Part shown: piece by piece, positions 1 to 64,000 of the stretch | Position numbering within the stretch: the first letter of the stretch is position 1 | Layout: each line of letters begins with the position of its first letter | Source of the DNA: an alpha proteobacterium IMCC14465 | Lineage (GTDB): Bacteria > Pseudomonadota > Alphaproteobacteria > RS24 | NCBI GenBank assembly: GCA_000293845.2 | Contig: ALYF01000003.1 | Location: 248,001-312,000 of the forward strand | Direction of reading: 5' to 3' | DNA: 64,000 nucleotides | Translations under genes and position numbers: made by a program | Notes under the pieces: generated by a model | Database searches by the model: none | What the model was told of the DNA's origin: nothing | What the model saw: only the letters and a program-made list of their open reading frames with translations

Positions 1-2140
1 CATCATCAGCCGCATCGCCCGCATCACTGGCTTTGCCCTCGAGGTCTTCACCTGTTTCTTGGTCAACGACCTTCATGGACAAGCGCACCTTGCCGCGATC
101 GTCAAAGCCCATCAGCTTAACCTTTACCGTATCGCCTTCTTTGACGATGTCGGTTGTGTTTTCAACACGTCTGTCAGCCAGTTGTGAAATATGAACCAAG
201 CCGTCGCGCTTGCCGAAGAAATTGACAAAAGCGCCAAAATCCATGGTCTTCACAACAGTACCTTCATAAATCACGCCCACTTCAGGCTCAGCAGCGATGG
301 AATTAATCCACTCAATCGCAGCCTGAATAACGGCGGCATCACTGGACGCAACCTTGATGGTGCCATCATCGGAAATGTCAATTTTCGCGCCTGTCGTCTC
401 GACAATCTCACGAATGACCTTCCCGCCTGAACCGATAACCTCGCGGATTTTATCCTGTGCGATTTTAATGGTTTCGATTTTCGGCGCATATTCACCCATT
501 TCGGTACGGGCTTCACCCAATGCACTCGCCATTTCACCCAGAATATGCTCCCGGCCACCTTTAGCCTGTGTCAGAGCAACTTGCATAATCTCTTCGGTGA
601 TGCCGGTGATTTTAATATCCATCTGCAGGGAGGTAATCCCGTCCTGCGTACCGGCGACTTTAAAGTCCATATCGCCAAGGTGATCTTCATCACCCAGAAT
701 GTCAGAAAGCACGGCGAATCTGTCGCCCTCTTTAATCAATCCCATCGCAATACCCGCAACAGGCTTTTGCAATGGCACACCTGCATCCATCATGGCGAGA
801 GATGCGCCACAAACTGTCGCCATGGAAGACGACCCGTTGGACTCAGTAATCTCAGAGACGAGACGCAATGTATATGGAAAATCTTCAGCAGTTGGCAACA
901 TCGGCTTTATCGCGCGCCATGCCAGCTTACCGTGACCAATTTCACGACGACCTGTAAAACCAACGCGGCCTGTCTCCCCAACAGAATAAGGCGGGAAGTT
1001 ATAGTGCAGCATAAAGTTTTCTTTATAAGTGCCTTCCAGCGCGTCAACGAGTTGCTCATCATCGCCAGTGCCAAGCGTGGCAACAACCAGCGCCTGTGTT
1101 TCGCCTCTGGTAAACAGAGCCGACCCATGCGCACGTGGCAGTATACCAACTTCGGAAACAATAGGACGCACATCGGCAAGACCACGGCCATCAATACGTT
1201 TTTCCGTATCCAAAATACCGCCGCGCACAATGTCACTTTCAAGACCTTTAAAAGCACCTGACAACGTAATCGCTGTATCCGCATCCGCATCTGCGGGCAG
1301 CAAATCAGCCATCACTTTATCTTTAGCAGCAGCGATTTTTTCCTGACGCGCAGATTTGTCAGCTTCCTGATAGGCAGATTCCAAATCACCGCGGGCGATG
1401 CCGGCAACTTTTTCCTTCAACGCGTCATCATTATTTTCAGGCACATCACGTGGCTCTTTCGCGCATTTCTCAGCAAGGCTGATAATGGCGTTGATGACAG
1501 GCTGGAATTCACGATGCCCATGCATAACCGCACCAAGCATAACTTCTTCTGAAAGTTCGCCAGCTTGTGACTCAACCATCAAGACCGCATCGCCGGTTCC
1601 CGCAACCACGAGATCGAGATTGCTGTCTTTCATCTCTTCAAGTGTCGGGTTCAGAATATATTCACCATTGGCAAAACCGACGCGTGCCGCACCGATAGGG
1701 CCGAGGAAAGGAACACCTGAAATGGTCAAGGCCGCAGACACGGCAACCATGGCAACAATATCGCTGTCATTTTCCAGGTCATGACTGAGAACAGTGGCAA
1801 TGACCTGCGTTTCATTTTTGAAACCTTTGACAAAAAGCGGACGAATAGGGCGGTCAATCAAACGTGAAACAAGTGTTTCTTTTTCTGATGGGCGACCTTC
1901 GCGTTTAAAATAGCCACCGGGGATTTTACCCGCGGCATAAGTTTTTTCCTGGTAATTCACAGTCAGCGGGAAAAAGTCAATTCCCGATTTTGGGCTACGG
2001 TCAGCGACCACAGTCGCCAATACAGTTGTATCACCATAAGTAGCCAGAACAGCACCGTCAGCCTGACGGGCAATCCGACCTGTTTCCAGAATGAGTGGAC
2101 GTCCACCCCAGTCGATTTCTTCTCTTGAAATTGTAAACAT
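1..2140 (-). CDS. pnp: Polyribonucleotide nucleotidyltransferase (PNPase), 3' end cut by window edge
   Basis: Phosphorolytic 3'-5' exoribonuclease of the RNA degradosome. About 713 residues are visible, so only a few C-terminal residues should be missing compared with the usual 700-720. Two RNase PH-like domains (roughly 10-145 and 325-460) flank a helical linker. They are followed by a KH domain with GSGGKVI near residue 568 and an S1 domain near 620-690 ([23 protein letters not shown]). The start is ATG at 2140 ([13 protein letters not shown]), the normal family N terminus. It lies 63 bp after rpsO, the classic rpsO-pnp pairing in which PNPase is often autoregulated through its leader. Confidence 0.97.
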
Positions 2141-2203
2141 TTTTTCTTTCCATATGCCCACATCCCCTGATGCAGGCTGTTAGTCAACCGAAACGCTGAA
2201 AAT

Positions 2204-2473
2204 CTAGCGGCGGAGGCTCAGACGCTTAATAAGAGACTGATAACGCTCAGAATTGCGTGCATTAAGATAATCTAGTAATCGGCGACGTTGGCTGACCATT
2301 TTCAACAGACCCCGGCGCGAATGATTGTCTTTGCCGTGGGATTTAAAATGTTCGGTCAGATTGTTTATCCTCTCCGTGAGGATAGCCACTTGAACCTCAG
2401 GTGATCCTGTATCACCGTCTTGTGTCGCATATTCTTTTACAAGCTCGAGCTTGCGTTCAGGACTAATCGACAT
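2204..2473 (-). CDS. rpsO: 30S ribosomal protein S15
   Basis: Primary 16S rRNA-binding protein of the small subunit. The 89-residue product starts MSISPERK and has the family's usual length and motifs ([39 protein letters not shown]). A longer upstream reading is open in this frame, but the start at 2473 has an AGGAG seven bases before the ATG and matches the family N terminus. The start overlaps the end of truB by 11 bp, so the two are probably translationally coupled. Next gene downstream is pnp. Confidence 0.97.
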
Positions 2474-3455
2474 CGGTAACTCCTTTAATTTTATCGGACA
2501 GGTTAAAAACACGCACCGGCTGAAATCTGCCCTCTTCCAGCTTCCCCAATGCGACCGGATGATTGTCTGAGAGTGCCAAAACCTGTGCGGCTTCATGACT
2601 TTCAAAGCGTTTACCATCCACCACATGAGCGGTGATGTTGACGGCTCGGCCCATGCGAATATCGCGCGCTTCCTCTTCGTTAAATGGCAGAGCCGGGATG
2701 TCGTCCAGCACTGTCTGTAGAGGAAGCAAATGGGGCTTGAAATGCGTGTTCATAGCATCAAGAGCATCAACTTCGGCGGCAATATGACCTAAATCCTCAA
2801 GAATATCCAGCCCTATTGTGCTTTTTTCATCAAACGGGCCAACACGCACCCGACGCAGATAACTGACATGCCCGAAAGTGCCGAGTTTAACAGCCATATC
2901 GCGCGCCAATGACCTTACATAAGTCCCTTTTCCGCAATCTACAGCAAAACGCGCAGAGTGAGCATCGGGCATATCTATAAGAGTAAGGCTGTCAATTCTG
3001 ACAGTTCTGGCAGAAATTTCAGGTGTTTCCCCCGCACGCGCCATGTCATAAGCGCGGCGCCCATCAAGTTTTATGGCCGAAAACGCAGGCGGCACTTGCG
3101 AAACATCCCCGATAAACGCGCTCAAAATAGCCTGAATTTCGGTCTCAGTCGGACGATAATCAGATGTGTCCAGCGCTTCCCCTTCACGGTCATCCGTGGT
3201 GGTCGCAACGCCCCATTGCACAGTGAAATGATAGGATTTGGCGGCATCCATCATGAAAGGAACGGTTTTGGTAGCCTCGCCCAGCGCAATGGGAAGAATG
3301 CCCTGCGCCAAAGGGTCTAAGGTTCCGGCATGCCCCGCCTTTTGGGCGTTAAAAATCCGTCGAATTTTGCCAACAGCGGATGTGGAGGTCATGCCCTCGG
3401 GTTTATCTAAATTCACCCAACCATGTATGGGCAAGCCTTTACGTTTGCGTCCCAA
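2463..3455 (-). CDS. truB: tRNA pseudouridine(55) synthase TruB
   Basis: Makes pseudouridine-55 in the T-loop of tRNAs. The 330-residue protein has the catalytic aspartate in [12 protein letters not shown] (D47), the conserved tyrosine in KSYHF (Y75) and the later motif [10 protein letters not shown]. The N terminus [19 protein letters not shown] is typical. The start codon is TTG at 3455, two bases after the rbfA stop, with AGGA about ten bases upstream; no ATG or GTG gives the family length. It sits in the rbfA-truB-rpsO-pnp cluster. Confidence 0.95.
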
Positions 3456-3457
3456 TC

Positions 3458-3979
3458 TTACGCTTCTTCCTGTGCATTGCCCAGAGTGACATCAAGAGAC
3501 TCATCAAGAGTGACATCAGGTTCATCATCCTGCATTGAGGCCAAATCGCGTTGCACCTCATCGCGCGACAGCAATTTATCCATCACAGCAGCATTATCAA
3601 AGCTCTCATCCGATTTAAACGAAAGGCTCGGCACATATTTGAGGCGCAAACCATCGCCCATCTTTATCCGCAACGACCCAGCATGACGGTTCAATTCATC
3701 GGTTAAATCAGATGCAGAGCTTGCAACAGTGTGCCGCTTGCGCTTCGTCAAGGTTTCAGTCATTTGCAAAAGCGGGACAACAAAAGCCGTCGCCTTCTTC
3801 AAATCGGGACTGACCCGCACCTCGGTCACGGTCACGAGCCGCGTATCGAGTTTAGTGCCGCTAATATCCCCGCGCGCAAAAACCTCCGCCAGCTTCTGAC
3901 GCAATAATTCGCCAACACGCAATTGCCTTTGACTGCGCGGTGTATCAGCTTGTGCAGATTTTTTAAAACGCTTTGCCAT
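3458..3979 (-). CDS. rbfA: 30S ribosome-binding factor RbfA
   Basis: Late 16S maturation factor with a KH-like fold that binds free 30S subunits. The 173-residue product has the family opening (RSQRQLRVGELLRQKLAEVF), the TVTEVRVSPDLKKATAFV core and RIKMGDGLRLKYVPSLSF. The KH-like domain spans about residues 15-125. The C-terminal 45 residues are acidic (DEPDVTLDESLDVTLG) and longer than in enteric RbfA, but such tails are common in alphaproteobacteria. It lies 40 bp after infB and almost abuts truB. Confidence 0.95.
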   Translation of the reverse strand: MAKRFKKSAQADTPRSQRQLRVGELLRQKLAEVFARGDISGTKLDTRLVTVTEVRVSPDLKKATAFVVPLLQMTETLTKRKRHTVASSASDLTDELNRHAGSLRIKMGDGLRLKYVPSLSFKSDESFDNAAVMDKLLSRDEVQRDLASMQDDEPDVTLDESLDVTLGNAQEEA

Positions 3980-4019
3980 GAATATATTCCGGCTTAATAA
4001 TTATCGGCAGACGGGATGT

Positions 4020-6515
4020 TTATTTCACGTCATCAAGCGTACGGGCAATTTCTTCAACCTCGTAACACTCAATCACATCGCCCTGCTTCAAGTCTTCATA
4101 ATTCTCAAAGGCCATACCACATTCCTGACCGGCATTGACCTCTTTCACCTCATCTTTAAAGCGACGGAGGGAGCTTAACTCACCCTCGTGAATAACAACA
4201 CTGTCACGGATAAGTCGAACTCTTGCGCCGCGGCGAACCAGTCCGTCAGTAACCTTACAACCAGCGACTTTGCCGGATTTAGAAACATTAAAGACTTCCA
4301 GAATTTCTGCATTGCCGAGCATTGTTTCACGCAAGTCAGGGCTAAGCATACCCGACATCGCGGCTTTCATATCGTCAACGAGATCATAAATCACATTGTA
4401 ATAACGTATCTCGACACCTTGCTCATCCGCCAGATTTCTGGCCTGTGAATTGGCGCGCACATTAAAGCCCAAAATAGACGCATTAGACGCCGCCGCCAAA
4501 GTAATGTCGCTTTCAGTAATACCGCCAACTGCCGTATGCACCACGCGGCCACAGACTTCATCCGTACCAAGCTTATCAATGGCCTGATAAATCGCCTCAG
4601 CAGAACCCTGCACATCAGCTTTAACAACAATAGGCAACTCTTTAAGTTCTGTATCTTTGAGCTGCTGCATCATCTGATCCAGCGTTGTTCGATTGCCTGA
4701 TGCGGTACGTTTCTCACGGCTGATACGCCCGCGATATTCAGCAATCTCTCTCGCCTTGGCTTCCGTTTCAACAACGTTGAACATATCCCCCGCAGACGGT
4801 GACCCACCCGCACCTAAAACCTCAACGGGCGATGCCGGCAGTGCCGTTGTGATGCTTTCGCCTTGGTCATCCAGAAGCGCGCGGACACGGCCCGATTCTT
4901 CGCCGACAACAAAAATATCACCGACAGCCAGCGTACCGCGTTGTAGAAGAACAGTCGCAACAGCCCCGCGGCCTTTTTCAAGTTTCGATTCAATCACAAT
5001 GCCTTCAGCCGCACGGTCCGGATTGGCTTTCAGGTCGAGCAGTTCCGCCTGCAACAACACAGACTCAAGCAATTCATCAAGACCAGTTCCGGCAATAGCG
5101 GAAACCTCAACAAATTGAACATCGCCCCCCATCTCCTCGGAAATGATTTCATGTTGGAGCAGCTCATTCTTAACCCGTGTCGGGTCAGCTTCCGGCTTGT
5201 CCATTTTATTCACAGCAACCACAATCGGCACTTCTGCAGCCTTGGCATGGCTGATGGCTTCGATTGTTTGCGGCATCACACCATCATCCGCAGCAACGAC
5301 GAGAATAACAATATCGGTTACTCGCGCCCCGCGCGCACGCATGGATGTAAAGGCCGCGTGACCTGGCGTATCAATGAAAGTGACCTTCTGGCCATCTTCC
5401 TTTGTGACCTGATAAGCCCCAATATGCTGAGTAATGCCACCGGCTTCACCTGAAACAATGCTGGTTTTACGTAAGGCATCCAGCAGAGACGTTTTACCAT
5501 GGTCAACATGGCCCATAACAGTCACAACTGGTGGGCGCGGCTTTTTATTATCATCCGTATCATCATCGGAGTCGATGCTGTCTTCCACATCTGCATCCGT
5601 AACGCGATTGACCTTATGCCCCAATTCTTCGGCGATTAATTCAGCCGTGTCAGCATCAATCGAGTCATTGATTTTTGCCATGACGCCCTGTTGCATCAAT
5701 AATTTAATAACATCAACAGCGCGCTCCGCCATGCGGTTTGCCAGCTCCTGAATGGTAATCGACTCCGGCAATTGAATGGTACGCGCCACTTTTTCGCGTG
5801 GCTCCATAGACATGGATTGTCTTTTTTCACGCTCACGACGGCGACGAATAGAGGCCATTGACCGCATACGCTCTTCATCATTCAACGCATCATTAATCGT
5901 TAACTTACCTGTACGACGACGTGTCTCACCACGTTTATCAGCTGCAGGACGGCGCGGTTCTTCAGTTTTTTCTTTCCGGCGTGCCGGGGTCGCTTCAGTG
6001 GTTCTTGCAGGCTCTTTGCGACGCGGCGAAGCACTCGCATCTTTTGCTTCAACTGGTGCAACTGGCACGTCCGGCACATCAGGCGCTTCCAGTTTTCTTT
6101 TCGCCTCTTCCTTAGCGCGCTCGGCGTCTTCAAGAGCTCTTTTTTCCGCCTCTTCTTTTTCTCGGACGGCTTCTTCGGCTGCCCTTACTTTCGCATCCGC
6201 AACTGCCGCTTGGCGCGCGGCCTGTTCCTGACGGGAAAGGCCACCAAGATTATTTTCAAAACTTGGCTCTTTAACCTCTGGGGCTTTTGTTTCAACGGGC
6301 TCTGCCGCGCTTGGCGTGACCGGCGCTGGGCTCCCTGCTGCCGCAGCACCACTGGGGGCAACCATGCGCTTGCGTTTTCGTTCAACCTGAACAGATTTGG
6401 TTCGGCCATGAGAAAAATTCTGACGCACCTGCCCTGAGTCAACAGTCCGCTTCAAGCTCAGGGTCTTGCCGGGCTTTTGTTCGTCAGTTTTTTCGTTCTC
6501 TTCTTTTTCACTCAT
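4020..6515 (-). CDS. infB: Translation initiation factor IF-2
   Basis: GTPase that places initiator tRNA on the 30S subunit. About 831 residues. A long charged, Ala/Glu-rich N-terminal region contains the IF2-associated segment ([27 protein letters not shown]) and the IF2_N motif near 270. The G domain follows, with GHVDHGKTS near 333, DTPGH near 382 and NKMD near 433, then domains II-IV. I chose ATG at 6515 (MSEKEENEK). A GTG at 6527 is in frame and has AGG five bases upstream, so a product four residues longer is possible. A 14-bp triple repeat lies just upstream. Confidence 0.96.
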
Positions 6516-6543
6516 ATCCGTTATCACTTCTACCTAATGGCAC

Positions 6544-6584
6544 TAACTTATTGTCATAAACTTATTGTCATAAACTTACTGTCA
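6544..6584. repeat. 14-bp tandem repeat, three copies, ylxR-infB gap
   Basis: Three adjacent near-identical units (taacttattgtca, taaacttattgtca, taaacttactgtca) fill most of the 81-bp gap between the ylxR-type gene and infB. The first copy is one base shorter and the third has one substitution. Nothing in it resembles a terminator. Confidence 0.9.
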
Positions 6585-6596
6585 TATGTTGAGGCT

Positions 6597-7193
6597 TTAT
6601 GCTGCCTCATGTCCGTTAACATAAAGTGACAATCTGTCAATCGATGCAGTCAGGCGTTCGGCCCATCCTGAACCGACAATTCCAGCATGTATAACATTTG
6701 TCTGCCCTAAAGCCATACTTAATCTGGCTGTGGGCAAAATCGTCACTTGAGGGCATTGCACAGCTTCGGCAAGGCGCGTCATTTTCATTCGCCCGCCTTC
6801 TGCCCCATCATTGGCGGTTATCAACAAATCACATTTGCCTGATTTGAGGCATCCCTCGACTTTTGCGAACCCATTGAGAACCGCACCAGCGCGCCGCGCA
6901 AGGCCAATCAGGCCAAGAACCCTATCCATCAGCTGGGTTTCTATTTTATCCACGAAACTTGGCGCAATAATCGGCACATCATCCAGAAAATCTGACCCGA
7001 AAAGGCCGATAAATGACCCGTCGCTTATGGACGCCTCAAGCGTCGCACGATAGCCGAGCAACCGGATGCCGTCGCCGGGAAGCTCCTCGGATAAATCAGC
7101 AATAACCGCATTATCAGGCCCAATGACAAACCTGATGGTTTTCTCAAGCGGGAGCAGCTTTCCGGTAAGCGCACATTGCAAATTTTCTGTCAT
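6597..7193 (-). CDS. YlxR (DUF448) plus L7Ae-like RNA-binding fusion protein
   Basis: Alphaproteobacterial two-domain RNA-binding protein of the nusA-infB operon, 198 residues. The N-terminal YlxR domain (about 5-75) has CALTGKLLPLEKTIRFVIGPD and a degenerate ELPGDGIRL. The C-terminal L7Ae/L30e-like half (about 100-185) has GLIGLARRAGAVLNGFAKVEGCLKSG and LLITANDGAEGG. In most bacteria these are two separate small proteins. It lies 18 bp after nusA. Its exact role is unknown; binding of rRNA or RNase P RNA has been proposed for the family. Confidence 0.9.
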   Translation of the reverse strand: MTENLQCALTGKLLPLEKTIRFVIGPDNAVIADLSEELPGDGIRLLGYRATLEASISDGSFIGLFGSDFLDDVPIIAPSFVDKIETQLMDRVLGLIGLARRAGAVLNGFAKVEGCLKSGKCDLLITANDGAEGGRMKMTRLAEAVQCPQVTILPTARLSMALGQTNVIHAGIVGSGWAERLTASIDRLSLYVNGHEAA

Positions 7194-7211
7194 GGGTGAT
7201 GTGCGCTCTCA

Positions 7212-8909
7212 TTATTCTGTCGGGGTGTCAGTAATTGGGTCAGATGTCTCAGCCGGCGCTGCCTCGATTGTCGCACCCTCAGAGGTGTCACCATCAGAAG
7301 TATCAACGTCACCTGTTTCTTCTTCCGATGTCTCTTCTTCTGGCGGCAGCAAATCTTCCTCCGTAATCCACCCGACCATCACGCGTGTGTTCATAATCAT
7401 GGTTTGGGCTTCGTCAGAAGACACATCAAAATCATCAAAAATACCCGGCTGACGGACGCGTTGCCTGTCGACAGACTCATACCAGCCCGTCAAATCGTCA
7501 GGGACACAGCCGGCAAAATCTTCAAGCGTAAAGACATCATTCTTGCCCAATGCAACCAGCATAGCCGGGGTCAAACCTTCAACATTAAGCAGCTCATCAG
7601 CGACACCGAGAGCTTTACGCTCTTCATCAAGTGCCTGATTTTGTCTATCGAGATGCTCGGTAGCACGTTTTTGTAGCTCTTCCGCCGTTTCTTCATCAAA
7701 GCCTTCAATGACCGTAATTTCATCCAACGGCACATAGGCGACTTCTTCAATCGTGGCGAAGCCCTCGGAAGTCAGGAGCTGGGCAATCATTTCATCAACA
7801 TCAAGTGACGACATGAAAATTTGCGTGCGCTCGGCGAACTCAGCTTGTCGACGTTCAGATTCTTCAGCTTCTGTTAGAATATCAATATCCCAACCGGAAA
7901 GCTGTGAGGCCAGACGGACATTCTGCCCGCGACGACCAATTGCTAGAGAAAGCTGGTCATCCGGCACGACAACCTCAATGCGTTGTGTGTCTTCATCAAG
8001 CACAACTTTGGCAACCTCAGCAGGGCCAAGACCGTTCACAATAAAGGCCGCGGCATCTTCCGACCACGGAACAATATCAACCTTCTCACCTTGCAATTCA
8101 TTCACAACCGCCTGCACGCGGCTACCACGCATACCCACACAGGCACCGACAGGATCGATAGAACTGTCATTTGAAATCACTGCGATTTTCGCACGGCTAC
8201 CCGGGTCACGGGCAACGGCGCGAATTTCAATGACCCCGTCATATACTTCCGGCACTTCTTGGGCAAAAAGCTTCGCCATAAAGGCCGGGTCTGTACGTGA
8301 CAAAATAATCTGTGGGCCGCGTTGTTCCCGCTTAACATCCTGAATGTAAGCGCGAATACGATCATTGGGATTAAATACTTCACGCGGAATAAGATTGTCA
8401 CGGCGCAACATGGCTTCGGCGCGCCCCAAATCGACAACAACATTGCCATATTCAACACGCTTCACAATGCCGGATGCAACTTCACCAACTCTGTCTTTAT
8501 ATTCTTCATATTGGCGCTCACGCTCGGCATCACGCACACGCTGAACAATGACCTGTTTTGCCGTTTGCGTTGCAATTCTACCAAATTCGACTGGCGGCAA
8601 TTCCTCGCTCAAAAACTCACCGATTTCTGCATCTGGCTTAATTTTTTGGGCTTCGTCCAAAGTCAGTTGTGTGTTGTCATTTTCAACCTCAACAACCACT
8701 TCCATGAACCGCTTCAGGATGGTGTCGCCGGTCTTTGTGTCAATTTCAGCGCGAATATCATTTTCCGCGCCATATCTTGCTTTGGCAGCTTTTTGAATCG
8801 CATCCGCCATCGCAGCAAATACCAATTCGGGCTCAATACCTTTTTCCCGCGCCATAGATTCAGCGATACGGAGGAGTTCGAGTTTATTTGCACTTACACC
8901 AGTTGCCAT
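7212..8909 (-). CDS. nusA: Transcription termination/antitermination factor NusA
   Basis: RNA polymerase-associated pausing, termination and antitermination factor. About 565 residues: NusA N domain (10-130, KLELLRIAESMAREKGIEPE), S1 domain (140-205, GIVKRVEYGNVVVDLG), two KH domains (215-350, VGACVGMRGSRVQAVVNELQGEKVDIV and LAIGRRGQNVRLASQLSGWDIDI), then two helix-hairpin-helix repeats and an acidic Ser/Thr/Glu tail. I chose ATG at 8909 (MATGVSANK) because GGAG lies six bases before it. Another ATG at 8921 would add four residues and overlap the rimP stop. Confidence 0.96.
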   Translation of the reverse strand: MATGVSANKLELLRIAESMAREKGIEPELVFAAMADAIQKAAKARYGAENDIRAEIDTKTGDTILKRFMEVVVEVENDNTQLTLDEAQKIKPDAEIGEFLSEELPPVEFGRIATQTAKQVIVQRVRDAERERQYEEYKDRVGEVASGIVKRVEYGNVVVDLGRAEAMLRRDNLIPREVFNPNDRIRAYIQDVKREQRGPQIILSRTDPAFMAKLFAQEVPEVYDGVIEIRAVARDPGSRAKIAVISNDSSIDPVGACVGMRGSRVQAVVNELQGEKVDIVPWSEDAAAFIVNGLGPAEVAKVVLDEDTQRIEVVVPDDQLSLAIGRRGQNVRLASQLSGWDIDILTEAEESERRQAEFAERTQIFMSSLDVDEMIAQLLTSEGFATIEEVAYVPLDEITVIEGFDEETAEELQKRATEHLDRQNQALDEERKALGVADELLNVEGLTPAMLVALGKNDVFTLEDFAGCVPDDLTGWYESVDRQRVRQPGIFDDFDVSSDEAQTMIMNTRVMVGWITEEDLLPPEEETSEEETGDVDTSDGDTSEGATIEAAPAETSDPITDTPTE

Positions 8910-8910
8910 T

Positions 8911-9540
8911 TTAGTCTCCATTTTTCCCTTTTTGACGCTTTAAAGCATCAGCAATCATGTCATCATTCGCCACCAAACGGGCTTCCGAAATATCTTCAAA
9001 TTTGAACCCGAGTGTCGGGACGTCTTCATGTCCATCTAGCGGCACATCCATTAAAACTTCGCCATCCTCAAAGCCGGTCAACACACCGCGGAACCGCTTG
9101 CGACCATCAAAAGCGCGGGACAATTCCAGCTTGGCCTCAAACCCTGCCCAACGGATAAAGTCTTTCGGGCGACTTAAGGGGCGCGCCATGCCGGGAGAGG
9201 AAACCTCTAATATATACTGCCCTTTTAACGGGTCTTCGACATCCAGCACCGCCGAAACTGCACGGCTAATGCGTTCACAATCCTCAACGGTAATCATGCC
9301 TTCTTCTCGGTCAGCCATAATTTGGAGAATCTGCTCACCATCTTGACCGGTCATGCGTATCCTTATGAGCTCCAGCCCAGCATCCTCCACAACGGGGGCG
9401 ACCAGCGATAAAAGAGGCGCGGCAGGGCCCGGTGCCATTAAATGTGCTATCAAATTCGCAGGCGTCTCTAAAGAAACTTCCAAAGAAAGGGAGCTGTCCT
9501 GTTGCGCGTCATTATCTGCGGGTGCTGTATCTGTCATCAT
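8911..9540 (-). CDS. rimP: Ribosome maturation factor RimP
   Basis: 30S assembly factor and first gene of the rimP-nusA-infB operon. 209 residues. An N-terminal extension of about 35 residues precedes the conserved core (LVAPVVEDAGLELIRIRM, ITVEDCERISRAVSAVLDVEDP, YILEVSSPGMARPLSRPKDFIRWAG). A C-terminal SH3-like domain follows (FRGVLTGFEDGEVLMD). The stop is only a base or so from the chosen nusA start. The upstream gap to trmB is A-rich and contains a short tandem repeat and a terminator-like hairpin. Confidence 0.95.
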   Translation of the reverse strand: MMTDTAPADNDAQQDSSLSLEVSLETPANLIAHLMAPGPAAPLLSLVAPVVEDAGLELIRIRMTGQDGEQILQIMADREEGMITVEDCERISRAVSAVLDVEDPLKGQYILEVSSPGMARPLSRPKDFIRWAGFEAKLELSRAFDGRKRFRGVLTGFEDGEVLMDVPLDGHEDVPTLGFKFEDISEARLVANDDMIADALKRQKGKNGD

Positions 9541-9562
9541 CCAATACTACGACTGAAAAAAG

Positions 9563-9587
9563 CCAATAAAAAAAACCAATAAAAAAA
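9563..9587. repeat. 13-bp A-rich tandem repeat upstream of rimP
   Basis: Two copies of ccaataaaaaaa(a) lie head to tail 23 bp upstream of the rimP start. The second runs into the GC-rich hairpin. It could equally be read as the U-tract of the trmB terminator on the minus strand. Confidence 0.7.
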
Positions 9588-9604
9588 GCGGGGGCGTTTC
9601 CGCC
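9581..9604 (-). terminator. Possible intrinsic terminator after trmB
   Basis: Read on the minus strand, a short GC-rich hairpin (GGCG-GAAA-CGCC, or alternatively GCGG pairing with CCGC) is followed by seven T. It lies about 100 bp after the trmB stop and before the rimP operon. The stem is only 4-5 bp, so strength is doubtful. Confidence 0.45.
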
Positions 9605-9702
9605 GTCCACTTCAAAGAAAGTAGTCTGTTTTGAAGGAATATACAAAGTAAGGCTGAAAAAGCAAGAAATTTTAATCTCTCATTTTGAAGCCAGTTTAAG
9701 AG

Positions 9703-10428
9703 CTATAAAAAACCAGGCCGTATATCCGCACGCTGTTGAAGCTGCAAATAAGTCGGTATGCGTCCGGCAGCTATCGCCTTTTCCTCGTAACGTGTCCGCA
9801 CCCAATTTGTGAATGGGCGTTGCCAATCCGCCGCCGCGTCCGCTTGCCAGTCAAATCCGCCATGATCACGCAAATGCATTAATGCCCATGACACATAATC
9901 AGGAATATCACTCGCAAAATAAAACATCCCATCTGGTTGTAACAGGCGATGAATATGATGCAGATTTTCAGGGTTCACAAAGCGTCTTTTATGGTGCTTC
10001 TTTTTCGGCCACGGGTCAGGGTACAGCAAATATATCGCCGCAAGACAACCATCAGGCATCAACTCAATAAGGTCACGGGCATCCTCATCATGAATGCGGA
10101 TATTTTCCAGCGCGTCTTGCCGGATATGATTAAGCAGCTTGGCAACACCGTTCAAAAAAGGTTCGCACCCGATAAACCCAATTTGAGGTGCAGCCCCAGC
10201 CTGTGCCGCCAAATGCTCACCACCGCCAAACCCAATTTCCATAACGAGTTGTTCCGGCGTTACATTATTTTTAGAAAAACCACGCATCGGGTCAGCCGCA
10301 AAGTCTGTGATGCGCATATCGGGCAGAAAAGTCTCAACCAGTCGCGCTTGCTTAGGATGGAGCTTATGTCCCTGCCGCCGCCCATAAAAAACGCGCCGAA
10401 CAAGGTCATTTTGATTATCAAGAGACAT
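9703..10428 (-). CDS. trmB: tRNA (guanine-N7-)-methyltransferase TrmB
   Basis: SAM-dependent enzyme forming m7G46 in tRNA, 241 residues from MSLDNQND. Motifs seen are RRVFYGRRQGHKLHPKQ, the SAM-binding EIGFGGGEHLAAQA, the family signature LYPDPWPKKKHHKRRFV, and the C-terminal TRYEEKAIAAGRIPTYL. The frame stays open far upstream, but the start at 10428 matches the family N terminus and lies 19 bp after the metK stop. The neighbour makes its methyl donor, and the metK-trmB pair is conserved in alphaproteobacteria. Confidence 0.95.
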   Translation of the reverse strand: MSLDNQNDLVRRVFYGRRQGHKLHPKQARLVETFLPDMRITDFAADPMRGFSKNNVTPEQLVMEIGFGGGEHLAAQAGAAPQIGFIGCEPFLNGVAKLLNHIRQDALENIRIHDEDARDLIELMPDGCLAAIYLLYPDPWPKKKHHKRRFVNPENLHHIHRLLQPDGMFYFASDIPDYVSWALMHLRDHGGFDWQADAAADWQRPFTNWVRTRYEEKAIAAGRIPTYLQLQQRADIRPGFL

Positions 10429-10447
10429 CACGAGATTTATACAGAAT

Positions 10448-11617
10448 TTAAAGCGCGGCCTTAATCGCCTCGCCCAAATCCGTTTTTTCCCAAGAAAACC
10501 CGCCATCCTCTTCAGGCTGGCGACCAAAATGCCCATAAGCTGCTGTGCGCGCAAATATCGGTTTATTCAAGCCAAGATGCGTCCGAATACCTCTCGGGCT
10601 GAGATCCATAACTTCACCAAGTGCGCCCTCAAGCTTGGTTGCATCCACCTTTCCGGTTTCGTGCAAGTCAACATAAACGGAGATTGGCTTGGACACGCCA
10701 ATCGCATAAGAAAGCTGGATGGTGCATTTATCGGCGAGATCTGCAGCGACAACATTTTTAGCCAGATAACGGGCGGCATAGGCCGCTGAGCGGTCAACTT
10801 TAGTCGGATCTTTACCAGAAAAGGCACCACCACCATGCGGCGCGGCACCCCCATAAGTATCAACAATAATCTTGCGGCCTGTCAGGCCAGCATCCCCGTC
10901 AGGCCCACCAATCACAAATGTGCCGGTCGGGTTAACGTAAAATTCTTCTTCAGGGCACATCCAGCCAGATGGCAGAACAGCCTCGACAAATGGGCGTACA
11001 AGTTCACGCACATCATTTTGGCTCAGACCCTCATCATGCTGGGTAGACACGACAACAGACGTCGCCGCGACAGGCTTGCCGTTTTCATATTTGAGCGAGA
11101 CCTGACTTTTAGAGTCCGGCCCAAAGCCTATAACGGCCCCCGATTTTCTGGCTTGTGCCATGTCAGATAAAATTTGATGAGAAAACGCGATTGGCGCTGG
11201 CATTAATGTGTCAGTTTCGCGGCAAGCATAACCAAACATAATGCCCTGATCGCCCGCACCTTCATCTTTATTGCCGCCATCGGCGTCCACACCTTGAGAA
11301 ATATGAGCAGACTGAGCGTGAACATAAACATCAACCTCAGCATGTTGCCAATGAAAGCCATCTTGTTCGTAACCGATATCCCGCACGCGCGCGCGGGCAA
11401 TATCAACCATTTCATCAGCACTGATAAGACCCGTCGGACGCACCTCCCCAGCCAGAACAATCTTATTGGTTGTTGTTAAGGTCTCAACCGCAACACGGGC
11501 TTCCGGCTCTTTAGCGATAAACGCATCCAGAACACTATCAGAAATCAGGTCACACACTTTATCCGGATGACCTTCGGAAACGGATTCACTTGTAAAAATA
11601 TAATCTTGACGGGCCAT
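10448..11617 (-). CDS. metK: S-adenosylmethionine synthetase
   Basis: Makes SAM from methionine and ATP. 389 residues from [20 protein letters not shown]. Motifs: SEGHPDK near residue 13-19, [16 protein letters not shown], and the glycine-rich [22 protein letters not shown] at 11617 has GGAG five bases upstream and matches the family start; a 17-residue upstream extension is open but unlike the family. The leader contains a small hairpin touching the ribosome binding site, annotated separately. Confidence 0.97.
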
Positions 11618-11626
11618 ATCATCTCC

Positions 11627-11690
11627 ACTTGTTGCCAAGTTTCTAGCAAGGGATGGTGGTTTAGACAAGCAATATAAAGCTTTCCTTATA
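11627..11690 (-). promoter_or_regulatory. Structured leader candidate of metK
   Basis: On the minus strand, a hairpin ACTTG-GCAA-CAAGT ends directly at the GGAG ribosome binding site of metK (11640-11627). An upstream TTGC (11649-11646) is complementary to the hairpin loop and could form a competing pairing. Further upstream an AT-rich imperfect inverted repeat lies around 11690-11673. metK leaders in alphaproteobacteria often carry SAM riboswitches, but I could not match this one to a known class. Confidence 0.35.
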
Positions 11691-11734
11691 TGATTTATTC
11701 AAGTTTATTCTAAAAATATGATTGAGGTTACGAG

Positions 11735-12145
11735 CTAACCCGCGAGAGATTTTGCCATATCAATTAACGCGCGACGGGTGCGGCGGCTTTTGATGCGCGT
11801 AAAGGCACGGTTTAAACTCATGCCTTCATTACTGCTGACAAAATTCAGAAATTTCGGAATGGGCGCGCTGTCCTCCATTCTCATATAAGAGCTGGATGTC
11901 TCAAAGCCTTCAAAGAAATAGGAGATTTCAACCTCCAAAATTCGCGCCAACTCAAACAGACGTGAGGCCGAAATCCGGTTAGCACCTTTTTCATATTTCT
12001 GAATTTGTTGGAAAGACAGGCTGACTTTTTCGCCCAGCGCCTCTTGGCTCATGCCAGCATCAACACGCCGCAATTTGATCTTATAGCCAATATGTTTATC
12101 AATATTAGACGGATCTTTAGAAGCCACCAGAGAAACTCCGAGCAT
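11735..12145 (-). CDS. Xre-family helix-turn-helix regulator (PhrR-like)
   Basis: Small DNA-binding protein, 136 residues. A Cro/CI-type HTH spans about residues 17-73 (IGYKIKLRRVDAGMSQEALGEKV, then FQQIQKYEKGANRISASRLFELARIL). The C-terminal part (EISYFFEGF, later RIKSRRTRRALIDMAKSLA) is typical of the alphaproteobacterial relatives next to metK. In Sinorhizobium the equivalent gene between lnt (actA) and metK is phrR, an acid-induced regulator. A perfect 20-bp palindrome lies 22 bp upstream and suggests autoregulation. Targets are unknown. Confidence 0.85.
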   Translation of the reverse strand: MLGVSLVASKDPSNIDKHIGYKIKLRRVDAGMSQEALGEKVSLSFQQIQKYEKGANRISASRLFELARILEVEISYFFEGFETSSSYMRMEDSAPIPKFLNFVSSNEGMSLNRAFTRIKSRRTRRALIDMAKSLAG

Positions 12146-12166
12146 GATGATTGCGCATTAGGTATC

Positions 12167-12186
12167 AGTATTTATCAGTAAATACT
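12167..12186. promoter_or_regulatory. Palindromic operator candidate upstream of the Xre regulator
   Basis: A perfect inverted repeat, AGTATTTA-N4-TAAATACT, lies 22 bp before the start of the Xre gene. It overlaps a direct repeat TATCAGTA-N2-TATCAGTA (12163-12180). Position and symmetry suit autoregulation by a dimeric HTH protein. Confidence 0.55.
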
Positions 12187-12233
12187 ACAGCAAGCTACCC
12201 TTTTCAACCTTACTCAGAATTTATCAAGACCTG

Positions 12234-13892
12234 TCACGTTTTTGAGTGGCGCTGAAAATATAAAAGCCCTGTCACGACGAGAAATATCAGGAAAAACATC
12301 ATATCCCCATAGCGCGCATAGAGTGGTGCATCAACAGTTACTGGGACAGTTGACGGGACAGATGACGGGACAGATAGTGGTAAGGTCACATCCAGCACCC
12401 CTCTTTGCATGAGTGGCATGATGGCAATCTGTCGGCCAAGCGCGTCAAAAACGCCGGAAACACCCGTATTTGCTGACCGAATGAGAGGCAGGCCTTCTTC
12501 AATGCTACGCATGCGTGCCATCGCCAAATGCTGCCATGGCCCTGCAGATTTTCCAAACCAGCCATCATTGGTCACTGTAATTAAAAAATCAGGGCGTGTT
12601 GCACCAACAACACGACCCGGAAAAATGACCTCATAACAAATAAGGGGGGAAAAAGTCTTCCCCAACCCATTGAGAGCAAGTGACTTGGGGCCATCGCCTG
12701 CAGTAAACCCCCCACGCAATCTGGTGAGTTGTTGCAGACCGAGCATCTCAAGGACTTGTTGCTGCGGGAGATATTCCCCAAATGGCACGAGATGATGCTT
12801 GTCATAAAAATCTTCAATATCGCCCGTGGGAGAAATGACAAAAATACTGTTAAAACTTTGCCATGGTCTCTGTTTATTAAGCGTGTCGCCATCTGGCGTC
12901 GTTGCACTTGGTGACGTTTCAGCACGGGACTCCCGTCGCAGACCACCCGTCACAAGATATGCCCCGTCGGGAAGAATGTCGGAGATTTGCTCACGCAACC
13001 AAACATCTCGTCGCAATAAGGCCGGCAATGCTGTTTCAGGCCAAACAACCAAATCTATAGCTTCGTCGGCTGGCTGTCCGGTTAGCTCTAGATGCGTACG
13101 GATAATGCCCAACCTGTTTTCAGGCACCCATTTTTCTTTTTGTTGAATGGCGGGTTGCACAATTCTAACCCGCAACGCGTCGGGGCTATCGGCTTTGTCC
13201 AAATCAAAACTTCTAAGCCTGGCCTCCCCATCCCAAATAAGAAGCAGAAAGCCTATCGATAATAAAACCGCCAGTTTTTTTTCGTGGCGGAAGAAAAGCG
13301 GCAACATCGCAAAACATAGCATAAGGAGCGACAAACCATGCACCCCCCATAAACGTGCAGATTGCGCTAAAGGCAGCCAGCTTAATGCCGACATGCCATA
13401 AAGATTCCACGGTAGGCCGGTCAAAATATTAGACCGCAGCCAAGAAGCCAGCACGAGACACAAAACAAGCCCCAATGCACGAATGGCAAGCCTTGGCTGG
13501 TCCGCGAAAAGGCGCAACCAAAGCAATCCGGCAAACATAGGGAATAGCGCCAGACTGGCGGGTAAAAGCGTGACGGCAAAAGGCAAAGCCCATAAAAACA
13601 AATCTGGCTCAACCAGAAAGGCAAACCCAATCCAGTAAAGACCAATAAGGAATTGCCCGAAGCCAAACAACCAAGCCGTGCTGGCTATATTTTGCCAACG
13701 CCGAATGCGTTGTAATCTGATCAATAGAGCAGGAAAGACAAAAAATAAAAGCGGCCACGCCCCGATAGGTGGCATCGCCAGTGGTACAAGTGCGCCGAGG
13801 AAAAAATCAAAAACACCGCCCCTTAACGGAGACAAGAGAGCCAGTCGCGCAGACTGATTATCAATCCAGTTTCTGAGGTGGCGGAGCATCAT
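12234..13892 (-). CDS. lnt: Apolipoprotein N-acyltransferase
   Basis: Inner-membrane enzyme that adds the third acyl chain to lipoproteins. About 552 residues: hydrophobic N-terminal half with several membrane segments (GALVPLAMPPIGAWPLLFFVFPALL onward), then a periplasmic nitrilase-like domain. Catalytic triad candidates are Glu in VVWPETALP (near 285), Lys in DKHHLVPFGEYLP (near 365) and Cys in LICYEVIFPG (near 418), followed by a C-terminal membrane segment. I prefer ATG at 13892 (MMLRHLRNW), overlapping the corC end by 32 bp; an in-frame extension to 13976 is open. Residues near the C terminus carry a VPSS/VPST repeat. Confidence 0.93.
   Translation of the reverse strand: MMLRHLRNWIDNQSARLALLSPLRGGVFDFFLGALVPLAMPPIGAWPLLFFVFPALLIRLQRIRRWQNIASTAWLFGFGQFLIGLYWIGFAFLVEPDLFLWALPFAVTLLPASLALFPMFAGLLWLRLFADQPRLAIRALGLVLCLVLASWLRSNILTGLPWNLYGMSALSWLPLAQSARLWGVHGLSLLMLCFAMLPLFFRHEKKLAVLLSIGFLLLIWDGEARLRSFDLDKADSPDALRVRIVQPAIQQKEKWVPENRLGIIRTHLELTGQPADEAIDLVVWPETALPALLRRDVWLREQISDILPDGAYLVTGGLRRESRAETSPSATTPDGDTLNKQRPWQSFNSIFVISPTGDIEDFYDKHHLVPFGEYLPQQQVLEMLGLQQLTRLRGGFTAGDGPKSLALNGLGKTFSPLICYEVIFPGRVVGATRPDFLITVTNDGWFGKSAGPWQHLAMARMRSIEEGLPLIRSANTGVSGVFDALGRQIAIMPLMQRGVLDVTLPLSVPSSVPSTVPVTVDAPLYARYGDMMFFLIFLVVTGLLYFQRHSKT
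12333..12380. repeat. 12-bp degenerate tandem repeat in lnt
   Basis: Four 12-bp units around (g)gacag(t/a)tgacgg near the 3' end of lnt encode a four-residue periodic V-P-S/T-S/T stretch before the last membrane segment. The reading frame is kept. Confidence 0.8.
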
Positions 13893-14751
13893 CTTGAGAC
13901 TTAAGTTGAACCTTTTTCTGCCTAATACGCAGGGTCTTGATACGGCGCGGGTCGGCATCTCTGACCTCAAACTCAATGCCGTGTTTGTGAATAATCACTT
14001 CACCCCGTTGCGGCACACGTCCGGCAAGCGTAAAAACCAGCCCCCCCAGCGTATCAATATCCTCATCTTCATCAATTAGGGCGATACCGAGCTTTTCTTC
14101 CAGCTCTTCAATAGGGAGGCGCGCCTGCGCTTCCATAATACCGCCAGCTCGGGTCACAATTTGCGGCCCGCTCTGGTCGTCATATTCATCTTCAATTTCT
14201 CCGACAATTTCCTCGATTAAATCTTCAATTGTCACCAGCCCGTCCGTGCCGCCATATTCATCAACCACCAGCGCCATGTGAGACCGCGAGGCCTGCATAC
14301 GCAACAGCAAATCAAGCGCGGGCATAGAAGGTGGCGCAAATAAAACATCTCGGATAAGCGCCTTAAGAGGCACTTTTGGGGCTTTTCCGGCCAGCATGGC
14401 CACCAAATCTTTAATATGAACCATGCCTATGGGATGATCCAAAGACTGCTTGTAAACCGGCAAACGTGAATGGCCGGACTCCGTAAATAAGCCGCCCAAA
14501 TCTTCCAGCGAGGTCTTTTCATCAACGGCGGTAATATTCGCGCGCGGTACCATGACATCTTCGACACGCACATCTTTAAAGCCCAGCAAATTTTTGAGCA
14601 TATGCAGCTCTTCACCCGTTAGACTTTCATCATTACCGGCTTCATCTTCAAGCACGTCTTCAAGGCTCTCGCGCAAATTTGTATCTGGCGGGCTGAGGAT
14701 AGATTTGAGTTTGGCCCAAAAACCCTGCGCCTGAAAATCAGAACTGCTCAT
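13861..14751 (-). CDS. ybeX: CorC/YbeX-type CBS-domain protein
   Basis: Cytosolic protein linked to Mg/Co efflux and, more recently, ribosome homeostasis. 296 residues. A linker with EELHMLKNLLGFKDVRVEDVMVPRANI is followed by two CBS domains (about 70-185, with SRLPVYK and HMALVVDEYGGTDGLVTIEDLIEEIVGEI). A CorC_HlyC domain follows (about 205-285, LPIEELEEKLGI, DTLGGLVFTLAGRVPQRGE). There is no N-terminal DUF21 membrane domain, as expected for YbeX. Overlaps ybeY by 4 bp (ATGA). The ybeY-ybeX-lnt order is conserved widely. Confidence 0.92.
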   Translation of the reverse strand: MSSSDFQAQGFWAKLKSILSPPDTNLRESLEDVLEDEAGNDESLTGEELHMLKNLLGFKDVRVEDVMVPRANITAVDEKTSLEDLGGLFTESGHSRLPVYKQSLDHPIGMVHIKDLVAMLAGKAPKVPLKALIRDVLFAPPSMPALDLLLRMQASRSHMALVVDEYGGTDGLVTIEDLIEEIVGEIEDEYDDQSGPQIVTRAGGIMEAQARLPIEELEEKLGIALIDEDEDIDTLGGLVFTLAGRVPQRGEVIIHKHGIEFEVRDADPRRIKTLRIRQKKVQLKSQDDAPPPQKLD

Positions 14752-15371
14752 GACACATTTTCCTTTGTCTTATCTTCATAAGGCGAGGCAACCCCAATCG
14801 TGGCAAGCACGTCAACCTCCAAGGCTTCCATAATATCGGCCTCATGCTCAATTTCATGGTCAAAGCCAAGCAAATGCAGCACGCCATGAACAACGAGATG
14901 CTTAACATGGTTTACCGGCGGCAAATTGGCAGCTTCAGCCTCAGCCTCAATGGTTTCGCGTGCCAGCACGACATCACCAAGCAAGACAGTCAACTCACCA
15001 AAATCAGCCTCAAGGTTGTCAGCCCCATTTGGAAAGGATAACACATTTGTCGGACGCTCAATATGCCGCCACTTACCATTAAGACTCGCCATCTCCTCAT
15101 CATCCGTTAAACGAATGCCAATCTCTATATTAGCATTTGTATTAGTAGCGGCATTTGCAGTGGTCGTGGGGGGCAGCATATTTTTGCGCGCATGAATGCC
15201 AGCATTGAATGCAGCGATTGCGGCTGTTCGAATTTCAGGCTGCACATCACGCCAAGCACCTGTTTCCCAGTCAGACTGTTCGGCAACAATCTCAACTAAA
15301 AGCGCAGTTTCATCTTCATATGTTTCATTTTCAGACGTTCGATCAGGCATTTCAATGTAATTTATACCCAT
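14748..15371 (-). CDS. ybeY: Endoribonuclease YbeY
   Basis: Zn-dependent RNase involved in 16S 3' end maturation and ribosome quality control. 207 residues. The metal site is the HLVVHGVLHLLGFDHE motif with three histidines spaced 4 and 6. Other family motifs are IRLTDDEEMASLNGKWRHIERPTNVLSFP and GDVVLARETI. The N terminus is longer than usual and has an Asn/Thr/Ala-rich insert (about 70-82, TTTANAATNTNANIE). A second in-frame ATG at 15350 is also possible. Follows phoH, its usual partner. Confidence 0.93.
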   Translation of the reverse strand: MGINYIEMPDRTSENETYEDETALLVEIVAEQSDWETGAWRDVQPEIRTAAIAAFNAGIHARKNMLPPTTTANAATNTNANIEIGIRLTDDEEMASLNGKWRHIERPTNVLSFPNGADNLEADFGELTVLLGDVVLARETIEAEAEAANLPPVNHVKHLVVHGVLHLLGFDHEIEHEADIMEALEVDVLATIGVASPYEDKTKENVS

Positions 15372-15431
15372 AACAGCCGCGTTGTGTGAAGCAGCATCAC
15401 CTTAACTTGCTCGTTAAGCCCTAAATAAAAT

Positions 15432-16508
15432 TTAAGAGTCTGTTTCATTATCCGCTTTTTTATCTGCCTTAAAATCGGTGAGCTTTCTGTCGCGTTTATT
15501 ATAGGCTCTCACAATGCGCGTTACCATATCGTGCCGCACCACATCTTTATCTGTAAAGGTTATAACACTGACACCTTTAACCTTTGGCAAAATTTCCATG
15601 GCGTCGCGCAAACCGGACTTCGCCCCAAATGGCAAATCCACCTGGCTCGGGTCGCCGGTAATGACCATACGACTATTTTCACCCATTCTGGTGAGGAACA
15701 TTTTCATCTGCATTGGCGTTGCGTTTTGCGCCTCATCCAGAATGACAAAGGAATTTGCCAAGGTCCGACCACGCATGAAAGCTAGAGGCGCGATTTCAAT
15801 CTCACCGGACTCCATACTGCGCATCACTTGCGGACCGGGGAGCATGTCATAAAGCGCATCATAAAGTGGGCGCAAATAAGGGTCGACCTTATCGCGCATA
15901 TCACCAGGCAAGAAACCGAGATTTTCACCGGCCTCAACCGCAGGTCTGGAAAGAATAATTCTATCGACCTTGCCTTCAACCAACATGGACGCTGCAACAG
16001 CAACGGCAAGATAGGTTTTACCCGTCCCGGCAGGGCCATTGCCAACAATCAACTCATCGCGCATCAAGGCTTCAATATAAGTTGCCTGTGTGGGAGACCT
16101 TGGCGCAACCGCCCGTTTTTGAGTTCTAACACCGCTATTCAAATCTTGCCCACCTGACCCTTTACCGTTTTTGACGAATGACTTGTTTTTCTTAACTTTC
16201 AAGGGCGCAACCGTCATACGGAGCGCACCATCAACATCACCCCTACTGATACTGTCACCGGCTTTAAGTCGACTGTAAAGCTGTTCGAGAACCTCACCAG
16301 CGCGCTGGCAGGCCGTTTGATCACCTGAGATTAAAACCTTATTGCCACGGCTGACAATGGAAATGCCGAGCGTCTCTTCAATTCGAACCAGATTGGTATC
16401 ATGGGCTCCAAAAAGTTCACTCAGCAGAAGATTGTCATCAAAATCACAAATCAGCTGACTGTTGTCTTTGGAGCGATCCGCGGCCGCTCCAGCTTTGAAA
16501 TTGCTCAA
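15432..16508 (-). CDS. phoH: PhoH-like ATPase
   Basis: Cytosolic P-loop ATPase of the PhoH family, often beside ybeY and probably acting on RNA. 358 residues from a TTG start at 16508. A KH-like N-terminal part (NLVRIEETLGISIVSRGNKVLISG) precedes Walker A GPAGTGKTYLAVA, the SRPAVEAGENLGFLPGD segment and Walker B FVILDEAQN, then ITGDPSQVDLP. I chose 16508 because AGGAG lies exactly seven bases upstream. A further TTG at 16592 would add 28 residues, but its GAGGG is one base from the codon. No ATG is available. Confidence 0.93.
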   Translation of the reverse strand: MSNFKAGAAADRSKDNSQLICDFDDNLLLSELFGAHDTNLVRIEETLGISIVSRGNKVLISGDQTACQRAGEVLEQLYSRLKAGDSISRGDVDGALRMTVAPLKVKKNKSFVKNGKGSGGQDLNSGVRTQKRAVAPRSPTQATYIEALMRDELIVGNGPAGTGKTYLAVAVAASMLVEGKVDRIILSRPAVEAGENLGFLPGDMRDKVDPYLRPLYDALYDMLPGPQVMRSMESGEIEIAPLAFMRGRTLANSFVILDEAQNATPMQMKMFLTRMGENSRMVITGDPSQVDLPFGAKSGLRDAMEILPKVKGVSVITFTDKDVVRHDMVTRIVRAYNKRDRKLTDFKADKKADNETDS

Positions 16509-16654
16509 TCGCGGGCTCCTCGGATTAGGCTGTAAAAACGAAACATCATTCCTAAAAATATGGCGTGATTGCGTCTGGCGTGCAAGTGACAATCCCTCTA
16601 TTCACAAAAGCTTCATATAGATGTGTCGCGTTCACAAGCAAAGATTTAGGCGCG

Positions 16655-18025
16655 CTAACTGCCTAAAATTTCACCTGACAGGCTATTCGCATGGGCTTTA
16701 GTGATTTTGACAGGCAGAATCTTCCCGATAACAGTCTCATCCGCATCAACATGAACAGTTTGCAAATAAGGACTTCGCCCGACCATTTGCCCGGGTTTTT
16801 TGCCCTGCTTTTCAAATAGAACATCTAATGTTTCATCCGTCTGCGCCTTATTAAAATGCACCTGTTGGGCATTTAAAAGCTCTTGCAGACGCGCCAAACG
16901 TTCAGACTTCACATCTTCCTCAATCTGCGGGTCTTCAGAAGCAGGCGTGCCGGGGCGCGGGCTATATTTAAACGAATATGCCTGTGCATAGGTCACTTGC
17001 TTGACCAAATCCAACGTCGCGGTGAAATCCTCTTCGGTCTCGCCGGGAAAGCCGACAATAAAATCCGAAGACAACGCGATATCAGGGCGCGCCTCACGAA
17101 TGCGCTCAACCAGTTTGATATAATCCGCAGCCGTGTGCTTTCTGTTCATGGCTTTAAGTATTTTATCCGACCCGGCTTGAACAGGCAGGTGCAAATAAGG
17201 CATGAGCTCCGGTAAATCTGCATGCGCCTCAATCAGCGCCTCATCCATATCGCGCGGATGCGACGTCGTATAACGCAGGCGCTCAATACCCGCCACCTCA
17301 GCAAGCCGCCTTAACAGCTGCCCTAACCCTATATCGCCGCCCGCTTCATCATGCCAAGCATTGACGTTCTGCCCCAATAGGGTGATTTCAGACACGCCCT
17401 TTTGCGCCAGTGATATAATTTCGGCTTCAATTTCAACTGCGGCACGGGAAACTTCAGCGCCCCTTGTATAAGGCACCACACAAAAGGTGCAGAATTTATC
17501 ACACCCCTCTTGAACTGTCACAAAAGCTGCCGGACTGCGCACCAATGGCTGACGCGGGGTTTCAAACAAGGTGGCGAATTTTTCTTCAGCCGGAAAGCTT
17601 GTTCTGACAACCCCTTTGGCTTTTTTGATATGCCCATTTTCAGCCAGCGCATCCGCACGATTATCTGCCAGCTCATCCAACATATCGGGGAGCGCTTGGA
17701 ATGTCTGCGGGCCGAAAACCAAATCGACAGTCGGGGCGCGCGCCAGCATTTCTTCGCCTTCAGCCTGAGCAACACATCCGGCAACACCGATAATCATATC
17801 TTCATTTGTATCTTTTAATTTTTTGAGCCTGCCCAATTCCGAATAGACTTTCTCGGCGGCTTTCTCACGAATATGGCAGGTATTGAGAATAACCATATCG
17901 GCTTCGTCAGGCACATTCACAGATTGATAGCCGGCCGCATTGAGCGCCTCGCCCATGCGTTCGCTATCATAAACATTCATCTGGCAACCATATGTCTTTA
18001 TGAAGACGGATTTATGCTTTTCCAT
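16655..18025 (-). CDS. miaB: tRNA-2-methylthio-N6-dimethylallyladenosine synthase MiaB
   Basis: Radical-SAM methylthiotransferase modifying A37 of tRNAs reading UNN codons. 456 residues. The N-terminal domain carries cysteines for the auxiliary cluster ([24 protein letters not shown]). The radical-SAM CxxxCxxC is in [16 protein letters not shown] near 173, with [11 protein letters not shown] downstream. A C-terminal TRAM domain begins about 390 ([33 protein letters not shown]). It lies between plsC and phoH on the same strand, a usual alphaproteobacterial order. Confidence 0.97.
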
Positions 18026-18052
18026 GGGTTTCGTTTAGACAGTTTAAGAGCT

Positions 18053-18898
18053 CTAGGCAAGGGGCTTGGCACTGACCTCAAGCACAGCCGCCTCGACATT
18101 ATCAGCCTCACCTTGGGATAGTGCGCCTGCCGTCGTACAGGCAACACCATTTTGAACAATGCGATGCGTGAGGGTAGAGAGGTTTTTTCGCCCGCCAGCC
18201 TCAACAATATTGACCGGTGCATGAAAGGTGAGCTTTACGGTAAAAGAATAACTCTTCAGAATATGAAGCATATTAGGCAGCAAACCCACATCACCAATCC
18301 AAGCATATTTAATGCGCAGGCAACGGCTCATCGGGATGCCGCCCAATTGCGAAAACACAAGCGATAATGGCTGAATAGGTATCGGCCTATCAGTTTCCGA
18401 AAGCTCCGCAGAGGAAAATAAAGACGACTTAAAAGGAAAAACAATCGTGCCGTCTCCCGTTGTCCCTTCAGGGAAAAGCAGCAATCGGTCACCTTTGAGC
18501 AACCTTTCTTGCATCGCGTTACTTTGATTTGCCGTATCACTTCGCCGGTCTCGTTTGATGAAAAGCGTGCTTTGTAATTTTGCCAGCAAGCCCAGAAGCG
18601 GCCAGCCTGATATATCGGCCTTCGCAATGAAGCTCACGGGTAAAACAGAACCAATGACACATATATCTAACCATGACACATGATTACTGACAATAAGCGT
18701 GCCCGCCTTTGGTATGGGTCCTGACACATCTACTTTTGCACCGATTGCCCAAAGAATAATTTTATGAAAGAGCATCGGGATAAGTTGCTTGCCCGGCAAA
18801 TGCAAATAAACGATGAGAAGCTGAAATGGCAACAGCACAATAATGGCTGCTATAATCACGCACAAACGGAGGAAAACACGAAGATTATCAGGGAGCAT
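18053..18898 (-). CDS. plsC: 1-acyl-sn-glycerol-3-phosphate acyltransferase
   Basis: Inner-membrane enzyme making phosphatidic acid from lysophosphatidic acid. 281 residues with an N-terminal membrane segment (about 8-32). The catalytic HX4D is in SNHVSWLDI (H73, D78) and the substrate site is FPEGTTGDG (142-150). A related lyso-ornithine-lipid acyltransferase cannot be excluded from sequence alone. It sits between fur and miaB, two bases after the fur stop. Confidence 0.9.
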   Translation of the reverse strand: MLPDNLRVFLRLCVIIAAIIVLLPFQLLIVYLHLPGKQLIPMLFHKIILWAIGAKVDVSGPIPKAGTLIVSNHVSWLDICVIGSVLPVSFIAKADISGWPLLGLLAKLQSTLFIKRDRRSDTANQSNAMQERLLKGDRLLLFPEGTTGDGTIVFPFKSSLFSSAELSETDRPIPIQPLSLVFSQLGGIPMSRCLRIKYAWIGDVGLLPNMLHILKSYSFTVKLTFHAPVNIVEAGGRKNLSTLTHRIVQNGVACTTAGALSQGEADNVEAAVLEVSAKPLA

Positions 18899-18900
18899 AA

Positions 18901-19362
18901 TCAGTGGTCCTGATTATCGTCTGCATCACCCGCAGGGTTTTCTTGCTCCAGCGGCACGCCATAAAGCTCAAGCCTGTGGTCAACAAGTCGATATCCAAGT
19001 TTCTCGGCAACCTGTCGCTGCAGCTCTTCAATGGCATCATTAGAAAATTCAATGACTTTGCCAGAATGTAAATCAATAAGATGGTCGTGATGATCTTCGG
19101 AGATGGTTTCATATCGCGAGCGCCCATCCCCAAAATCATGACGGGTCAGAATACCAGCTTCCTCAAAAAGCTTAACGGTACGATACACCGTAGCAATTGA
19201 AATTCCGGCATCCTCTTGAACGGCGCGGCGATGGAGCACTTCAACATCCGGATGGTCATCCGACTCGGAGAGTATTCTGGCAATCACACGACGTTGACCC
19301 GTCATGCGCATGCCAGCGCGTTCACATAGTGCTTCAATTTTGCTATCATCAGCCATAATCAT
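18901..19362 (-). CDS. fur: Fur-family metal-responsive regulator (Fur/Mur type)
   Basis: Metal-dependent repressor, 153 residues. Winged-helix DNA-binding domain with GMRMTGQRRVIARILSES and GISIATVYRTVKLFEEAGIL, then the metal-binding DHHDHLIDLHSGKVIEF segment. The structural-zinc CxxC pairs of E. coli Fur are absent, as in most alphaproteobacterial Fur/Mur proteins, which may sense Mn rather than Fe. The HHDHLIDL motif argues against Irr. ATG at 19362 has AGG six bases upstream; MADD at 19356 is an alternative. Sits between rimI and plsC. Confidence 0.9.
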   Translation of the reverse strand: MIMADDSKIEALCERAGMRMTGQRRVIARILSESDDHPDVEVLHRRAVQEDAGISIATVYRTVKLFEEAGILTRHDFGDGRSRYETISEDHHDHLIDLHSGKVIEFSNDAIEELQRQVAEKLGYRLVDHRLELYGVPLEQENPAGDADDNQDH

Positions 19363-19364
19363 GT

Positions 19365-19898
19365 TTACCTAAAATTAGGCTCTGTTCCAAGCCCGGTTTC
19401 CATTAAAATTGCATCTCTTTTCCCGTCAGGCCCTTGGTAATAATTTTTTCTAATGCCTGTGCGGATAAATCCAGCGCGGCGGTAAAGCCCTAAAGCGGCC
19501 TCACGGTCCGGTGCGACTTCAAGCAGCATCCGCGACGCGCCCTTTTCAAAAGCATAAAGCATCGCAGCCTTTAATAATGCCACGCCCCACCCTTTGCCAC
19601 GCTGGTCTGGCTGAATAGCAAAAGTCAGTATCTCAGCGACGTCAAAACTAATACGGGTCATGATGAACCCCGCAAAGAATTGATGCACACATACCCCATT
19701 CATGGCGAGCATCTCCGCCATAGCCTGAGCATCCCAGTTTTGTTCATAGGAACTGGTGAACCCGGCCTTGTGTATCTCCGCAAGAAACGCAGGGTCCGGT
19801 TGCGCAGGACAGTCTATCGCCTCTACCTCTGCTGTCGCCTGTACCCTTGCTGTCGCCTGTGCCCTTGATATGTCTTGCGCAGATTTGTCAGGTACCAT
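19365..19898 (-). CDS. rimI: Ribosomal protein S18-alanine N-acetyltransferase RimI (GNAT family)
   Basis: GNAT acetyltransferase acting on protein N termini. 177 residues, with the acetyl-CoA loop QPDQRGKGWGVALLKAAMLYA (about 107-127) and LEVAPDREAALGLYRRAGFIRTGIRKNYY, typical of RimI. The first 30 residues contain an Ala/Gln/Thr repeat (ARAQATARVQATAEVEA) from an 18-bp DNA duplication, longer than the family N terminus. The tsaB-rimI-fur order is conserved in alphaproteobacteria. Confidence 0.92.
   Translation of the reverse strand: MVPDKSAQDISRAQATARVQATAEVEAIDCPAQPDPAFLAEIHKAGFTSSYEQNWDAQAMAEMLAMNGVCVHQFFAGFIMTRISFDVAEILTFAIQPDQRGKGWGVALLKAAMLYAFEKGASRMLLEVAPDREAALGLYRRAGFIRTGIRKNYYQGPDGKRDAILMETGLGTEPNFR
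19831..19866. repeat. 18-bp in-frame tandem repeat in rimI
   Basis: Two 18-bp copies (gctgtcgcctgtaccctt and the same with one change) lie head to tail, with a degenerate third copy just before (19813-19830). They encode the repeated six-residue ARAQAT/ARVQAT stretch at the RimI N terminus. Confidence 0.9.
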
Positions 19899-19928
19899 TA
19901 TTTCTTCTTCGTCATGATGATGCCGTCC

Positions 19929-20663
19929 TTATTGACGCGTCAAAAAGCTGGTTTCATGCGGTAAGGCTGCATCCGGTGGACGCAAATATAACGGTTCCGG
20001 CGGCAAAGTGTTTTCCGGCAGGGCGTCTTGACGGGCAACCCATTCAGCAATGCGTCCGGCCTGTGGCCAGAAGGGTAAATCGGAACATACAATGTCATCT
20101 GCCCCTATTTGTGCGGCCAGAATTTCTGCCCCTGAACCGATAATGACAGGACGGTCAACACCGTCTTGCGCCGCAATTTTTTCACAAAGCATCTCAGGCA
20201 TGCAAACCATTGCTTCACTGATAGGTGCGCCCTGCGCATCAAAAATCTGGCTATAAAGCTCCCCGCGCCGCGCATCAATCGCAACAATATGGGGGCGGGC
20301 TTCATCATGCGCGCCCACCTCAAAACCTAACGCAAGCGCATGGGTCGTCGTGATGGAATATATCGGCAGGTGATGACTAACCCGAATGGCGCGCATCGCC
20401 GCCAGCCCCACACGAACACCGGCAAATGTTCCCGGCCCGATAGTGACACCCAGCCTGTCAACATCCTGAAGACCAACGCCAGTGGATGCGAGAATATCCT
20501 TAATCATGAGGGGAAGTTTTTCCGTATGCCCACGGCCTGTTTCTTCGAGGCGTTCAATTATGTCGCCATTCGTCAGCGCAAGCGCTACCGAACAAGCCCG
20601 TTGAGACGTGTCACACGCCAAAACAACAGGGCAATGCGGATAATCAGGCAAGAGTGCAGGCAT
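19929..20663 (-). CDS. tsaB: tRNA threonylcarbamoyladenosine biosynthesis protein TsaB
   Basis: Non-catalytic partner of TsaD in t6A37 synthesis, 244 residues from MPALLPDYP. ASKHA fold motifs: LACDTSQRACSVALAL at the N terminus, GRGHTEKLPLMIKDIL, and VTIGPGTFAGVRVGLAAMRAI. I chose ATG at 20663, which overlaps the end of the nitroreductase gene by 20 bp; the longer open frame to 20711 adds basic residues unlike the family. Lies upstream of rimI. Confidence 0.92.
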   Translation of the reverse strand: MPALLPDYPHCPVVLACDTSQRACSVALALTNGDIIERLEETGRGHTEKLPLMIKDILASTGVGLQDVDRLGVTIGPGTFAGVRVGLAAMRAIRVSHHLPIYSITTTHALALGFEVGAHDEARPHIVAIDARRGELYSQIFDAQGAPISEAMVCMPEMLCEKIAAQDGVDRPVIIGSGAEILAAQIGADDIVCSDLPFWPQAGRIAEWVARQDALPENTLPPEPLYLRPPDAALPHETSFLTRQ

Positions 20664-21240
20664 CCTCAAAAGCGAGGCGCGGCAAACGATCGAACACCGC
20701 CGACGGGTCACCCGTACCCAAATTACATAAGAAGTTCACTTTTATTGTGCTATTCGGGAAAAAGGTTTCCTCAACGCCCTTAGGGTCAAAGCCGGACATC
20801 GGCCCAACGTCAAGCCCCATGGCGCGTGCCGCAATCATTAAATATGCCCCTTGTAATGAACCATTCCGGAAGGCGGACTCGGCGGCAAAATTGTCATCAT
20901 TGCTGAACCACTCTCGCGCTTCAGGCAGATGCGGAAAAAGCTCAGGAATACGGTCATAAAATTTCACATCATGCCCGATAATCGCACACACAGCTGCGGA
21001 TTGCGTCTTCTCCTGATTGCCACCCATCAAATGCGGCAATAATTTGGCTTTGCCTTCCTCACTGCGGACAAAGACAACGCGCGCCGGAGAGCAATTGGCA
21101 CTGGTCGGGCCATATTTCCAAACATCATAAAGCGCTTTGAGCGTGTCGTCGCTTATCGGGGCATTTACATAAGCGTTTTGTGACCGCGCCTCACGGAATA
21201 ATAAATCCAATCCCTTATTATCGAGCATATTATCAGACAT
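20644..21240 (-). CDS. RutE/HadB-type nitroreductase family protein
   Basis: FMN-dependent oxidoreductase of the malonic semialdehyde reductase-like group, 198 residues. Seen are the N-terminal LFREARSQNAYVNAPISDDTLKALYDVWKYGPTSANC region (FMN-binding R-S and GPTSAN), then AAESAFRNGSLQGAYLMIAARAMGLDVGPMSGFD, and a C-terminal RLPRLAFED. No rut operon is nearby, so the physiological substrate is unknown. Placed between nfuA and tsaB on the same strand. Confidence 0.85.
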   Translation of the reverse strand: MSDNMLDNKGLDLLFREARSQNAYVNAPISDDTLKALYDVWKYGPTSANCSPARVVFVRSEEGKAKLLPHLMGGNQEKTQSAAVCAIIGHDVKFYDRIPELFPHLPEAREWFSNDDNFAAESAFRNGSLQGAYLMIAARAMGLDVGPMSGFDPKGVEETFFPNSTIKVNFLCNLGTGDPSAVFDRLPRLAFEDACTLA

Positions 21241-21255
21241 GATTGTTTCCTTCTA

Positions 21256-21288
21256 TTTAGCCTTCTTTTAGCCTTCTTTTAGCCTTCT
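21256..21288. repeat. 11-bp perfect tandem repeat, three copies, on the nfuA stop
   Basis: Three exact copies of tttagccttct. The first copy met in the direction of transcription contains the nfuA stop codon (21281-21279); the other two extend into the gap before the nitroreductase gene. Each copy carries a TAA on the minus strand, in successive frames. Confidence 0.95.
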
Positions 21289-21848
21289 GTGGCTCTTACT
21301 TCTGTTATTTCCGGAATAAAATGTTTGAGCAGGTTTTCAATACCATGCTTGAGGGTCGCCGTTGAGCTTGGGCAACCGGCACAGGCGCCGCGCATGGTTA
21401 GGGACACCACACCCTCCTCATAACCATGAAACACGATATCACCGCCATCTTGAGCCACAGCGGGGCGAACGCGGGTATCGAGCAATTGTTTGATGGTGGA
21501 CACAATCTCGGAGTCGCCTTCAGCGCCTTCATCATCTGCAGCACCATCTGTCGCAGATAGGGTCTGATTGATAACCGGTAGGCCGGTCAAAAAGAAATCC
21601 ATCAAAGCTGTTAAAAGAAGAGGCTTGAGTTGCTGCCAATCATCCTCAGATTTTGTTATCGTTATAAAATCCGAGCCGAGAAAAACACTGCTAACTTGTG
21701 GCACCTTGAAAAGTGTTTCGGCAAGCGGCGAAGCTTTTGCGCTTTCCGCATTCGGAAAGTCGGCAGGTGGCGCAGCACCCATAACGTCACGTCCGGGAAG
21801 AAATTTCAAGGTTGTTGGGTTAGGGGTTTCTTCAGTTTGTATAAACAA
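21279..21848 (-). CDS. nfuA: Fe-S cluster scaffold/carrier protein NfuA-like (NifU C-terminal domain)
   Basis: Iron-sulfur carrier, 189 residues. An Nfu N-terminal domain (FIQTEETPNPTTLKFLPG at residues 2-19) is joined by an acidic linker to the NifU-type domain with RPAVAQDGGDIVFHGYEEG and the cluster-binding MRGACAGCPSS (C156, C159). The start is TTG at 21848: GGAG lies six bases upstream and the resulting MFIQTE N terminus matches the family exactly. Another TTG at 21860 would add four lysine-rich residues. Confidence 0.94.
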   Translation of the reverse strand: MFIQTEETPNPTTLKFLPGRDVMGAAPPADFPNAESAKASPLAETLFKVPQVSSVFLGSDFITITKSEDDWQQLKPLLLTALMDFFLTGLPVINQTLSATDGAADDEGAEGDSEIVSTIKQLLDTRVRPAVAQDGGDIVFHGYEEGVVSLTMRGACAGCPSSTATLKHGIENLLKHFIPEITEVRATEG

Positions 21849-21916
21849 TTTTTTCTCCAAAAAATTCTGTATCGCCTTAGCGAGATAAATCTTATTTAGG
21901 CCAACTAGGCCACAGT

Positions 21917-22393
21917 TTAGGTAAGCGCGTCTATTTCTTCGTCACTTAATTCACCCGGCACAACGGTTACAGGGATATGAAACCCTGCCTTGCCCGTTGC
22001 CAATGCACCGACAAGTGGCCCCGGCCCTGCCGGATCAGTACCAGCCGCCAGCACCAGCGTCGAAATGGTCTTATCACTATTAATCAAATCCATGACCTGC
22101 TCAATACGATCACCCTCCATTATATGGGTCTCGGGGCGGCGTCCGGCAATTTTTTCTACCTCAGCAGAAAGCTCAGCGAGTATTAACTCAGCATTTTCTT
22201 TCGCCTCTTCTTTCATCAGCGTTTCCACACCCAGCCAATGTTCAAAGCCGCCAGGCTCAAGCACTACCAAAAGTGCAAGCTGACCGCCATTGCCATGCGC
22301 CCGCCGTTCAGCCCAGCGCAAGGCCGCGCGGGACTCGGGCGTGCCGTCAACAACAACTAGAAATTTTCTCGGTAAATGTGCGTCTTCATACAT
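21917..22393 (-). CDS. Universal stress protein family protein
   Basis: Cytosolic UspA-fold protein, 158 residues. Hallmarks are the N-terminal KFLVVVDGTPESRAALRWA strand-loop-helix and the C-terminal LVLAAGTDPAG...VTVVPGELSDEEIDALT region, partly matching the ATP-binding G-2x-G-9x-G pattern. Encoded between trpS and nfuA. Function beyond the family fold is unknown. Confidence 0.85.
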   Translation of the reverse strand: MYEDAHLPRKFLVVVDGTPESRAALRWAERRAHGNGGQLALLVVLEPGGFEHWLGVETLMKEEAKENAELILAELSAEVEKIAGRRPETHIMEGDRIEQVMDLINSDKTISTLVLAAGTDPAGPGPLVGALATGKAGFHIPVTVVPGELSDEEIDALT

Positions 22394-22472
22394 AATGGTA
22401 AACTGCCTTATCTCAAATGATGCGGCAAGTGCTGTTTTGTTCTTGTAATTGGTAGCATTTATTTAAACGGGC

Positions 22473-23492
22473 TTACGCAGAAAAGCCAACCATTTCCTTC
22501 ACCTGCGTCAAGATAGGTTGCGCAATCGCATCGGCGCGCGCCGCGCCGTCGGCAAGCACCGCCTCCAGATGATCCTGTGCATTAAGTAAGCGGGTCATTT
22601 CCGCACCTATCGGCGCCAGCACGTCAACAGCCAAGTCAGCCAGAGCCGGTTTGAAATCGGAGAATTGCTTGCCGCCATATTCAGCCAGAACAGTTTCGAC
22701 ATCCTGACCGGAAAGGGCGGCAAAAATACCCACAAGATTCATCGCCTCTGGACGTCCCTCAAGCCCAGCCTTATCGCTTGGAAGTGCATCAGGGTCGGTC
22801 TTTGCTTTCCTAATTTTTTTGACAATCTCGTCCGCGTCATCCGTCAATGTAATACGGGACATTTCGGAAGGTTCGGATTTCGACATTTTGCGGGACCCAT
22901 CACGCAAGGACATTACGCGCGTCGCCGGACCGGTAATAACAGGCTCTGGCAGTGGGAAGAAAGGCGGCACATCCTCACCGAGATAATCATGGTTAAATTT
23001 CTGGGCAATATCACGCGCCAGTTCGAGATGCTGTTTCTGGTCATCACCTACCGGAACATGGGTCGCACGGTAAGCGAGAATATCCGCCGCCATAAGATTG
23101 GGATAAACATAAAGACCAACGGATGCATTTTCCCGGTTCTTACCAGCCTTTTCCTTGAACTGGGTCATCCGATTCAACCAGCCAATGCGTGACACACAAT
23201 TTAAAATCCAGCCTAATTCAGCATGAGCAGACACACGGCTTTGATTGAAAACAATGTGTTTCTCCGCATCCACACCGGCAGCTAGAAAAGCCGCAGTGAC
23301 TTCGTAAATATTCTGTTTCAATTCCTGGGGGTCTTGCCAAACTGTAATGGCATGCAAATCAACAACGCAGTAAATGCAGTCATGGCTGTCTTGCAGCGCG
23401 ACAAAGTTTTTTATAGCGCCGAGATAATTTCCGAGATGCAGATTGCCTGTTGGCTGAACACCCGAAAAGACCCGTGGATGGAAATCAGTCAT
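22473..23492 (-). CDS. trpS: Tryptophanyl-tRNA synthetase
   Basis: Class I aminoacyl-tRNA synthetase charging tRNA-Trp. 339 residues. HIGH-like motif in [20 protein letters not shown] (about 10-30), VDLHAITVW, the [33 protein letters not shown] segment, and KMSKS in [12 protein letters not shown]. Length is normal for bacterial TrpRS. It lies 9 bp after murJ; murJ-trpS-usp-nfuA is the usual alphaproteobacterial order. Confidence 0.97.
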
Positions 23493-23501
23493 TTAATCAT
23501 C

Positions 23502-25118
23502 CTATTCATTCTCATCAGCCTTATCACTTAATGTGTCGGATTTGGCAAGCCGTTCAGCGCGGGTAGAGGATCTAAAATAACGCATCACATCTTTACCAAA
23601 AGCTCCCGTCAAAAGACCGGACAGCGTAAAAATCATGATGCCGGCAATTATATGCACGCCCAACCAAAACACGAGGGAAAGTGACGCCGAGGCGGCCTGA
23701 TTGGTCGCATCTTCTGACGGCATAAAGGGAGACAGGAAAAGGGCAGCGCCCATTAAGGCGGCGGAAAATAAAATGGCCAATGTTCCCGTTACTAATGCTT
23801 TATCAGGTCGCCACCCGCTTATGAGTAAATGCACAGTCATCGCGATTAATGTCAGCCAGCCCGCAATACTTGTCGCCGCCGCAATCGCGACATGCCCATA
23901 AATGGGGAAGAATGTCAGGCTGATAGCGATATTCGCCACCACACCAAGCGCGCCATAAATAAACGGATTAAGCGTATCCTCCCGCGCAAAGAAACTCGGC
24001 TGAAGCACTTTGACACCAATAAAAGCGGGGAGGCCAGGCGCAAACGCCATAAGCGCCACGCCCGCAGCCGCCGTGTCCGCCGCCGTAAACGCGCCGCGTT
24101 GAAATAAAACAGCCATGACCGGACCGGCAAGCAAATATAGTCCTACGGCACATGGAAGAGAAAACAACAAGGCAATTTGTAAGCTGCGGTTCTGGCTATT
24201 GCGCGCGCCGACTTCATCTCCGGCTCTTAACCGCCGTGCCAAATCGGGCAGCAGAGCCACTGAAAGCGCAATACCGATGACCCCGAGAGGCAGTTGATAT
24301 AGCCTATCAGCATAATAGAGCCATGACGCGGCGCCATTTTGAGCAGAGGCGATATTCGTTCCGACCAGTAAATTTATCTGCCCCACGCCCGCCGCAAGCA
24401 AACCCGGCACACCGAGCGTCAAAACCCTTTTGACACCCTTCGTCAGGCGCGGGCGTTGCAACCCAATGCCCAGGCCAGCGCGTTGAACAGCATACCAGAC
24501 CATCAAAAATTGCACCGCACCCGCAATTGCCACGCCCCAAATTAAAGATGCGAGACTGTCACGACCCGTCATCGCCGCCAGCACAAGCGCGCCAATCAGC
24601 ACCACATTGAGCAGAACGGGCGCAAAAGCCGCAACAGCAAATCGACCTGAGGCATTCAACATCGCCGCATAAAGCGACAAGAGCGACATAAAAATAAGAT
24701 AAGGAAATGTGATGCGCGAATAGGTGACCGCCAAATCAAATTTTTCCGGCGTCGCCCGAAACCCGCCAGCCAGCGCATCAACCAGATAGGGCATATACCA
24801 TTCGGCAATTAGGGTAAAAACCAGCAACCCGGCAAGCAATACCGCCAGCACTTCCGCAGACAGTTTGCGCGCGGCATCGACGCCATCAGCCTCCATACTC
24901 TTGGCAAAAACAGGCACAAAGGCAGCGTTAAATGCCCCTTCAGCAAAGAGCCGTCGGAACAGATTGGGCAATCTGAAAGCGACAACAAAAATATCCGCCA
25001 GAGGCCCCGCGCCCAAAGAGGCCGCAATCATAACATCGCGTAAAAATCCGAGAATACGACTCATCAGCGTCGCCGCGCCGGTGGTGGCGGCTGCCCTGAT
25101 TATGGAAAACCGCTTCAT
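23502..25118 (-). CDS. murJ: Lipid II flippase MurJ
   Basis: Polytopic inner-membrane protein moving lipid II outward for peptidoglycan synthesis. 538 residues, nearly all hydrophobic segments. Conserved N terminus KRFSIIRAAATTGAATLMSRILGFLRDVMIAASLGAGPLADIFVVAFRLPNLFRRLFAEGAFNAAFVPVF, an extended match to MviN/MurJ. ATG at 25118 overlaps the glnD stop by one base (TGATG); a TTG one codon upstream is also possible. Confidence 0.96.
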   Translation of the reverse strand: MKRFSIIRAAATTGAATLMSRILGFLRDVMIAASLGAGPLADIFVVAFRLPNLFRRLFAEGAFNAAFVPVFAKSMEADGVDAARKLSAEVLAVLLAGLLVFTLIAEWYMPYLVDALAGGFRATPEKFDLAVTYSRITFPYLIFMSLLSLYAAMLNASGRFAVAAFAPVLLNVVLIGALVLAAMTGRDSLASLIWGVAIAGAVQFLMVWYAVQRAGLGIGLQRPRLTKGVKRVLTLGVPGLLAAGVGQINLLVGTNIASAQNGAASWLYYADRLYQLPLGVIGIALSVALLPDLARRLRAGDEVGARNSQNRSLQIALLFSLPCAVGLYLLAGPVMAVLFQRGAFTAADTAAAGVALMAFAPGLPAFIGVKVLQPSFFAREDTLNPFIYGALGVVANIAISLTFFPIYGHVAIAAATSIAGWLTLIAMTVHLLISGWRPDKALVTGTLAILFSAALMGAALFLSPFMPSEDATNQAASASLSLVFWLGVHIIAGIMIFTLSGLLTGAFGKDVMRYFRSSTRAERLAKSDTLSDKADENE

Positions 25119-28003
25119 CAAGCCGCTTTGCTTCCCTGTTTGGCTTGTTTGGATTGTTTGGCCTGTTTAGCCTGCTTTGAAGGCTTCGTTGGTATGGGCT
25201 TGTCCTGATTGGTAAGCACCATCTGCAAGCTATCCATGATGGCCGTCAGCTTTGACTTACGCGTGACTTTTTCCCCCGTCAGATCTTGCACATAAAACAC
25301 ATCCACGGCTCTTTCCCCAAAGGTGACAGCCCGCGCCGACACAATCGTCACATTAAGGTTAAATAATGTTTTGGCGAGCGCATAAAGCAGGCCAGGGCGG
25401 TCAAGCCCACTCACCTCAATCACAGTGGAGTGGCTGGACACATCATTATCAATCATCACATTATTAACCAGCTTGAACGCATTGACCCGCCGCGAGAAAG
25501 GCGCATCAGCCAGCCTATCAGGGGGTAAAATGTCACCCCGCAATACGCTTTCAATGGTGGAGATAAGCCTTTTAACCCGTTCCTTATCGGGGAAATTTTC
25601 ACGCGCGGGCTCTTGCAGGCGCAACACATCAAGCGCCATGCCATCCCGCGTAATGGCAAGCTTGGCATCTACAATTGTCAGACCAGCCACCGCACAAGCG
25701 CCAGATAGCCTGGAAAAAAGCCCCGGATGGTCAGGACAGGTGAAGTTTAACTCCAGCACATCTTGTTTTTTGTCTTCCGTGACATCAATCTGAAAACCAT
25801 GACCGTCAAAAGAAGACAGCAAAGCCGCATGTTTGATTTTGGTCTCAATGTCGTAACTCAACCAATAGGCATCATGATGACGGGCAATATATTTCTTGCA
25901 CTTAGCCTCCGACCAATCGGGCATATTCACCTGCAACACATCCAGAAATTCCTTCTGGGCATTGGCGACCCGCAATGGTCGATTGGCGTGACTGGCTGAA
26001 CCGACCAACATGGCTTCAGCCTCAAAATATAGCTCACGCAAAAGCTGGCCTTTCCAGCCGTTCCAAACACCCGGCCCGACAGCACGAATATCCACAACAG
26101 TAAGCACTAATAAATGACGCAATCTTTCAAGCGTCTGAACACTTGCAACAAAATCCTCAATCGTTTGTGGATCTGTCAGGTCGCGTCGTTGTGCCGTATC
26201 GCTCATCACCAAATGATATTCCACCAACCATTCAACCAGTTCGGTTTCATTTTTGGTCAAACTAAGGCGCGGCCCAAGCCGACGGGCAATGCGCGCGCCA
26301 GCAAGCGAATGATCCTCCGGGCGGCCTTTGGCAATGTCATGGAGCAAGACCGCCAGATAAATCACCTTACGATTAATATTCTGCGTCATCAGCCGATGTG
26401 CCAAGGGATGATCATCTTCCAACTCACCGCGCTCAAGCTCAGACAAAATGCCAATCGCTCTGAGCAAATGCTCATCAGCTGTATAATGGTGATACATATT
26501 GAATTGCATCATGGCGACAATCCGCCCGAAATCCGGAAGCAATTTGCCCAGCACCCCCGCCTCATTCATGCGCCGCAAAATCCGCTCAGGGTGATTGCGC
26601 GATGTCAAAATTTCCAGAAACAGCTTGTTAGCCTCCGGGTGCTCGCGCAAATTCTTATCAATAAGATGCCTTGACCGCGTCACCTCTCTGAGCGTGTCGG
26701 GGTGTATCAACAGCTTATAATCATTGGCGAGCTTAAACATGCGGATAAGATTAACAGGATTTTTCCGAAACACATCCGAACGGACCATGGTGAGACGTTG
26801 ACCAGATATTGTGAACCCATGCACCTGTTTTTGACGCTGGAAAAGCGCTGGCAGGCGCGCGAGGCGACCCGGCTTGGTTTGCTCCGCTTCAAGGCGCGCA
26901 CAAAAAATTCGCGTTAAATCGCCGACATCTTTTGCAATCAAAAAATACTGGCGCATAAAGCGTTCGACCTTATTAAGGCCGCTTGTGGATTTGAAACCCA
27001 TCGCCTCTGCCATTGCGGTTTGATTGTCAAAGCCCAGACGTTCCTCGGCGCGACCGGTCAGAAAATGTAAATGACTTCTGACGGCCCATAAAAAATTGTC
27101 GCAGCGTTTAAACAGATTAAGCTCATCACGCGAGAGAAACCCGCAATCGACAAGCTCGTCCACCGTATCAACGGCATAGCAATATTTGGCAATCCAAAAT
27201 AACGTATTCAAATCGCGCAAACCGCCCTTACCTTCTTTCACATTCGGCTCGACCAGATAACGACTCTCACCGCTTCTTTTATGGCGGAGATCACGCTCAT
27301 CCAGCTTGGCTTTAACAAAATTTCGCGCCGAACCGCTCAGAATTTTACTGGCAAATTTTTGCCGGAATTTGAGAAACAAATCCTCATTACCCGTCAGAAA
27401 ACGAGACTCGAGCATCGCCGTGCGGATGGTCATATCCTCTTTCGCGTGGACAATACAATCCTCGACGTCGCGGGTCGCGTGACCAACCTTAAGCCCCATA
27501 TCCCAAAGCATATATAAAATAAATTCTACAAGCTCCAGAGAGGACTTGTCTTGGTTATTGCCTGAGTTTTTACCTGAATTTTTACCTAGATTTTTATTCT
27601 GGTCTTTAGGCGTGATGAATAGCAAATCAATGTCCGACCCAGGTGCGAGACGCCCCCGCCCATAACCACCAACCGCGACTATGGAACAGGATATGGGCTG
27701 ACCGTCTTGACCGGTAAGCAGATTATTCCCAAAACGTGCCAGCTCGACAATAATATTATCCATAAGGGAGCTGATGACCTCGGCGCATTTGCCGCCACGA
27801 TAATCCCGATTAAGCAGGTTTTTATGCGCACGTTTATGGCCTTTTGAGAGGGTTTTTTTAAGCATCTCAAGTGCCTCAGCGCGTGCTGGGCTCCCAGCCT
27901 CATAAGGCACACCCACATGCGCGTCTGCAATTTTATCAAATGCTTTGCGAATTTTCTCAGCCGTATAAGGCTTTTTTAACTTTTTTGACTGTTTATTTCC
28001 CAT
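25118..28003 (-). CDS. glnD: Bifunctional uridylyltransferase/uridylyl-removing enzyme GlnD
   Basis: Nitrogen sensor that uridylylates and deuridylylates PII. 961 residues from MGNKQSKK. The nucleotidyltransferase domain has GGYGRGRLAPGSDIDLLF (about 107-124), the HD domain has LHDIAKGRPEDHSLAGARIA, and two ACT domains follow (about 745-820 and 855-930). A KNSGKNSGNNQ insert just after the nucleotidyltransferase motif comes from a 12-bp DNA repeat. The C terminus is a KQAK repeat. ATG at 28003 is preferred; an in-frame ATG at 28057 adds 18 hydrophobic residues unlike the family. Confidence 0.95.
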   Translation of the reverse strand: MGNKQSKKLKKPYTAEKIRKAFDKIADAHVGVPYEAGSPARAEALEMLKKTLSKGHKRAHKNLLNRDYRGGKCAEVISSLMDNIIVELARFGNNLLTGQDGQPISCSIVAVGGYGRGRLAPGSDIDLLFITPKDQNKNLGKNSGKNSGNNQDKSSLELVEFILYMLWDMGLKVGHATRDVEDCIVHAKEDMTIRTAMLESRFLTGNEDLFLKFRQKFASKILSGSARNFVKAKLDERDLRHKRSGESRYLVEPNVKEGKGGLRDLNTLFWIAKYCYAVDTVDELVDCGFLSRDELNLFKRCDNFLWAVRSHLHFLTGRAEERLGFDNQTAMAEAMGFKSTSGLNKVERFMRQYFLIAKDVGDLTRIFCARLEAEQTKPGRLARLPALFQRQKQVHGFTISGQRLTMVRSDVFRKNPVNLIRMFKLANDYKLLIHPDTLREVTRSRHLIDKNLREHPEANKLFLEILTSRNHPERILRRMNEAGVLGKLLPDFGRIVAMMQFNMYHHYTADEHLLRAIGILSELERGELEDDHPLAHRLMTQNINRKVIYLAVLLHDIAKGRPEDHSLAGARIARRLGPRLSLTKNETELVEWLVEYHLVMSDTAQRRDLTDPQTIEDFVASVQTLERLRHLLVLTVVDIRAVGPGVWNGWKGQLLRELYFEAEAMLVGSASHANRPLRVANAQKEFLDVLQVNMPDWSEAKCKKYIARHHDAYWLSYDIETKIKHAALLSSFDGHGFQIDVTEDKKQDVLELNFTCPDHPGLFSRLSGACAVAGLTIVDAKLAITRDGMALDVLRLQEPARENFPDKERVKRLISTIESVLRGDILPPDRLADAPFSRRVNAFKLVNNVMIDNDVSSHSTVIEVSGLDRPGLLYALAKTLFNLNVTIVSARAVTFGERAVDVFYVQDLTGEKVTRKSKLTAIMDSLQMVLTNQDKPIPTKPSKQAKQAKQSKQAKQGSKAA
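25138..25173. repeat. 9-bp tandem repeat at the glnD 3' end
   Basis: Four 9-bp units of the form gtttggc(c/t)t encode the KQAKQSKQAKQ tail of GlnD. The units differ by one or two bases and keep the frame. Confidence 0.85.
27561..27596. repeat. 12-bp in-frame tandem repeat in glnD
   Basis: Three units (cctgagttttta, cctgaattttta, cctagattttta) encode the KNSG/KNLG repeats inserted right after the nucleotidyltransferase aspartates of GlnD. Confidence 0.9.
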
Positions 28004-28093
28004 AAGCCCGTTCACCCAAACCTCGACACTTATTTTCAAATAAGCGCCCCTATACATAATCCAGCATAAACCGGAAGCTGAAAATATGTACCA

Positions 28094-30898
28094 TTATTCC
28101 GCGTCCAAAATATGGCGCAGATGATAAATAAAATCCAAAGCTTCTTTCGGAGAAAGACGGTCAGGGTCAAGTTCCGCAACGGCATGACTTATCTTATCCG
28201 CAGGACTATCAGCATGACTGTCCTGAACCTGCGCCGAAGAAGATGTAGGCGCAAAGAGCGGCAGGCTTTCCAATACACCCGCCGGTATCGCCTGTTCACG
28301 GCTTTGCTCCAATTGCTCAAGCAATATTCTGGCGCGCTCTATCACTGGTGTGGGCAAGCCTGCAAGTTTGGCAACATGGATGCCATAAGATCTATCTGCC
28401 GCCCCTGCGATAACCTCATGAAGAAAGGCAACATCACCCTGATATTCTGCAACCCGCATGGTAATATTCGTAACCTTGTCGAGCTTCTCAGACAAACCGG
28501 TCAGTTCGTGATAATGCGTTGCAAACATCGTCCGGCATTTATTAATCTCATGCATATGTTCGACCGTCGCCCACGCAATGGACAGGCCGTCAAATGTTGA
28601 TGTGCCGCGCCCGATTTCATCCAGAATGACCATACTGGCAGGCCCGGCCTGATTTAATATTGCCGCCGTTTCCACCATCTCGACCATAAAAGTCGATTGC
28701 CCGCGTGCCAAATCATCTGCGGCGCCGACACGGCTAAACAACCGGTCAACAATTCCAATCTCCGCTTTCGCCGCCGGCACATAACACCCGCTTTGCGCCA
28801 ACACAGCAATAAGCGCATTTTGACGTAAATAGGTGGATTTACCCGCCATATTCGGACCGGTCAGCAATAATAGCCTGCCTGTATCACCTTGTTTATCATC
28901 CGCGTGGATATGGCAATCATTGGCAATGAACGGGCTATCACCCTGCCCGAATAATGACGCTTCAACCACCGGATGCCGCCCGGCTTCAACAAAAAAACGA
29001 TGGTCGTCATAAATCTCAGGGCGCACCCAGTTCATATCGCAAGCCAGCTTGGCGAGCGCCAGCGCGACATCAAGTTCAGCGAGCGCCTCTGCAGAACGGC
29101 TAATAGCCTCAGCCTCTGCCAGCACCTCACCGCACAGGCTGTCAAAAATTTCTTGCTCCAACCCTGTGGCTTTTTCCCCGGCACGGGAAATCTGCCCCGC
29201 AAGCTCCGCAAGTTCCGTAGTTGAAAATCGAACTGAATTAGCGAGCGTCTGGCGATGGAAAAATGTTTCCGCAAAAGGCGCGGTCATCAAGCGGTCACCA
29301 TGCGCGGCTGGCACATCAATGTGATATCCCAACACCGCATTATGTTTGACCTTGAGCGCCTTAATGCCTGTATCTTCACGGTAGCTATTTTGTAGCCCCG
29401 CGATCACACGGCGGCTCTCATCTCTCAAGCGGCGCGCTTCATCAAGACCAGGATGATACCCCGCCGCGATAAAGCCGCCATCACGGGTTAAGAGCGGCAG
29501 TTCATCCGAAAGCGCTTTGTCGAGATGCGCACATAAGTCTTTCAGCGGCTTCCCTTCGCCATCCTTGGGGGCTGAAGAAAGCGCCGCCAATGCCTCGAGT
29601 GCCGCCTCGATAAGCGGCGGGCAGGGCATAATATCTGGCAGTGCCGTCGCCGCGAGGTCGAAGCCCCGCGCCAGCCCATCTCTTATCGCCGCCAAATCTC
29701 GCGGACCACAACGTTCAAGCGACATCCGCCCAAGGGCGCGCGCCATATCCGGTGCTTGTTTTAAAATCGCCCGCTTGGTCTCGCATGTCCGCATCGTCTC
29801 TGCATCATGACCCGCATAAAAACTAATTGCATCCAACCGCGCCTCTATCGCTTCTTTTTGCGCGAGGGGGGCGGCGAGACGTTGCGAAAGCATGCGCGCG
29901 CCGGGGCCCGTCACGGTTTTGTCGATTGCGGCAAAAAGCGAGCCTTTTTTCTCGCCCGTTTTATTTTGCAAAATTTCCAAATTCTGGCAGGTCGCCGCAT
30001 CTATCCGCATGCGTTCATCGGCAGAAGTCAGACGCGGGGGTTTTAAGTTCGGCAATTTCCCAAGCTGGGTGAGGGTAAGATAATTAATCAGCGATCCACA
30101 AGCGGCATACATTGACCGTGACCAATCGCCAAAACCTTCGAGTGTCGCAACCTGATAAGCATTTACGAGCGCGGCGTATCCAGACTCCGAGCTGGCCTGC
30201 GATGATGTCAATTCCGTGACCACGACCTCGCCACAACTTTCGCTCAAAAGACCCTGTTTCTCTCGCGATAGGCTGTCAGGCAATAGCAATTCACGCGGCA
30301 TCAACCCCGCTAACCGCCCTTGAATGGCTTCAAATGTTCCGGCAAAAATCTGCACATCACCCGTTGATATATCCACCCAAGCCAAGGCCAGGTTTTCTTC
30401 TTGTCTGGCTTCTTGTCTGGCTCCTTGTCGAGTTTGCCCAAAAGCGGCGAGGTAATTATTCGCGCCCGCTTCCAACAAGCCATCCTCAGTCAGCGTGCCG
30501 GCCGTAACAAGACGGACGACCTCCCGTCGGACAACAGATTTCGAGCCGCGCTTTTTCGCTTCTGCAGGGTCTTCAGTCTGTTCACAAATAGCCACCTTGT
30601 GCCCTTGCCGGATAAGACGGTGCAAATAGTTTTCAGCTGCATGAAAAGGCACACCACACATTGGAATATTTTCATCCAGATGCTTGCCGCGATGGGTGAG
30701 GGTGATATCCAGTGCCGCCGCGGCAGTTATTGCGTCATCAAAAAACAGCTCATAGAAATCACCCATTCTATAAAATAACAAAAAATCCTGATGGTTTGCC
30801 TTGATGTCCAGAAACTGACGCATCATAGGCGTGATATTTTGATCTGGTGGCGGCATTTTTGATTTTGTTGTTGATGTGTTGTTTTCGGCGTTCAGCAT
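28094..30898 (-). CDS. mutS: DNA mismatch repair protein MutS
   Basis: Mismatch-recognition ATPase, 934 residues with all five MutS domains. The mismatch-contacting Phe-X-Glu is in [14 protein letters not shown] near residue 45. The connector, core and clamp follow, with [16 protein letters not shown] in the core. The ATPase has Walker [17 protein letters not shown], then [21 protein letters not shown], Walker [16 protein letters not shown] and the signature ATHYHELT. No defect is seen. A 12-bp repeat adds RQEARQE in domain II. Transcribed divergently from maeB. Confidence 0.97.
30398..30433. repeat. 12-bp in-frame tandem repeat in mutS
   Basis: Two exact copies of ttcttgtctggc followed by a third degenerate copy encode the (A)RQEARQE stretch of MutS domain II. 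Confidence 0.85.
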
Positions 30899-31055
30899 GT
30901 CTCTATATTAGCAGAGCGTTAAAGTAATGGAAAACGCGATATGGCAAATTACTGTTAGAAAAATCTGTATAAATAAGAGGCGCTGTAAAACGACATCAAC
31001 TCAGGGCTTGTGATAAGTCGCACATCACCGTAAATATCATTTAGGCAGGTGCGAA

Positions 31056-33317
31056 ATGGATGACTCAACTGAAAAAAATATCTCTGACCGTGAGGCGCTA
31101 AGGTTTCACAGTCGCGGCAAGCCGGGTAAGCTTGAAATCAACCCCACGAAACCGATGGCAACACAAAGAGACTTGTCTTTGGCCTATTCGCCAGGTGTGG
31201 CTGTTCCTGTGCGCGCAATTGCCGAAAACCCGGACGCCTCCTATGATTTAACCACGCGCGGCAATATGGTTGCTGTCATTTCAAACGGTACAGCCATTCT
31301 CGGGCTTGGCAATCTGGGGGCACTCGCCTCCAAGCCCGTGATGGAAGGTAAGGCGGTTCTGTTTAAGCGTTTTGCCGATGTCGACAGCATTGACCTAGAG
31401 ATTGACACCGAAGATCCGGATCAGTTTATCAATGCCGTGCGCTATATGGGCCCTAGCTTTGGCGGCATTAACCTTGAGGATATCAAAGCGCCAGATTGCT
31501 TCATCATTGAACAAAAACTGCGCGAAGAGATGGATATTCCCGTCTTCCATGACGACCAGCACGGCACGGCCATTATTTGCGTTGCGGGACTGATTAATGC
31601 CCTGCATCTGACGGGGCGTGACATTAAAGACACAAAGGTCGTGATGAATGGCGCGGGAGCAGCAGGCATTGCCTGTCTGGAGCTGTTAAAAGCGATGGGG
31701 CTACCATCGAATAATGCGATTTTATGTGACACAAAAGGCGTCATCTTTACAGGTCGTGAAGAGGGCATGAACCAGTGGAAATCTGCCCATGCGGTTAAAA
31801 CAGATGCACGCACACTCACCGAAGCCATGGAAGGCGCGGATATTTTCATCGGGCTTTCTGTGAAAGGCGCGCTTACGGGGGAGATGCTGAAATCAATGGC
31901 GAAAAACCCGATTGTTTTTGCAATGGCAAATCCTGATCCAGAAATTACGCCTGAAGAAGCCCACGAAATTCGGCCGGATGCCATTGTTGCCACTGGCAGG
32001 TCTGATTATCCCAATCAAGTTAACAATGTGCTTGGCTTTCCCTATATTTTTCGGGGCGCCCTAGATGTGCAGGCCACGACGATTAATGAAGAAATGAAAA
32101 TCGCTTGCGCCGAAGCCCTCGCGGCACTGGCGCGTGAAGATGTCCCCGATGAAGTTGCCGCGGCCTATAATGACGAGCGCCTGCGCTTTGGCCCAAATTA
32201 CATTATCCCCGTACCATTTGACCCGCGCCTGATTAAGGATATTCCGCCAGCTGTTGCCAAGGCAGCAATGGAAACGGGCGTCGCCAGAAAACCGATTGTC
32301 GATATGGATGCTTATCGGGACAGGCTGTCAGCCCGCCTCGACCCGGCAGCCGGTTCTTTGCAGGTTATTTTTAACAAAGTCCGCCAGAAGCCAAAGCGCA
32401 TGATATTTGCCGAAGGCGAGCAGGAACAAGTTATCCGCGCCGCGATTGCCTATAAGGATGCCGGACTGGGGGAACCTATTCTTATCGGACGTGATGAGAT
32501 TGTTCTGGAAAATATGAAGTCCATCGGCCTCGGCGATAGAGATGATTTGGAAATCGCCAATACCAGCAAATCGGAACGGATTAATGATTATGCCGCCTAT
32601 CTCTATGGGCGTCTCCAGCGCAATGGCTTCCTCGAAAGAGATGTGATGCGCATGGTCAGCAATGATCGAAATATATTCGGCTCATGCATGCTGGCTTTGG
32701 GCGACGCTGATGCCATGATTACCGGCGTAACGCGTAACTATTCGATTGTTCTAGAGCAGGTCACGAAGGTGATAGACCCAATGCCCGGCAAACGAGTGAT
32801 TGGCGTTTCCATGATTTTGGCGCGCGGACGCACCGTCCTTGTTGCTGATACTAATGTTCATGACATGCCCAATGGCGAGGAGCTGGCGGATATTACTGAA
32901 CAAACCGCACAAACAGCGCGCGCCCTCGGCTATGAGCCGCGCGTCGCTTTACTGGCCTATTCGACATTTGGTCACCCTGAAGGCGACCGCTCAAGATATG
33001 TGCGTGACGCCGTCAAAATTTTGGAGCATCGTTGCGTTGACTTTGAATTTGATGGTGAAATGGCCGCGGATGTCGCGCTTAATAAAGACGTGCGCAGCAT
33101 GTATCCGTTCTCACGGCTCAAAGATAATGCCAATGTGCTTGTGATGCCGGCGATTCACTCAGCCTCTATTTCAACAAAAATGCTGGGTGAACTTGGGGGC
33201 GCAACAGTGATTGGGCCAATGCTTATCGGGCTGTCGAAATCTGTTCAGATTGTGCGCATTGGGTGCACATCTTCTGAATTACTCAATATGGCAGCGATTG
33301 CGGCTTATGATTTTTAA
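31056..33317 (+). CDS. maeB: NADP-dependent malic enzyme, hybrid type with phosphotransacetylase-like domain
   Basis: Decarboxylates malate to pyruvate. 753 residues. The malic domain has [19 protein letters not shown] and [17 protein letters not shown]; the NAD(P)-binding domain has [19 protein letters not shown]-terminal phosphate acetyltransferase-like domain starts about 430 ([16 protein letters not shown]) and is usually non-catalytic and regulatory (acetyl-CoA sensing). Divergent from mutS across 157 bp. The stop codon lies inside a 13-bp tandem repeat. Confidence 0.96.
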
Positions 33318-33345
33318 GGGTGATTTTTAGGGCTGATTTTAAATC
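33308..33345. repeat. 13-bp tandem repeat at the maeB stop
   Basis: Units tgatttttaaggg, tgatttttagggc and tgattttaaat follow each other. The maeB stop TAA is in the first unit and a second in-frame stop (TGA) starts the next. The array fills the 31-bp gap to the convergent comM gene. Confidence 0.85.
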
Positions 33346-33348
33346 CCC

Positions 33349-34872
33349 TTAAACATCTGAAGCCATGCCGCGCCACACCATGGCGGATGCAATATGTCTC
33401 GCAGCGATGAGGTCGCAGCCTTCCAAATCAGCCACCGTCCGCGCCACTCTGATAATGCGGTTATAACCGCGCGCCGTCAGCTTAGAGTTGGTCGCCTCGT
33501 CTGTGATTTTTTCAATTAAGGCCTGGCCTGCCTCATCGGGTTTTGACAGCTCACGTAAAAGCTCACCATCCAAATTGGCATTCAAGCACCCCTGATTGCG
33601 CTCAAACTGAACCTTCTGGGCACGCGCGACACGCTGGGCAATATCAGCACTGCACTCCCCGCTATCGGGGGACAGCATATCGCGCAGAGATACAGGTGGC
33701 ACTTCAATGCGAATATCGAACCTGTCCAATAAAGGTCCGGATAACCGTCCCAGATATTCATGAATACATTGCGGAATGCGATGACAAGCAAGTTGAGGGT
33801 CATTGGCATGCCCGCAACGACACGGGTTCATAGCAGCAACAAGCTGAAAATTAGCCGGATAGGTGATATGCGCTTCCGCACGGGCAATCTCGACCTCGCC
33901 CGTCTCAATGGGTTGGCGCAAAGCATCCAGTGTTTGGCGTGAGAATTCCGGCAACTCATCGAGAAATAAAACGCCATTATGCGATAAAGAAATCTCACCT
34001 GGTTTGGCCTGACGCCCGCCACCAATTAAAGCCGCCATGCTTGCAGAATGATGCGGCGCCCGAAAAGGCCTATGGCTCGCCATATTAATACCGCTACCAC
34101 CAGAGGATAAACTCTTAATCGTCGTGACCTCGAGGCGTTGACGGGATTGAAGCGGTGGCAAAATACCCGGCAACCTCGCCGCCAGCATAGACTTGCCCGC
34201 ACCCGGTGGGCCGGTAAGAAGAAGGTTATGCCCACCTGCTGCAGCCACTTCAAGCGCCAATCTTGCCTCTGGCTGACCACGCACATCTGACATGTCTGGC
34301 AAGTCTTCTTGCGCTGTTTCAAGGCGCGGTTCAGGTGGGGGAAGAATTTGCGTCTCACGCAAATGATTGATGAGCTGGAGAATATGATCTGCCGCAATAA
34401 TGCCCGGCTTATCAGGCGATGCGAGACCCGACCAAGCTGCCTCGGGCCCACATTCACCGGGACAGATAAGACCCAACCCCCACGACATGGCCGCCATAGC
34501 AGCAGGAAGCGCACCCGGCACACCCCCGATGCGCCCGTCCAACGATAACTCGCCAATGGCAACAAAACCTTCTACCGCCTCAGCGGGCAACGCGCCCATC
34601 GCCACCATCAGCCCTAACGCGATGGGCAAATCATAATGACTGCCTTCTTTAGGCAAATCAGCCGGCGCAAGATTGACGGTAATGCGCTCTGGCGGCAAGC
34701 CTAATCCGATTGCCGAAAGCGCGCTTCTCACCCGCTCACGGCTTTCACCAATCGCCTTATCGGGCAATCCAACCGTGTTGAAAACCATTTTGCCGGGGGA
34801 GAGATGTACTTGCACATCCACCTTGACGGCATTCATGCCTTGAAAGGCTAGCGTATTGATACGTGCGACCAT
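33349..34872 (-). CDS. comM: ComM/YifB-type Mg-chelatase-like AAA+ ATPase
   Basis: AAA+ helicase-like protein; in naturally transformable bacteria ComM drives branch migration of incoming DNA. 507 residues. The N-terminal ChlI-like domain has VDVQVHLSPGKMVFNTVGLPDKAIGESRERVRSAL and NLAPADLPKEGSHYDLPIALGL. The ATPase has Walker A LTGPPGAGKSMLAARLPGILPP, RAPHHSASMAALIGGG, LFLDELPEF, and the cysteine pair MNPCRCG; C-terminal TARGYNRIIRVARTVADL. No competence genes are adjacent. Convergent with maeB. Confidence 0.93.
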   Translation of the reverse strand: MVARINTLAFQGMNAVKVDVQVHLSPGKMVFNTVGLPDKAIGESRERVRSALSAIGLGLPPERITVNLAPADLPKEGSHYDLPIALGLMVAMGALPAEAVEGFVAIGELSLDGRIGGVPGALPAAMAAMSWGLGLICPGECGPEAAWSGLASPDKPGIIAADHILQLINHLRETQILPPPEPRLETAQEDLPDMSDVRGQPEARLALEVAAAGGHNLLLTGPPGAGKSMLAARLPGILPPLQSRQRLEVTTIKSLSSGGSGINMASHRPFRAPHHSASMAALIGGGRQAKPGEISLSHNGVLFLDELPEFSRQTLDALRQPIETGEVEIARAEAHITYPANFQLVAAMNPCRCGHANDPQLACHRIPQCIHEYLGRLSGPLLDRFDIRIEVPPVSLRDMLSPDSGECSADIAQRVARAQKVQFERNQGCLNANLDGELLRELSKPDEAGQALIEKITDEATNSKLTARGYNRIIRVARTVADLEGCDLIAARHIASAMVWRGMASDV

Positions 34873-35033
34873 TATTATTCATTTGTTTTGGCCAGACCGA
34901 TTTAGCGGAAACAAGAAAGATACACTGAGAAAGAGAACGAAACTATAATCGACCGAGCAGGCGTTTTTTGTTTATTAACAGAATTTTATATTGTAAGTTT
35001 TAATATGTTTTGTTGCAAAGTTGAGCTTGTATT

Positions 35034-35318
35034 ATGTTTAACCAGAAACGTATAGAAGTAAACATCGGTGATGTTTTTGTCGAACACTTCCACAATAAAC
35101 GAAAAATCCTGTCCATGATGGGACTGTCCAAAGATTTTGAAATCTCGAATTTTCAAAACTTATGGACGGTTGTCCGCATCAATAATTTCAGCGGCTATCC
35201 GCATGCAGAACTGCATGACCAAAAAAGTGGCGGCACCAGAATTATAGCCATTGATGCCTTGGAAAAACAGGAAAACTATAAAAAATACGCGCCGGAGCCA
35301 TTCGATAAGGCGGTTTGA
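35034..35318 (+). CDS. Small protein of unknown function
   Basis: 94-residue soluble product with no signal peptide or membrane segment and no motif I recognise. It is rich in Asn, Lys, His and aromatic residues (VGDVFVEHFHNKRKILSMMGL at the N terminus, NNFSGYPHAELHDQKSGG in the middle). It is the only long frame on the plus strand in the 450 bp between comM and gshB, and it runs toward gshB. The upstream 160 bp is AT-rich and free of other genes. Support is only the open frame and plausible composition. Confidence 0.5.
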   Translation: MFNQKRIEVNIGDVFVEHFHNKRKILSMMGLSKDFEISNFQNLWTVVRINNFSGYPHAELHDQKSGGTRIIAIDALEKQENYKKYAPEPFDKAV

Positions 35319-35333
35319 AGCTTTAACGCTTCA
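35316..35333. terminator. Stem-loop across the convergent stops of the small gene and gshB
   Basis: A perfect 6-bp inverted repeat, TGAAGC-N6-GCTTCA, covers both the stop of the small plus-strand gene and the gshB stop. There is no T-run on either side, so bidirectional termination is only a possibility. Confidence 0.3.
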
Positions 35334-36267
35334 GCCTCACCTCAATCGCATCCCAAATAAGGCTGGCAACATCCGGCCCTCCAAAGTCTGCGATTTCGCG
35401 AATGCACGTCGGTGACGTCACATTAATCTCTGTGAGATAATCACCAATCACGTCAATACCTGCAAAGATAATGCCGTTATCTCTTAAATAAGTGCCAATT
35501 ATATTGGCGATTTCAATATCTCGGTCAGATAATTCAGACGCCACTGGACGCCCGCCCACATGCACATTAGCGCGCGCCTCACCGGGCTGGGGAACACGAT
35601 TAACCGAGGCAACGGCCTCACCTTCAATCAGAATAACGCGTTTATCACCTTGGCGCACATCGGGCAGATATTGCTGGGCAACAATCGGCTCACGGCTTGA
35701 AACGATGAACATTTCAACCAGAGCAGAAAAATTTTCATCTTGTTGCGTAACTCTGAAAACCCCCGCACCACCATTGCCGTAAACCGGCTTAAGAATAATG
35801 TCGCCGAATTCTTGTCTAAAATCTGCCAGAGCCTTCACATCGCGGGTCAATAATGTCGGCGGCTGAAGCGCCGGAAACAGAACGGGAAGAATTTTCTCCG
35901 GTCCATTACGCACGGCAACAGGATCATTCACAACCAATGTGGTATCGCAAATTTGTTCCAGCATATGCGTGGCAGAAATATAGGCCATGTCAAAAGGTGG
36001 GTCCTGCCGCATCAGAACGACATCCATATCAGTCAGATTCCGAATTTCCTCCGGCCCGACAGAGAAATAATCCGCGCTTTGGTCATTTAAGGCCAAAGAC
36101 CGCATGCGCGCCGTGACCAAGCCATCTCGGAGACTCATATTTTCTGGCAGATAATAATGAAGCTCAAAGCCCCTCTTTTGCGCCTCTATACCCAGCGCAA
36201 AGGTGCTGTCACAGCCGACATCTATCGACTCGATGGGGTCCATTTGAATTGCAACTTTTAAAACCAT
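35323..36267 (-). CDS. gshB: Glutathione synthetase
   Basis: ATP-grasp ligase joining glycine to gamma-glutamylcysteine. 314 residues, normal for the family. N terminus KVAIQMDPIESIDVGCDSTFALGIEAQKRG, DVVLMRQDPPFDMAYISATHMLE, ILKPVYGNGGAGVFRV (ATP loop) and GIDVIGDYLTEINVTSPTCIREI near the C terminus. Lies 27 bp downstream of the dolP-like lipoprotein gene on the same strand; gshB often neighbours this rsmI-yraN cluster in proteobacteria. Confidence 0.96.
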   Translation of the reverse strand: MVLKVAIQMDPIESIDVGCDSTFALGIEAQKRGFELHYYLPENMSLRDGLVTARMRSLALNDQSADYFSVGPEEIRNLTDMDVVLMRQDPPFDMAYISATHMLEQICDTTLVVNDPVAVRNGPEKILPVLFPALQPPTLLTRDVKALADFRQEFGDIILKPVYGNGGAGVFRVTQQDENFSALVEMFIVSSREPIVAQQYLPDVRQGDKRVILIEGEAVASVNRVPQPGEARANVHVGGRPVASELSDRDIEIANIIGTYLRDNGIIFAGIDVIGDYLTEINVTSPTCIREIADFGGPDVASLIWDAIEVRLKR

Positions 36268-36294
36268 TTATCTTGTCCAGATTCTTTCGCTAAA

Positions 36295-36945
36295 TTATTT
36301 TAGGCGCGATGCTTCAGCCTTATTTAGCTCATCAGCAGCAGCAAACGCCAACATCATTTCATCCACTGTTTCAAACTCCAGTTTCACCTCAACCACCCCC
36401 GATATAGTGCGGGCGTGATTGACAACGCGCATCGCTTCTTCCTCAGTCGGCGCGACACCGAGAATATATACCACACCTCGGTGTGTTCGGATGATGAAAT
36501 TAACTGCCGAGATGGCTTGATCCGTCATAAGGGCGGCACGCAGGCGCGTGCTGATAAAACTATCGCGCCCCACTTTAGCAAATCCACGCGGCTCGCTCAC
36601 GACAACATAATTGAAGACCTGTCGTATCCCTGGTTCTGCATCAACACTCTTCCGCAAAGAGATTAAAGCGTTTTCATCCGGCACAGAACCTGTCAGCATC
36701 ACACGCCCCGCCAGCGCATCGATTTTAATTTTGAGCATTAGCGTATCGTCTTCTTGCAGGAGCGCCCGGTTCAGCGCAACCATCAAGCCTGCATCATCCA
36801 TGCGTTTTTCAAAGCCCGGCGCGCTCAAAGCAGCCGAGCCGACCGCTGACACACCCCCGACAATCGTGCCGGGTACTGAGCACCCATGAGACACCAGCGC
36901 CAGTAATAAGACAGAAAATAAAACACGTCCGGACCTGCGATGCAT
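36295..36945 (-). CDS. DolP/YraP-like outer-membrane lipoprotein with two BON domains
   Basis: Lipid-binding periplasmic lipoprotein family. 216 residues from MHRRSGRVLF, chosen because it gives a classic signal (RR, hydrophobic VLFSVLLLALVSHG, then Cys). The open frame continues to 37002 with a non-signal N terminus. Two BON domains follow: about 60-130 (DDAGLMVALNRALLQ, VMLTGSVPDENAL) and 135-205 (DSFISTRLRAALMTD, VYILGVAPTEEEA). The order LpoA-like, rsmI, yraN, BON lipoprotein matches the E. coli lpoA-yraN-dolP neighbourhood, supporting a DolP role at the division site or outer membrane. Confidence 0.87.
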   Translation of the reverse strand: MHRRSGRVLFSVLLLALVSHGCSVPGTIVGGVSAVGSAALSAPGFEKRMDDAGLMVALNRALLQEDDTLMLKIKIDALAGRVMLTGSVPDENALISLRKSVDAEPGIRQVFNYVVVSEPRGFAKVGRDSFISTRLRAALMTDQAISAVNFIIRTHRGVVYILGVAPTEEEAMRVVNHARTISGVVEVKLEFETVDEMMLAFAAADELNKAEASRLK

Positions 36946-37014
36946 ATGGCGCTTACCAATCTCCAGTATCTCATCAGCTGTATAAGTCATATGTCCAATC
37001 AAGTTTACTTATCT

Positions 37015-37398
37015 TTATTCATGCCAAATATTCTCAAATCGACGAGGCCATTTGCCGGAAACAATAATAATGGCATCAAACCGCCATGAGCAATCCGCAA
37101 AATCTGGATGCCGCACCATGAACATATCCGCAGCATTGGAAATGCGCCGCCATTGCCGCGTCGTTAACGAGTCGAGCGCGACCTTCTCGCTCTGACGTGC
37201 CTTGACTTCAATAAAGGTGATGATTTTCCCTTTTTTAGCAACCAGATCAATTTCACCTAATGGGCATTTCCAGCGCCACGCCAAAACGCGCCAACCCGTA
37301 AATATGAGATAAAGCGCGGCAAAAATTTCAGCACGCAAACCACGGCGATAAGCCTGAATTTTTTTCAAGGGCGGTTTTTTCTTATCAGCATAGATCAT
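37015..37398 (-). CDS. yraN: UPF0102 family protein YraN (endonuclease-like fold)
   Basis: 127 residues of the UPF0102 family, related to Holliday-junction resolvase-like nucleases, activity unproven. The core has GLRAEIFAALYLIFTGWRVLAWRWKCPLGEIDLVAKKGKIITFIEVKAR: the E, D and E-x-K of the PD-(D/E)xK site are visible. C-terminal RISNAADMFMVRHPDFADCSWRFDAIIV is typical. The start overlaps the rsmI stop by 4 bp (ATGA), so the two are coupled. Confidence 0.93.
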   Translation of the reverse strand: MIYADKKKPPLKKIQAYRRGLRAEIFAALYLIFTGWRVLAWRWKCPLGEIDLVAKKGKIITFIEVKARQSEKVALDSLTTRQWRRISNAADMFMVRHPDFADCSWRFDAIIIVSGKWPRRFENIWHE

Positions 37399-38285
37399 GG
37401 CAATCGGTCATCCCCGTTATCTGAAAGCGTTAACGCCAATTGATAAACATCCCGCTTCGACCAGCCAGAGAGTGCCGCAACCCGTGCCGCCGCGGTTTTA
37501 AGAGGTTGATTTTGCATCGCCACACGAAGGCTATTCCGCACGTCAAGCTCAGACATCTTTTCTTTTGCAACAGGCGGGTGAATAAGCACCACAATCTCAC
37601 CCCGCGCCGAGGCATTCGCCTCAAGCGTCTCAATGAGTTCTGTAGGCGCGCCAATGAGAGCCTCCTCAAAGGCTTTGGTCAATTCACGACAAACCGCTAT
37701 GTCCCGATTTGGCATCACAGCCTCAATATCCTTTAAAAGCCCAATCAACCTTTTGGGGCTTTCAAACAACACCAATGTGACTGGAATATCGACCAGCTCC
37801 GCCAGAGCTGTTTGCCGTGCCGCAGATTTAGGCGGCAAAAACCCAGCAAATAAAAAACGGTCACTTGGAAAACCGGCAATACTCAGCGCCGCAATCGGGC
37901 TGGAGGCGCCGGGCACTGAAAAAACCTCATGCCCCGCTGCGCGCATTTCTTTCACCAGTCGATAGCCGGGGTCTGATATCAGCGGTGTGCCGGCATCACT
38001 GACCAGCGCCACAGAAAGACCTTCGTCAAGGTGGCGGGCAATCTCGGAACGCACAGTATCGGAAGAATGCTCGTGATAACTATCGGGCTTGCGTTGAATG
38101 CCATGAAGGGAAAAAAGTTTTTTGGTAATGCGCGTATCTTCACAATAGACTTTATCAGCCTGCGTCAGAACATCCAGCGCGCGCAGGGTGATGTCTCTGG
38201 CATTGCCAATGGGGGTGGCGACAATATAAAGGCCACATTTGAGGCTGCCTTGACGTGCAGAAATCTTTTTTTCAGACCCACTCAC
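37395..38285 (-). CDS. rsmI: 16S rRNA (cytidine(1402)-2'-O)-methyltransferase RsmI
   Basis: Tetrapyrrole-methylase-fold enzyme acting on C1402 of 16S rRNA. 296 residues. Motifs LYIVATPIGNARDITLRALDVL, YCEDTRITKKLFSLHGI, VALVSDAGTPLISDPGYRLV and SVPGASSPIAALSIAGFPSDRFLFAGFLP. The start is GTG at 38285 because a stop codon lies a few codons upstream in frame and no ATG gives the family N terminus. Divergent from the LpoA-like gene; a duplicated palindrome lies in the shared upstream region. Confidence 0.95.
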   Translation of the reverse strand: MSGSEKKISARQGSLKCGLYIVATPIGNARDITLRALDVLTQADKVYCEDTRITKKLFSLHGIQRKPDSYHEHSSDTVRSEIARHLDEGLSVALVSDAGTPLISDPGYRLVKEMRAAGHEVFSVPGASSPIAALSIAGFPSDRFLFAGFLPPKSAARQTALAELVDIPVTLVLFESPKRLIGLLKDIEAVMPNRDIAVCRELTKAFEEALIGAPTELIETLEANASARGEIVVLIHPPVAKEKMSELDVRNSLRVAMQNQPLKTAAARVAALSGWSKRDVYQLALTLSDNGDDRLP

Positions 38286-38341
38286 TTATTTGTCTTTCTT
38301 CATCGACTTTGAGACAGGATAATCCGACATAAGATGACTTT

Positions 38342-38395
38342 GCCTTATTTGCCTAAAATGGCAAGAGGGCCTTATTTGCCTAAAATGGCAAGAGG
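38342..38395. repeat. Perfect 27-bp tandem duplication containing a palindrome
   Basis: Two identical 27-bp units, each with the inverted repeat TTGCC-N6-GGCAA, stand between divergent rsmI and the LpoA-like gene. They lie 57-110 bp upstream of the rsmI start and about 140 bp before the LpoA-like start. The centres of the two palindromes are 27 bp apart. It may be a doubled operator. Confidence 0.9.
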
Positions 38396-38534
38396 CTATC
38401 CTCAAGGGCTGATGAGCATCAATTTGTGAGAAAATGCATCACTTTCGAAGCGGCAGTTTTTCGGTTAGTTTAGGCATATGTTAAAGCCATACTCCGGTCA
38501 TAATTCATCTTTATGGCTTATCCGGTAAAGTGAG

Positions 38535-40256
38535 ATGATGATGAAACACGCTAATATGACGCGAAACATACCGCGCGCCCTTATAATGGCACTCATGTCA
38601 GGCTGGATGACAGCTTGTGCCAGCAATACCGGCACTGGCGATCTCGGCAAGAGTTCAGGTAACGGGACACAAGGCACGGTTTATGAACTGCCCTCCACTT
38701 TTGGAAATTCGGCCTCAGGAACTTCACCTTCTGGAGCGCTGGCCTATCGCATTGTCGAAAACACCAAAGCGTTTTTGCGCGCCTTACCCGAAACCAGCAA
38801 TCAACCCACAGCATTTGAAAGCCAATCTGACAACCTCCCCAAAGAAAACAGGCTGAAAGTCATGAATGATGGACGCATACGCGTCGGGCTTTTACTGCCT
38901 TTCGAGTCGGGTAATGAAGGCGTCAATGAAGTCGCGACAGATCTTTTTAACGCTGCCCAGCTGGCTGTATTTGACATAAACCGTCCCGAAATCACGCTTA
39001 TTGTTAAGCCTACAAATGGGACAAAAAAAGGCGCGGTTAGAGCCGCACGCGCCGCCCTTAACGAGGGTGCGCAAATTATTATCGGCCCTGTTTTTGCCGA
39101 CTCCGTTCGTGCCGTCACCCCCATTACAACATCAGCTAATGTGCCCTTGATAGCTTTCTCCAATGACCGCTCTGTTGCCAATCAGGGCGTCTGGCTTATC
39201 GGATTCCTGCCTGAACAAAATCTGGAACGGATTATCGAGACCGCCAGACTCGAGGGTAAGGAGCGCTTTGCCGCCCTCATTCCCGAAACACCCTATGGGC
39301 AAAGAATTGCCGCCGCGCTTGAGCCGACAGTCACGCGCTATGGTGGTGAGCTTGTTCAAGTGGAATATTATCAAGAAGAAGCGCAATCCATGTTCGACCC
39401 GGTTCAGAAGCTGGCTCAATATGATGACCGGAAAATCGCCAAGGAAGAAGAAATGGCGCGCCTGATGGAAGAGGCCCGCCTGCTATTACCGGACACGCCA
39501 GAGGAAGAATTTAACAAGGCGCTGGCAGAAAAAGCGCCAGAACTCTTTGCTCAGATACAAGAACTTGAGCGCCGCGAAACCTTCGGCGAATTGCCTTTTG
39601 ATGCCGTCATTCTGCCTGAAGGCGGGGTGAAGTTAAGAAGCCTTGCACCACTATTGCCTTATTTTGACGTTGACCCGCGTGAGGTAAAATTTCTCGGCAC
39701 TGGCTTGTGGGATGACCCGCAGCTTGGTCAAGAACCACCCCTTGTTGGCGGTTGGTATGCCGCGCCCGACCCCGGGGGCTGGAAAGCCTTTTCAGGGAGA
39801 TACAAAAAAGTCTACGGGCAGAAGCCGCGACGCATCGCCAGCCTCGCTTATGATGCCATCAGTCTGACTGCCGCGCTTTCTGCCATTAACACAGAGAACC
39901 CGTTCAAAGATACGGCGATGACAAATGCAGACGGCTTTTTGGGTATTGATGGTATTTTTCGCCTTAATGAAGATGGCCTCAATGAACGTGGTCTTGCTGT
40001 CCTTGAAGTCAGAAGGCGGAAAAACAAAGTCGTGACGCAAGCGCCCGACAGTTTTGTGCAAATTGACCGCACCAAGCAGAATTTCAATGCGCTGTTCTTG
40101 TCCAAAAATTTAGAAACAGAAATCCAAACGGAAATCCAAACAGATGAAGGCGTGATTTTTCTAGACTCAGGCGATCAACAACTCAGCAACCAGCCTATCG
40201 AGGACGAGGCGACCATCATGCGTGGCGACGAGCCTGTCGTGCCTATCCTCCAATAA
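38535..40256 (+). CDS. LpoA-like penicillin-binding protein activator lipoprotein
   Basis: Predicted lipoprotein of 573 residues. The signal (ALIMALMSGWMTACASNTG) has a Cys near residue 28, and the next 80 residues are Ser/Thr/Gly-rich. A periplasmic ligand-binding (type I) domain follows from about 115 (RVGLLLPFESGNEGVNEVATDLFNAAQLAV, IIGPVFADSVRAVTP, FLPEQNLERII, ALIPETPYGQRIAAAL). The N-terminal helical-repeat domain of E. coli LpoA is absent. A coiled Glu-rich insert sits near 300-350. The last 30 residues overlap hemW on the other strand, and a 12-bp repeat gives EIQTEIQT. Neighbourhood rsmI-yraN-dolP supports the call. Confidence 0.85.
   Translation: MMMKHANMTRNIPRALIMALMSGWMTACASNTGTGDLGKSSGNGTQGTVYELPSTFGNSASGTSPSGALAYRIVENTKAFLRALPETSNQPTAFESQSDNLPKENRLKVMNDGRIRVGLLLPFESGNEGVNEVATDLFNAAQLAVFDINRPEITLIVKPTNGTKKGAVRAARAALNEGAQIIIGPVFADSVRAVTPITTSANVPLIAFSNDRSVANQGVWLIGFLPEQNLERIIETARLEGKERFAALIPETPYGQRIAAALEPTVTRYGGELVQVEYYQEEAQSMFDPVQKLAQYDDRKIAKEEEMARLMEEARLLLPDTPEEEFNKALAEKAPELFAQIQELERRETFGELPFDAVILPEGGVKLRSLAPLLPYFDVDPREVKFLGTGLWDDPQLGQEPPLVGGWYAAPDPGGWKAFSGRYKKVYGQKPRRIASLAYDAISLTAALSAINTENPFKDTAMTNADGFLGIDGIFRLNEDGLNERGLAVLEVRRRKNKVVTQAPDSFVQIDRTKQNFNALFLSKNLETEIQTEIQTDEGVIFLDSGDQQLSNQPIEDEATIMRGDEPVVPILQ
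40119..40142. repeat. 12-bp in-frame tandem repeat near the end of the LpoA-like gene
   Basis: Two copies of gaaatccaaac(g/a) encode the EIQTEIQT stretch just before the region that overlaps hemW. Confidence 0.85.
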
Positions 40257-41333
40257 GCCTGCCGATATTAGGAAGTTTATTTTATCGCGCGTAGGGGCTT
40301 TTTCCGATTTCTCTGAAAGAGACACCCCCTCAACAAGACGCAGGCCGAACATAAGGCGTTCTTCAAAAACCTCTTCTTGCGACAATGGCTCAAGCGATGC
40401 GAGGCCATGCCCTTTCGTATCATCGCCTGTCGCCGCAAGCCATTCGGCTGGTTTTTTAATCCCAATTGAGGCGTGACGCTGACCGTCAATATCAACACGC
40501 CCATGCGCGCCGGGGCCGATGCCAATATAAGGCGCGCCCTGCCAACATTGAATATTATGTCGGCTCGCATGCCCCGGGCGGGCGTGATTAGAAACTTCAT
40601 AAGCCGCCAACCCTGCTTCATAACAGAGAGAAGTGGTGACATTATATAAGCCGACCTGCACATCCTCTTCCGGCACACTTAATCGCCCGGCCTGATATAA
40701 TTTGCCAAAATTCGTACCCTGCTCAATCGTCAACTGATAGGCCGACAGATGATCCGGTGTCAAAGCCAGCGCCATGGTTAATTCCGCCTGCCATGCGGTG
40801 ACGGTTTGGTCCGGACGGGCATAAATCATATCGAGAGACGCATAGTCAAAAACATCGCGCGCCAAGCTAAATGCCTCAACAGCATCGGCGGCACTATGCG
40901 TGCGCCCCAAAAATTTAAGCGCCGCATCATCTAGCGATTGCACGCCCATGGAAAACCGTGTCACGCCTGCACGTTTTAAATCCTCCAGCAAAGGCCGGCT
41001 TAACCCGACAGGGTTTGCCTCTAGCGTAATCTCCGCATCGGCCGCCAATCCCCAAACCGAAGACAGCTCATTTAAAACACCTTCAAGAATATCCGGGCGC
41101 ACAAGCGACGGCGTGCCACCGCCAAAAAACACACTCGTCACGGGATGCGCATAATCCGTCAACCTACCGAGATGTCGGATTTCAGCCGCATAGGCTTTTA
41201 GCCAATCATCCTGATTAACATTCTTGAAAACATGAACATTGAAATCGCAATAAGGGCAAATCGAAAGACAAAACGGCCAGTGAACATAAACGCCCAGCGC
41301 CGTTTTTGTTGAGACGTCTAGTCCTTCAGACAT
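40167..41333 (-). CDS. hemW: HemW-type radical SAM heme chaperone
   Basis: HemN-like radical-SAM protein thought to insert heme rather than oxidise coproporphyrinogen. 388 residues. N terminus [24 protein letters not shown] with the CxxxCxxC cluster motif, then [30 protein letters not shown] and [12 protein letters not shown]. The length and lack of the longer HemN N-terminal region favour HemW. The 3' end overlaps the LpoA-like coding region by 90 bp in antisense; the 5' end overlaps the rdgB stop by 16 bp. The rph-rdgB-hemW order is conserved in alphaproteobacteria. Confidence 0.93.
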
Positions 41334-41953
41334 GCCGCGACAAGTTGTTGAAACGCTTCAGCCCGATGCGACATAGCGTGTTTTACATCCGGTTGAATTT
41401 CACCAAAAGTTTTCACCAGCCCGTCCGGCTGAAACACAGGATCATAGCCAAAGCCCATATCCCCACGGGGCGGCCAAACCAACGCGCCGAAAACCTTACC
41501 TTCAAAACTCTCACAATGTCCGTCAGGCCAAGCAAGCGTCAACGCACATACAAAATGAGCATCACGCGCGGCGTTTGGAATCCGCGTAAGCGCCTCTTCG
41601 ACCTTGCGCATGGCACGGTCAAAATCTCGCCCGGGCGTCTCGCCCTTATCGGGGTCGCCTTCTGCCCAACGCGCGGAATGAATGCCCGGCGCACCGCCCA
41701 GCGCGTCAACCGCCAAGCCACTATCATCTGCCAGCGCCGGAAGCCCCGCGGCCTGCGCCGCCGCAAGTGCTTTTAATTCTGCATTCGCAATAAAGGTATC
41801 ACCGGTTTCTTCCGGTTCAGGTAAGTTCAGCTCTGCGGCACTGATTGTTTCAATACCGAAAGCGGCAACCAGCTCATTAATCTCGCGCACCTTGCCGGCA
41901 TTATGGCTGGCAACGACAAGCTTTCCTGACATAATTTTCCGATTTTCAGACAT
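41318..41953 (-). CDS. rdgB: dITP/XTP pyrophosphatase RdgB
   Basis: Hydrolyses non-canonical purine triphosphates (dITP, XTP). 211 residues. N terminus [23 protein letters not shown] with the substrate loop, [40 protein letters not shown], and [12 protein letters not shown] near the C terminus. The ATG at 41953 is the second of two tandem copies of the initiation region; the first copy encodes only four codons. Confidence 0.95.
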
Positions 41954-41977
41954 TTTATCCCTCAGACATTTTATCCT
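41946..41977. repeat. 16-bp tandem duplication of the rdgB initiation region
   Basis: Two units, 15 of 16 bases identical. On the minus strand each reads GGATAAAATGTCTGA, containing a stop, a weak ribosome site and an ATG. The upstream unit carries the rph stop and a mini-frame ATG-TCT-GAG-GGA-TAA; the downstream unit carries the true rdgB start. Confidence 0.92.
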
Positions 41978-42702
41978 AAAGACTGTTTCTGCAACACGAC
42001 CAAATCCTGAATGCCGGCCTCAGCAAGCATCATAAGAGCCGAAAAGTCTTGCTGACTAAACGGTCTTTCTTCGGCAGTTGCCTGAACCTCGACAAGCGCG
42101 CCGCTTCCGGTCATGACAAAATTCGCATCGGCAATTGCGTTGCTGTCTTCTGCATAATCCAAATCCAACACAGGCTCATCCTTATAAATACCACATGAAA
42201 TTGCCGCCACATGGTCGCGAATAACAACCGCATTGGCATCAACAATTTTCTTAGCCTTCATCCAGTCCACCGCCTGGGAGAGCGCGACAAAAGCACCTGT
42301 AATAGAGGCCGTCCGTGTGCCGCCATCGGCTTGAAGCACATCACAATCAAGACTGATTTGATTTTCACCCAGCGCGGCAAGGTCAGTCACGGCACGAAGC
42401 GAGCGCCCAATAAGGCGTTGAATTTCTTGGGTGCGGCCTGATTGCTTACCTGCAGAAGATTCGCGGCGCATACGTTCAGATGTCGAGCGCGGCAACATGC
42501 CATATTCAGCCGTGACCCAGCCCGTACCGCCATTTCTGAGCCATGGCGGAACACGTGTTTCAACACTTGCGGTACATAAGACATGCGTATCGCCCGCCTT
42601 AATCAAACAGGACCCTTCGGCATGTTTGGCAACGCCCGTCTCGAGAGTGACGGATCGCAATTGATCATATTGGCGCCCTGATGGTCTTGTCATTTGAGTC
42701 AT
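41971..42702 (-). CDS. rph: Ribonuclease PH
   Basis: Phosphorolytic 3'-5' exoribonuclease that trims tRNA precursors. 243 residues. N terminus [109 protein letters not shown], and [20 protein letters not shown], all typical. ATG at 42702 has AGGA six bases upstream; ATG at 42693 is an alternative. The stop lies within the duplicated rdgB initiation region. Confidence 0.96.
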
Positions 42703-42789
42703 TTACAGTCCTGTTCGTTGAAATCTGAGAATTAAGTCACTTGTTTAACGGTTGGGCAGGGCATCAGCAAGGGTGAATAAACCCTAAAG

Positions 42790-42818
42790 GTTGAACTCGC
42801 GCTTCATAACTCCTAAAT
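42790..42818 (+). promoter_or_regulatory. Candidate sigma-32 promoter of grpE
   Basis: GTTG-N18-CCTAAAT resembles the alphaproteobacterial heat-shock consensus CTTG-N17/18-CYTATNT with one mismatch in each box and the same 18-bp spacing as the dnaK promoter. It lies 55 bp before grpE. Confidence 0.4.
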
Positions 42819-42837
42819 AGAGTGAACTAAAGTCATA

Positions 42838-42865
42838 GCAGATAATTTAGGGCAGATAATTTAGG
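42838..42865. repeat. Perfect 14-bp tandem repeat before grpE
   Basis: Two copies of gcagataatttagg end at the grpE ribosome binding site. The duplication therefore doubles an AGG-containing segment just before the start. Confidence 0.9.
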
Positions 42866-42872
42866 GAATAAA

Positions 42873-43562
42873 ATGATGAGTCACGAAAACGACACCGGAA
42901 GCAATCCTGAAGATCAGGAAACCCCTAAAGCTGAAACAAACGCGCCAGAGGTAGATGCTGAAGTCATGCCAAAACATGAGGCTTCTCAACAAACTGGTAA
43001 AGAGGCTGATAAGGAGACTGGTGATGCGTCGGGTGACGAAACGGCGGAAATAAGAGACGTCTCCACCGAAGAGCCGCCCGTCACCAAAGAGGCCGAACAA
43101 ATAGACCCAGAACAGCAAATCGCCGAACTGAGTGAGCAGATGCTTCGTCTTGCAGCTGAGCTTGAAAACACGCGCCGCCGCGCCGAGCGTGATAAGTCCG
43201 ATGCGCTCAGATATGGCGTGACAGGTTTTGCCCGCGATATGGTGTCAGTTGGCGATAATCTGACCCGCGCCCTGAACGCTATTGAAGAAACGGACCGCGA
43301 CGGGCTATCGGATAATATGGTTAATCTGCTGGAAGGTGTTGCCGCCACCCAGCGCGACCTTATGGCGGCACTTCAACGCAATGGCGTGAAACCGATTGTC
43401 CCCGAAGGAGATAAATTTGACCCCAATTTTCACGAAGCCATGTATGAAGCTCCCGGCACAGGGCAAGAGAGTGGCATAATTATTGAAGTTGTGGAAATCG
43501 GCTATATGATTGGTGAACGCCTGTTACGCCCTGCAAAAGTTGGCGTTGCAAAAGACGGCTAA
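42873..43562 (+). CDS. grpE: Heat-shock nucleotide exchange factor GrpE
   Basis: Nucleotide exchange factor for DnaK. 229 residues. A long acidic, low-complexity N terminus (about 1-80) leads into the coiled-coil EQQIAELSEQMLRLAAELENTRRRAERDKSDALRYGVTGFARDMV. The beta-domain follows (VKPIVPEGDKFDPNFHEAMYEAPG, IGYMIGERLLRPAKVGVAKD). ATG at 42873 is followed by a second ATG; AGGG is six bases upstream. hrcA, which often precedes grpE, is not present between rph and grpE. Confidence 0.95.
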   Translation: MMSHENDTGSNPEDQETPKAETNAPEVDAEVMPKHEASQQTGKEADKETGDASGDETAEIRDVSTEEPPVTKEAEQIDPEQQIAELSEQMLRLAAELENTRRRAERDKSDALRYGVTGFARDMVSVGDNLTRALNAIEETDRDGLSDNMVNLLEGVAATQRDLMAALQRNGVKPIVPEGDKFDPNFHEAMYEAPGTGQESGIIIEVVEIGYMIGERLLRPAKVGVAKDG

Positions 43563-43576
43563 CTTCTCACCCCTTC

Positions 43577-44197
43577 TTAGGCAGGGTTTACACGCCTTAA
43601 CGTCAGATTTACCCGACCACCGCCTTCAATATAATCCCCGATAAGCGTCGAAGATTCCGGCATGATGCGGTCAATACCATGAAAACCTAGGCGCGACTCG
43701 CCTTGAAGGACGACCACATCGCCGGAATTGAGCTTCACTGACTGCGTTGGGCCTTTTCTGGTTTTCCCACCCACCCGAAAACGTGCCGAGTCGCCGAGAG
43801 AAAAAGACAAAACAGGAAAGTTTTTATCAATCTCGTCACGATCTTGATGCAACCCCATTTTCGCCCGTGACCCTTGATATAAATTAATCAGGCAACATTC
43901 GGCAGGCACATCCAGACCGGTTAAATCTGCCCATGCCGTTTGCAAAATATCCGGCAAAGGCGGCCACACCTCGCCTGTTTCTGGGTGCGTTTCCTGATAG
44001 CGATAGCCCTTAATATCGGAAACCCAGCCAAGCGGTCCGGCATTTGTCATAACAATCGACCAAGGCTGACCTGTGCGCGGCATGCGGGGCTTAAAAAACG
44101 GCGCGGCGGCGATAATCGGCATCAATGCATCAAGAACAGCCCTTTGCTGGGGCGGTGACCAGTATTCGGGGATATATTTTGCATGATTTAAATCCAT
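43577..44197 (-). CDS. alkB: Alpha-ketoglutarate-dependent dioxygenase AlkB
   Basis: Fe(II)/2-oxoglutarate enzyme reversing 1-methyladenine and 3-methylcytosine lesions. 206 residues from MDLNHAKYIPEYW. Iron ligands His and Asp are in KMGLHQDRDE and the second His in GFHGIDR; the oxoglutarate arginines are in RVNLTLRRV at the C terminus. WGYRYQ-like segment IKGYRYQETHPETGEVWPPLP is characteristic. ATG at 44197 was chosen over a TTG at 44209. Convergent with grpE and divergent from dnaK; the placement inside the chaperone locus is unusual. Confidence 0.94.
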   Translation of the reverse strand: MDLNHAKYIPEYWSPPQQRAVLDALMPIIAAAPFFKPRMPRTGQPWSIVMTNAGPLGWVSDIKGYRYQETHPETGEVWPPLPDILQTAWADLTGLDVPAECCLINLYQGSRAKMGLHQDRDEIDKNFPVLSFSLGDSARFRVGGKTRKGPTQSVKLNSGDVVVLQGESRLGFHGIDRIMPESSTLIGDYIEGGGRVNLTLRRVNPA

Positions 44198-44279
44198 AAA
44201 TGACACCAAAACTTGTCAAGACGCCTGATGACGCCTAATAACCCTTGCGGGAGGCCGATAAATTTTTTTAGGCGGCGGC

Positions 44280-44308
44280 CTTGTAGTCCCCCAACCTCCT
44301 TCTTATAT
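44280..44308 (+). promoter_or_regulatory. Sigma-32 (RpoH) heat-shock promoter of dnaK
   Basis: CTTG (44280-44283), an 18-bp spacer and CTTATAT (44302-44308) match the alphaproteobacterial RpoH consensus CTTG-N17/18-CYTATNT exactly. It implies a start near 44315 and a leader of about 150 nt. The leader opens with the hairpin GCCTT-GAAA-AAGGC (44321-44334). No CIRCE element is visible. Confidence 0.75.
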
Positions 44309-44406
44309 AAACCTCAAACAGCCTTGAAAAAGGCAAAACGTAAAACTGTTTCGGCTAGCCGTTGCTATTTCAAGGTTTTTGTTAGCCCGACGCAAATGAC
44401 AATACT

Positions 44407-44430
44407 AATTATTTAATTAATTATTTGATT
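44407..44430. repeat. 12-bp tandem repeat in the dnaK leader
   Basis: Two copies of aattattt(a/g)att, AT-rich, lie about 35 bp before the dnaK start. Confidence 0.75.
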
Positions 44431-44463
44431 AACTAGAGACGATTAAAGTGAATAGGTGGAACG

Positions 44464-46389
44464 ATGGGTAAAGTTATCGGAATTGATCTGGGAACCACAA
44501 ACTCCTGTGTGGCTGTTATGGACGGCAATACACCCCGTGTGATTGAGAATTCAGAAGGCGCAAGAACGACGCCTTCCATGGTTGGTTTTACAGAGGATGG
44601 CGAGCGCCTGGTCGGACAGCCCTCCAAACGACAAGCTGTCACCAACCCGACAGATACAGTATATGCCGTCAAAAGGCTGATTGGCAGAACCTTTAAAGAC
44701 CCCGCCACCCAAAAAGACATTGAAATGGTTCCCTTCACCATCTCGCCCGCAGATAATGGCGATGCATGGATTGAGGCGCGCGGTGAAAAATATTCACCCT
44801 CACAAATTTCTGCTTTCATCCTGCAAAAGATGAAAGAAACAGCTGAAGGCTATTTGGGGGAAACTGTTGATCAGGCCGTCATTACCGTGCCGGCTTATTT
44901 TAACGACTCCCAGCGCCAAGCCACCAAAGATGCCGGTAAAATTGCCGGTCTGGAAGTGCTGCGCATCATCAACGAACCCACAGCCGCAGCGCTTGCCTAT
45001 GGCATGGAGAAAAAAGAAGGTCAGACCATTGCCGTTTATGACCTTGGTGGCGGCACATTTGATGTCTCCATTCTTGAAATCGGCGATGGTGTTTTTGAGG
45101 TTAAAGCAACCAATGGGGATACCTTCCTCGGCGGTGAAGATTTCGATACCGTCATTTTGGACTATCTTGCTGAGACATTTCAGAAAGAGCAGGGCATTGA
45201 TCTGCGAGAAGACAAACTTGCACTCCAACGCCTTAAAGAAGCCGCTGAAAAAGCCAAGATTGAACTTTCCGCCTCTACCCAAACCGAGGTGAACCTGCCC
45301 TTTATTACGGCTGACCAATCCGGGCCAAAGCATCTGAACACCAAACTAACCCGCGCCGCACTTGAAGGCATGGTGGATGACCTTATCCAACGCACCAGAA
45401 AGCCGTGTGAAGAAGCCATGAGCGATGCGGGTATTTCTGCCGGTGAGATTGATGAAGTCGTTCTGGTTGGCGGGCAAACGCGTATGCCTAAAATCAGAGA
45501 ATTTGTGAAAAACGTCTTTGGCAAAGAGCCAAATATGAGCGTGAACCCTGATGAAGTTGTTGCTATGGGCGCTGCGATTCAGGCCGGCGTTTTACAAGGC
45601 GATGTTAAAGATGTTCTGTTGTTGGATGTAACACCGCTATCTCTGGGTATTGAAACCCTTGGCGGCGTTTTCACGCGTTTGATTGAGCGCAACACAACCA
45701 TCCCAACCAAGAAATCTCAAGTCTTCTCAACTGCCGAAGATAATCAGTCCGCCGTGACCATTGCCGTCTATCAAGGCGAGCGTGAAATGGCAAAAGATAA
45801 TAAGGCGTTGGGTCAGTTCAATCTTGAAGGCCTACCCTCCGCCCCGCGCGGCGTGCCACAAATCGAGGTTGCCTTCGACATTGACTCCAATGGTATTGTG
45901 AATGTCTCCGCGACCGATAAAGCCACCGGCAAAGAACAAGCCATTCGGATTGAAGCTTCGGGCGGCCTTTCTGATGATGATATCGAAAATATGGTCAAGG
46001 ATGCCGAGGCCAATGCCGAGGCGGATAAATCCCGCCGTGAGTCAGCCGAAGCCAGAAACAATGCTGAGAGCCTTATTCATGCGACGGAGAAAACGATTTC
46101 CGAAAATGAAGACAAAATTGAACTGGCTGATAAAGACGCCGCCGAGATTGCAATTTCCGATTTGCAGACAGCGCTGGAAGGTGAGGATTTGGAAGATATT
46201 AATGCCAAAGCTCAAGCCCTTAGCCAAGCCGCAATGAAAATTGGCGAAGCGGTTTACAAAGCCCAGCAAGAGGCCGAAGCGGCAGGCGATGCCGCATCCG
46301 ACGCTCAGTCAGATGGCGAAGATGTTGTCGATGCTGACTTTGAAGAAGTGAACGATGACGACTCAGATGATGAGCAGAAAGCGTCCTAA
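44464..46389 (+). CDS. dnaK: Molecular chaperone DnaK (Hsp70)
   Basis: ATP-driven Hsp70 chaperone. 641 residues, usual length. ATPase domain: [64 protein letters not shown]. Substrate-binding domain: [20 protein letters not shown] and [10 protein letters not shown]-like loop ([17 protein letters not shown]). A helical lid and the acidic tail ending VVDADFEEV follow. Start ATG at 44464 preceded by AGGTGG. Lies 56 bp before dnaJ, with which it forms the chaperone operon. Confidence 0.98.
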
Positions 46390-46445
46390 CAGACTTCCAA
46401 AAGCGGATGACTGTTTAACATGCGCTTTCACAGGAGTGCCTGACC

Positions 46446-47558
46446 TTGGAAAAACGAGACTATTACGAAACGCTGGGCGTTAGCCGCGACGCCGATGCGA
46501 CTGAGCTTAAAAAAGCCTATAGGGTTCTTGCCAAGAAATATCACCCCGACCTTAACCCAGGCGACGAGACAGCTGAAAAAAACTTCAAAGAAGCCAATGA
46601 AGCTTATGAATGCCTGAAAGATGCTGACAACCGCGCCGCCTATGACCGCTATGGCCACGCCGCATTCCAAAATGGCGGGCCGGGTGCGGCCGGTGCGGGG
46701 GGCGCGGGGTTTGGTGACTTTGGCTCCATGGGTGATATTTTTGAAGAATTCTTTGGCGGCAGAAGCCGCGGCCGTCGTCAGGCGGGCCCCAGTCGCGGCA
46801 ATGATTTACGCTACGACCTCGACATAGATCTGACCGAAGCCTTTAACGGTGTGTCCAAACAAATTGCCGTTACCGGCGCCGTTGGGTGTGAAAGCTGTAA
46901 AGGCAGTGGCGCGAAAAAAGGCACCGAACCTGTCACATGCGGCACATGTAACGGGCAGGGAACAGTGCGGGCGCAACAGGGCTTCTTCACGGTGGAAAGA
47001 ACCTGCCATAGTTGCGGCGGCGAAGGCCGGATGGTTAAAGACCCGTGCGGCGATTGCGGCGGGCGCGGTCATGTTCATAAGGAGCGTAATCTGTCCTTTG
47101 ATGTCCCTAAGGGTATTGAGGATGGTACGCGTATCCGGCTGAGTGGCGAAGGCGATGCCGGCGCGCGCGGTGGGCCGCGTGGTGACCTCTATGTCTTTAT
47201 CAGCATCCGTCCTCATAGCCTGTTACAAAGGGATGGCGCGGATTTATTCTGCCGTGTGCCAATTCAGATGACACAAGCCATATTGGGCGACGCTATTGAA
47301 GTGCCAATGCTTGATGGCAAAAAAGTAAAGCTCACCATTCCCGAAGGGGCGCAATCAGGCCAGCAATTCCGACTGCGCGGTAAAGGCATGCCTGTCTTGC
47401 GTAACCGCCATTTTGGCGATTTATACGTTCAAATCTCTGTAGAGATACCCAAGAAAATTTCTCGCAAGCAAAAAGGTTTGCTTAAAAAATTCGATGCTGA
47501 GAGCAAATCTGGACTTTATCCTGAAAGCGAAAAATTTCGCAAAAGCCTAGACGTTTAA
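46446..47558 (+). CDS. dnaJ: Molecular chaperone DnaJ (Hsp40)
   Basis: Co-chaperone stimulating DnaK ATPase. 370 residues. J domain (1-70) with HPD in [10 protein letters not shown], a Gly/Phe-rich linker, and four zinc repeats [32 protein letters not shown] (about 140-205). The C-terminal substrate domains are complete. The start is TTG at 46446: AGGAG lies nine bases upstream, the N terminus [11 protein letters not shown] fits the family, and the only nearby ATG (46420) is out of frame. Confidence 0.97.
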
Positions 47559-47625
47559 TCGCGCTGATTAAGACAGGCCGCGCTCAGCACTAGCCCTCAA
47601 TGCAAACCCCTGCTATTAAATCCAT

Positions 47626-48423
47626 ATGAAACTAGTCGTAAATGGTTGCGCCGGAAGAATGGGACAAACGCTTGTCCGCCTCATCGCAGAAGATGAGCGC
47701 TTAACGCTTGCGGGCGCATTAGAGCATGCCAATAGCCCGGCTCTCAATGAAGATGCCGGTAAGCTAGCAGGGTTGGATGCGCTTGGCGTAACCGTCACGG
47801 ATAACGCGCTGGATGTTCTGAAAGATGCAGATGGGGTGATTGATTTCTCTGACCCGGCCGCCAGCACAGCGCTATCAGCACTCGCGGCGCAAACAAGAAG
47901 TGTGCATGTAATCGGCACAACGGGATTTACCCCCGAACAAGAAGCAAGCATCGAAGCCGCCGCACGCCATGCTGTGATTGTAAAATCCGGCAATATGAGC
48001 CTTGGCATTAATTTGCTTGCCAATCTCGTTAAGCAAGCCGCCGCCAGCCTTGATAATTCATGGGATATTGAAATTCTCGATATGCATCACCGCCATAAGG
48101 TGGATGCGCCATCCGGCACAGCCTTGATGCTTGGCGAAGCTGCTGCCGAAGGGCGCGGCATATCACTGGATGATGCCGCCGAACGTGGACGTGACGGGCT
48201 AACTGGCCCGCGTGCGCCGGGGGCAATTGGCATTGCGGCATTGCGCGGCGGCAGTGTTGTCGGCGATCATCAGCTTATTCTGGCAGGGCCGAATGAACGC
48301 CTTGTGCTCAGTCACCATGCCGAAAGTCGGGACATTTTTGCGCAAGGCGCACTCCAAGCCGCCTTATGGGGCGGGGACAAATCCCCCGGCCTTTACGCCA
48401 TGTCTGATGTTTTAGGTCTATAG
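47626..48423 (+). CDS. dapB: 4-hydroxy-tetrahydrodipicolinate reductase
   Basis: NAD(P)H-dependent reductase of the lysine/diaminopimelate pathway. 265 residues. N-terminal Rossmann [13 protein letters not shown], the [12 protein letters not shown] loop, [11 protein letters not shown], and the catalytic signature [23 protein letters not shown] at 47626 shows no clear ribosome binding site, although its position fits the family. Ends in TAG at 48421, which overlaps the TAGGAGG of gpmA. Confidence 0.96.
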
Positions 48424-48434
48424 GAGGCGACATA

Positions 48435-49043
48435 ATGGGATGTTTGGTGCTTGTGCGGCATGGGCAGAGTGAATGGAATGCAAAAAATTTGTTCACGGGC
48501 TGGCGCGATCCGGACCTGACAGAAAAAGGTGTTGAAGAAGCTGTTCAAGCTGGCAACACGCTGAAGCAGGCTGGCTATCATTTTGATATTGCATTTACGT
48601 CCGACTTACAGCGCGCGCAAAAAACCTGCGCCCTTATACTTGATGCTCTGGGCGCGAGCGACCTCGACGTTATCAGAGACCAAGCGCTGAATGAGCGTGA
48701 CTATGGCGACCTTGCTGGCCTCAATAAAGATGACGCACGTGAAAAATGGGGCGAGGAGCAGGTTCATATTTGGCGGCGTTCTTATGATATTCCCCCGCCC
48801 GGTGGCGAAAGCTTGAAGGATACGGCTGACCGCGTCTTGCCTTATTACGACGCCAGCATTAAGCCCCGGCTTTTGACGGGTGAGACTGTACTCGTTGCCG
48901 CGCATGGCAACTCATTACGCGCCCTGGTTATGATGCTGGAAGGGCTGTCGCAGGAAGAAATTCTCGCCAGAGAAATCGGCACGGGTGAACCAATTATTTA
49001 TGATATTTCTGATACTGGCGCGGCGGCACTCAAAACTCTTTAA
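48435..49043 (+). CDS. gpmA: 2,3-bisphosphoglycerate-dependent phosphoglycerate mutase
   Basis: Glycolytic interconversion of 3- and 2-phosphoglycerate. 202 residues. The phosphohistidine loop is [20 protein letters not shown], followed by [32 protein letters not shown] and the second catalytic histidine in [12 protein letters not shown]. It is shorter than the 250-residue enteric enzyme, as in rhizobial GpmA. The start has a strong TAGGAGG eight bases upstream that overlaps the dapB stop, so the pair is probably cotranscribed. Confidence 0.95.
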
Positions 49044-49068
49044 TCCCAAAACCCGCACGCTTTTGCTG

Positions 49069-49116
49069 ACCATTATATTCACCAGTATCTTCACTATTAT
49101 AGTCACCAGTATCATC
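49069..49116. repeat. 24-bp imperfect tandem repeat between gpmA and ogt
   Basis: Two 24-bp units (a-c-c/t-attata-t/g-tcaccagtatc-t/a-tc, 21 of 24 identical) lie between the convergent gpmA and ogt genes. The second ends on the ogt stop codon. Confidence 0.88.
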
Positions 49117-49654
49117 AGAGCGCGACAGAAACAGGCGCGCCCTCTGCGGCAAGTAGGCATTTTTTGACATCCAGTCCCCATCGATAGCCATGCAAATGAC
49201 CTGTCGAGCCAATAACGCGGTGGCAAGGAACAACCAGCGAAATCGGATTCTTCCCCACAGCAGTCCCTATAGCGCGCGGCGCGCTGTCTAAATCCGCAGC
49301 AATTTGTCCATAGGTAACTGTCGTGCCAACCGGAATTTCCATCAAACGGTGCCAGACCCGTTTCTGAAAATCCGTACCGCGTAATAACACAGGCACTTTG
49401 TTGGGTTGAGTGAGTATCTGTTTTGCCAGCGATGCCAGCTTTGCAGGCTGAGTTACCACGTCATGACAGCGAAGTTGCTTGGATAAATTAGCCATGACCG
49501 CTTCTTCATTCATTTTCGTGCCTGCAAAACCCAGACCAATAAGGTTTAATGAAGAAGGTAGTTTATTTTCTGCTGATGCATCTTCGGCGACTAAAATCAT
49601 ACGTCCCAATGGCGTATCAAATCCTGCCGCATAATTATTCTTATTTTGAGACAT
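49115..49654 (-). CDS. ogt: Methylated-DNA-protein-cysteine S-methyltransferase
   Basis: Suicide repair of O6-alkylguanine. 179 residues. The acceptor cysteine lies in the signature ISLVVPCHRVIGSTGHLHGYRWGLDVKKCLLAAEGA, with the helix-turn-helix region FQKRVWHRLMEIPVGTTVTYGQIAADL before it. The N-terminal domain (1-90) is divergent, as usual for Ogt. Single-function protein with no Ada domain. Convergent with gpmA. Confidence 0.95.
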   Translation of the reverse strand: MSQNKNNYAAGFDTPLGRMILVAEDASAENKLPSSLNLIGLGFAGTKMNEEAVMANLSKQLRCHDVVTQPAKLASLAKQILTQPNKVPVLLRGTDFQKRVWHRLMEIPVGTTVTYGQIAADLDSAPRAIGTAVGKNPISLVVPCHRVIGSTGHLHGYRWGLDVKKCLLAAEGAPVSVAL

Positions 49655-49699
49655 GCGCCTAGCTTAGTCGCAAAAAAGATTTATGCAAATGGCAGGATA

Positions 49700-50170
49700 T
49701 TAAGCCGCACGGTAGTTTTGCAGGGCATCATCTAGCGCATCGGCAAAGTCACAGCGCTCATCTGGCCCAAGGAAAGAGGCTATTTCAAGCTTTTGCCCAT
49801 GCGAGGTGAGCAGTAATGGGCCAACCGCGCGTTCCGATTTCAAGAGCTGGAGACGAACCCAATAAGGGTCAAAAGCTTTAAGGTCGGTCGCCACGCCGTC
49901 CCAGCCTGTTGTCACGGTCAGCCGGTTGTCACAAATCTCCACAAGCTCATAACGCTTGGCGGCGCGATAATTAAGCCGGAAAGCCAAATACAACATCAAA
50001 ATATCAAGACCGAAAAATCCGAAAACAGGCCACGCACCAATCATTAAAAAGAAAGTTCCTGAAATCAGGCAAATAGCTGTCACCAGCGACATGAGCACGA
50101 TAAAGCCCACATTGTTGAGTGAACAATTAGGACGCAATATGGCACTGAAAAAAGGCTTTTCATCAGACAT
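49700..50170 (-). CDS. DUF2244 membrane protein
   Basis: 156-residue protein of the alphaproteobacterial DUF2244 family. Two adjacent membrane segments (about 22-45 and 46-66, VGFIVLMSLVTAICLISGTFFLMIGAWPVFGFFGLDILMLYLAF) are followed by a cytosolic part with RLNYRAAKRYELVEI and DPYWVRLQL. Function unknown. It is divergent from nth, as in many alphaproteobacteria, where the gene is often beside nth. Confidence 0.8.
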   Translation of the reverse strand: MSDEKPFFSAILRPNCSLNNVGFIVLMSLVTAICLISGTFFLMIGAWPVFGFFGLDILMLYLAFRLNYRAAKRYELVEICDNRLTVTTGWDGVATDLKAFDPYWVRLQLLKSERAVGPLLLTSHGQKLEIASFLGPDERCDFADALDDALQNYRAA

Positions 50171-50269
50171 ATAGTTATAATAAGTCTTAAAGAGCTAACC
50201 TCAAGTGAAGGAGGTGCGTCTTAATCTCGCAGTATTTCATGACAATCTGACAAGAAGATAAAACCTAGA

Positions 50270-50911
50270 ATGAAAGTTTCCCAGATACCTGAATTTTTTG
50301 CCCGCCTTGCCGCGTCCATGCCGGACCCGCAGGGTGAGCTAGACTATGTGAATTTATTCACGCTTGTTGTTGCTGTCGTCTTGTCGGCGCAAGCCACTGA
50401 TAAAGGTGTCAACAAAGCGACCAAGGCACTATTTCAACTCGCAGACACGCCAGAAAAAATGGTCGCATTGGGCGAGGCGGGTATTCGTGATCATGTGAAA
50501 ACCATCGGGCTATATCGCAATAAAGCGAAAAATGTTTTTGCCCTGTCCCAACAACTCATCGAGCTTCACAATAGCGAGGTCCCGCAGGACCGCGACGCAC
50601 TTATGGCACTGCCGGGAGTTGGGCGCAAAACAGCTAATGTGGTGCTCAATATCGGTTTCGGAGAGGCGCGCTTTGCAGTGGATACACATGTCTTCCGACT
50701 GGGCAACAGAACGGGCATCGCGCCGGGCAAGAATGAACTGGAAGTGGAAAAAAAGCTCGACCGCCGTGTGCCGGACCCGTATCGGATTAACGCGCATCAC
50801 TGGCTTATTTTACACGGGCGTTATGTGTGTAAAGCACGCAAGCCAGATTGTCCGAATTGTGTTGTGCAAGATTTGTGTCGCTTTAAGGATAAAACCAAAG
50901 CTACAAATTGA
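50270..50911 (+). CDS. nth: Endonuclease III
   Basis: DNA glycosylase/AP lyase for oxidised pyrimidines. 213 residues. The helix-hairpin-helix LPGVGRKTANVVL holds the catalytic Lys; the catalytic Asp is in FAVDTHVFRLGNRTG. The 4Fe-4S cluster ligands are the CX6CX2CX5C in VCKARKPDCPNCVVQDLCRF at the C terminus. Convergent with the following lipoprotein gene, whose stop is next to its own. Confidence 0.97.
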   Translation: MKVSQIPEFFARLAASMPDPQGELDYVNLFTLVVAVVLSAQATDKGVNKATKALFQLADTPEKMVALGEAGIRDHVKTIGLYRNKAKNVFALSQQLIELHNSEVPQDRDALMALPGVGRKTANVVLNIGFGEARFAVDTHVFRLGNRTGIAPGKNELEVEKKLDRRVPDPYRINAHHWLILHGRYVCKARKPDCPNCVVQDLCRFKDKTKATN

Positions 50912-51376
50912 TTAGCCGCGATATTGTCGTCTTTTGAATTTGCTCCAAGCCTTAAAACAAGCAGCATTATCGGCCGTATCATCAGCAATATTCACGCCTG
51001 AAGCGGCAGGGTTTCTCGAATGAAGCCCCGTCGGTTGACCACGGGCATCCAGAAAAACAAGCAAGGTACAGTCTGGCACTTTTTTATCGTCAGGCATGCC
51101 AGCAAATTGCAAGATGGTGGTCTCACCCTCGCGCCATACAAGTGACGGCTCCCCAAGTCGCGCCAGCTGAATATTGGGCGTCGCAGGGTGGAGGCTTGTT
51201 GGTGCAGAAGATTGTGCGCTATCTGAGGATGCCTTGACGGCAGGCGATACATCTGGATTTTTGTCATAAATTGGCGCAGCAAAACCGCCACTCTTTGACG
51301 TGTCGGCATAATAGGCATCACTGGCGCAGGCGGCCAGCAAAACAACACATATACTTATCCACAGAAAATGCTTCAT
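50912..51376 (-). CDS. Predicted lipoprotein of unknown function
   Basis: 154 residues from MKHFLWISI, chosen for the clear lipoprotein signal (ISICVVLLAAC, Cys at 17). The open frame continues 21 residues upstream. After a Ser/Ala-rich linker comes a compact domain with PSLVWREGETTILQF, VPDCTLLVFLDARGQPTGLHSRNP and a Cys pair (PDC, NAAC). I do not recognise the family. Convergent with nth and divergent from the PfkB kinase. Confidence 0.7.
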   Translation of the reverse strand: MKHFLWISICVVLLAACASDAYYADTSKSGGFAAPIYDKNPDVSPAVKASSDSAQSSAPTSLHPATPNIQLARLGEPSLVWREGETTILQFAGMPDDKKVPDCTLLVFLDARGQPTGLHSRNPAASGVNIADDTADNAACFKAWSKFKRRQYRG

Positions 51377-51511
51377 TAAAAAGGCAATTAGCCCGATTTG
51401 AAACAAATGTCCAGAAATTGCCAACATAAAACCAGTCAAAACAACTCATGCGATTAACTTGACCCCAATCGGGCCTTCATGTATCGACAGTTCCAATATG
51501 AGGAGAGCAAT

Positions 51512-52507
51512 ATGGCTACTGAGCAAATTGACATTATTGGAATTGGTGCGGCACTTGTTGATGTCTTTGCGGATGTCACAGATGCAGATCTCGCGCGGTT
51601 AAATCTACCCAAAGGGGCCATGACCCTCATAGACACTGACGCATCACAAGCATTGCTCAGCCAGATTAATATACATACCAGCACTGCGGGTGGGTCTGCC
51701 GCAAACACCATCGCAGGCACAGCCTCGCTTGGCATATCATCCGGCTTTATTGGCAAAGTCGCCACCGACCCATTTGGGGATGTGTTCGCCAAAGACTTGT
51801 CAGCAATGAATATTCATCTCTTGGGGCAACCCCTCACAAATGATGTGCCGACGGGTAAATGCATTGTTCTTATCACCCCCGATGCTGAAAGAACCATGAA
51901 CACGCTCATCGGCGCGGCGGCTTTCATTACGCCAGACGACCTTGATGCTGAGGTGCTCAAACAAACCAAAGTCTTTTTTGCTGAAGGCTATCTTTTTGAC
52001 AGTCCGCAAGGGGCGGAAACATTTTTCACAGCTTGCGACATGGTGCAGGCAGGTGGCGGTAAGGTTGTTTTATCCCTATCTGACAGCTTCTGCGTCGAGC
52101 GACATCTCGACACTTTTACCAAGGCGCTAGACGGTCCTGTGGATATGATTATGTGTAATGATGCGGAAGCCAAGGCGATGTTTGGCGGCACTTCTATTGA
52201 CGATCAATTGAACGCGATGCAACAAAAAAATATTGATGGCGTCATTACCCGAAGCGCAGAAGGCGCGGTGATTGTGATGTCCAATCTCGTAACTGAAATT
52301 GCCGCCGAGACTGTTGAGCATCCGGTAGACCTGACCGGGGCGGGCGATCAATTCGCCGCCGGATTTCTGTCCGGCCTCGCGCTGGGCAAATCCATGGAAA
52401 ACGCCGGGCAGCGCGGTGCAATTGCCGCCGCAGAGGTTATTAAGCATGTCGGCCCGCGCCCACAAGTTAATCTACAAGACCTGATTGCGGGCGCCAACCT
52501 CGCTTAA
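51512..52507 (+). CDS. PfkB-family carbohydrate/adenosine kinase
   Basis: Sugar or nucleoside kinase, 331 residues from MATEQIDIIGIGAALVDVFADV. The PfkB signatures are GGSAANTIAGTASLG near the N terminus and the catalytic DLTGAGDQFAAGFLSGLALG near the C terminus. Alphaproteobacterial relatives are usually called adenosine kinase. ATG at 51512 follows an AGGAG by about seven bases; an ATG at 51479 would add 11 residues. The stop lies in a 13-bp tandem repeat shared with the end of coaA. Confidence 0.9.
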   Translation: MATEQIDIIGIGAALVDVFADVTDADLARLNLPKGAMTLIDTDASQALLSQINIHTSTAGGSAANTIAGTASLGISSGFIGKVATDPFGDVFAKDLSAMNIHLLGQPLTNDVPTGKCIVLITPDAERTMNTLIGAAAFITPDDLDAEVLKQTKVFFAEGYLFDSPQGAETFFTACDMVQAGGGKVVLSLSDSFCVERHLDTFTKALDGPVDMIMCNDAEAKAMFGGTSIDDQLNAMQQKNIDGVITRSAEGAVIVMSNLVTEIAAETVEHPVDLTGAGDQFAAGFLSGLALGKSMENAGQRGAIAAAEVIKHVGPRPQVNLQDLIAGANLA

Positions 52508-52541
52508 ATTTTTCACTTAAATTTTTCGCTTAAATCTTTCT
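52503..52541. repeat. 13-bp tandem repeat over the convergent PfkB and coaA stops
   Basis: Three units (cttaaatttttca, cttaaatttttcg, cttaaatctttct). The PfkB stop is in the first unit and the coaA stop in the third, so the array makes up the whole intergenic space. Confidence 0.93.
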
Positions 52542-53501
52542 GAGAGACACTTGGTCAATCGTGTGGTCAGCTGATTTATGCAAAACAAGGTCAGCACGCC
52601 ACCGCGACGGTAAAATGTTTTCTTCCAGATTGCGCAAATTAATCAACCGCCAAATTTCTCGTGCGACGCGGTCGGCATCCACATCGTCCAAATCTGCATA
52701 GCGCGAGAAATAGGCATCCGGCTGACTAAATGCCGTCTGCCGCAAGCCGAGAAAACGTTCGACATACCACTCCTCAATGACCGCTGGCGCAGCATCGATA
52801 AAGATAGAAAAATCAAAAAAATCTGAAACAAAAGGAATGCCCTCAGACGCGTCATCTGGACGCGCTGGCTGTAAAACATTCAACCCCTCGACAATCAGAA
52901 TATCCGGCTGATCAATTTCGAGATATTGGTTTGGCACAACATCATAAATAATATGCGAATAAGTCGGCGCCTTTAGACCCTTCTCGCCAGACTTCACAGC
53001 TGTGAGAAATTCCCGAAGGCCGGCAAGGTCAAAGCTTTCTGGGAAACCTTTTCTATCTGCCAGTCCGCGTGTTTCCAGCGTTTTATTTGGATGCAGAAAG
53101 CCATCTGTCGTTACCAGCTCAACACTTGGATGATTTGGCCAGCGCGCCAGCAATTCTTTCAAAATCCGCGACGTGGTACTTTTGCCAACAGCAACAGATC
53201 CGGCAACGCCGATAATATATGGCACTTTCTGTGTATTACCGAGAAAGGCATTTGTCGCGCCGTGCAGGGTTTGGATACCCTCGGCATAAAAATTTAATAA
53301 GCGGGACAGTGGCAGATAAATCTGTTCCACCTCGGCGATAGAAACCGTTTCCCCGCGTCCGCGCAGGCCAATAACTTCATCTTCCGTAAGCGGTAGCGGC
53401 GTGTCCTCGCGCAAGCGACCCCATTCGGCGGCCGAGAAATGCCGATAAGGGGAAGGCGGGCTTCCTTTTTCTACGCTGGTTTTATCGTCAGGGTTTTCCA
53501 T
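52530..53501 (-). CDS. coaA: Pantothenate kinase, type I
   Basis: First step of CoA synthesis. 323 residues. N terminus [26 protein letters not shown]-loop [57 protein letters not shown] and [31 protein letters not shown] are all standard for CoaA. Located after hisE in the conserved his-coaA arrangement of alphaproteobacteria, three bases from its stop. Confidence 0.96.
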
Positions 53502-53504
53502 ACG

Positions 53505-53864
53505 CTAATCCCCTTTTGAAACCTCTATTTGTTTTGATTGCTGTCTTGATGCTTTTTCCGCGAGACCGGAAACGCCCTGCCTCTTGGCCAGAATATCCCA
53601 AACCTCGTCGGGGCTCACATCCAGCGCCGCCAATAAAACCAACAGATGAAAAACAACATCCGCGGCCTCCTGCGCTAATTCGGCAGGGTTGTTTTGCGCC
53701 GCGGCAAGCAATGCCTCGACCGACTCTTCATTGAGCTTGCGACCAATATGAGCCGGCCCTTTGGCCAGAAGTTTTGCCGTATAGGAAGCATCAGCATCGC
53801 TATTTTTACGCGCGTCTATAATGTCAATGAGCTGATCAAGAATTTCTGATTTTCGAGACACCAT
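53505..53864 (-). CDS. hisE: Phosphoribosyl-ATP pyrophosphatase
   Basis: Second step of histidine synthesis. 119 residues with the MazG-like core: SYTAKLLAKGPAHIGRKLNEESVEALLAA and AQEAADVVFHLLVLLAALDVSPDEVWDIL, containing the EExxE and DxxFH metal ligands. A standalone HisE not fused to HisI, normal for the class. Last of the his genes here; gap of 23 bp after hisF. Confidence 0.95.
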   Translation of the reverse strand: MVSRKSEILDQLIDIIDARKNSDADASYTAKLLAKGPAHIGRKLNEESVEALLAAAQNNPAELAQEAADVVFHLLVLLAALDVSPDEVWDILAKRQGVSGLAEKASRQQSKQIEVSKGD

Positions 53865-53887
53865 TAAGCTTCCCCTTAAGGCTTAAG

Positions 53888-54646
53888 TTAAAGCCTGACT
53901 TCAATACCTGCGCTGCGCATCATCTGTTTTGCTTCCGCGATTGTAAAGTCCCCAAAATGGAAAATACTCGCCGCCAATACCGCGCTGGCATGCCCCTCAA
54001 CAACGCCGCTTACAAAATGCTCAGGATGCCCAACACCGCCAGACGCAATAACCGGCACCGGAACAGCATCCGCAAGCTTGCGGGTTAGAACCAAATCAAA
54101 CCCCTCGCGCGTCCCGTCACGGTCCATTGAGGTTAATAAAATTTCCCCTGCGCCGCGGGCGACCATCTCTTGAGCGAAGCCAACAGCCTCAATGCCCGTC
54201 GCCTCACGCCCGCCATGCGTGAAAATTTCCCATCGCCCCTCATCGGTCTGCTTGGCATCAATGGCGACAACAATGCATTGCGAACCGAATTTAAGCGCCG
54301 ACTCCGCCACCACATCCGGATCTTTAACAGCTGTTGTATTGAACGAAACCTTATCCGCACCAGCCAAAAGCAAGTCGCGCACATCTTGGGGTGTGCGCAC
54401 CCCGCCCCCGACCGTTAGGGGCATAAAGCATTGCTCGGCTGTCATGCGCACCACATCAAATAAAATACTTCTGCGCTCATGGCTGGCCGTAATATCGAGA
54501 AAACATAATTCGTCTGCTCCGGCGGCATCATAGGCGCGGGCGGCCTCGACCGGGTCTCCGGCATCAATAAGGTCGACAAAGTTAACACCTTTGACAACAC
54601 GACCATCTTTAACATCGAGGCATGGAATAATGCGGGTTTTTAGCAT
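53888..54646 (-). CDS. hisF: Imidazole glycerol phosphate synthase cyclase subunit
   Basis: Synthase half of IGPS, a beta/alpha barrel partnered with HisH. 252 residues. N terminus [33 protein letters not shown] with the first catalytic Asp, [30 protein letters not shown], and [20 protein letters not shown] with the second catalytic Asp. [13 protein letters not shown] forms the phosphate site. Overlaps hisA by 7 bp. Confidence 0.97.
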
Positions 54647-55368
54647 ATGCCCTCCATCGCCAAAGCGTCTGCTGCATCAAGCCGCCCATCATAGAGCGCG
54701 CGCCCGGAAATAACACCCGTCACACCATGCGTCTCAACTGCTAGGAGTTTTTCAAGGTCTTCAGAGCTTGCCAACCCACCGGAAGCGATAACAGGTATAT
54801 CGATACCCCGCGCAAGCGTAGCGGTTGCCTCAACATTAATCCCCTGCAACATGCCATCGCGATCAATATCGGTATAGACAATAGCGGCGACGCCAACATC
54901 CTCAAACTTCTTGGCTAAATCCAGCGCTTCCATATCACCCGTCTCAGCCCAGCCTTCAACCGCAACTTTGCCGTCACGCGCATCAATGCCAACAATAATC
55001 TGATCAGGGAAGGCGCGGCAGGCCTCTATCACAAGCTCAGGATTGCGAACCGCCGCGGTGCCGAGAATGACGCGCCCAATACCCCGCGACAGCCATCTTT
55101 CAATCGTCGGTAAATCTCTAATCCCGCCACCAAGCTGTGTGGTCAGCTGTGTTGCCGCCAAAATACGGTCAACCGCTTCGACGTTTACCGGCGCACCGGC
55201 AAATGCCCCATCAAGATCAACAAGATGAAGATGTGAAAACCCCTGAGACTGAAACGCTGCCGCCTGTGCCGCCGGGTCATCATTAAACACTGTCGCGCGG
55301 TCCATCTTGCCTTGCTCAAGGCGCACACATTGCCCCCCCTTTAAATCAATCGCGGGAAATAAAATCAT
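54640..55368 (-). CDS. hisA: ProFAR isomerase HisA
   Basis: Isomerase of histidine synthesis, same barrel fold as HisF. 242 residues from [20 protein letters not shown]. Motifs: [52 protein letters not shown], and [26 protein letters not shown] at 55368 overlaps the hisH stop (ATGA). The open frame to a GTG at 55377 adds three residues not seen in the family. Confidence 0.96.
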
Positions 55369-56003
55369 GGTCGCCACTCCAAAAAGTTTTTAATCAGCTG
55401 CAGCCCAACATGCTGACTTTTTTCGGGGTGGAACTGTGTGCCAATAATATTGTCTTGCCCCACCGCCGCCGCAAAAGAAGTGCCATGCGTGCTGGTCGCT
55501 AAGCGCATATTTGCATCATCGGGACGAAAGACATAAGAATGGACAAAATAAACGGCCGCGCCATCTAGCCCGTCCAACACCTTATGGGGTTTCTCCACAT
55601 CCAGCGTATTCCAGCCCATATGCGGGATTTTATGGGTCGTGCTATCGACCTCAAGTTTCTGCACCTGCCCGGGCAACCAATCCAAACCGGTTGTTACCTC
55701 GCGCTCATGACCTGTCGTTGCCAATAATTGCATGCCAACACAAATACCCAGAAACGGCTTCCCGCTATCCAAAACAGCCATCCGCAACGCATCCGACATG
55801 CCGTCCAGCGCCGCGAGCCCCGCCGCACAATCGGCAAAAGCGCCAACGCCGGGCAGAACAATATAATCCGCCAGCGCCACATCTTCGGCACGCGAGGTCA
55901 GCATCACTTCAGACGTGAGTGATAGGTCAGATGCGACACGCTCAAAGGCTTTTTGCGCAGAGCGCAAATTGCCGGAGCCATAGTCAATTATCGCTATTGT
56001 CAA
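55365..56003 (-). CDS. hisH: Imidazole glycerol phosphate synthase glutaminase subunit
   Basis: Class I glutamine amidotransferase supplying ammonia to HisF. 212 residues. N terminus [21 protein letters not shown], oxyanion region [11 protein letters not shown], nucleophile Cys in [16 protein letters not shown], and the His-Glu pair in [15 protein letters not shown]. The start is TTG at 56003: the product then begins exactly at the family N terminus and GGAG/GAGGG lies upstream; the nearby ATG is out of frame. Confidence 0.95.
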
Positions 56004-56042
56004 ACCCTCATCTCCAAAGAGTCTCGTATAGGTCAGGCCAAA

Positions 56043-56639
56043 TTAATTGCCGAGCACGCCTTTTGTGGAGGGAATGTCATCTGCCTTACGTGGATCAATA
56101 TCTATTGCCTGACGCAAAGCGCGCGCCAATCCCTTAAAACAACTCTCGATAATATGGTGATTATTCTCGCCATACATATTCTCAACATGAAGTGTTATGC
56201 CGGAAGATTGTGCGAAGGCTTGAAACCATTCCTTGAAAAGCTCCGTATCCATATCGCCCAGCTTAGGTTTGGTGAAATCCACCCGCCAGATAAGATAAGG
56301 GCGCTGTGACACATCAAGCGAAACACGGCTGCAAGTTTCATCCATCGGGATGATGGCGCTGCCATATCTGACCAACCCTTTAAAGTCGCCAAGTGCCTGT
56401 CGTACAGCCTCACCAATCACAATGCCCGTATCTTCGGTGGTGTGGTGGAAATCAATATGCAGGTCGCCCTTGGCAATGACTTCGAGGTCAATCAAAGAGT
56501 GCCGCGAGAGTTGTTCAAGCATGTGATCCAGAAACCCGATGCCCGTCGAAATATTATAAACGCCTGTGCCATCAAGGTTGAGCTTGACCGTCACACCCGT
56601 TTCTTTGGTTTCCCGCTTAATTTCTGCAGTTCTTGACAT
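56043..56639 (-). CDS. hisB: Imidazoleglycerol-phosphate dehydratase
   Basis: Mn-dependent dehydratase of histidine synthesis. 198 residues. Family motifs: [56 protein letters not shown] and [26 protein letters not shown], with the repeated His/Glu metal ligands. Monofunctional, with no histidinol-phosphatase fusion. First of the five his genes; 39 bp before hisH. hisG, hisD, hisC and hisI are not in the window. Confidence 0.97.
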
Positions 56640-56719
56640 ATGCCTACCCAGTATCCGCCTAGATTTTGTTACGGCCTTTTTAACAGGTGTCAGGGTGATT
56701 TGCCAATATTTTGGCGCAT

Positions 56720-57349
56720 TTAGCCATTATGTCTTTTTTTCCGAAGTCGGACACAAACAGCACCACTTCCACCCATATTGGAGGGCGCATGGTCAAAGCC
56801 CAAAACCAAACCCTGTTGTGCCAGCGCGCCCAACCATAGCGGTGCTTGTTTTTTTAATGTTCCCTCACCCTGCACGCCTTTGCCGGTAATAATAAGCACC
56901 CACTTACATCCATTTGAATGCGCGGCACGAATGAAAGTCTCTACTCTTCTTTGCGCGACATTTGCCCTCAAACCATGCAAATCAAGGGTTTGTTCAACAG
57001 GGTCACGCCCCCTGCGCATCCGGCGCAATTCTTTATGGTCAAGTTTTTCAAGCCTGACCGTCGCCTTTGGGACAATCGGTTTTTGGAGGGCAGGCGCAGG
57101 GCTTATGGATGAACGAGGCGTTAGCGTTGGCCCTTGTGTTGGTATTGGCGCTGGCTCATTTACCATGTTTGTAGATTTGGGCGACACGCGCTTTGCCGGT
57201 TTACTAAGCCTCTCAGCCTGATAAGAGACCTTCTGTTTCTTGCTCAGTTGACGCGTTGATTTCGTGACGCGTTGCCAGTCATCAGACATATCGTCACCAA
57301 CAGGTGAGGCGGATTTGTTTTTCCCAGAATTCCTCTCAGAACCCGGCAT
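56720..57349 (-). CDS. Smr-domain protein
   Basis: 209 residues. A basic, Pro/Ser-rich, low-complexity first half ([19 protein letters not shown]) is followed by an Smr domain from about 120, with [24 protein letters not shown] and [22 protein letters not shown]. The DLHG and TGKG motifs are the core of Smr endonuclease-like domains. Small standalone Smr proteins are common in alphaproteobacteria near timA and mltA; mltA is absent here. Its substrate is unknown. Confidence 0.87.
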
Positions 57350-57352
57350 AAT

Positions 57353-58024
57353 TTAAATGCTTTCAGTGGCGACCAAAACCCAGATTGGGCTTTTTTTCTT
57401 TAAGTCGCGCTCGAAGCTCCACAAATCATTATTATTGTTAATTTTTTCCAGACCGCCCTCAAGCACCTCGCCAGCGCTATCGGTTAAGGCCGATGCCAGC
57501 GAAGCCTCGAAATTAATCGTGATGCGGGCAAGACTTCCATCCAGTTCGACATCATTAATTTCAGCGCGATCAATGGAAATTATTTCGGTGCGCAGGCTAT
57601 GGCCCTCTTGCTCTCGAGACTTCATGACCTGATCAAAGCCCTGATAGACTTCCGAGCTAACAAGCGGCTTCATGGTCTTGCGGTCATGCTCGGAGAAGCA
57701 ACGCAAAATCATTTCATAGGCTGTTGAGGCATTTTCAATAAACAGACCTGCGTCAAAGGAGGGGTCAAGCCCCCGAATTTTTGTCAACTCATCAGCCGTT
57801 TTAGGTGTTTCGCCATTGGCAACCACACGCAATGGCGTGCGGGCAGGGGCAGGCTCAGCCTTTTGACCTCTATTATCGCTATTTTTATTACGGTTCTTAT
57901 CCCGGTCATCCAGGCCAAAACCATAAGTATCATTATTTTTATTGTTGGCACCACCGCCCGTACCCAAAACGGCATTTAGCCGCCAGAGAATGACGATGAC
58001 GAAAACCAGCAATATGAGGTTCAA
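57353..58024 (-). CDS. Tim44-like (TimA) membrane-anchored protein
   Basis: 223 residues. One N-terminal membrane segment (NLILLVFVIVILWRL) leads to an Asn/Lys/Asp-rich linker (about 25-60) and then a Tim44-like domain (about 80-220, LDPSFDAGLFIENASTAYEMILRCFSEHDRKTMKPLVSSEVYQGFDQVM). Bacterial TimA is the relative of mitochondrial Tim44 and sits next to secB and fxsA in alphaproteobacteria. The start is uncertain: TTG at 58024 is assumed, but AAGGAG lies 15 bases upstream, which fits an ATA codon at 58033 better. Confidence 0.88.
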   Translation of the reverse strand: MNLILLVFVIVILWRLNAVLGTGGGANNKNNDTYGFGLDDRDKNRNKNSDNRGQKAEPAPARTPLRVVANGETPKTADELTKIRGLDPSFDAGLFIENASTAYEMILRCFSEHDRKTMKPLVSSEVYQGFDQVMKSREQEGHSLRTEIISIDRAEINDVELDGSLARITINFEASLASALTDSAGEVLEGGLEKINNNNDLWSFERDLKKKSPIWVLVATESI

Positions 58025-58166
58025 GATAGTTATGACACGCTCCTTGTAATTCTTAAGTCAATATCCTACATGAAATAATGACACAATGAGATTATTTACC
58101 CGTGGTGAGTTGTCTCATGTAGAGATAAGTAAAGCTTGTCACTGAATAAACAGGAAAAAGTTAATT

Positions 58167-58682
58167 ATGTCTCTTTTATTGTTAGTTTTTTTCATTTTGT
58201 TACCCATTATTGAGATTACTCTGCTGATTGATATTGGAAGCACAATCGGTGCCGGCGCAACTATCCTTCTTATTATCACCACGGCTGTGGTTGGCGTGGG
58301 GCTGGTGCGCCATCAGGGATTTTCTATTTTACAAGACGCGCAAGGCCAAATTAATGCAGGCCAGCCACCCGCCAAAGCCCTCGCGCATGGTATATTTGTT
58401 TTGCTTGCCGGTTTGATGTTAATCATCCCGGGCTTTCTTACAGATGGTATTGGTTTTCTTTTGCTCCTACCGCCTGTCAGATCATTATTACTTGAATTTG
58501 TTATTGGCAGCATTGTCACAAATTTAACGCCCAATATGTTCAGCGCGTGGTTCTATGCCAGCGCATCACCGCAAAATAAGGACGCCCAAAAAAGGACCAA
58601 CCCTTTAAATCCTAAGCCTGCAAATGATGATGTTATTGACGCCAATCATATCGTGATTGACAAAAATGACCCTGAAAGTTAA
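58167..58682 (+). CDS. fxsA: FxsA-family membrane protein
   Basis: Inner-membrane protein; in E. coli FxsA relieves F-plasmid exclusion of phage T7. 171 residues with about four membrane segments: LLLLVFFILLPIIEITLLIDIG, GATILLIITTAVVGVGLVRHQG, and ILLAGLMLIIPGFLTDGIGFLLLLPPVRSLL around residues 80-115. The PGFLTDxIGFLLLLPPxR motif is diagnostic. The tail after 130 is polar and variable. Divergent from timA and followed by secB. Confidence 0.9.
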   Translation: MSLLLLVFFILLPIIEITLLIDIGSTIGAGATILLIITTAVVGVGLVRHQGFSILQDAQGQINAGQPPAKALAHGIFVLLAGLMLIIPGFLTDGIGFLLLLPPVRSLLLEFVIGSIVTNLTPNMFSAWFYASASPQNKDAQKRTNPLNPKPANDDVIDANHIVIDKNDPES

Positions 58683-58730
58683 GCATCACTCGATTATTTA
58701 TAGCGAGCTAAAAAGCCAAAGGATAACGCC

Positions 58731-59243
58731 ATGACCGCCGAAGACAATAATGACAACACCCAAGCCGCCACTAACACAGGCGGTTCAGAAGGGCCAAGCT
58801 TTAGCGTTCTTAGCCAATATGTAAAAGATTTATCTTTTGAAAACCCGCACGCCCCGAACAAGCCAGCGGAAAGCAAAGACGGCTCAAATATTGACGTACA
58901 GGTTAATGTTGGCACAACACCCCTGCATGATGATGCGCATGAGGTTACACTTAACTTCCGCGTGGAGGCCAAAACTGGCGAGAACACTTTGTTTATCGTC
59001 GAGCTTGTTTATGCCGGTGTCTTTAAAATTGTCGGGCTGACACAAGAAACTTTGCGCCCCGCGCTCCTCATTGAAGCGCCGCGTCATCTCTTTCCGTTTG
59101 CACGCCAAATTATCGCCGAGGTCACACAAAATAGTGGTTACCCAACCCTCATGCTGGATCCGATTAATTTTGCCGGACTATACCAACAAGGCGAGGCGCG
59201 TGCCGCTCAAGAAGGTGCCGAAGCCGGCAATCAACCGAACTAA
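58731..59243 (+). CDS. secB: Protein-export chaperone SecB
   Basis: Cytosolic tetrameric chaperone keeping preproteins unfolded for SecA. 170 residues. An acidic leader is followed by FSVLSQYVKDLSFENPHAP, the family opening, and then by DVQVNVGTTPLHDDAHEVTLNFRVEA. The C-terminal RPALLIEAPRHLFPFARQIIAEVTQNSGYPTLMLDPINFAGLYQQ is complete. Convergent with dnaQ, 10 bp apart. Confidence 0.96.
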   Translation: MTAEDNNDNTQAATNTGGSEGPSFSVLSQYVKDLSFENPHAPNKPAESKDGSNIDVQVNVGTTPLHDDAHEVTLNFRVEAKTGENTLFIVELVYAGVFKIVGLTQETLRPALLIEAPRHLFPFARQIIAEVTQNSGYPTLMLDPINFAGLYQQGEARAAQEGAEAGNQPN

Positions 59244-59253
59244 TCACGCAAAA

Positions 59254-59952
59254 TTATTTGTTGGCTAGCCATTTTGAAGGGGCGGACAGGTCTTTAATAA
59301 AAGCCTGATGTGCGTTTTCCTCTTCTTGTGTCAGCCGCGATGCGAGCGGTGTCGCCCGGCGTGATCGCGCCGTTGCGGTGGTGCGCATGGTTTCCTGATT
59401 ATTCTGATCGAGCTGATCTTGTTTAAAAATAAGACCCGGCTGGCGCCCGCCCTTCAGCTCCAGATAGACCTCAGCCAATAATTCACTATCCAATAGGGCC
59501 CCGTGTTTTTCACGCCCTGAATTATCGACACCAAATCTGCGGCAAAGAGAATTCAAATCATTTTTCGCGCCCGCAAACTTCGTACGGGCAATGTCCAGCG
59601 TATCAATAACGCGGTCATTACTTAATGCGGGGCGCCCGAGGAGCGATAATTCATGATTTAGGAAACCCATATCAAATGGCGCATTATGCATGACCAGTTT
59701 GCTGTCACCAATAAAGGCCAGAAAGTCATCAACCTTCTCGGCGAATTTTGGTTTATCACGCAAAAAAGCATCCGTTATGCCTGTTATGTTCGCCGCACCC
59801 TCAGACATCATGCGCTCTGGGTTGAGGTAACATTGGAAGGTTCGCCCCGTCGGTACTTGATGCTCGACCTCAAGACAACCAATCTCAACAATGCGATCCC
59901 CATTTTCTGGGCTTATGCCGGTGGTTTCCGTATCGAGGATAATTTCTCTCAT
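59254..59952 (-). CDS. dnaQ: DNA polymerase III epsilon subunit (3'-5' exonuclease)
   Basis: Proofreading exonuclease of the replicase. 232 residues. Exo I REIILDTETTGISPENGDRIVEIGCLE with the DxE metal ligands, Exo II VMHNAPFDMGFLNHEL, and Exo III HGALLDSELLAEVYLEL with its His and Asp. A C-terminal polymerase-binding tail is present. It lies between coaE and convergent secB; the coaE-dnaQ-secB order is the alphaproteobacterial one near oriC. Confidence 0.95.
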   Translation of the reverse strand: MREIILDTETTGISPENGDRIVEIGCLEVEHQVPTGRTFQCYLNPERMMSEGAANITGITDAFLRDKPKFAEKVDDFLAFIGDSKLVMHNAPFDMGFLNHELSLLGRPALSNDRVIDTLDIARTKFAGAKNDLNSLCRRFGVDNSGREKHGALLDSELLAEVYLELKGGRQPGLIFKQDQLDQNNQETMRTTATARSRRATPLASRLTQEEENAHQAFIKDLSAPSKWLANK

Positions 59953-59971
59953 TTGACCCGCTCTTATTAGC

Positions 59972-59988
59972 TGGCACTTCTAGTGCCA
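59972..59988. other. Perfect short inverted repeat between coaE and dnaQ
   Basis: TGGCACT-TCT-AGTGCCA, a 7-bp perfect stem with a three-base loop, lies 20 bp upstream of the dnaQ start and 25 bp after the coaE stop. There is no T-run after it on the minus strand, so an operator or RNA processing element is as likely as a terminator. Confidence 0.5.
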
Positions 59989-59992
59989 ATCA

Positions 59993-60025
59993 ATTTGATG
60001 TCGATTTGATGTCTATTTCATGAGG
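59993..60025. repeat. 11-bp tandem repeat on the coaE stop
   Basis: Units atttgatgtcg and atttgatgtct, then a degenerate atttcatgagg. The coaE stop (60015-60013) sits at the junction of the second and third copies. Confidence 0.85.
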
Positions 60026-60642
60026 GTTTTTCTGACCTCTAGCGCACGCGCTGGAAAAGCATCAAGCCCCCTTATTATATCCCTGATTTGGCGGTGGGCG
60101 TCTTCAATGGAAATGGAGCTATCCACAATAAAATCTGCCTTTTCACGCTTCTGTGCATCCGGCATCTGTTTCCCAAGAATGGACAGAAACTTCTCCTCCG
60201 TCATACCCGGGCGCTCTAGCACCCGCTTTTTCTGTATTTCCGGCGAGGTGCTGACGACAACCACAACATCCACCAAACCCTCAGCATTTTTTTCGAGCAA
60301 TAGTGGGATGTCCAGAATAACGGCTTTTTTTCCAGCAGCCTCTTGCGTCTCTAGAAAATCTTTTTGCATCTGACCGGCAAGCGGGTGAACAATGCTTTCG
60401 AGTTTTTGCAGTTTTTCACTATCATTTAAAACAAGCTGTCCCAAAACAGTGCGATCAACCGCATCGTTTTTAATGGCGTCGGGAAAATATTTACCAAGGG
60501 GCGCGACTGCCGCCCCGCCTTTTTCATATAGCGCATGTACCGACGCATCGGCATCATAAACAGGCAAGCCTTCAGCCGCAAAAAGTTCGGCTGACTTCGA
60601 TTTACCCATCCCGATAGATCCTGTGAGGCCGACCAGCAGCAT
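60013..60642 (-). CDS. coaE: Dephospho-CoA kinase
   Basis: Last step of CoA synthesis. 209 residues. P-loop VGLTGSIGMGKSKSAELFAAEGLPVYDADASVHALY, then VLDIPLLLEKNAEGLVDVVVVVSTSPEIQKKRVLERPGMTEEKF and ADFIVDSSISIEDAHRQIRDI, all standard. The start overlaps the aroE stop by one base (TGATG). It belongs to the ppsR-maf-aroE-coaE-dnaQ series. Confidence 0.96.
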   Translation of the reverse strand: MLLVGLTGSIGMGKSKSAELFAAEGLPVYDADASVHALYEKGGAAVAPLGKYFPDAIKNDAVDRTVLGQLVLNDSEKLQKLESIVHPLAGQMQKDFLETQEAAGKKAVILDIPLLLEKNAEGLVDVVVVVSTSPEIQKKRVLERPGMTEEKFLSILGKQMPDAQKREKADFIVDSSISIEDAHRQIRDIIRGLDAFPARALEVRKTLMK

Positions 60643-61514
60643 CAGTTTTTCTCCTCAAGATGATCAATCACAAGCTGTCTTAGTTCGGGTGTGACATCAG
60701 GCGCAACCCCAAACCATGCCGCAAAACTCGGCACGGCCTGATGCAAAAGCATCCCCAACCCATCAAAAGCATAAAGCCCTCTTTGCGCGGCGGCCTTTAA
60801 TAAAGGGGTCTCCAAAGGCGCATAGACAATATCAACCACACCCGCAAAAGGCGGCAGTTTATCCAGAGATATATCAAGTGCAGGCTGGCCTGACATGCCT
60901 AGGCTGGTGGTGTTCACAAGAAGCCCGCACCCCGCCAGCATATCCGCACGGCCCTCCCAAGGCACAGGCGTAATGGTTGTTGTTGACCCTTCACAAAGAA
61001 AGCCAAGCGCCTGAATTTTCTCCAGCGTTCGATTGCTTATTCTGATTTCTGACACACCTGCATCAACCAGCGCGCCCACTACGGCCCGCGACGCACCACC
61101 CGCGCCCAGCACCGCAACAGGTTTGTTCGGCCAGTTTTCATGGAAATCTGCATTTGGCTCACCATCATGCAGGCTTTGCAAAAATCCATAGCCATCTGTA
61201 TTCGATGCATGAATATGTCCATTTTTGAAGACCAGTAAATTCGCAGCCTTTAAGCGTGTCGCACTTTTATCGGCAAAATCTGCAAGTGCATAGGCAGCTT
61301 CTTTGTGCGGAACAGTGACATTTGCCCCCGCATAACCCTGCGCAATAAGACCACTCACGACATTTTTGAAATCTTCCGGTGCGGCTGGCAGTTTTTCATA
61401 GCCCCCCTGTAGCCCATGCGCTTTAATCCAATAATTATGAATAAGGGGGGAGCGCGAATGTGTTACTGGCCAGCCGAGAATACCCACTTTTATTGGGCTT
61501 TGAGAGATTGTCAT
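60642..61514 (-). CDS. aroE: Shikimate dehydrogenase
   Basis: NADPH-dependent step of the shikimate pathway. 290 residues. Shikimate site VGILGWPVTHSRSPLIHNYW and ANVTVPHKEAAYALAD (catalytic Lys), nucleotide loop VAVLGAGGASRAVVGAL, VDIVYAPLETPLLKAA and DGLGMLLHQAVPSFAAWFG. Overlaps maf by 4 bp (ATGA) and coaE by one base, indicating translational coupling along the operon. Confidence 0.96.
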   Translation of the reverse strand: MTISQSPIKVGILGWPVTHSRSPLIHNYWIKAHGLQGGYEKLPAAPEDFKNVVSGLIAQGYAGANVTVPHKEAAYALADFADKSATRLKAANLLVFKNGHIHASNTDGYGFLQSLHDGEPNADFHENWPNKPVAVLGAGGASRAVVGALVDAGVSEIRISNRTLEKIQALGFLCEGSTTTITPVPWEGRADMLAGCGLLVNTTSLGMSGQPALDISLDKLPPFAGVVDIVYAPLETPLLKAAAQRGLYAFDGLGMLLHQAVPSFAAWFGVAPDVTPELRQLVIDHLEEKN

Positions 61515-62119
61515 AACATCAGAACCCCGTGCTGACGCAAGGCGCCCAGAAGCGGCATAAGGGGCAAACCGAGGACAGTAAAATAGTCGCCATCAATTTT
61601 TTCAAATAGCTGGCTTCCCTCCGCCTCCAATCGATAACACCCAACAGATGACAAAATGCTGGTGCCGGCTTGATGCAAATACATATCCAGAAAAGCCTCT
61701 GAAAATTCACGCATGGTGAGTGACGCGGTTGCTGTGTTTTGCCAAACAGTCTCACCGTTTAAAACCAGCGCCAACCCGTTAATGAGCTGGTGCGTTTTAC
61801 CGCGCAAGAACATCAGGTTTTTAGACGCCTCATCCATATTGCGGGGTTTGTCAAACAACCTGCCGTCACATGACAATATTTGATCCGCACCCAGCACAAT
61901 ATGATCGGGATATTGCGCCGAGACGGCATGTGCTTTTTCAGCCGCGAGAGCAAGGGCCAACGCACCACCATCGGAAAGGGTATCTTTTAAAATATTTTCA
62001 TCAACGTCACTGGGGCAAATATCAAAATCGACACCTGCACCGCTTAGAATATCAGCGCGCACCTTGCTGGCGGAAGCCAAGACCAGGCGCGGAGCATCCG
62101 CATTTGTTGTCACCATCAT
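61511..62119 (-). CDS. maf: Maf-family nucleotide pyrophosphatase
   Basis: Hydrolyses modified or canonical nucleoside triphosphates; family implicated in septum control. 202 residues. N terminus RLVLASASKVRADILSGAGVDF with the SASxxR motif, LALAAEKAHAVSAQYPDHIVLGADQILSCDGRLFDKP, and EGSQLFEKIDGDYFTVLGLPLMPLL at the C terminus. Two tandem ATG codons (62119, 62116). Overlaps ppsR by 4 bp. Confidence 0.93.
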   Translation of the reverse strand: MMVTTNADAPRLVLASASKVRADILSGAGVDFDICPSDVDENILKDTLSDGGALALALAAEKAHAVSAQYPDHIVLGADQILSCDGRLFDKPRNMDEASKNLMFLRGKTHQLINGLALVLNGETVWQNTATASLTMREFSEAFLDMYLHQAGTSILSSVGCYRLEAEGSQLFEKIDGDYFTVLGLPLMPLLGALRQHGVLML

Positions 62120-62955
62120 TGAGCGCCCTTTTCTTGCTCATTGCGACTTTGATAAATATTCAATATCTCAGCAGATGTTTCCTCAATAGAACGCCGCGTG
62201 ACATCAATCACGTGCCAATTTTTGCGCGCAAATAATCGCCGCGCTTCAGTTGTTTCTTCTTTAACAACACTCGGGTCAATATAATCTGTTTCACCCGTCT
62301 CCTTCAAGGACAGCAGGCGGTTTTTTCTGATTTGTACCAACCTATCAGGGCTTGCCGTTAAACCAATCACCAGTGGTTTGGTAAGCGACAGCAAATCGTC
62401 TGTCGGGCTAACGCCCGGCACAAGCGGGACATTGGCGGCCCTAATACCGCGATTAGCCAGATACATACAGGTTGGCGTTTTCGAAGTGCGGCTCACCCCA
62501 ACCAAAACAATGTCGGCCTCTTCCAAATCATGCTGGTTTTGACCGTCATCATGAGAGACGGTGTAATTAAGCGCCGCGATGCGCTCGAAATATTCTTTAT
62601 TCATCGGGTTTTGTCGACCGGGCTGTCCTCGCAAGCCAACCCCAAGATAGGACCCTAAAATCGTGACAAATGGGTCTAAGACTGAAATGCAGGGAATATC
62701 ATAATTGAGGCAGGCCTCTTCAAGCCGTGTCGATAATTCAGGCTGAACAATACTATAGAGAACCGGGCCCGGCGCAGACTCAATGGCTTTGAGTGCGCGA
62801 TCAAGCTGTTTGCTTGAACGGATAAGACCATAACTATGCTCAATCGCGCGGGCGTCTTCAAACCGCGCACAAACCGCTTTAGCTACGGCATTGATTGTCT
62901 CACCCGTGCTGTCAGATATCAGATATAAATGAAATAGTTTTTCCGTCTCGCTCAC
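62116..62955 (-). CDS. ppsR: PEP synthetase regulatory kinase/phosphorylase (DUF299)
   Basis: ADP-dependent kinase and Pi-dependent phosphorylase that controls phosphoenolpyruvate synthase or pyruvate phosphate dikinase. 279 residues. N terminus LFHLYLISDSTGETINAVAKAVCARFE, ADIVLVGVSRTSKTPTCMYLANRGIRAANVPLVPG (P-loop-like), and PLVIGLTASPDRLVQIRKNRL. GTG start at 62955. This is the gene that flanks oriC opposite hemE in Caulobacter and Rickettsia (RP001); no pps/ppdK is in the window. Confidence 0.94.
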   Translation of the reverse strand: MSETEKLFHLYLISDSTGETINAVAKAVCARFEDARAIEHSYGLIRSSKQLDRALKAIESAPGPVLYSIVQPELSTRLEEACLNYDIPCISVLDPFVTILGSYLGVGLRGQPGRQNPMNKEYFERIAALNYTVSHDDGQNQHDLEEADIVLVGVSRTSKTPTCMYLANRGIRAANVPLVPGVSPTDDLLSLTKPLVIGLTASPDRLVQIRKNRLLSLKETGETDYIDPSVVKEETTEARRLFARKNWHVIDVTRRSIEETSAEILNIYQSRNEQEKGAQ

Positions 62956-63051
62956 TTTTTATCTCTCTCATTTATCCCTTATATCATTCGTTCATCATTA
63001 CTTTATTGGTGCAAAACCTGCGCGCACAAACCCCGATCAAATTGTGAATCA

Positions 63052-63060
63052 TGTGAATAA
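63052..63060 (-). promoter_or_regulatory. DnaA box
   Basis: TTATTCACA on the minus strand, an exact match to TTATNCACA. A degenerate box with one mismatch abuts it on the left (63043-63051). Confidence 0.75.
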
Positions 63061-63223
63061 CGAGGATAAGGGGCTTATTTTGTAAACCCAAGATATTTTA
63101 TGCCCGTCTTTCGTTTTTTGTTCGGCGGCTTATGCATGATTTAATAAATCGCTTTAAGGTAAACTGAATAGTTGGGAAAAACCGACTGAGATGCACACAC
63201 CATATTTGTCCCCATAGTTACCG

Positions 63224-63232
63224 TTATTCACA
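63224..63232 (+). promoter_or_regulatory. DnaA box
   Basis: TTATTCACA on the plus strand, exact match to TTATNCACA, roughly in the centre of the oriC region. Confidence 0.75.
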
Positions 63233-63270
63233 ACAGAAAAAGAGACATAAAAAACCCAGATTAATTATTG

Positions 63271-63301
63271 TATTCAGACTGTTAGATTAAAGGTCTGAAT
63301 A
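63271..63301. other. 9-bp perfect inverted repeat inside oriC
   Basis: TATTCAGAC-N13-GTCTGAATA lies between the second and third DnaA boxes. It could be a binding site for an origin regulator or a cruciform. Confidence 0.6.
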
Positions 63302-63387
63302 AAATGTTTGTATCTTTATTGAGATGAGACATATATCCACCAAACTGTAATAGCCGTCAGATTCTTGATAAGTCTGTGGGGAAAATC

Positions 63388-63396
63388 TTATACACA
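63388..63396 (+). promoter_or_regulatory. DnaA box
   Basis: TTATACACA on the plus strand, exact match to TTATNCACA, 31 bp from the AT-only tract at 63428-63445, as expected for a box beside the unwinding element. Confidence 0.75.
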
Positions 63397-63449
63397 GCTG
63401 AACAGGCACACTAATACATCTACATTCTTTTATATATATAATAAAAGGA

Positions 63450-63472
63450 AGTAAGTTAGTTTCAAACTTACT
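63450..63472. promoter_or_regulatory. Inverted repeat in the hemE leader
   Basis: AGTAAGTT-N7-AACTTACT, an 8-bp perfect inverted repeat 30 bp before the hemE start and just after a TATAAT (63437-63442). It could be an operator or a 5' hairpin of the hemE transcript. Confidence 0.5.
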
Positions 63473-63501
63473 CTCTAAAAAGGCGTTATGCGTTTCAACT
63501 C

Positions 63502-64000
63502 ATGCAAAAAACAATGCTCTCAATGTTTGAAAATTTAGAGGTTCCTCAAACACCTCCCATTTGGCTTATGCGACAAGCCGGCAGATATTTACCTGAATAT
63601 AAAGAGGTCAGAAAACAAGCGGGTAGTTTTTTAAATCTTTGTTATACATCTGAGCTGGCATGTGAAGTTACGCTTCAACCGATACGCAAATATCAATTCG
63701 ATGCCTCCATTCTATTTGCAGATATTCTGCTCATTCCGGATGCCCTCGGTCAAAAAGTTTGGTTTGTTGAAGGGGAAGGGCCACGCCTTGAACCAGTAAA
63801 ATCACCTGATAGCTTGACGCTTGATAATGTCTCCAGCCATATGCAGCCCGTTTATAAAACCTTATCCTTATTAAAACAGCGCCTTCCGGAAGAGACGACA
63901 TTAATTGGCTTTGCCGGGTCACCTTGGACAGTTGCAACTTATATGATTGCAGGGCAGGGAACAGCTGATCAAGAACCTGCACACAGCTTAAAACAAAATG
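63502..64000 (+). CDS. hemE: Uroporphyrinogen decarboxylase, 5' part
   Basis: Heme pathway enzyme converting uroporphyrinogen III to coproporphyrinogen III. The first 166 codons are in the window. The substrate-binding N terminus [67 protein letters not shown] and later [18 protein letters not shown] are diagnostic. ATG at 63502; the ATG at 63488 is out of frame. Reads away from oriC as the first gene of the right replication arm. Confidence 0.96.

Follow-up and report, generated by a model that had tools for sequence, protein, structure and literature searches.

The intergenic region between rsmI and an LppC-like lipoprotein gene in IMCC14465 carries an exact 27-bp tandem duplication, which is lacking in the congeners and lies on a conserved CTTGCC/GGCA element that recurs before a universal stress protein (usp) gene. 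An excess of exact tandem arrays was also observed in the sampled DNA of this genome. The reading we consider probable, which was formed after the alignments were viewed, is that the element is a minus-strand promoter of rsmI with its start at or near ATG 38330, and that the 27-bp duplication is accidental, its distal copy probably having little effect. The window is the whole 64-kb stretch of DNA that was analysed.

Direct reading of the letters gave two identical 27-bp units, 38342–38368 and 38369–38395, in exact head-to-tail order. The original prediction of an exact duplication was correct, and both units carry the palindrome TTGCC-N6-GGCAA. The array contains exactly 2.0 periods, so no microhomology overhangs its junction. 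Among the five exact tandem arrays of the window (period 12–120) this pair has the longest period, and five first-order Markov shuffles of the window (period 12–60) gave 0 arrays each. The genes, repeat copies and palindromes of the region are as follows.

37395–38285, minus strand: rsmI (TP_methylase, RsmI_C)
38286–38330, minus strand: 14-codon frame MSDYPVSKSMKKDK, closed by a TAA that adjoins the rsmI GTG
38342–38368: proximal copy of the 27-bp unit, covering −12 to −38 relative to ATG 38330 (minus strand) by counting
38349–38364: first TTGCC-N6-GGCAA palindrome, spacer TAAAAT, absent in five congeners
38369–38395: distal copy of the 27-bp unit, in IMCC14465 (G000) only and in 0/5 congeners
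38376–38391: second TTGCC-N6-GGCAA palindrome, spacer TAAAAT, absent in five congeners
38535–40256, plus strand: LppC/Peripla_BP_6 lipoprotein-like gene

The divergent arrangement was also as expected, with a minus-strand cluster of rsmI, UPF0102 (yraN), a BON-domain gene and the glutathione synthetase gene (gshB) opposite the LppC/Peripla_BP lipoprotein-like gene, and with conserved non-coding stretches. The RsmI and LppC proteins of the five congeners showed 80–86% identity to those of the window. In the alignment (one genome per species) all five congeners have a single copy of the 27-bp unit, and as judged from this comparison the doubling is a recent tandem duplication. A search of the rsmI–LppC intergene against its own genome gave no second strong match.

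The frame opened by ATG 38330 on the minus strand is an N-terminal extension of RsmI in 5/5 congeners, where it stays open. In IMCC14465 it is 14 codons long, and the stop adjoins the rsmI GTG in frame (AAA TAA GTG). In blocks of 15 alignment columns, the number invariant among the congeners was 8, 12 and 11 for 38295–38339, 12 and 13 for 38370–38399, and 15 and 12 for 38475–38504 near the LppC gene. The congeners use the first of these stretches as coding sequence as far as 38330. On the LppC side, the genus alignment showed a second conserved block before the gene (38470–38512, plus strand; ATATGTTAAAGCCATACT..ACATAATT-like), which is perhaps a putative LppC promoter, and TTTACTT and GATAG appear again on this side of the intergene in several other genera. 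A plus-strand leader peptide starting at ATG 38334 (MTLPYLPKMARGPYLPKMARG...), whose frame the 27-bp repeat preserves, was rejected because ACG replaces ATG in 2/5 congeners and the frame of L014 stops after seven codons.

The original prediction read the palindrome as a possible doubled operator. This was not supported, and the two outcomes named there as refuting it, absence from other promoter regions and from relatives, were both observed. TTGCC-N6-GGCAA alone is no more frequent than chance gives: it occurs at 10 places in the 1.92-Mb genome (16 contigs), where the frequency of its arms within the window predicts about 11.4. The eight other places are all inside ORFs of 158–580 aa (mechanical ORF call), and a search for promoter-region sites yielded none beyond this pair. 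The reversed-pattern control gave two places, which alone would suggest enrichment, but this control does not preserve 5-mer abundance. When arm gaps of 0–30 were compared in the window, gap 6 had the most exact cases (three), two of them being the duplication itself; with one mismatch allowed, the window showed 10 matches against 4.7 expected, a count reached by 2/100 shuffles. At the orthologous promoter the palindrome was found in 0/5 congeners, which read TTTGCCTTATTCG(C/T)(C/T)C(A/C/T)AAATGGCAAG at this position, and the second copy exists in IMCC14465 only. An operator regulon built on this palindrome was therefore rejected for its chance-level count and ORF-internal sites.

The genus does conserve CTTGCC at 35 nt before the rsmI ATG together with GGCA at −14 to −11 (six genomes). 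The elements that bear on the promoter reading are listed below.

38360–38365, minus strand: CTTGCC, −35 from ATG 38330, in 6/6 genus genomes; proposed −35 box of rsmI
38341–38344, minus strand: GGCA, −14 to −11 from ATG 38330 by counting; proposed part of the −10 region
38387–38392, minus strand: second CTTGCC, 27 bp further upstream, a putative extra −35 box with GGCCCTCT in place of GGCAAAGT at the matching distance
38358–38386, plus strand: sigma-70-like site ATGGCA-N17-TAAAAT bridging both copies (one found, 0.7 expected)
22405–22429, minus strand: CTTGCC-N12-ATAAGGC upstream of the usp gene, kept in 6/6 genus genomes

A search of the six genus genomes for CTTGCC-N9..14-ATAAGGC resulted in 17 matches, against one for the reversed control. 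Thirteen of them are rsmI (6/6 genomes, twice in IMCC14465) and usp (6/6), and the other four, checked on both strands, are inside ORFs of 538–774 aa. The usp gene (21917–22393, minus strand; Usp match, E 7.2e-11) thus marks the only other non-ORF place of this pattern in the genus. The 25-base element gave six stretches in the genome_contigs search, four belonging to congeners and two (L055 and L059) located within ORFs (537 and 449 aa) that have neither an rsmI nor an LppC match in their neighbourhood; viral_contigs gave 0 matches. A looser search of the genus gave further matches at three mismatches, and outside the genus 1/18 family intergenes (L026) matched within seven substitutions.

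In the wider family, CTTGC[CT] was found at −34 to −37 of an in-frame start in 17/25 rsmI loci, a lenient count, as several starts were tried per locus. This count omits five of 23 family loci that had no rsmI match (L027, L036, L044, L045, and L046), and L078 was added. The box is missing from eight loci, seven in genus g6 and one (L078) in g4. At usp, CTTG stands at −38 to −33 in 25/26 family loci (the exception is L233, and the partial locus L234, which has no start, was omitted), and in the same 25 loci GGCA or GACC begins at −15 to −11. Across relatives the box therefore keeps a fixed distance of about 35 nt from the start codon at both genes, as is expected of a promoter with a short leader or none.

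A wider regulon, ACTTGCC-N10..18-GGCA-N6..16-ATG, was tried and rejected: 20 of its 27 rows in six genomes were inside ORFs of 212–891 aa. The remaining rows were four rsmI, two usp of IMCC14465, and one LCM methyltransferase gene, for which CTTGCC was present only in IMCC14465 (1/4). In 193 upstream regions of IMCC14465, the bin −35 to −31 held 5/16 TTGCC and 5/19 TTGAC. The Poisson P for TTGCC was 0.004 with a bin chosen post hoc, and two of the five TTGCC are those of usp and the LCM gene.

The recurrence of the element at two genes could also be explained by a regulator binding the dyad TTGCC-N15/16-GGCA before rsmI and usp, in which case the duplication would add half-sites and make binding stronger or wider. 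The outer arms are invariant at rsmI in 6/6 genus genomes, rsmI and usp have the dyad in common, and arms in the form TTGCC-N15-GGCAA also make a dyad. However, the base after GGCA at usp varies within the genus (G, C or A), and outside it the box before usp is CTTGTTT or CTTGTCT (one locus with N), followed by TGGCAGCAT, TGGCAACCT or GCGACCAT, so that the symmetry is broken and the distance to the start codon is kept. A constant start-codon distance in two unrelated genes with one variable arm fits −35/−10 elements better than a symmetrical operator, and we consider such a regulator unlikely.

Under the promoter reading, CTTGCC and GGCAAAGT, read on the minus strand, would be the −35 box and the −10 region of rsmI, and the transcript would begin at or very near ATG 38330 with a very short leader or no leader at all. 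The 27-bp unit takes in the beginning of the −10 region together with the −35 box and spacer, and in the proximal copy the original distance to the start is kept. This stretch would have been doubled in tandem by accident, through slippage or fill-in. The distal copy would then provide a second −35 box lacking an intact −10, which is the reason to expect probably little effect on rsmI. A recognisable sigma-70 −10 element was not found, CAAAGT at −12 to −7 being a poor consensus match, and a promoter scan of the minus strand detected no sigma-70-like site. Three further observations count against this reading: the AAGG before the ATG in the genus (g1) could be a Shine-Dalgarno sequence, which would imply a leader; the frame from ATG 38330 is closed so early in IMCC14465; and eight rsmI loci have no box.

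The original prediction had also offered two hairpins in a leader, which could be read from the plus strand of the LppC gene or the minus strand of rsmI. The folding part of this idea stood, since the sequence of IMCC14465 folds well: 60 nt gave −24.4 kcal/mol (z −2.92) on the plus strand and −20.1 kcal/mol (z −2.22) on the minus strand, and 30 nt of the plus strand gave −14.7 kcal/mol (z −2.95). The plus-strand stem, however, is not kept in the congeners (−5.4 to −6.1 kcal/mol). On the minus strand the difference was smaller (−10.5 kcal/mol for IMCC14465 and −4.8 to −10.4 for the congeners), with L012 folding like IMCC14465 (−10.4). No Rfam family reached its threshold in 38000–38800, where the only two matches scored 16.2 and 15.8 bits against a gathering value of 47, and no terminator-like site was present within 38200–38600. 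Functional leader hairpins are thus highly improbable.

The accidental origin was considered against the frequency of exact tandem arrays, scanned at periods of 12–150 with multiples of one array's period merged. IMCC14465 showed 34 arrays in 424 kb sampled (the window and L097–L114; found periods 12–32). The other genus genomes showed one in 440 kb (G005; L152–L169 and L209–L213), three in 199 kb (G004), two in 100 kb (G003), and one in 80 kb (G001, after 46 of its 47 tandem rows, which were a run of N, were dropped). A genome of another genus, G026, had 16 in 320 kb, and E. coli had one in 200 kb. The binomial P for IMCC14465 against G005 was 6e-10, a comparison of sampled stretches rather than whole genomes.

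Thirteen of the 34 arrays in IMCC14465 are intergenic by mechanical ORF call. Relatives have fewer copies at 6/13 aligned arrays (38342, 30397, 42838, L106:14499, L107:16674, and L110:13516), and the other seven alignments were incomplete or poor. These copy numbers were read from the alignments themselves, as gap projection is unreliable where the flanks hold indels. The excess of arrays and the lower copy numbers in relatives indicate that the 27-bp duplication belongs to a mutation class that is common here, and replication slippage or fill-in is its probable origin.

The doubling might instead have been selected, if an extra −35 box or the bridging plus-strand site changed the expression of rsmI or LppC. 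In another genus, G012 (L047), an imperfect 13-bp unit with CTTGC[CT] occurs three times before rsmI, at −36, −49, and −62, apparently by a separate event, which means that the box has been multiplied at least twice in the family. The plus-strand sigma-70-like site, moreover, exists only because of the duplication. Against selection, the bridging site is within chance expectation, the distal copy has no −10, and tandem arrays occur throughout the sampled DNA of IMCC14465, 21/34 of them in ORFs. We therefore regard a selected doubling as very doubtful. A still bolder proposal is a promoter class common to rsmI and usp (CTTG near −36, GGCA near −14, start at the ATG) that would use an unassigned sigma factor or activator, and whose −35 box would be repeatedly multiplied (27 bp twice here, 13 bp three times in G012) as a heritable tuner of expression in a high-duplication lineage; this is a long shot.

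The 27-bp duplication is fairly ordinary and seems to be a small copying accident of a kind that happened many times in this genome. It illustrates that a recent accident of this sort within a probable promoter can leave a doubled palindrome that catches the eye. The promoter-like element common to rsmI and usp is a lead to follow, and the excess of exact short tandem duplications in the sampled IMCC14465 DNA over its congener is more interesting than the duplication itself. A narrow literature search on the divergent rsmI/lpoA promoter gave no paper on this promoter by title among the matches listed, and a similarly narrow one on short tandem duplications and microhomology in bacterial genomes found none.

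Short exact tandem duplications that arise from replication slippage or the fill-in of breaks form a general mutation class. The case described here resembles it in having two identical head-to-tail copies where relatives have one; it differs in that no microhomology extends past the junction and in that the sampled genome is rich in such arrays.

For the promoter, the closest comparison is with leaderless transcription in other Alphaproteobacteria. Reported numbers of leaderless mRNAs are 375 in Caulobacter crescentus (PMC4117421) and 171 in Sinorhizobium meliloti (PMC3616915). As in leaderless or short-leader promoters, a −35-like box precedes the start codon of rsmI and usp by about 35 nt. 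The differences are that the box here is CTTGCC, CTTGTT or CTTGTC, that GGCA or GACC stands nearer to the start, and that the −10 region does not fit sigma-70.
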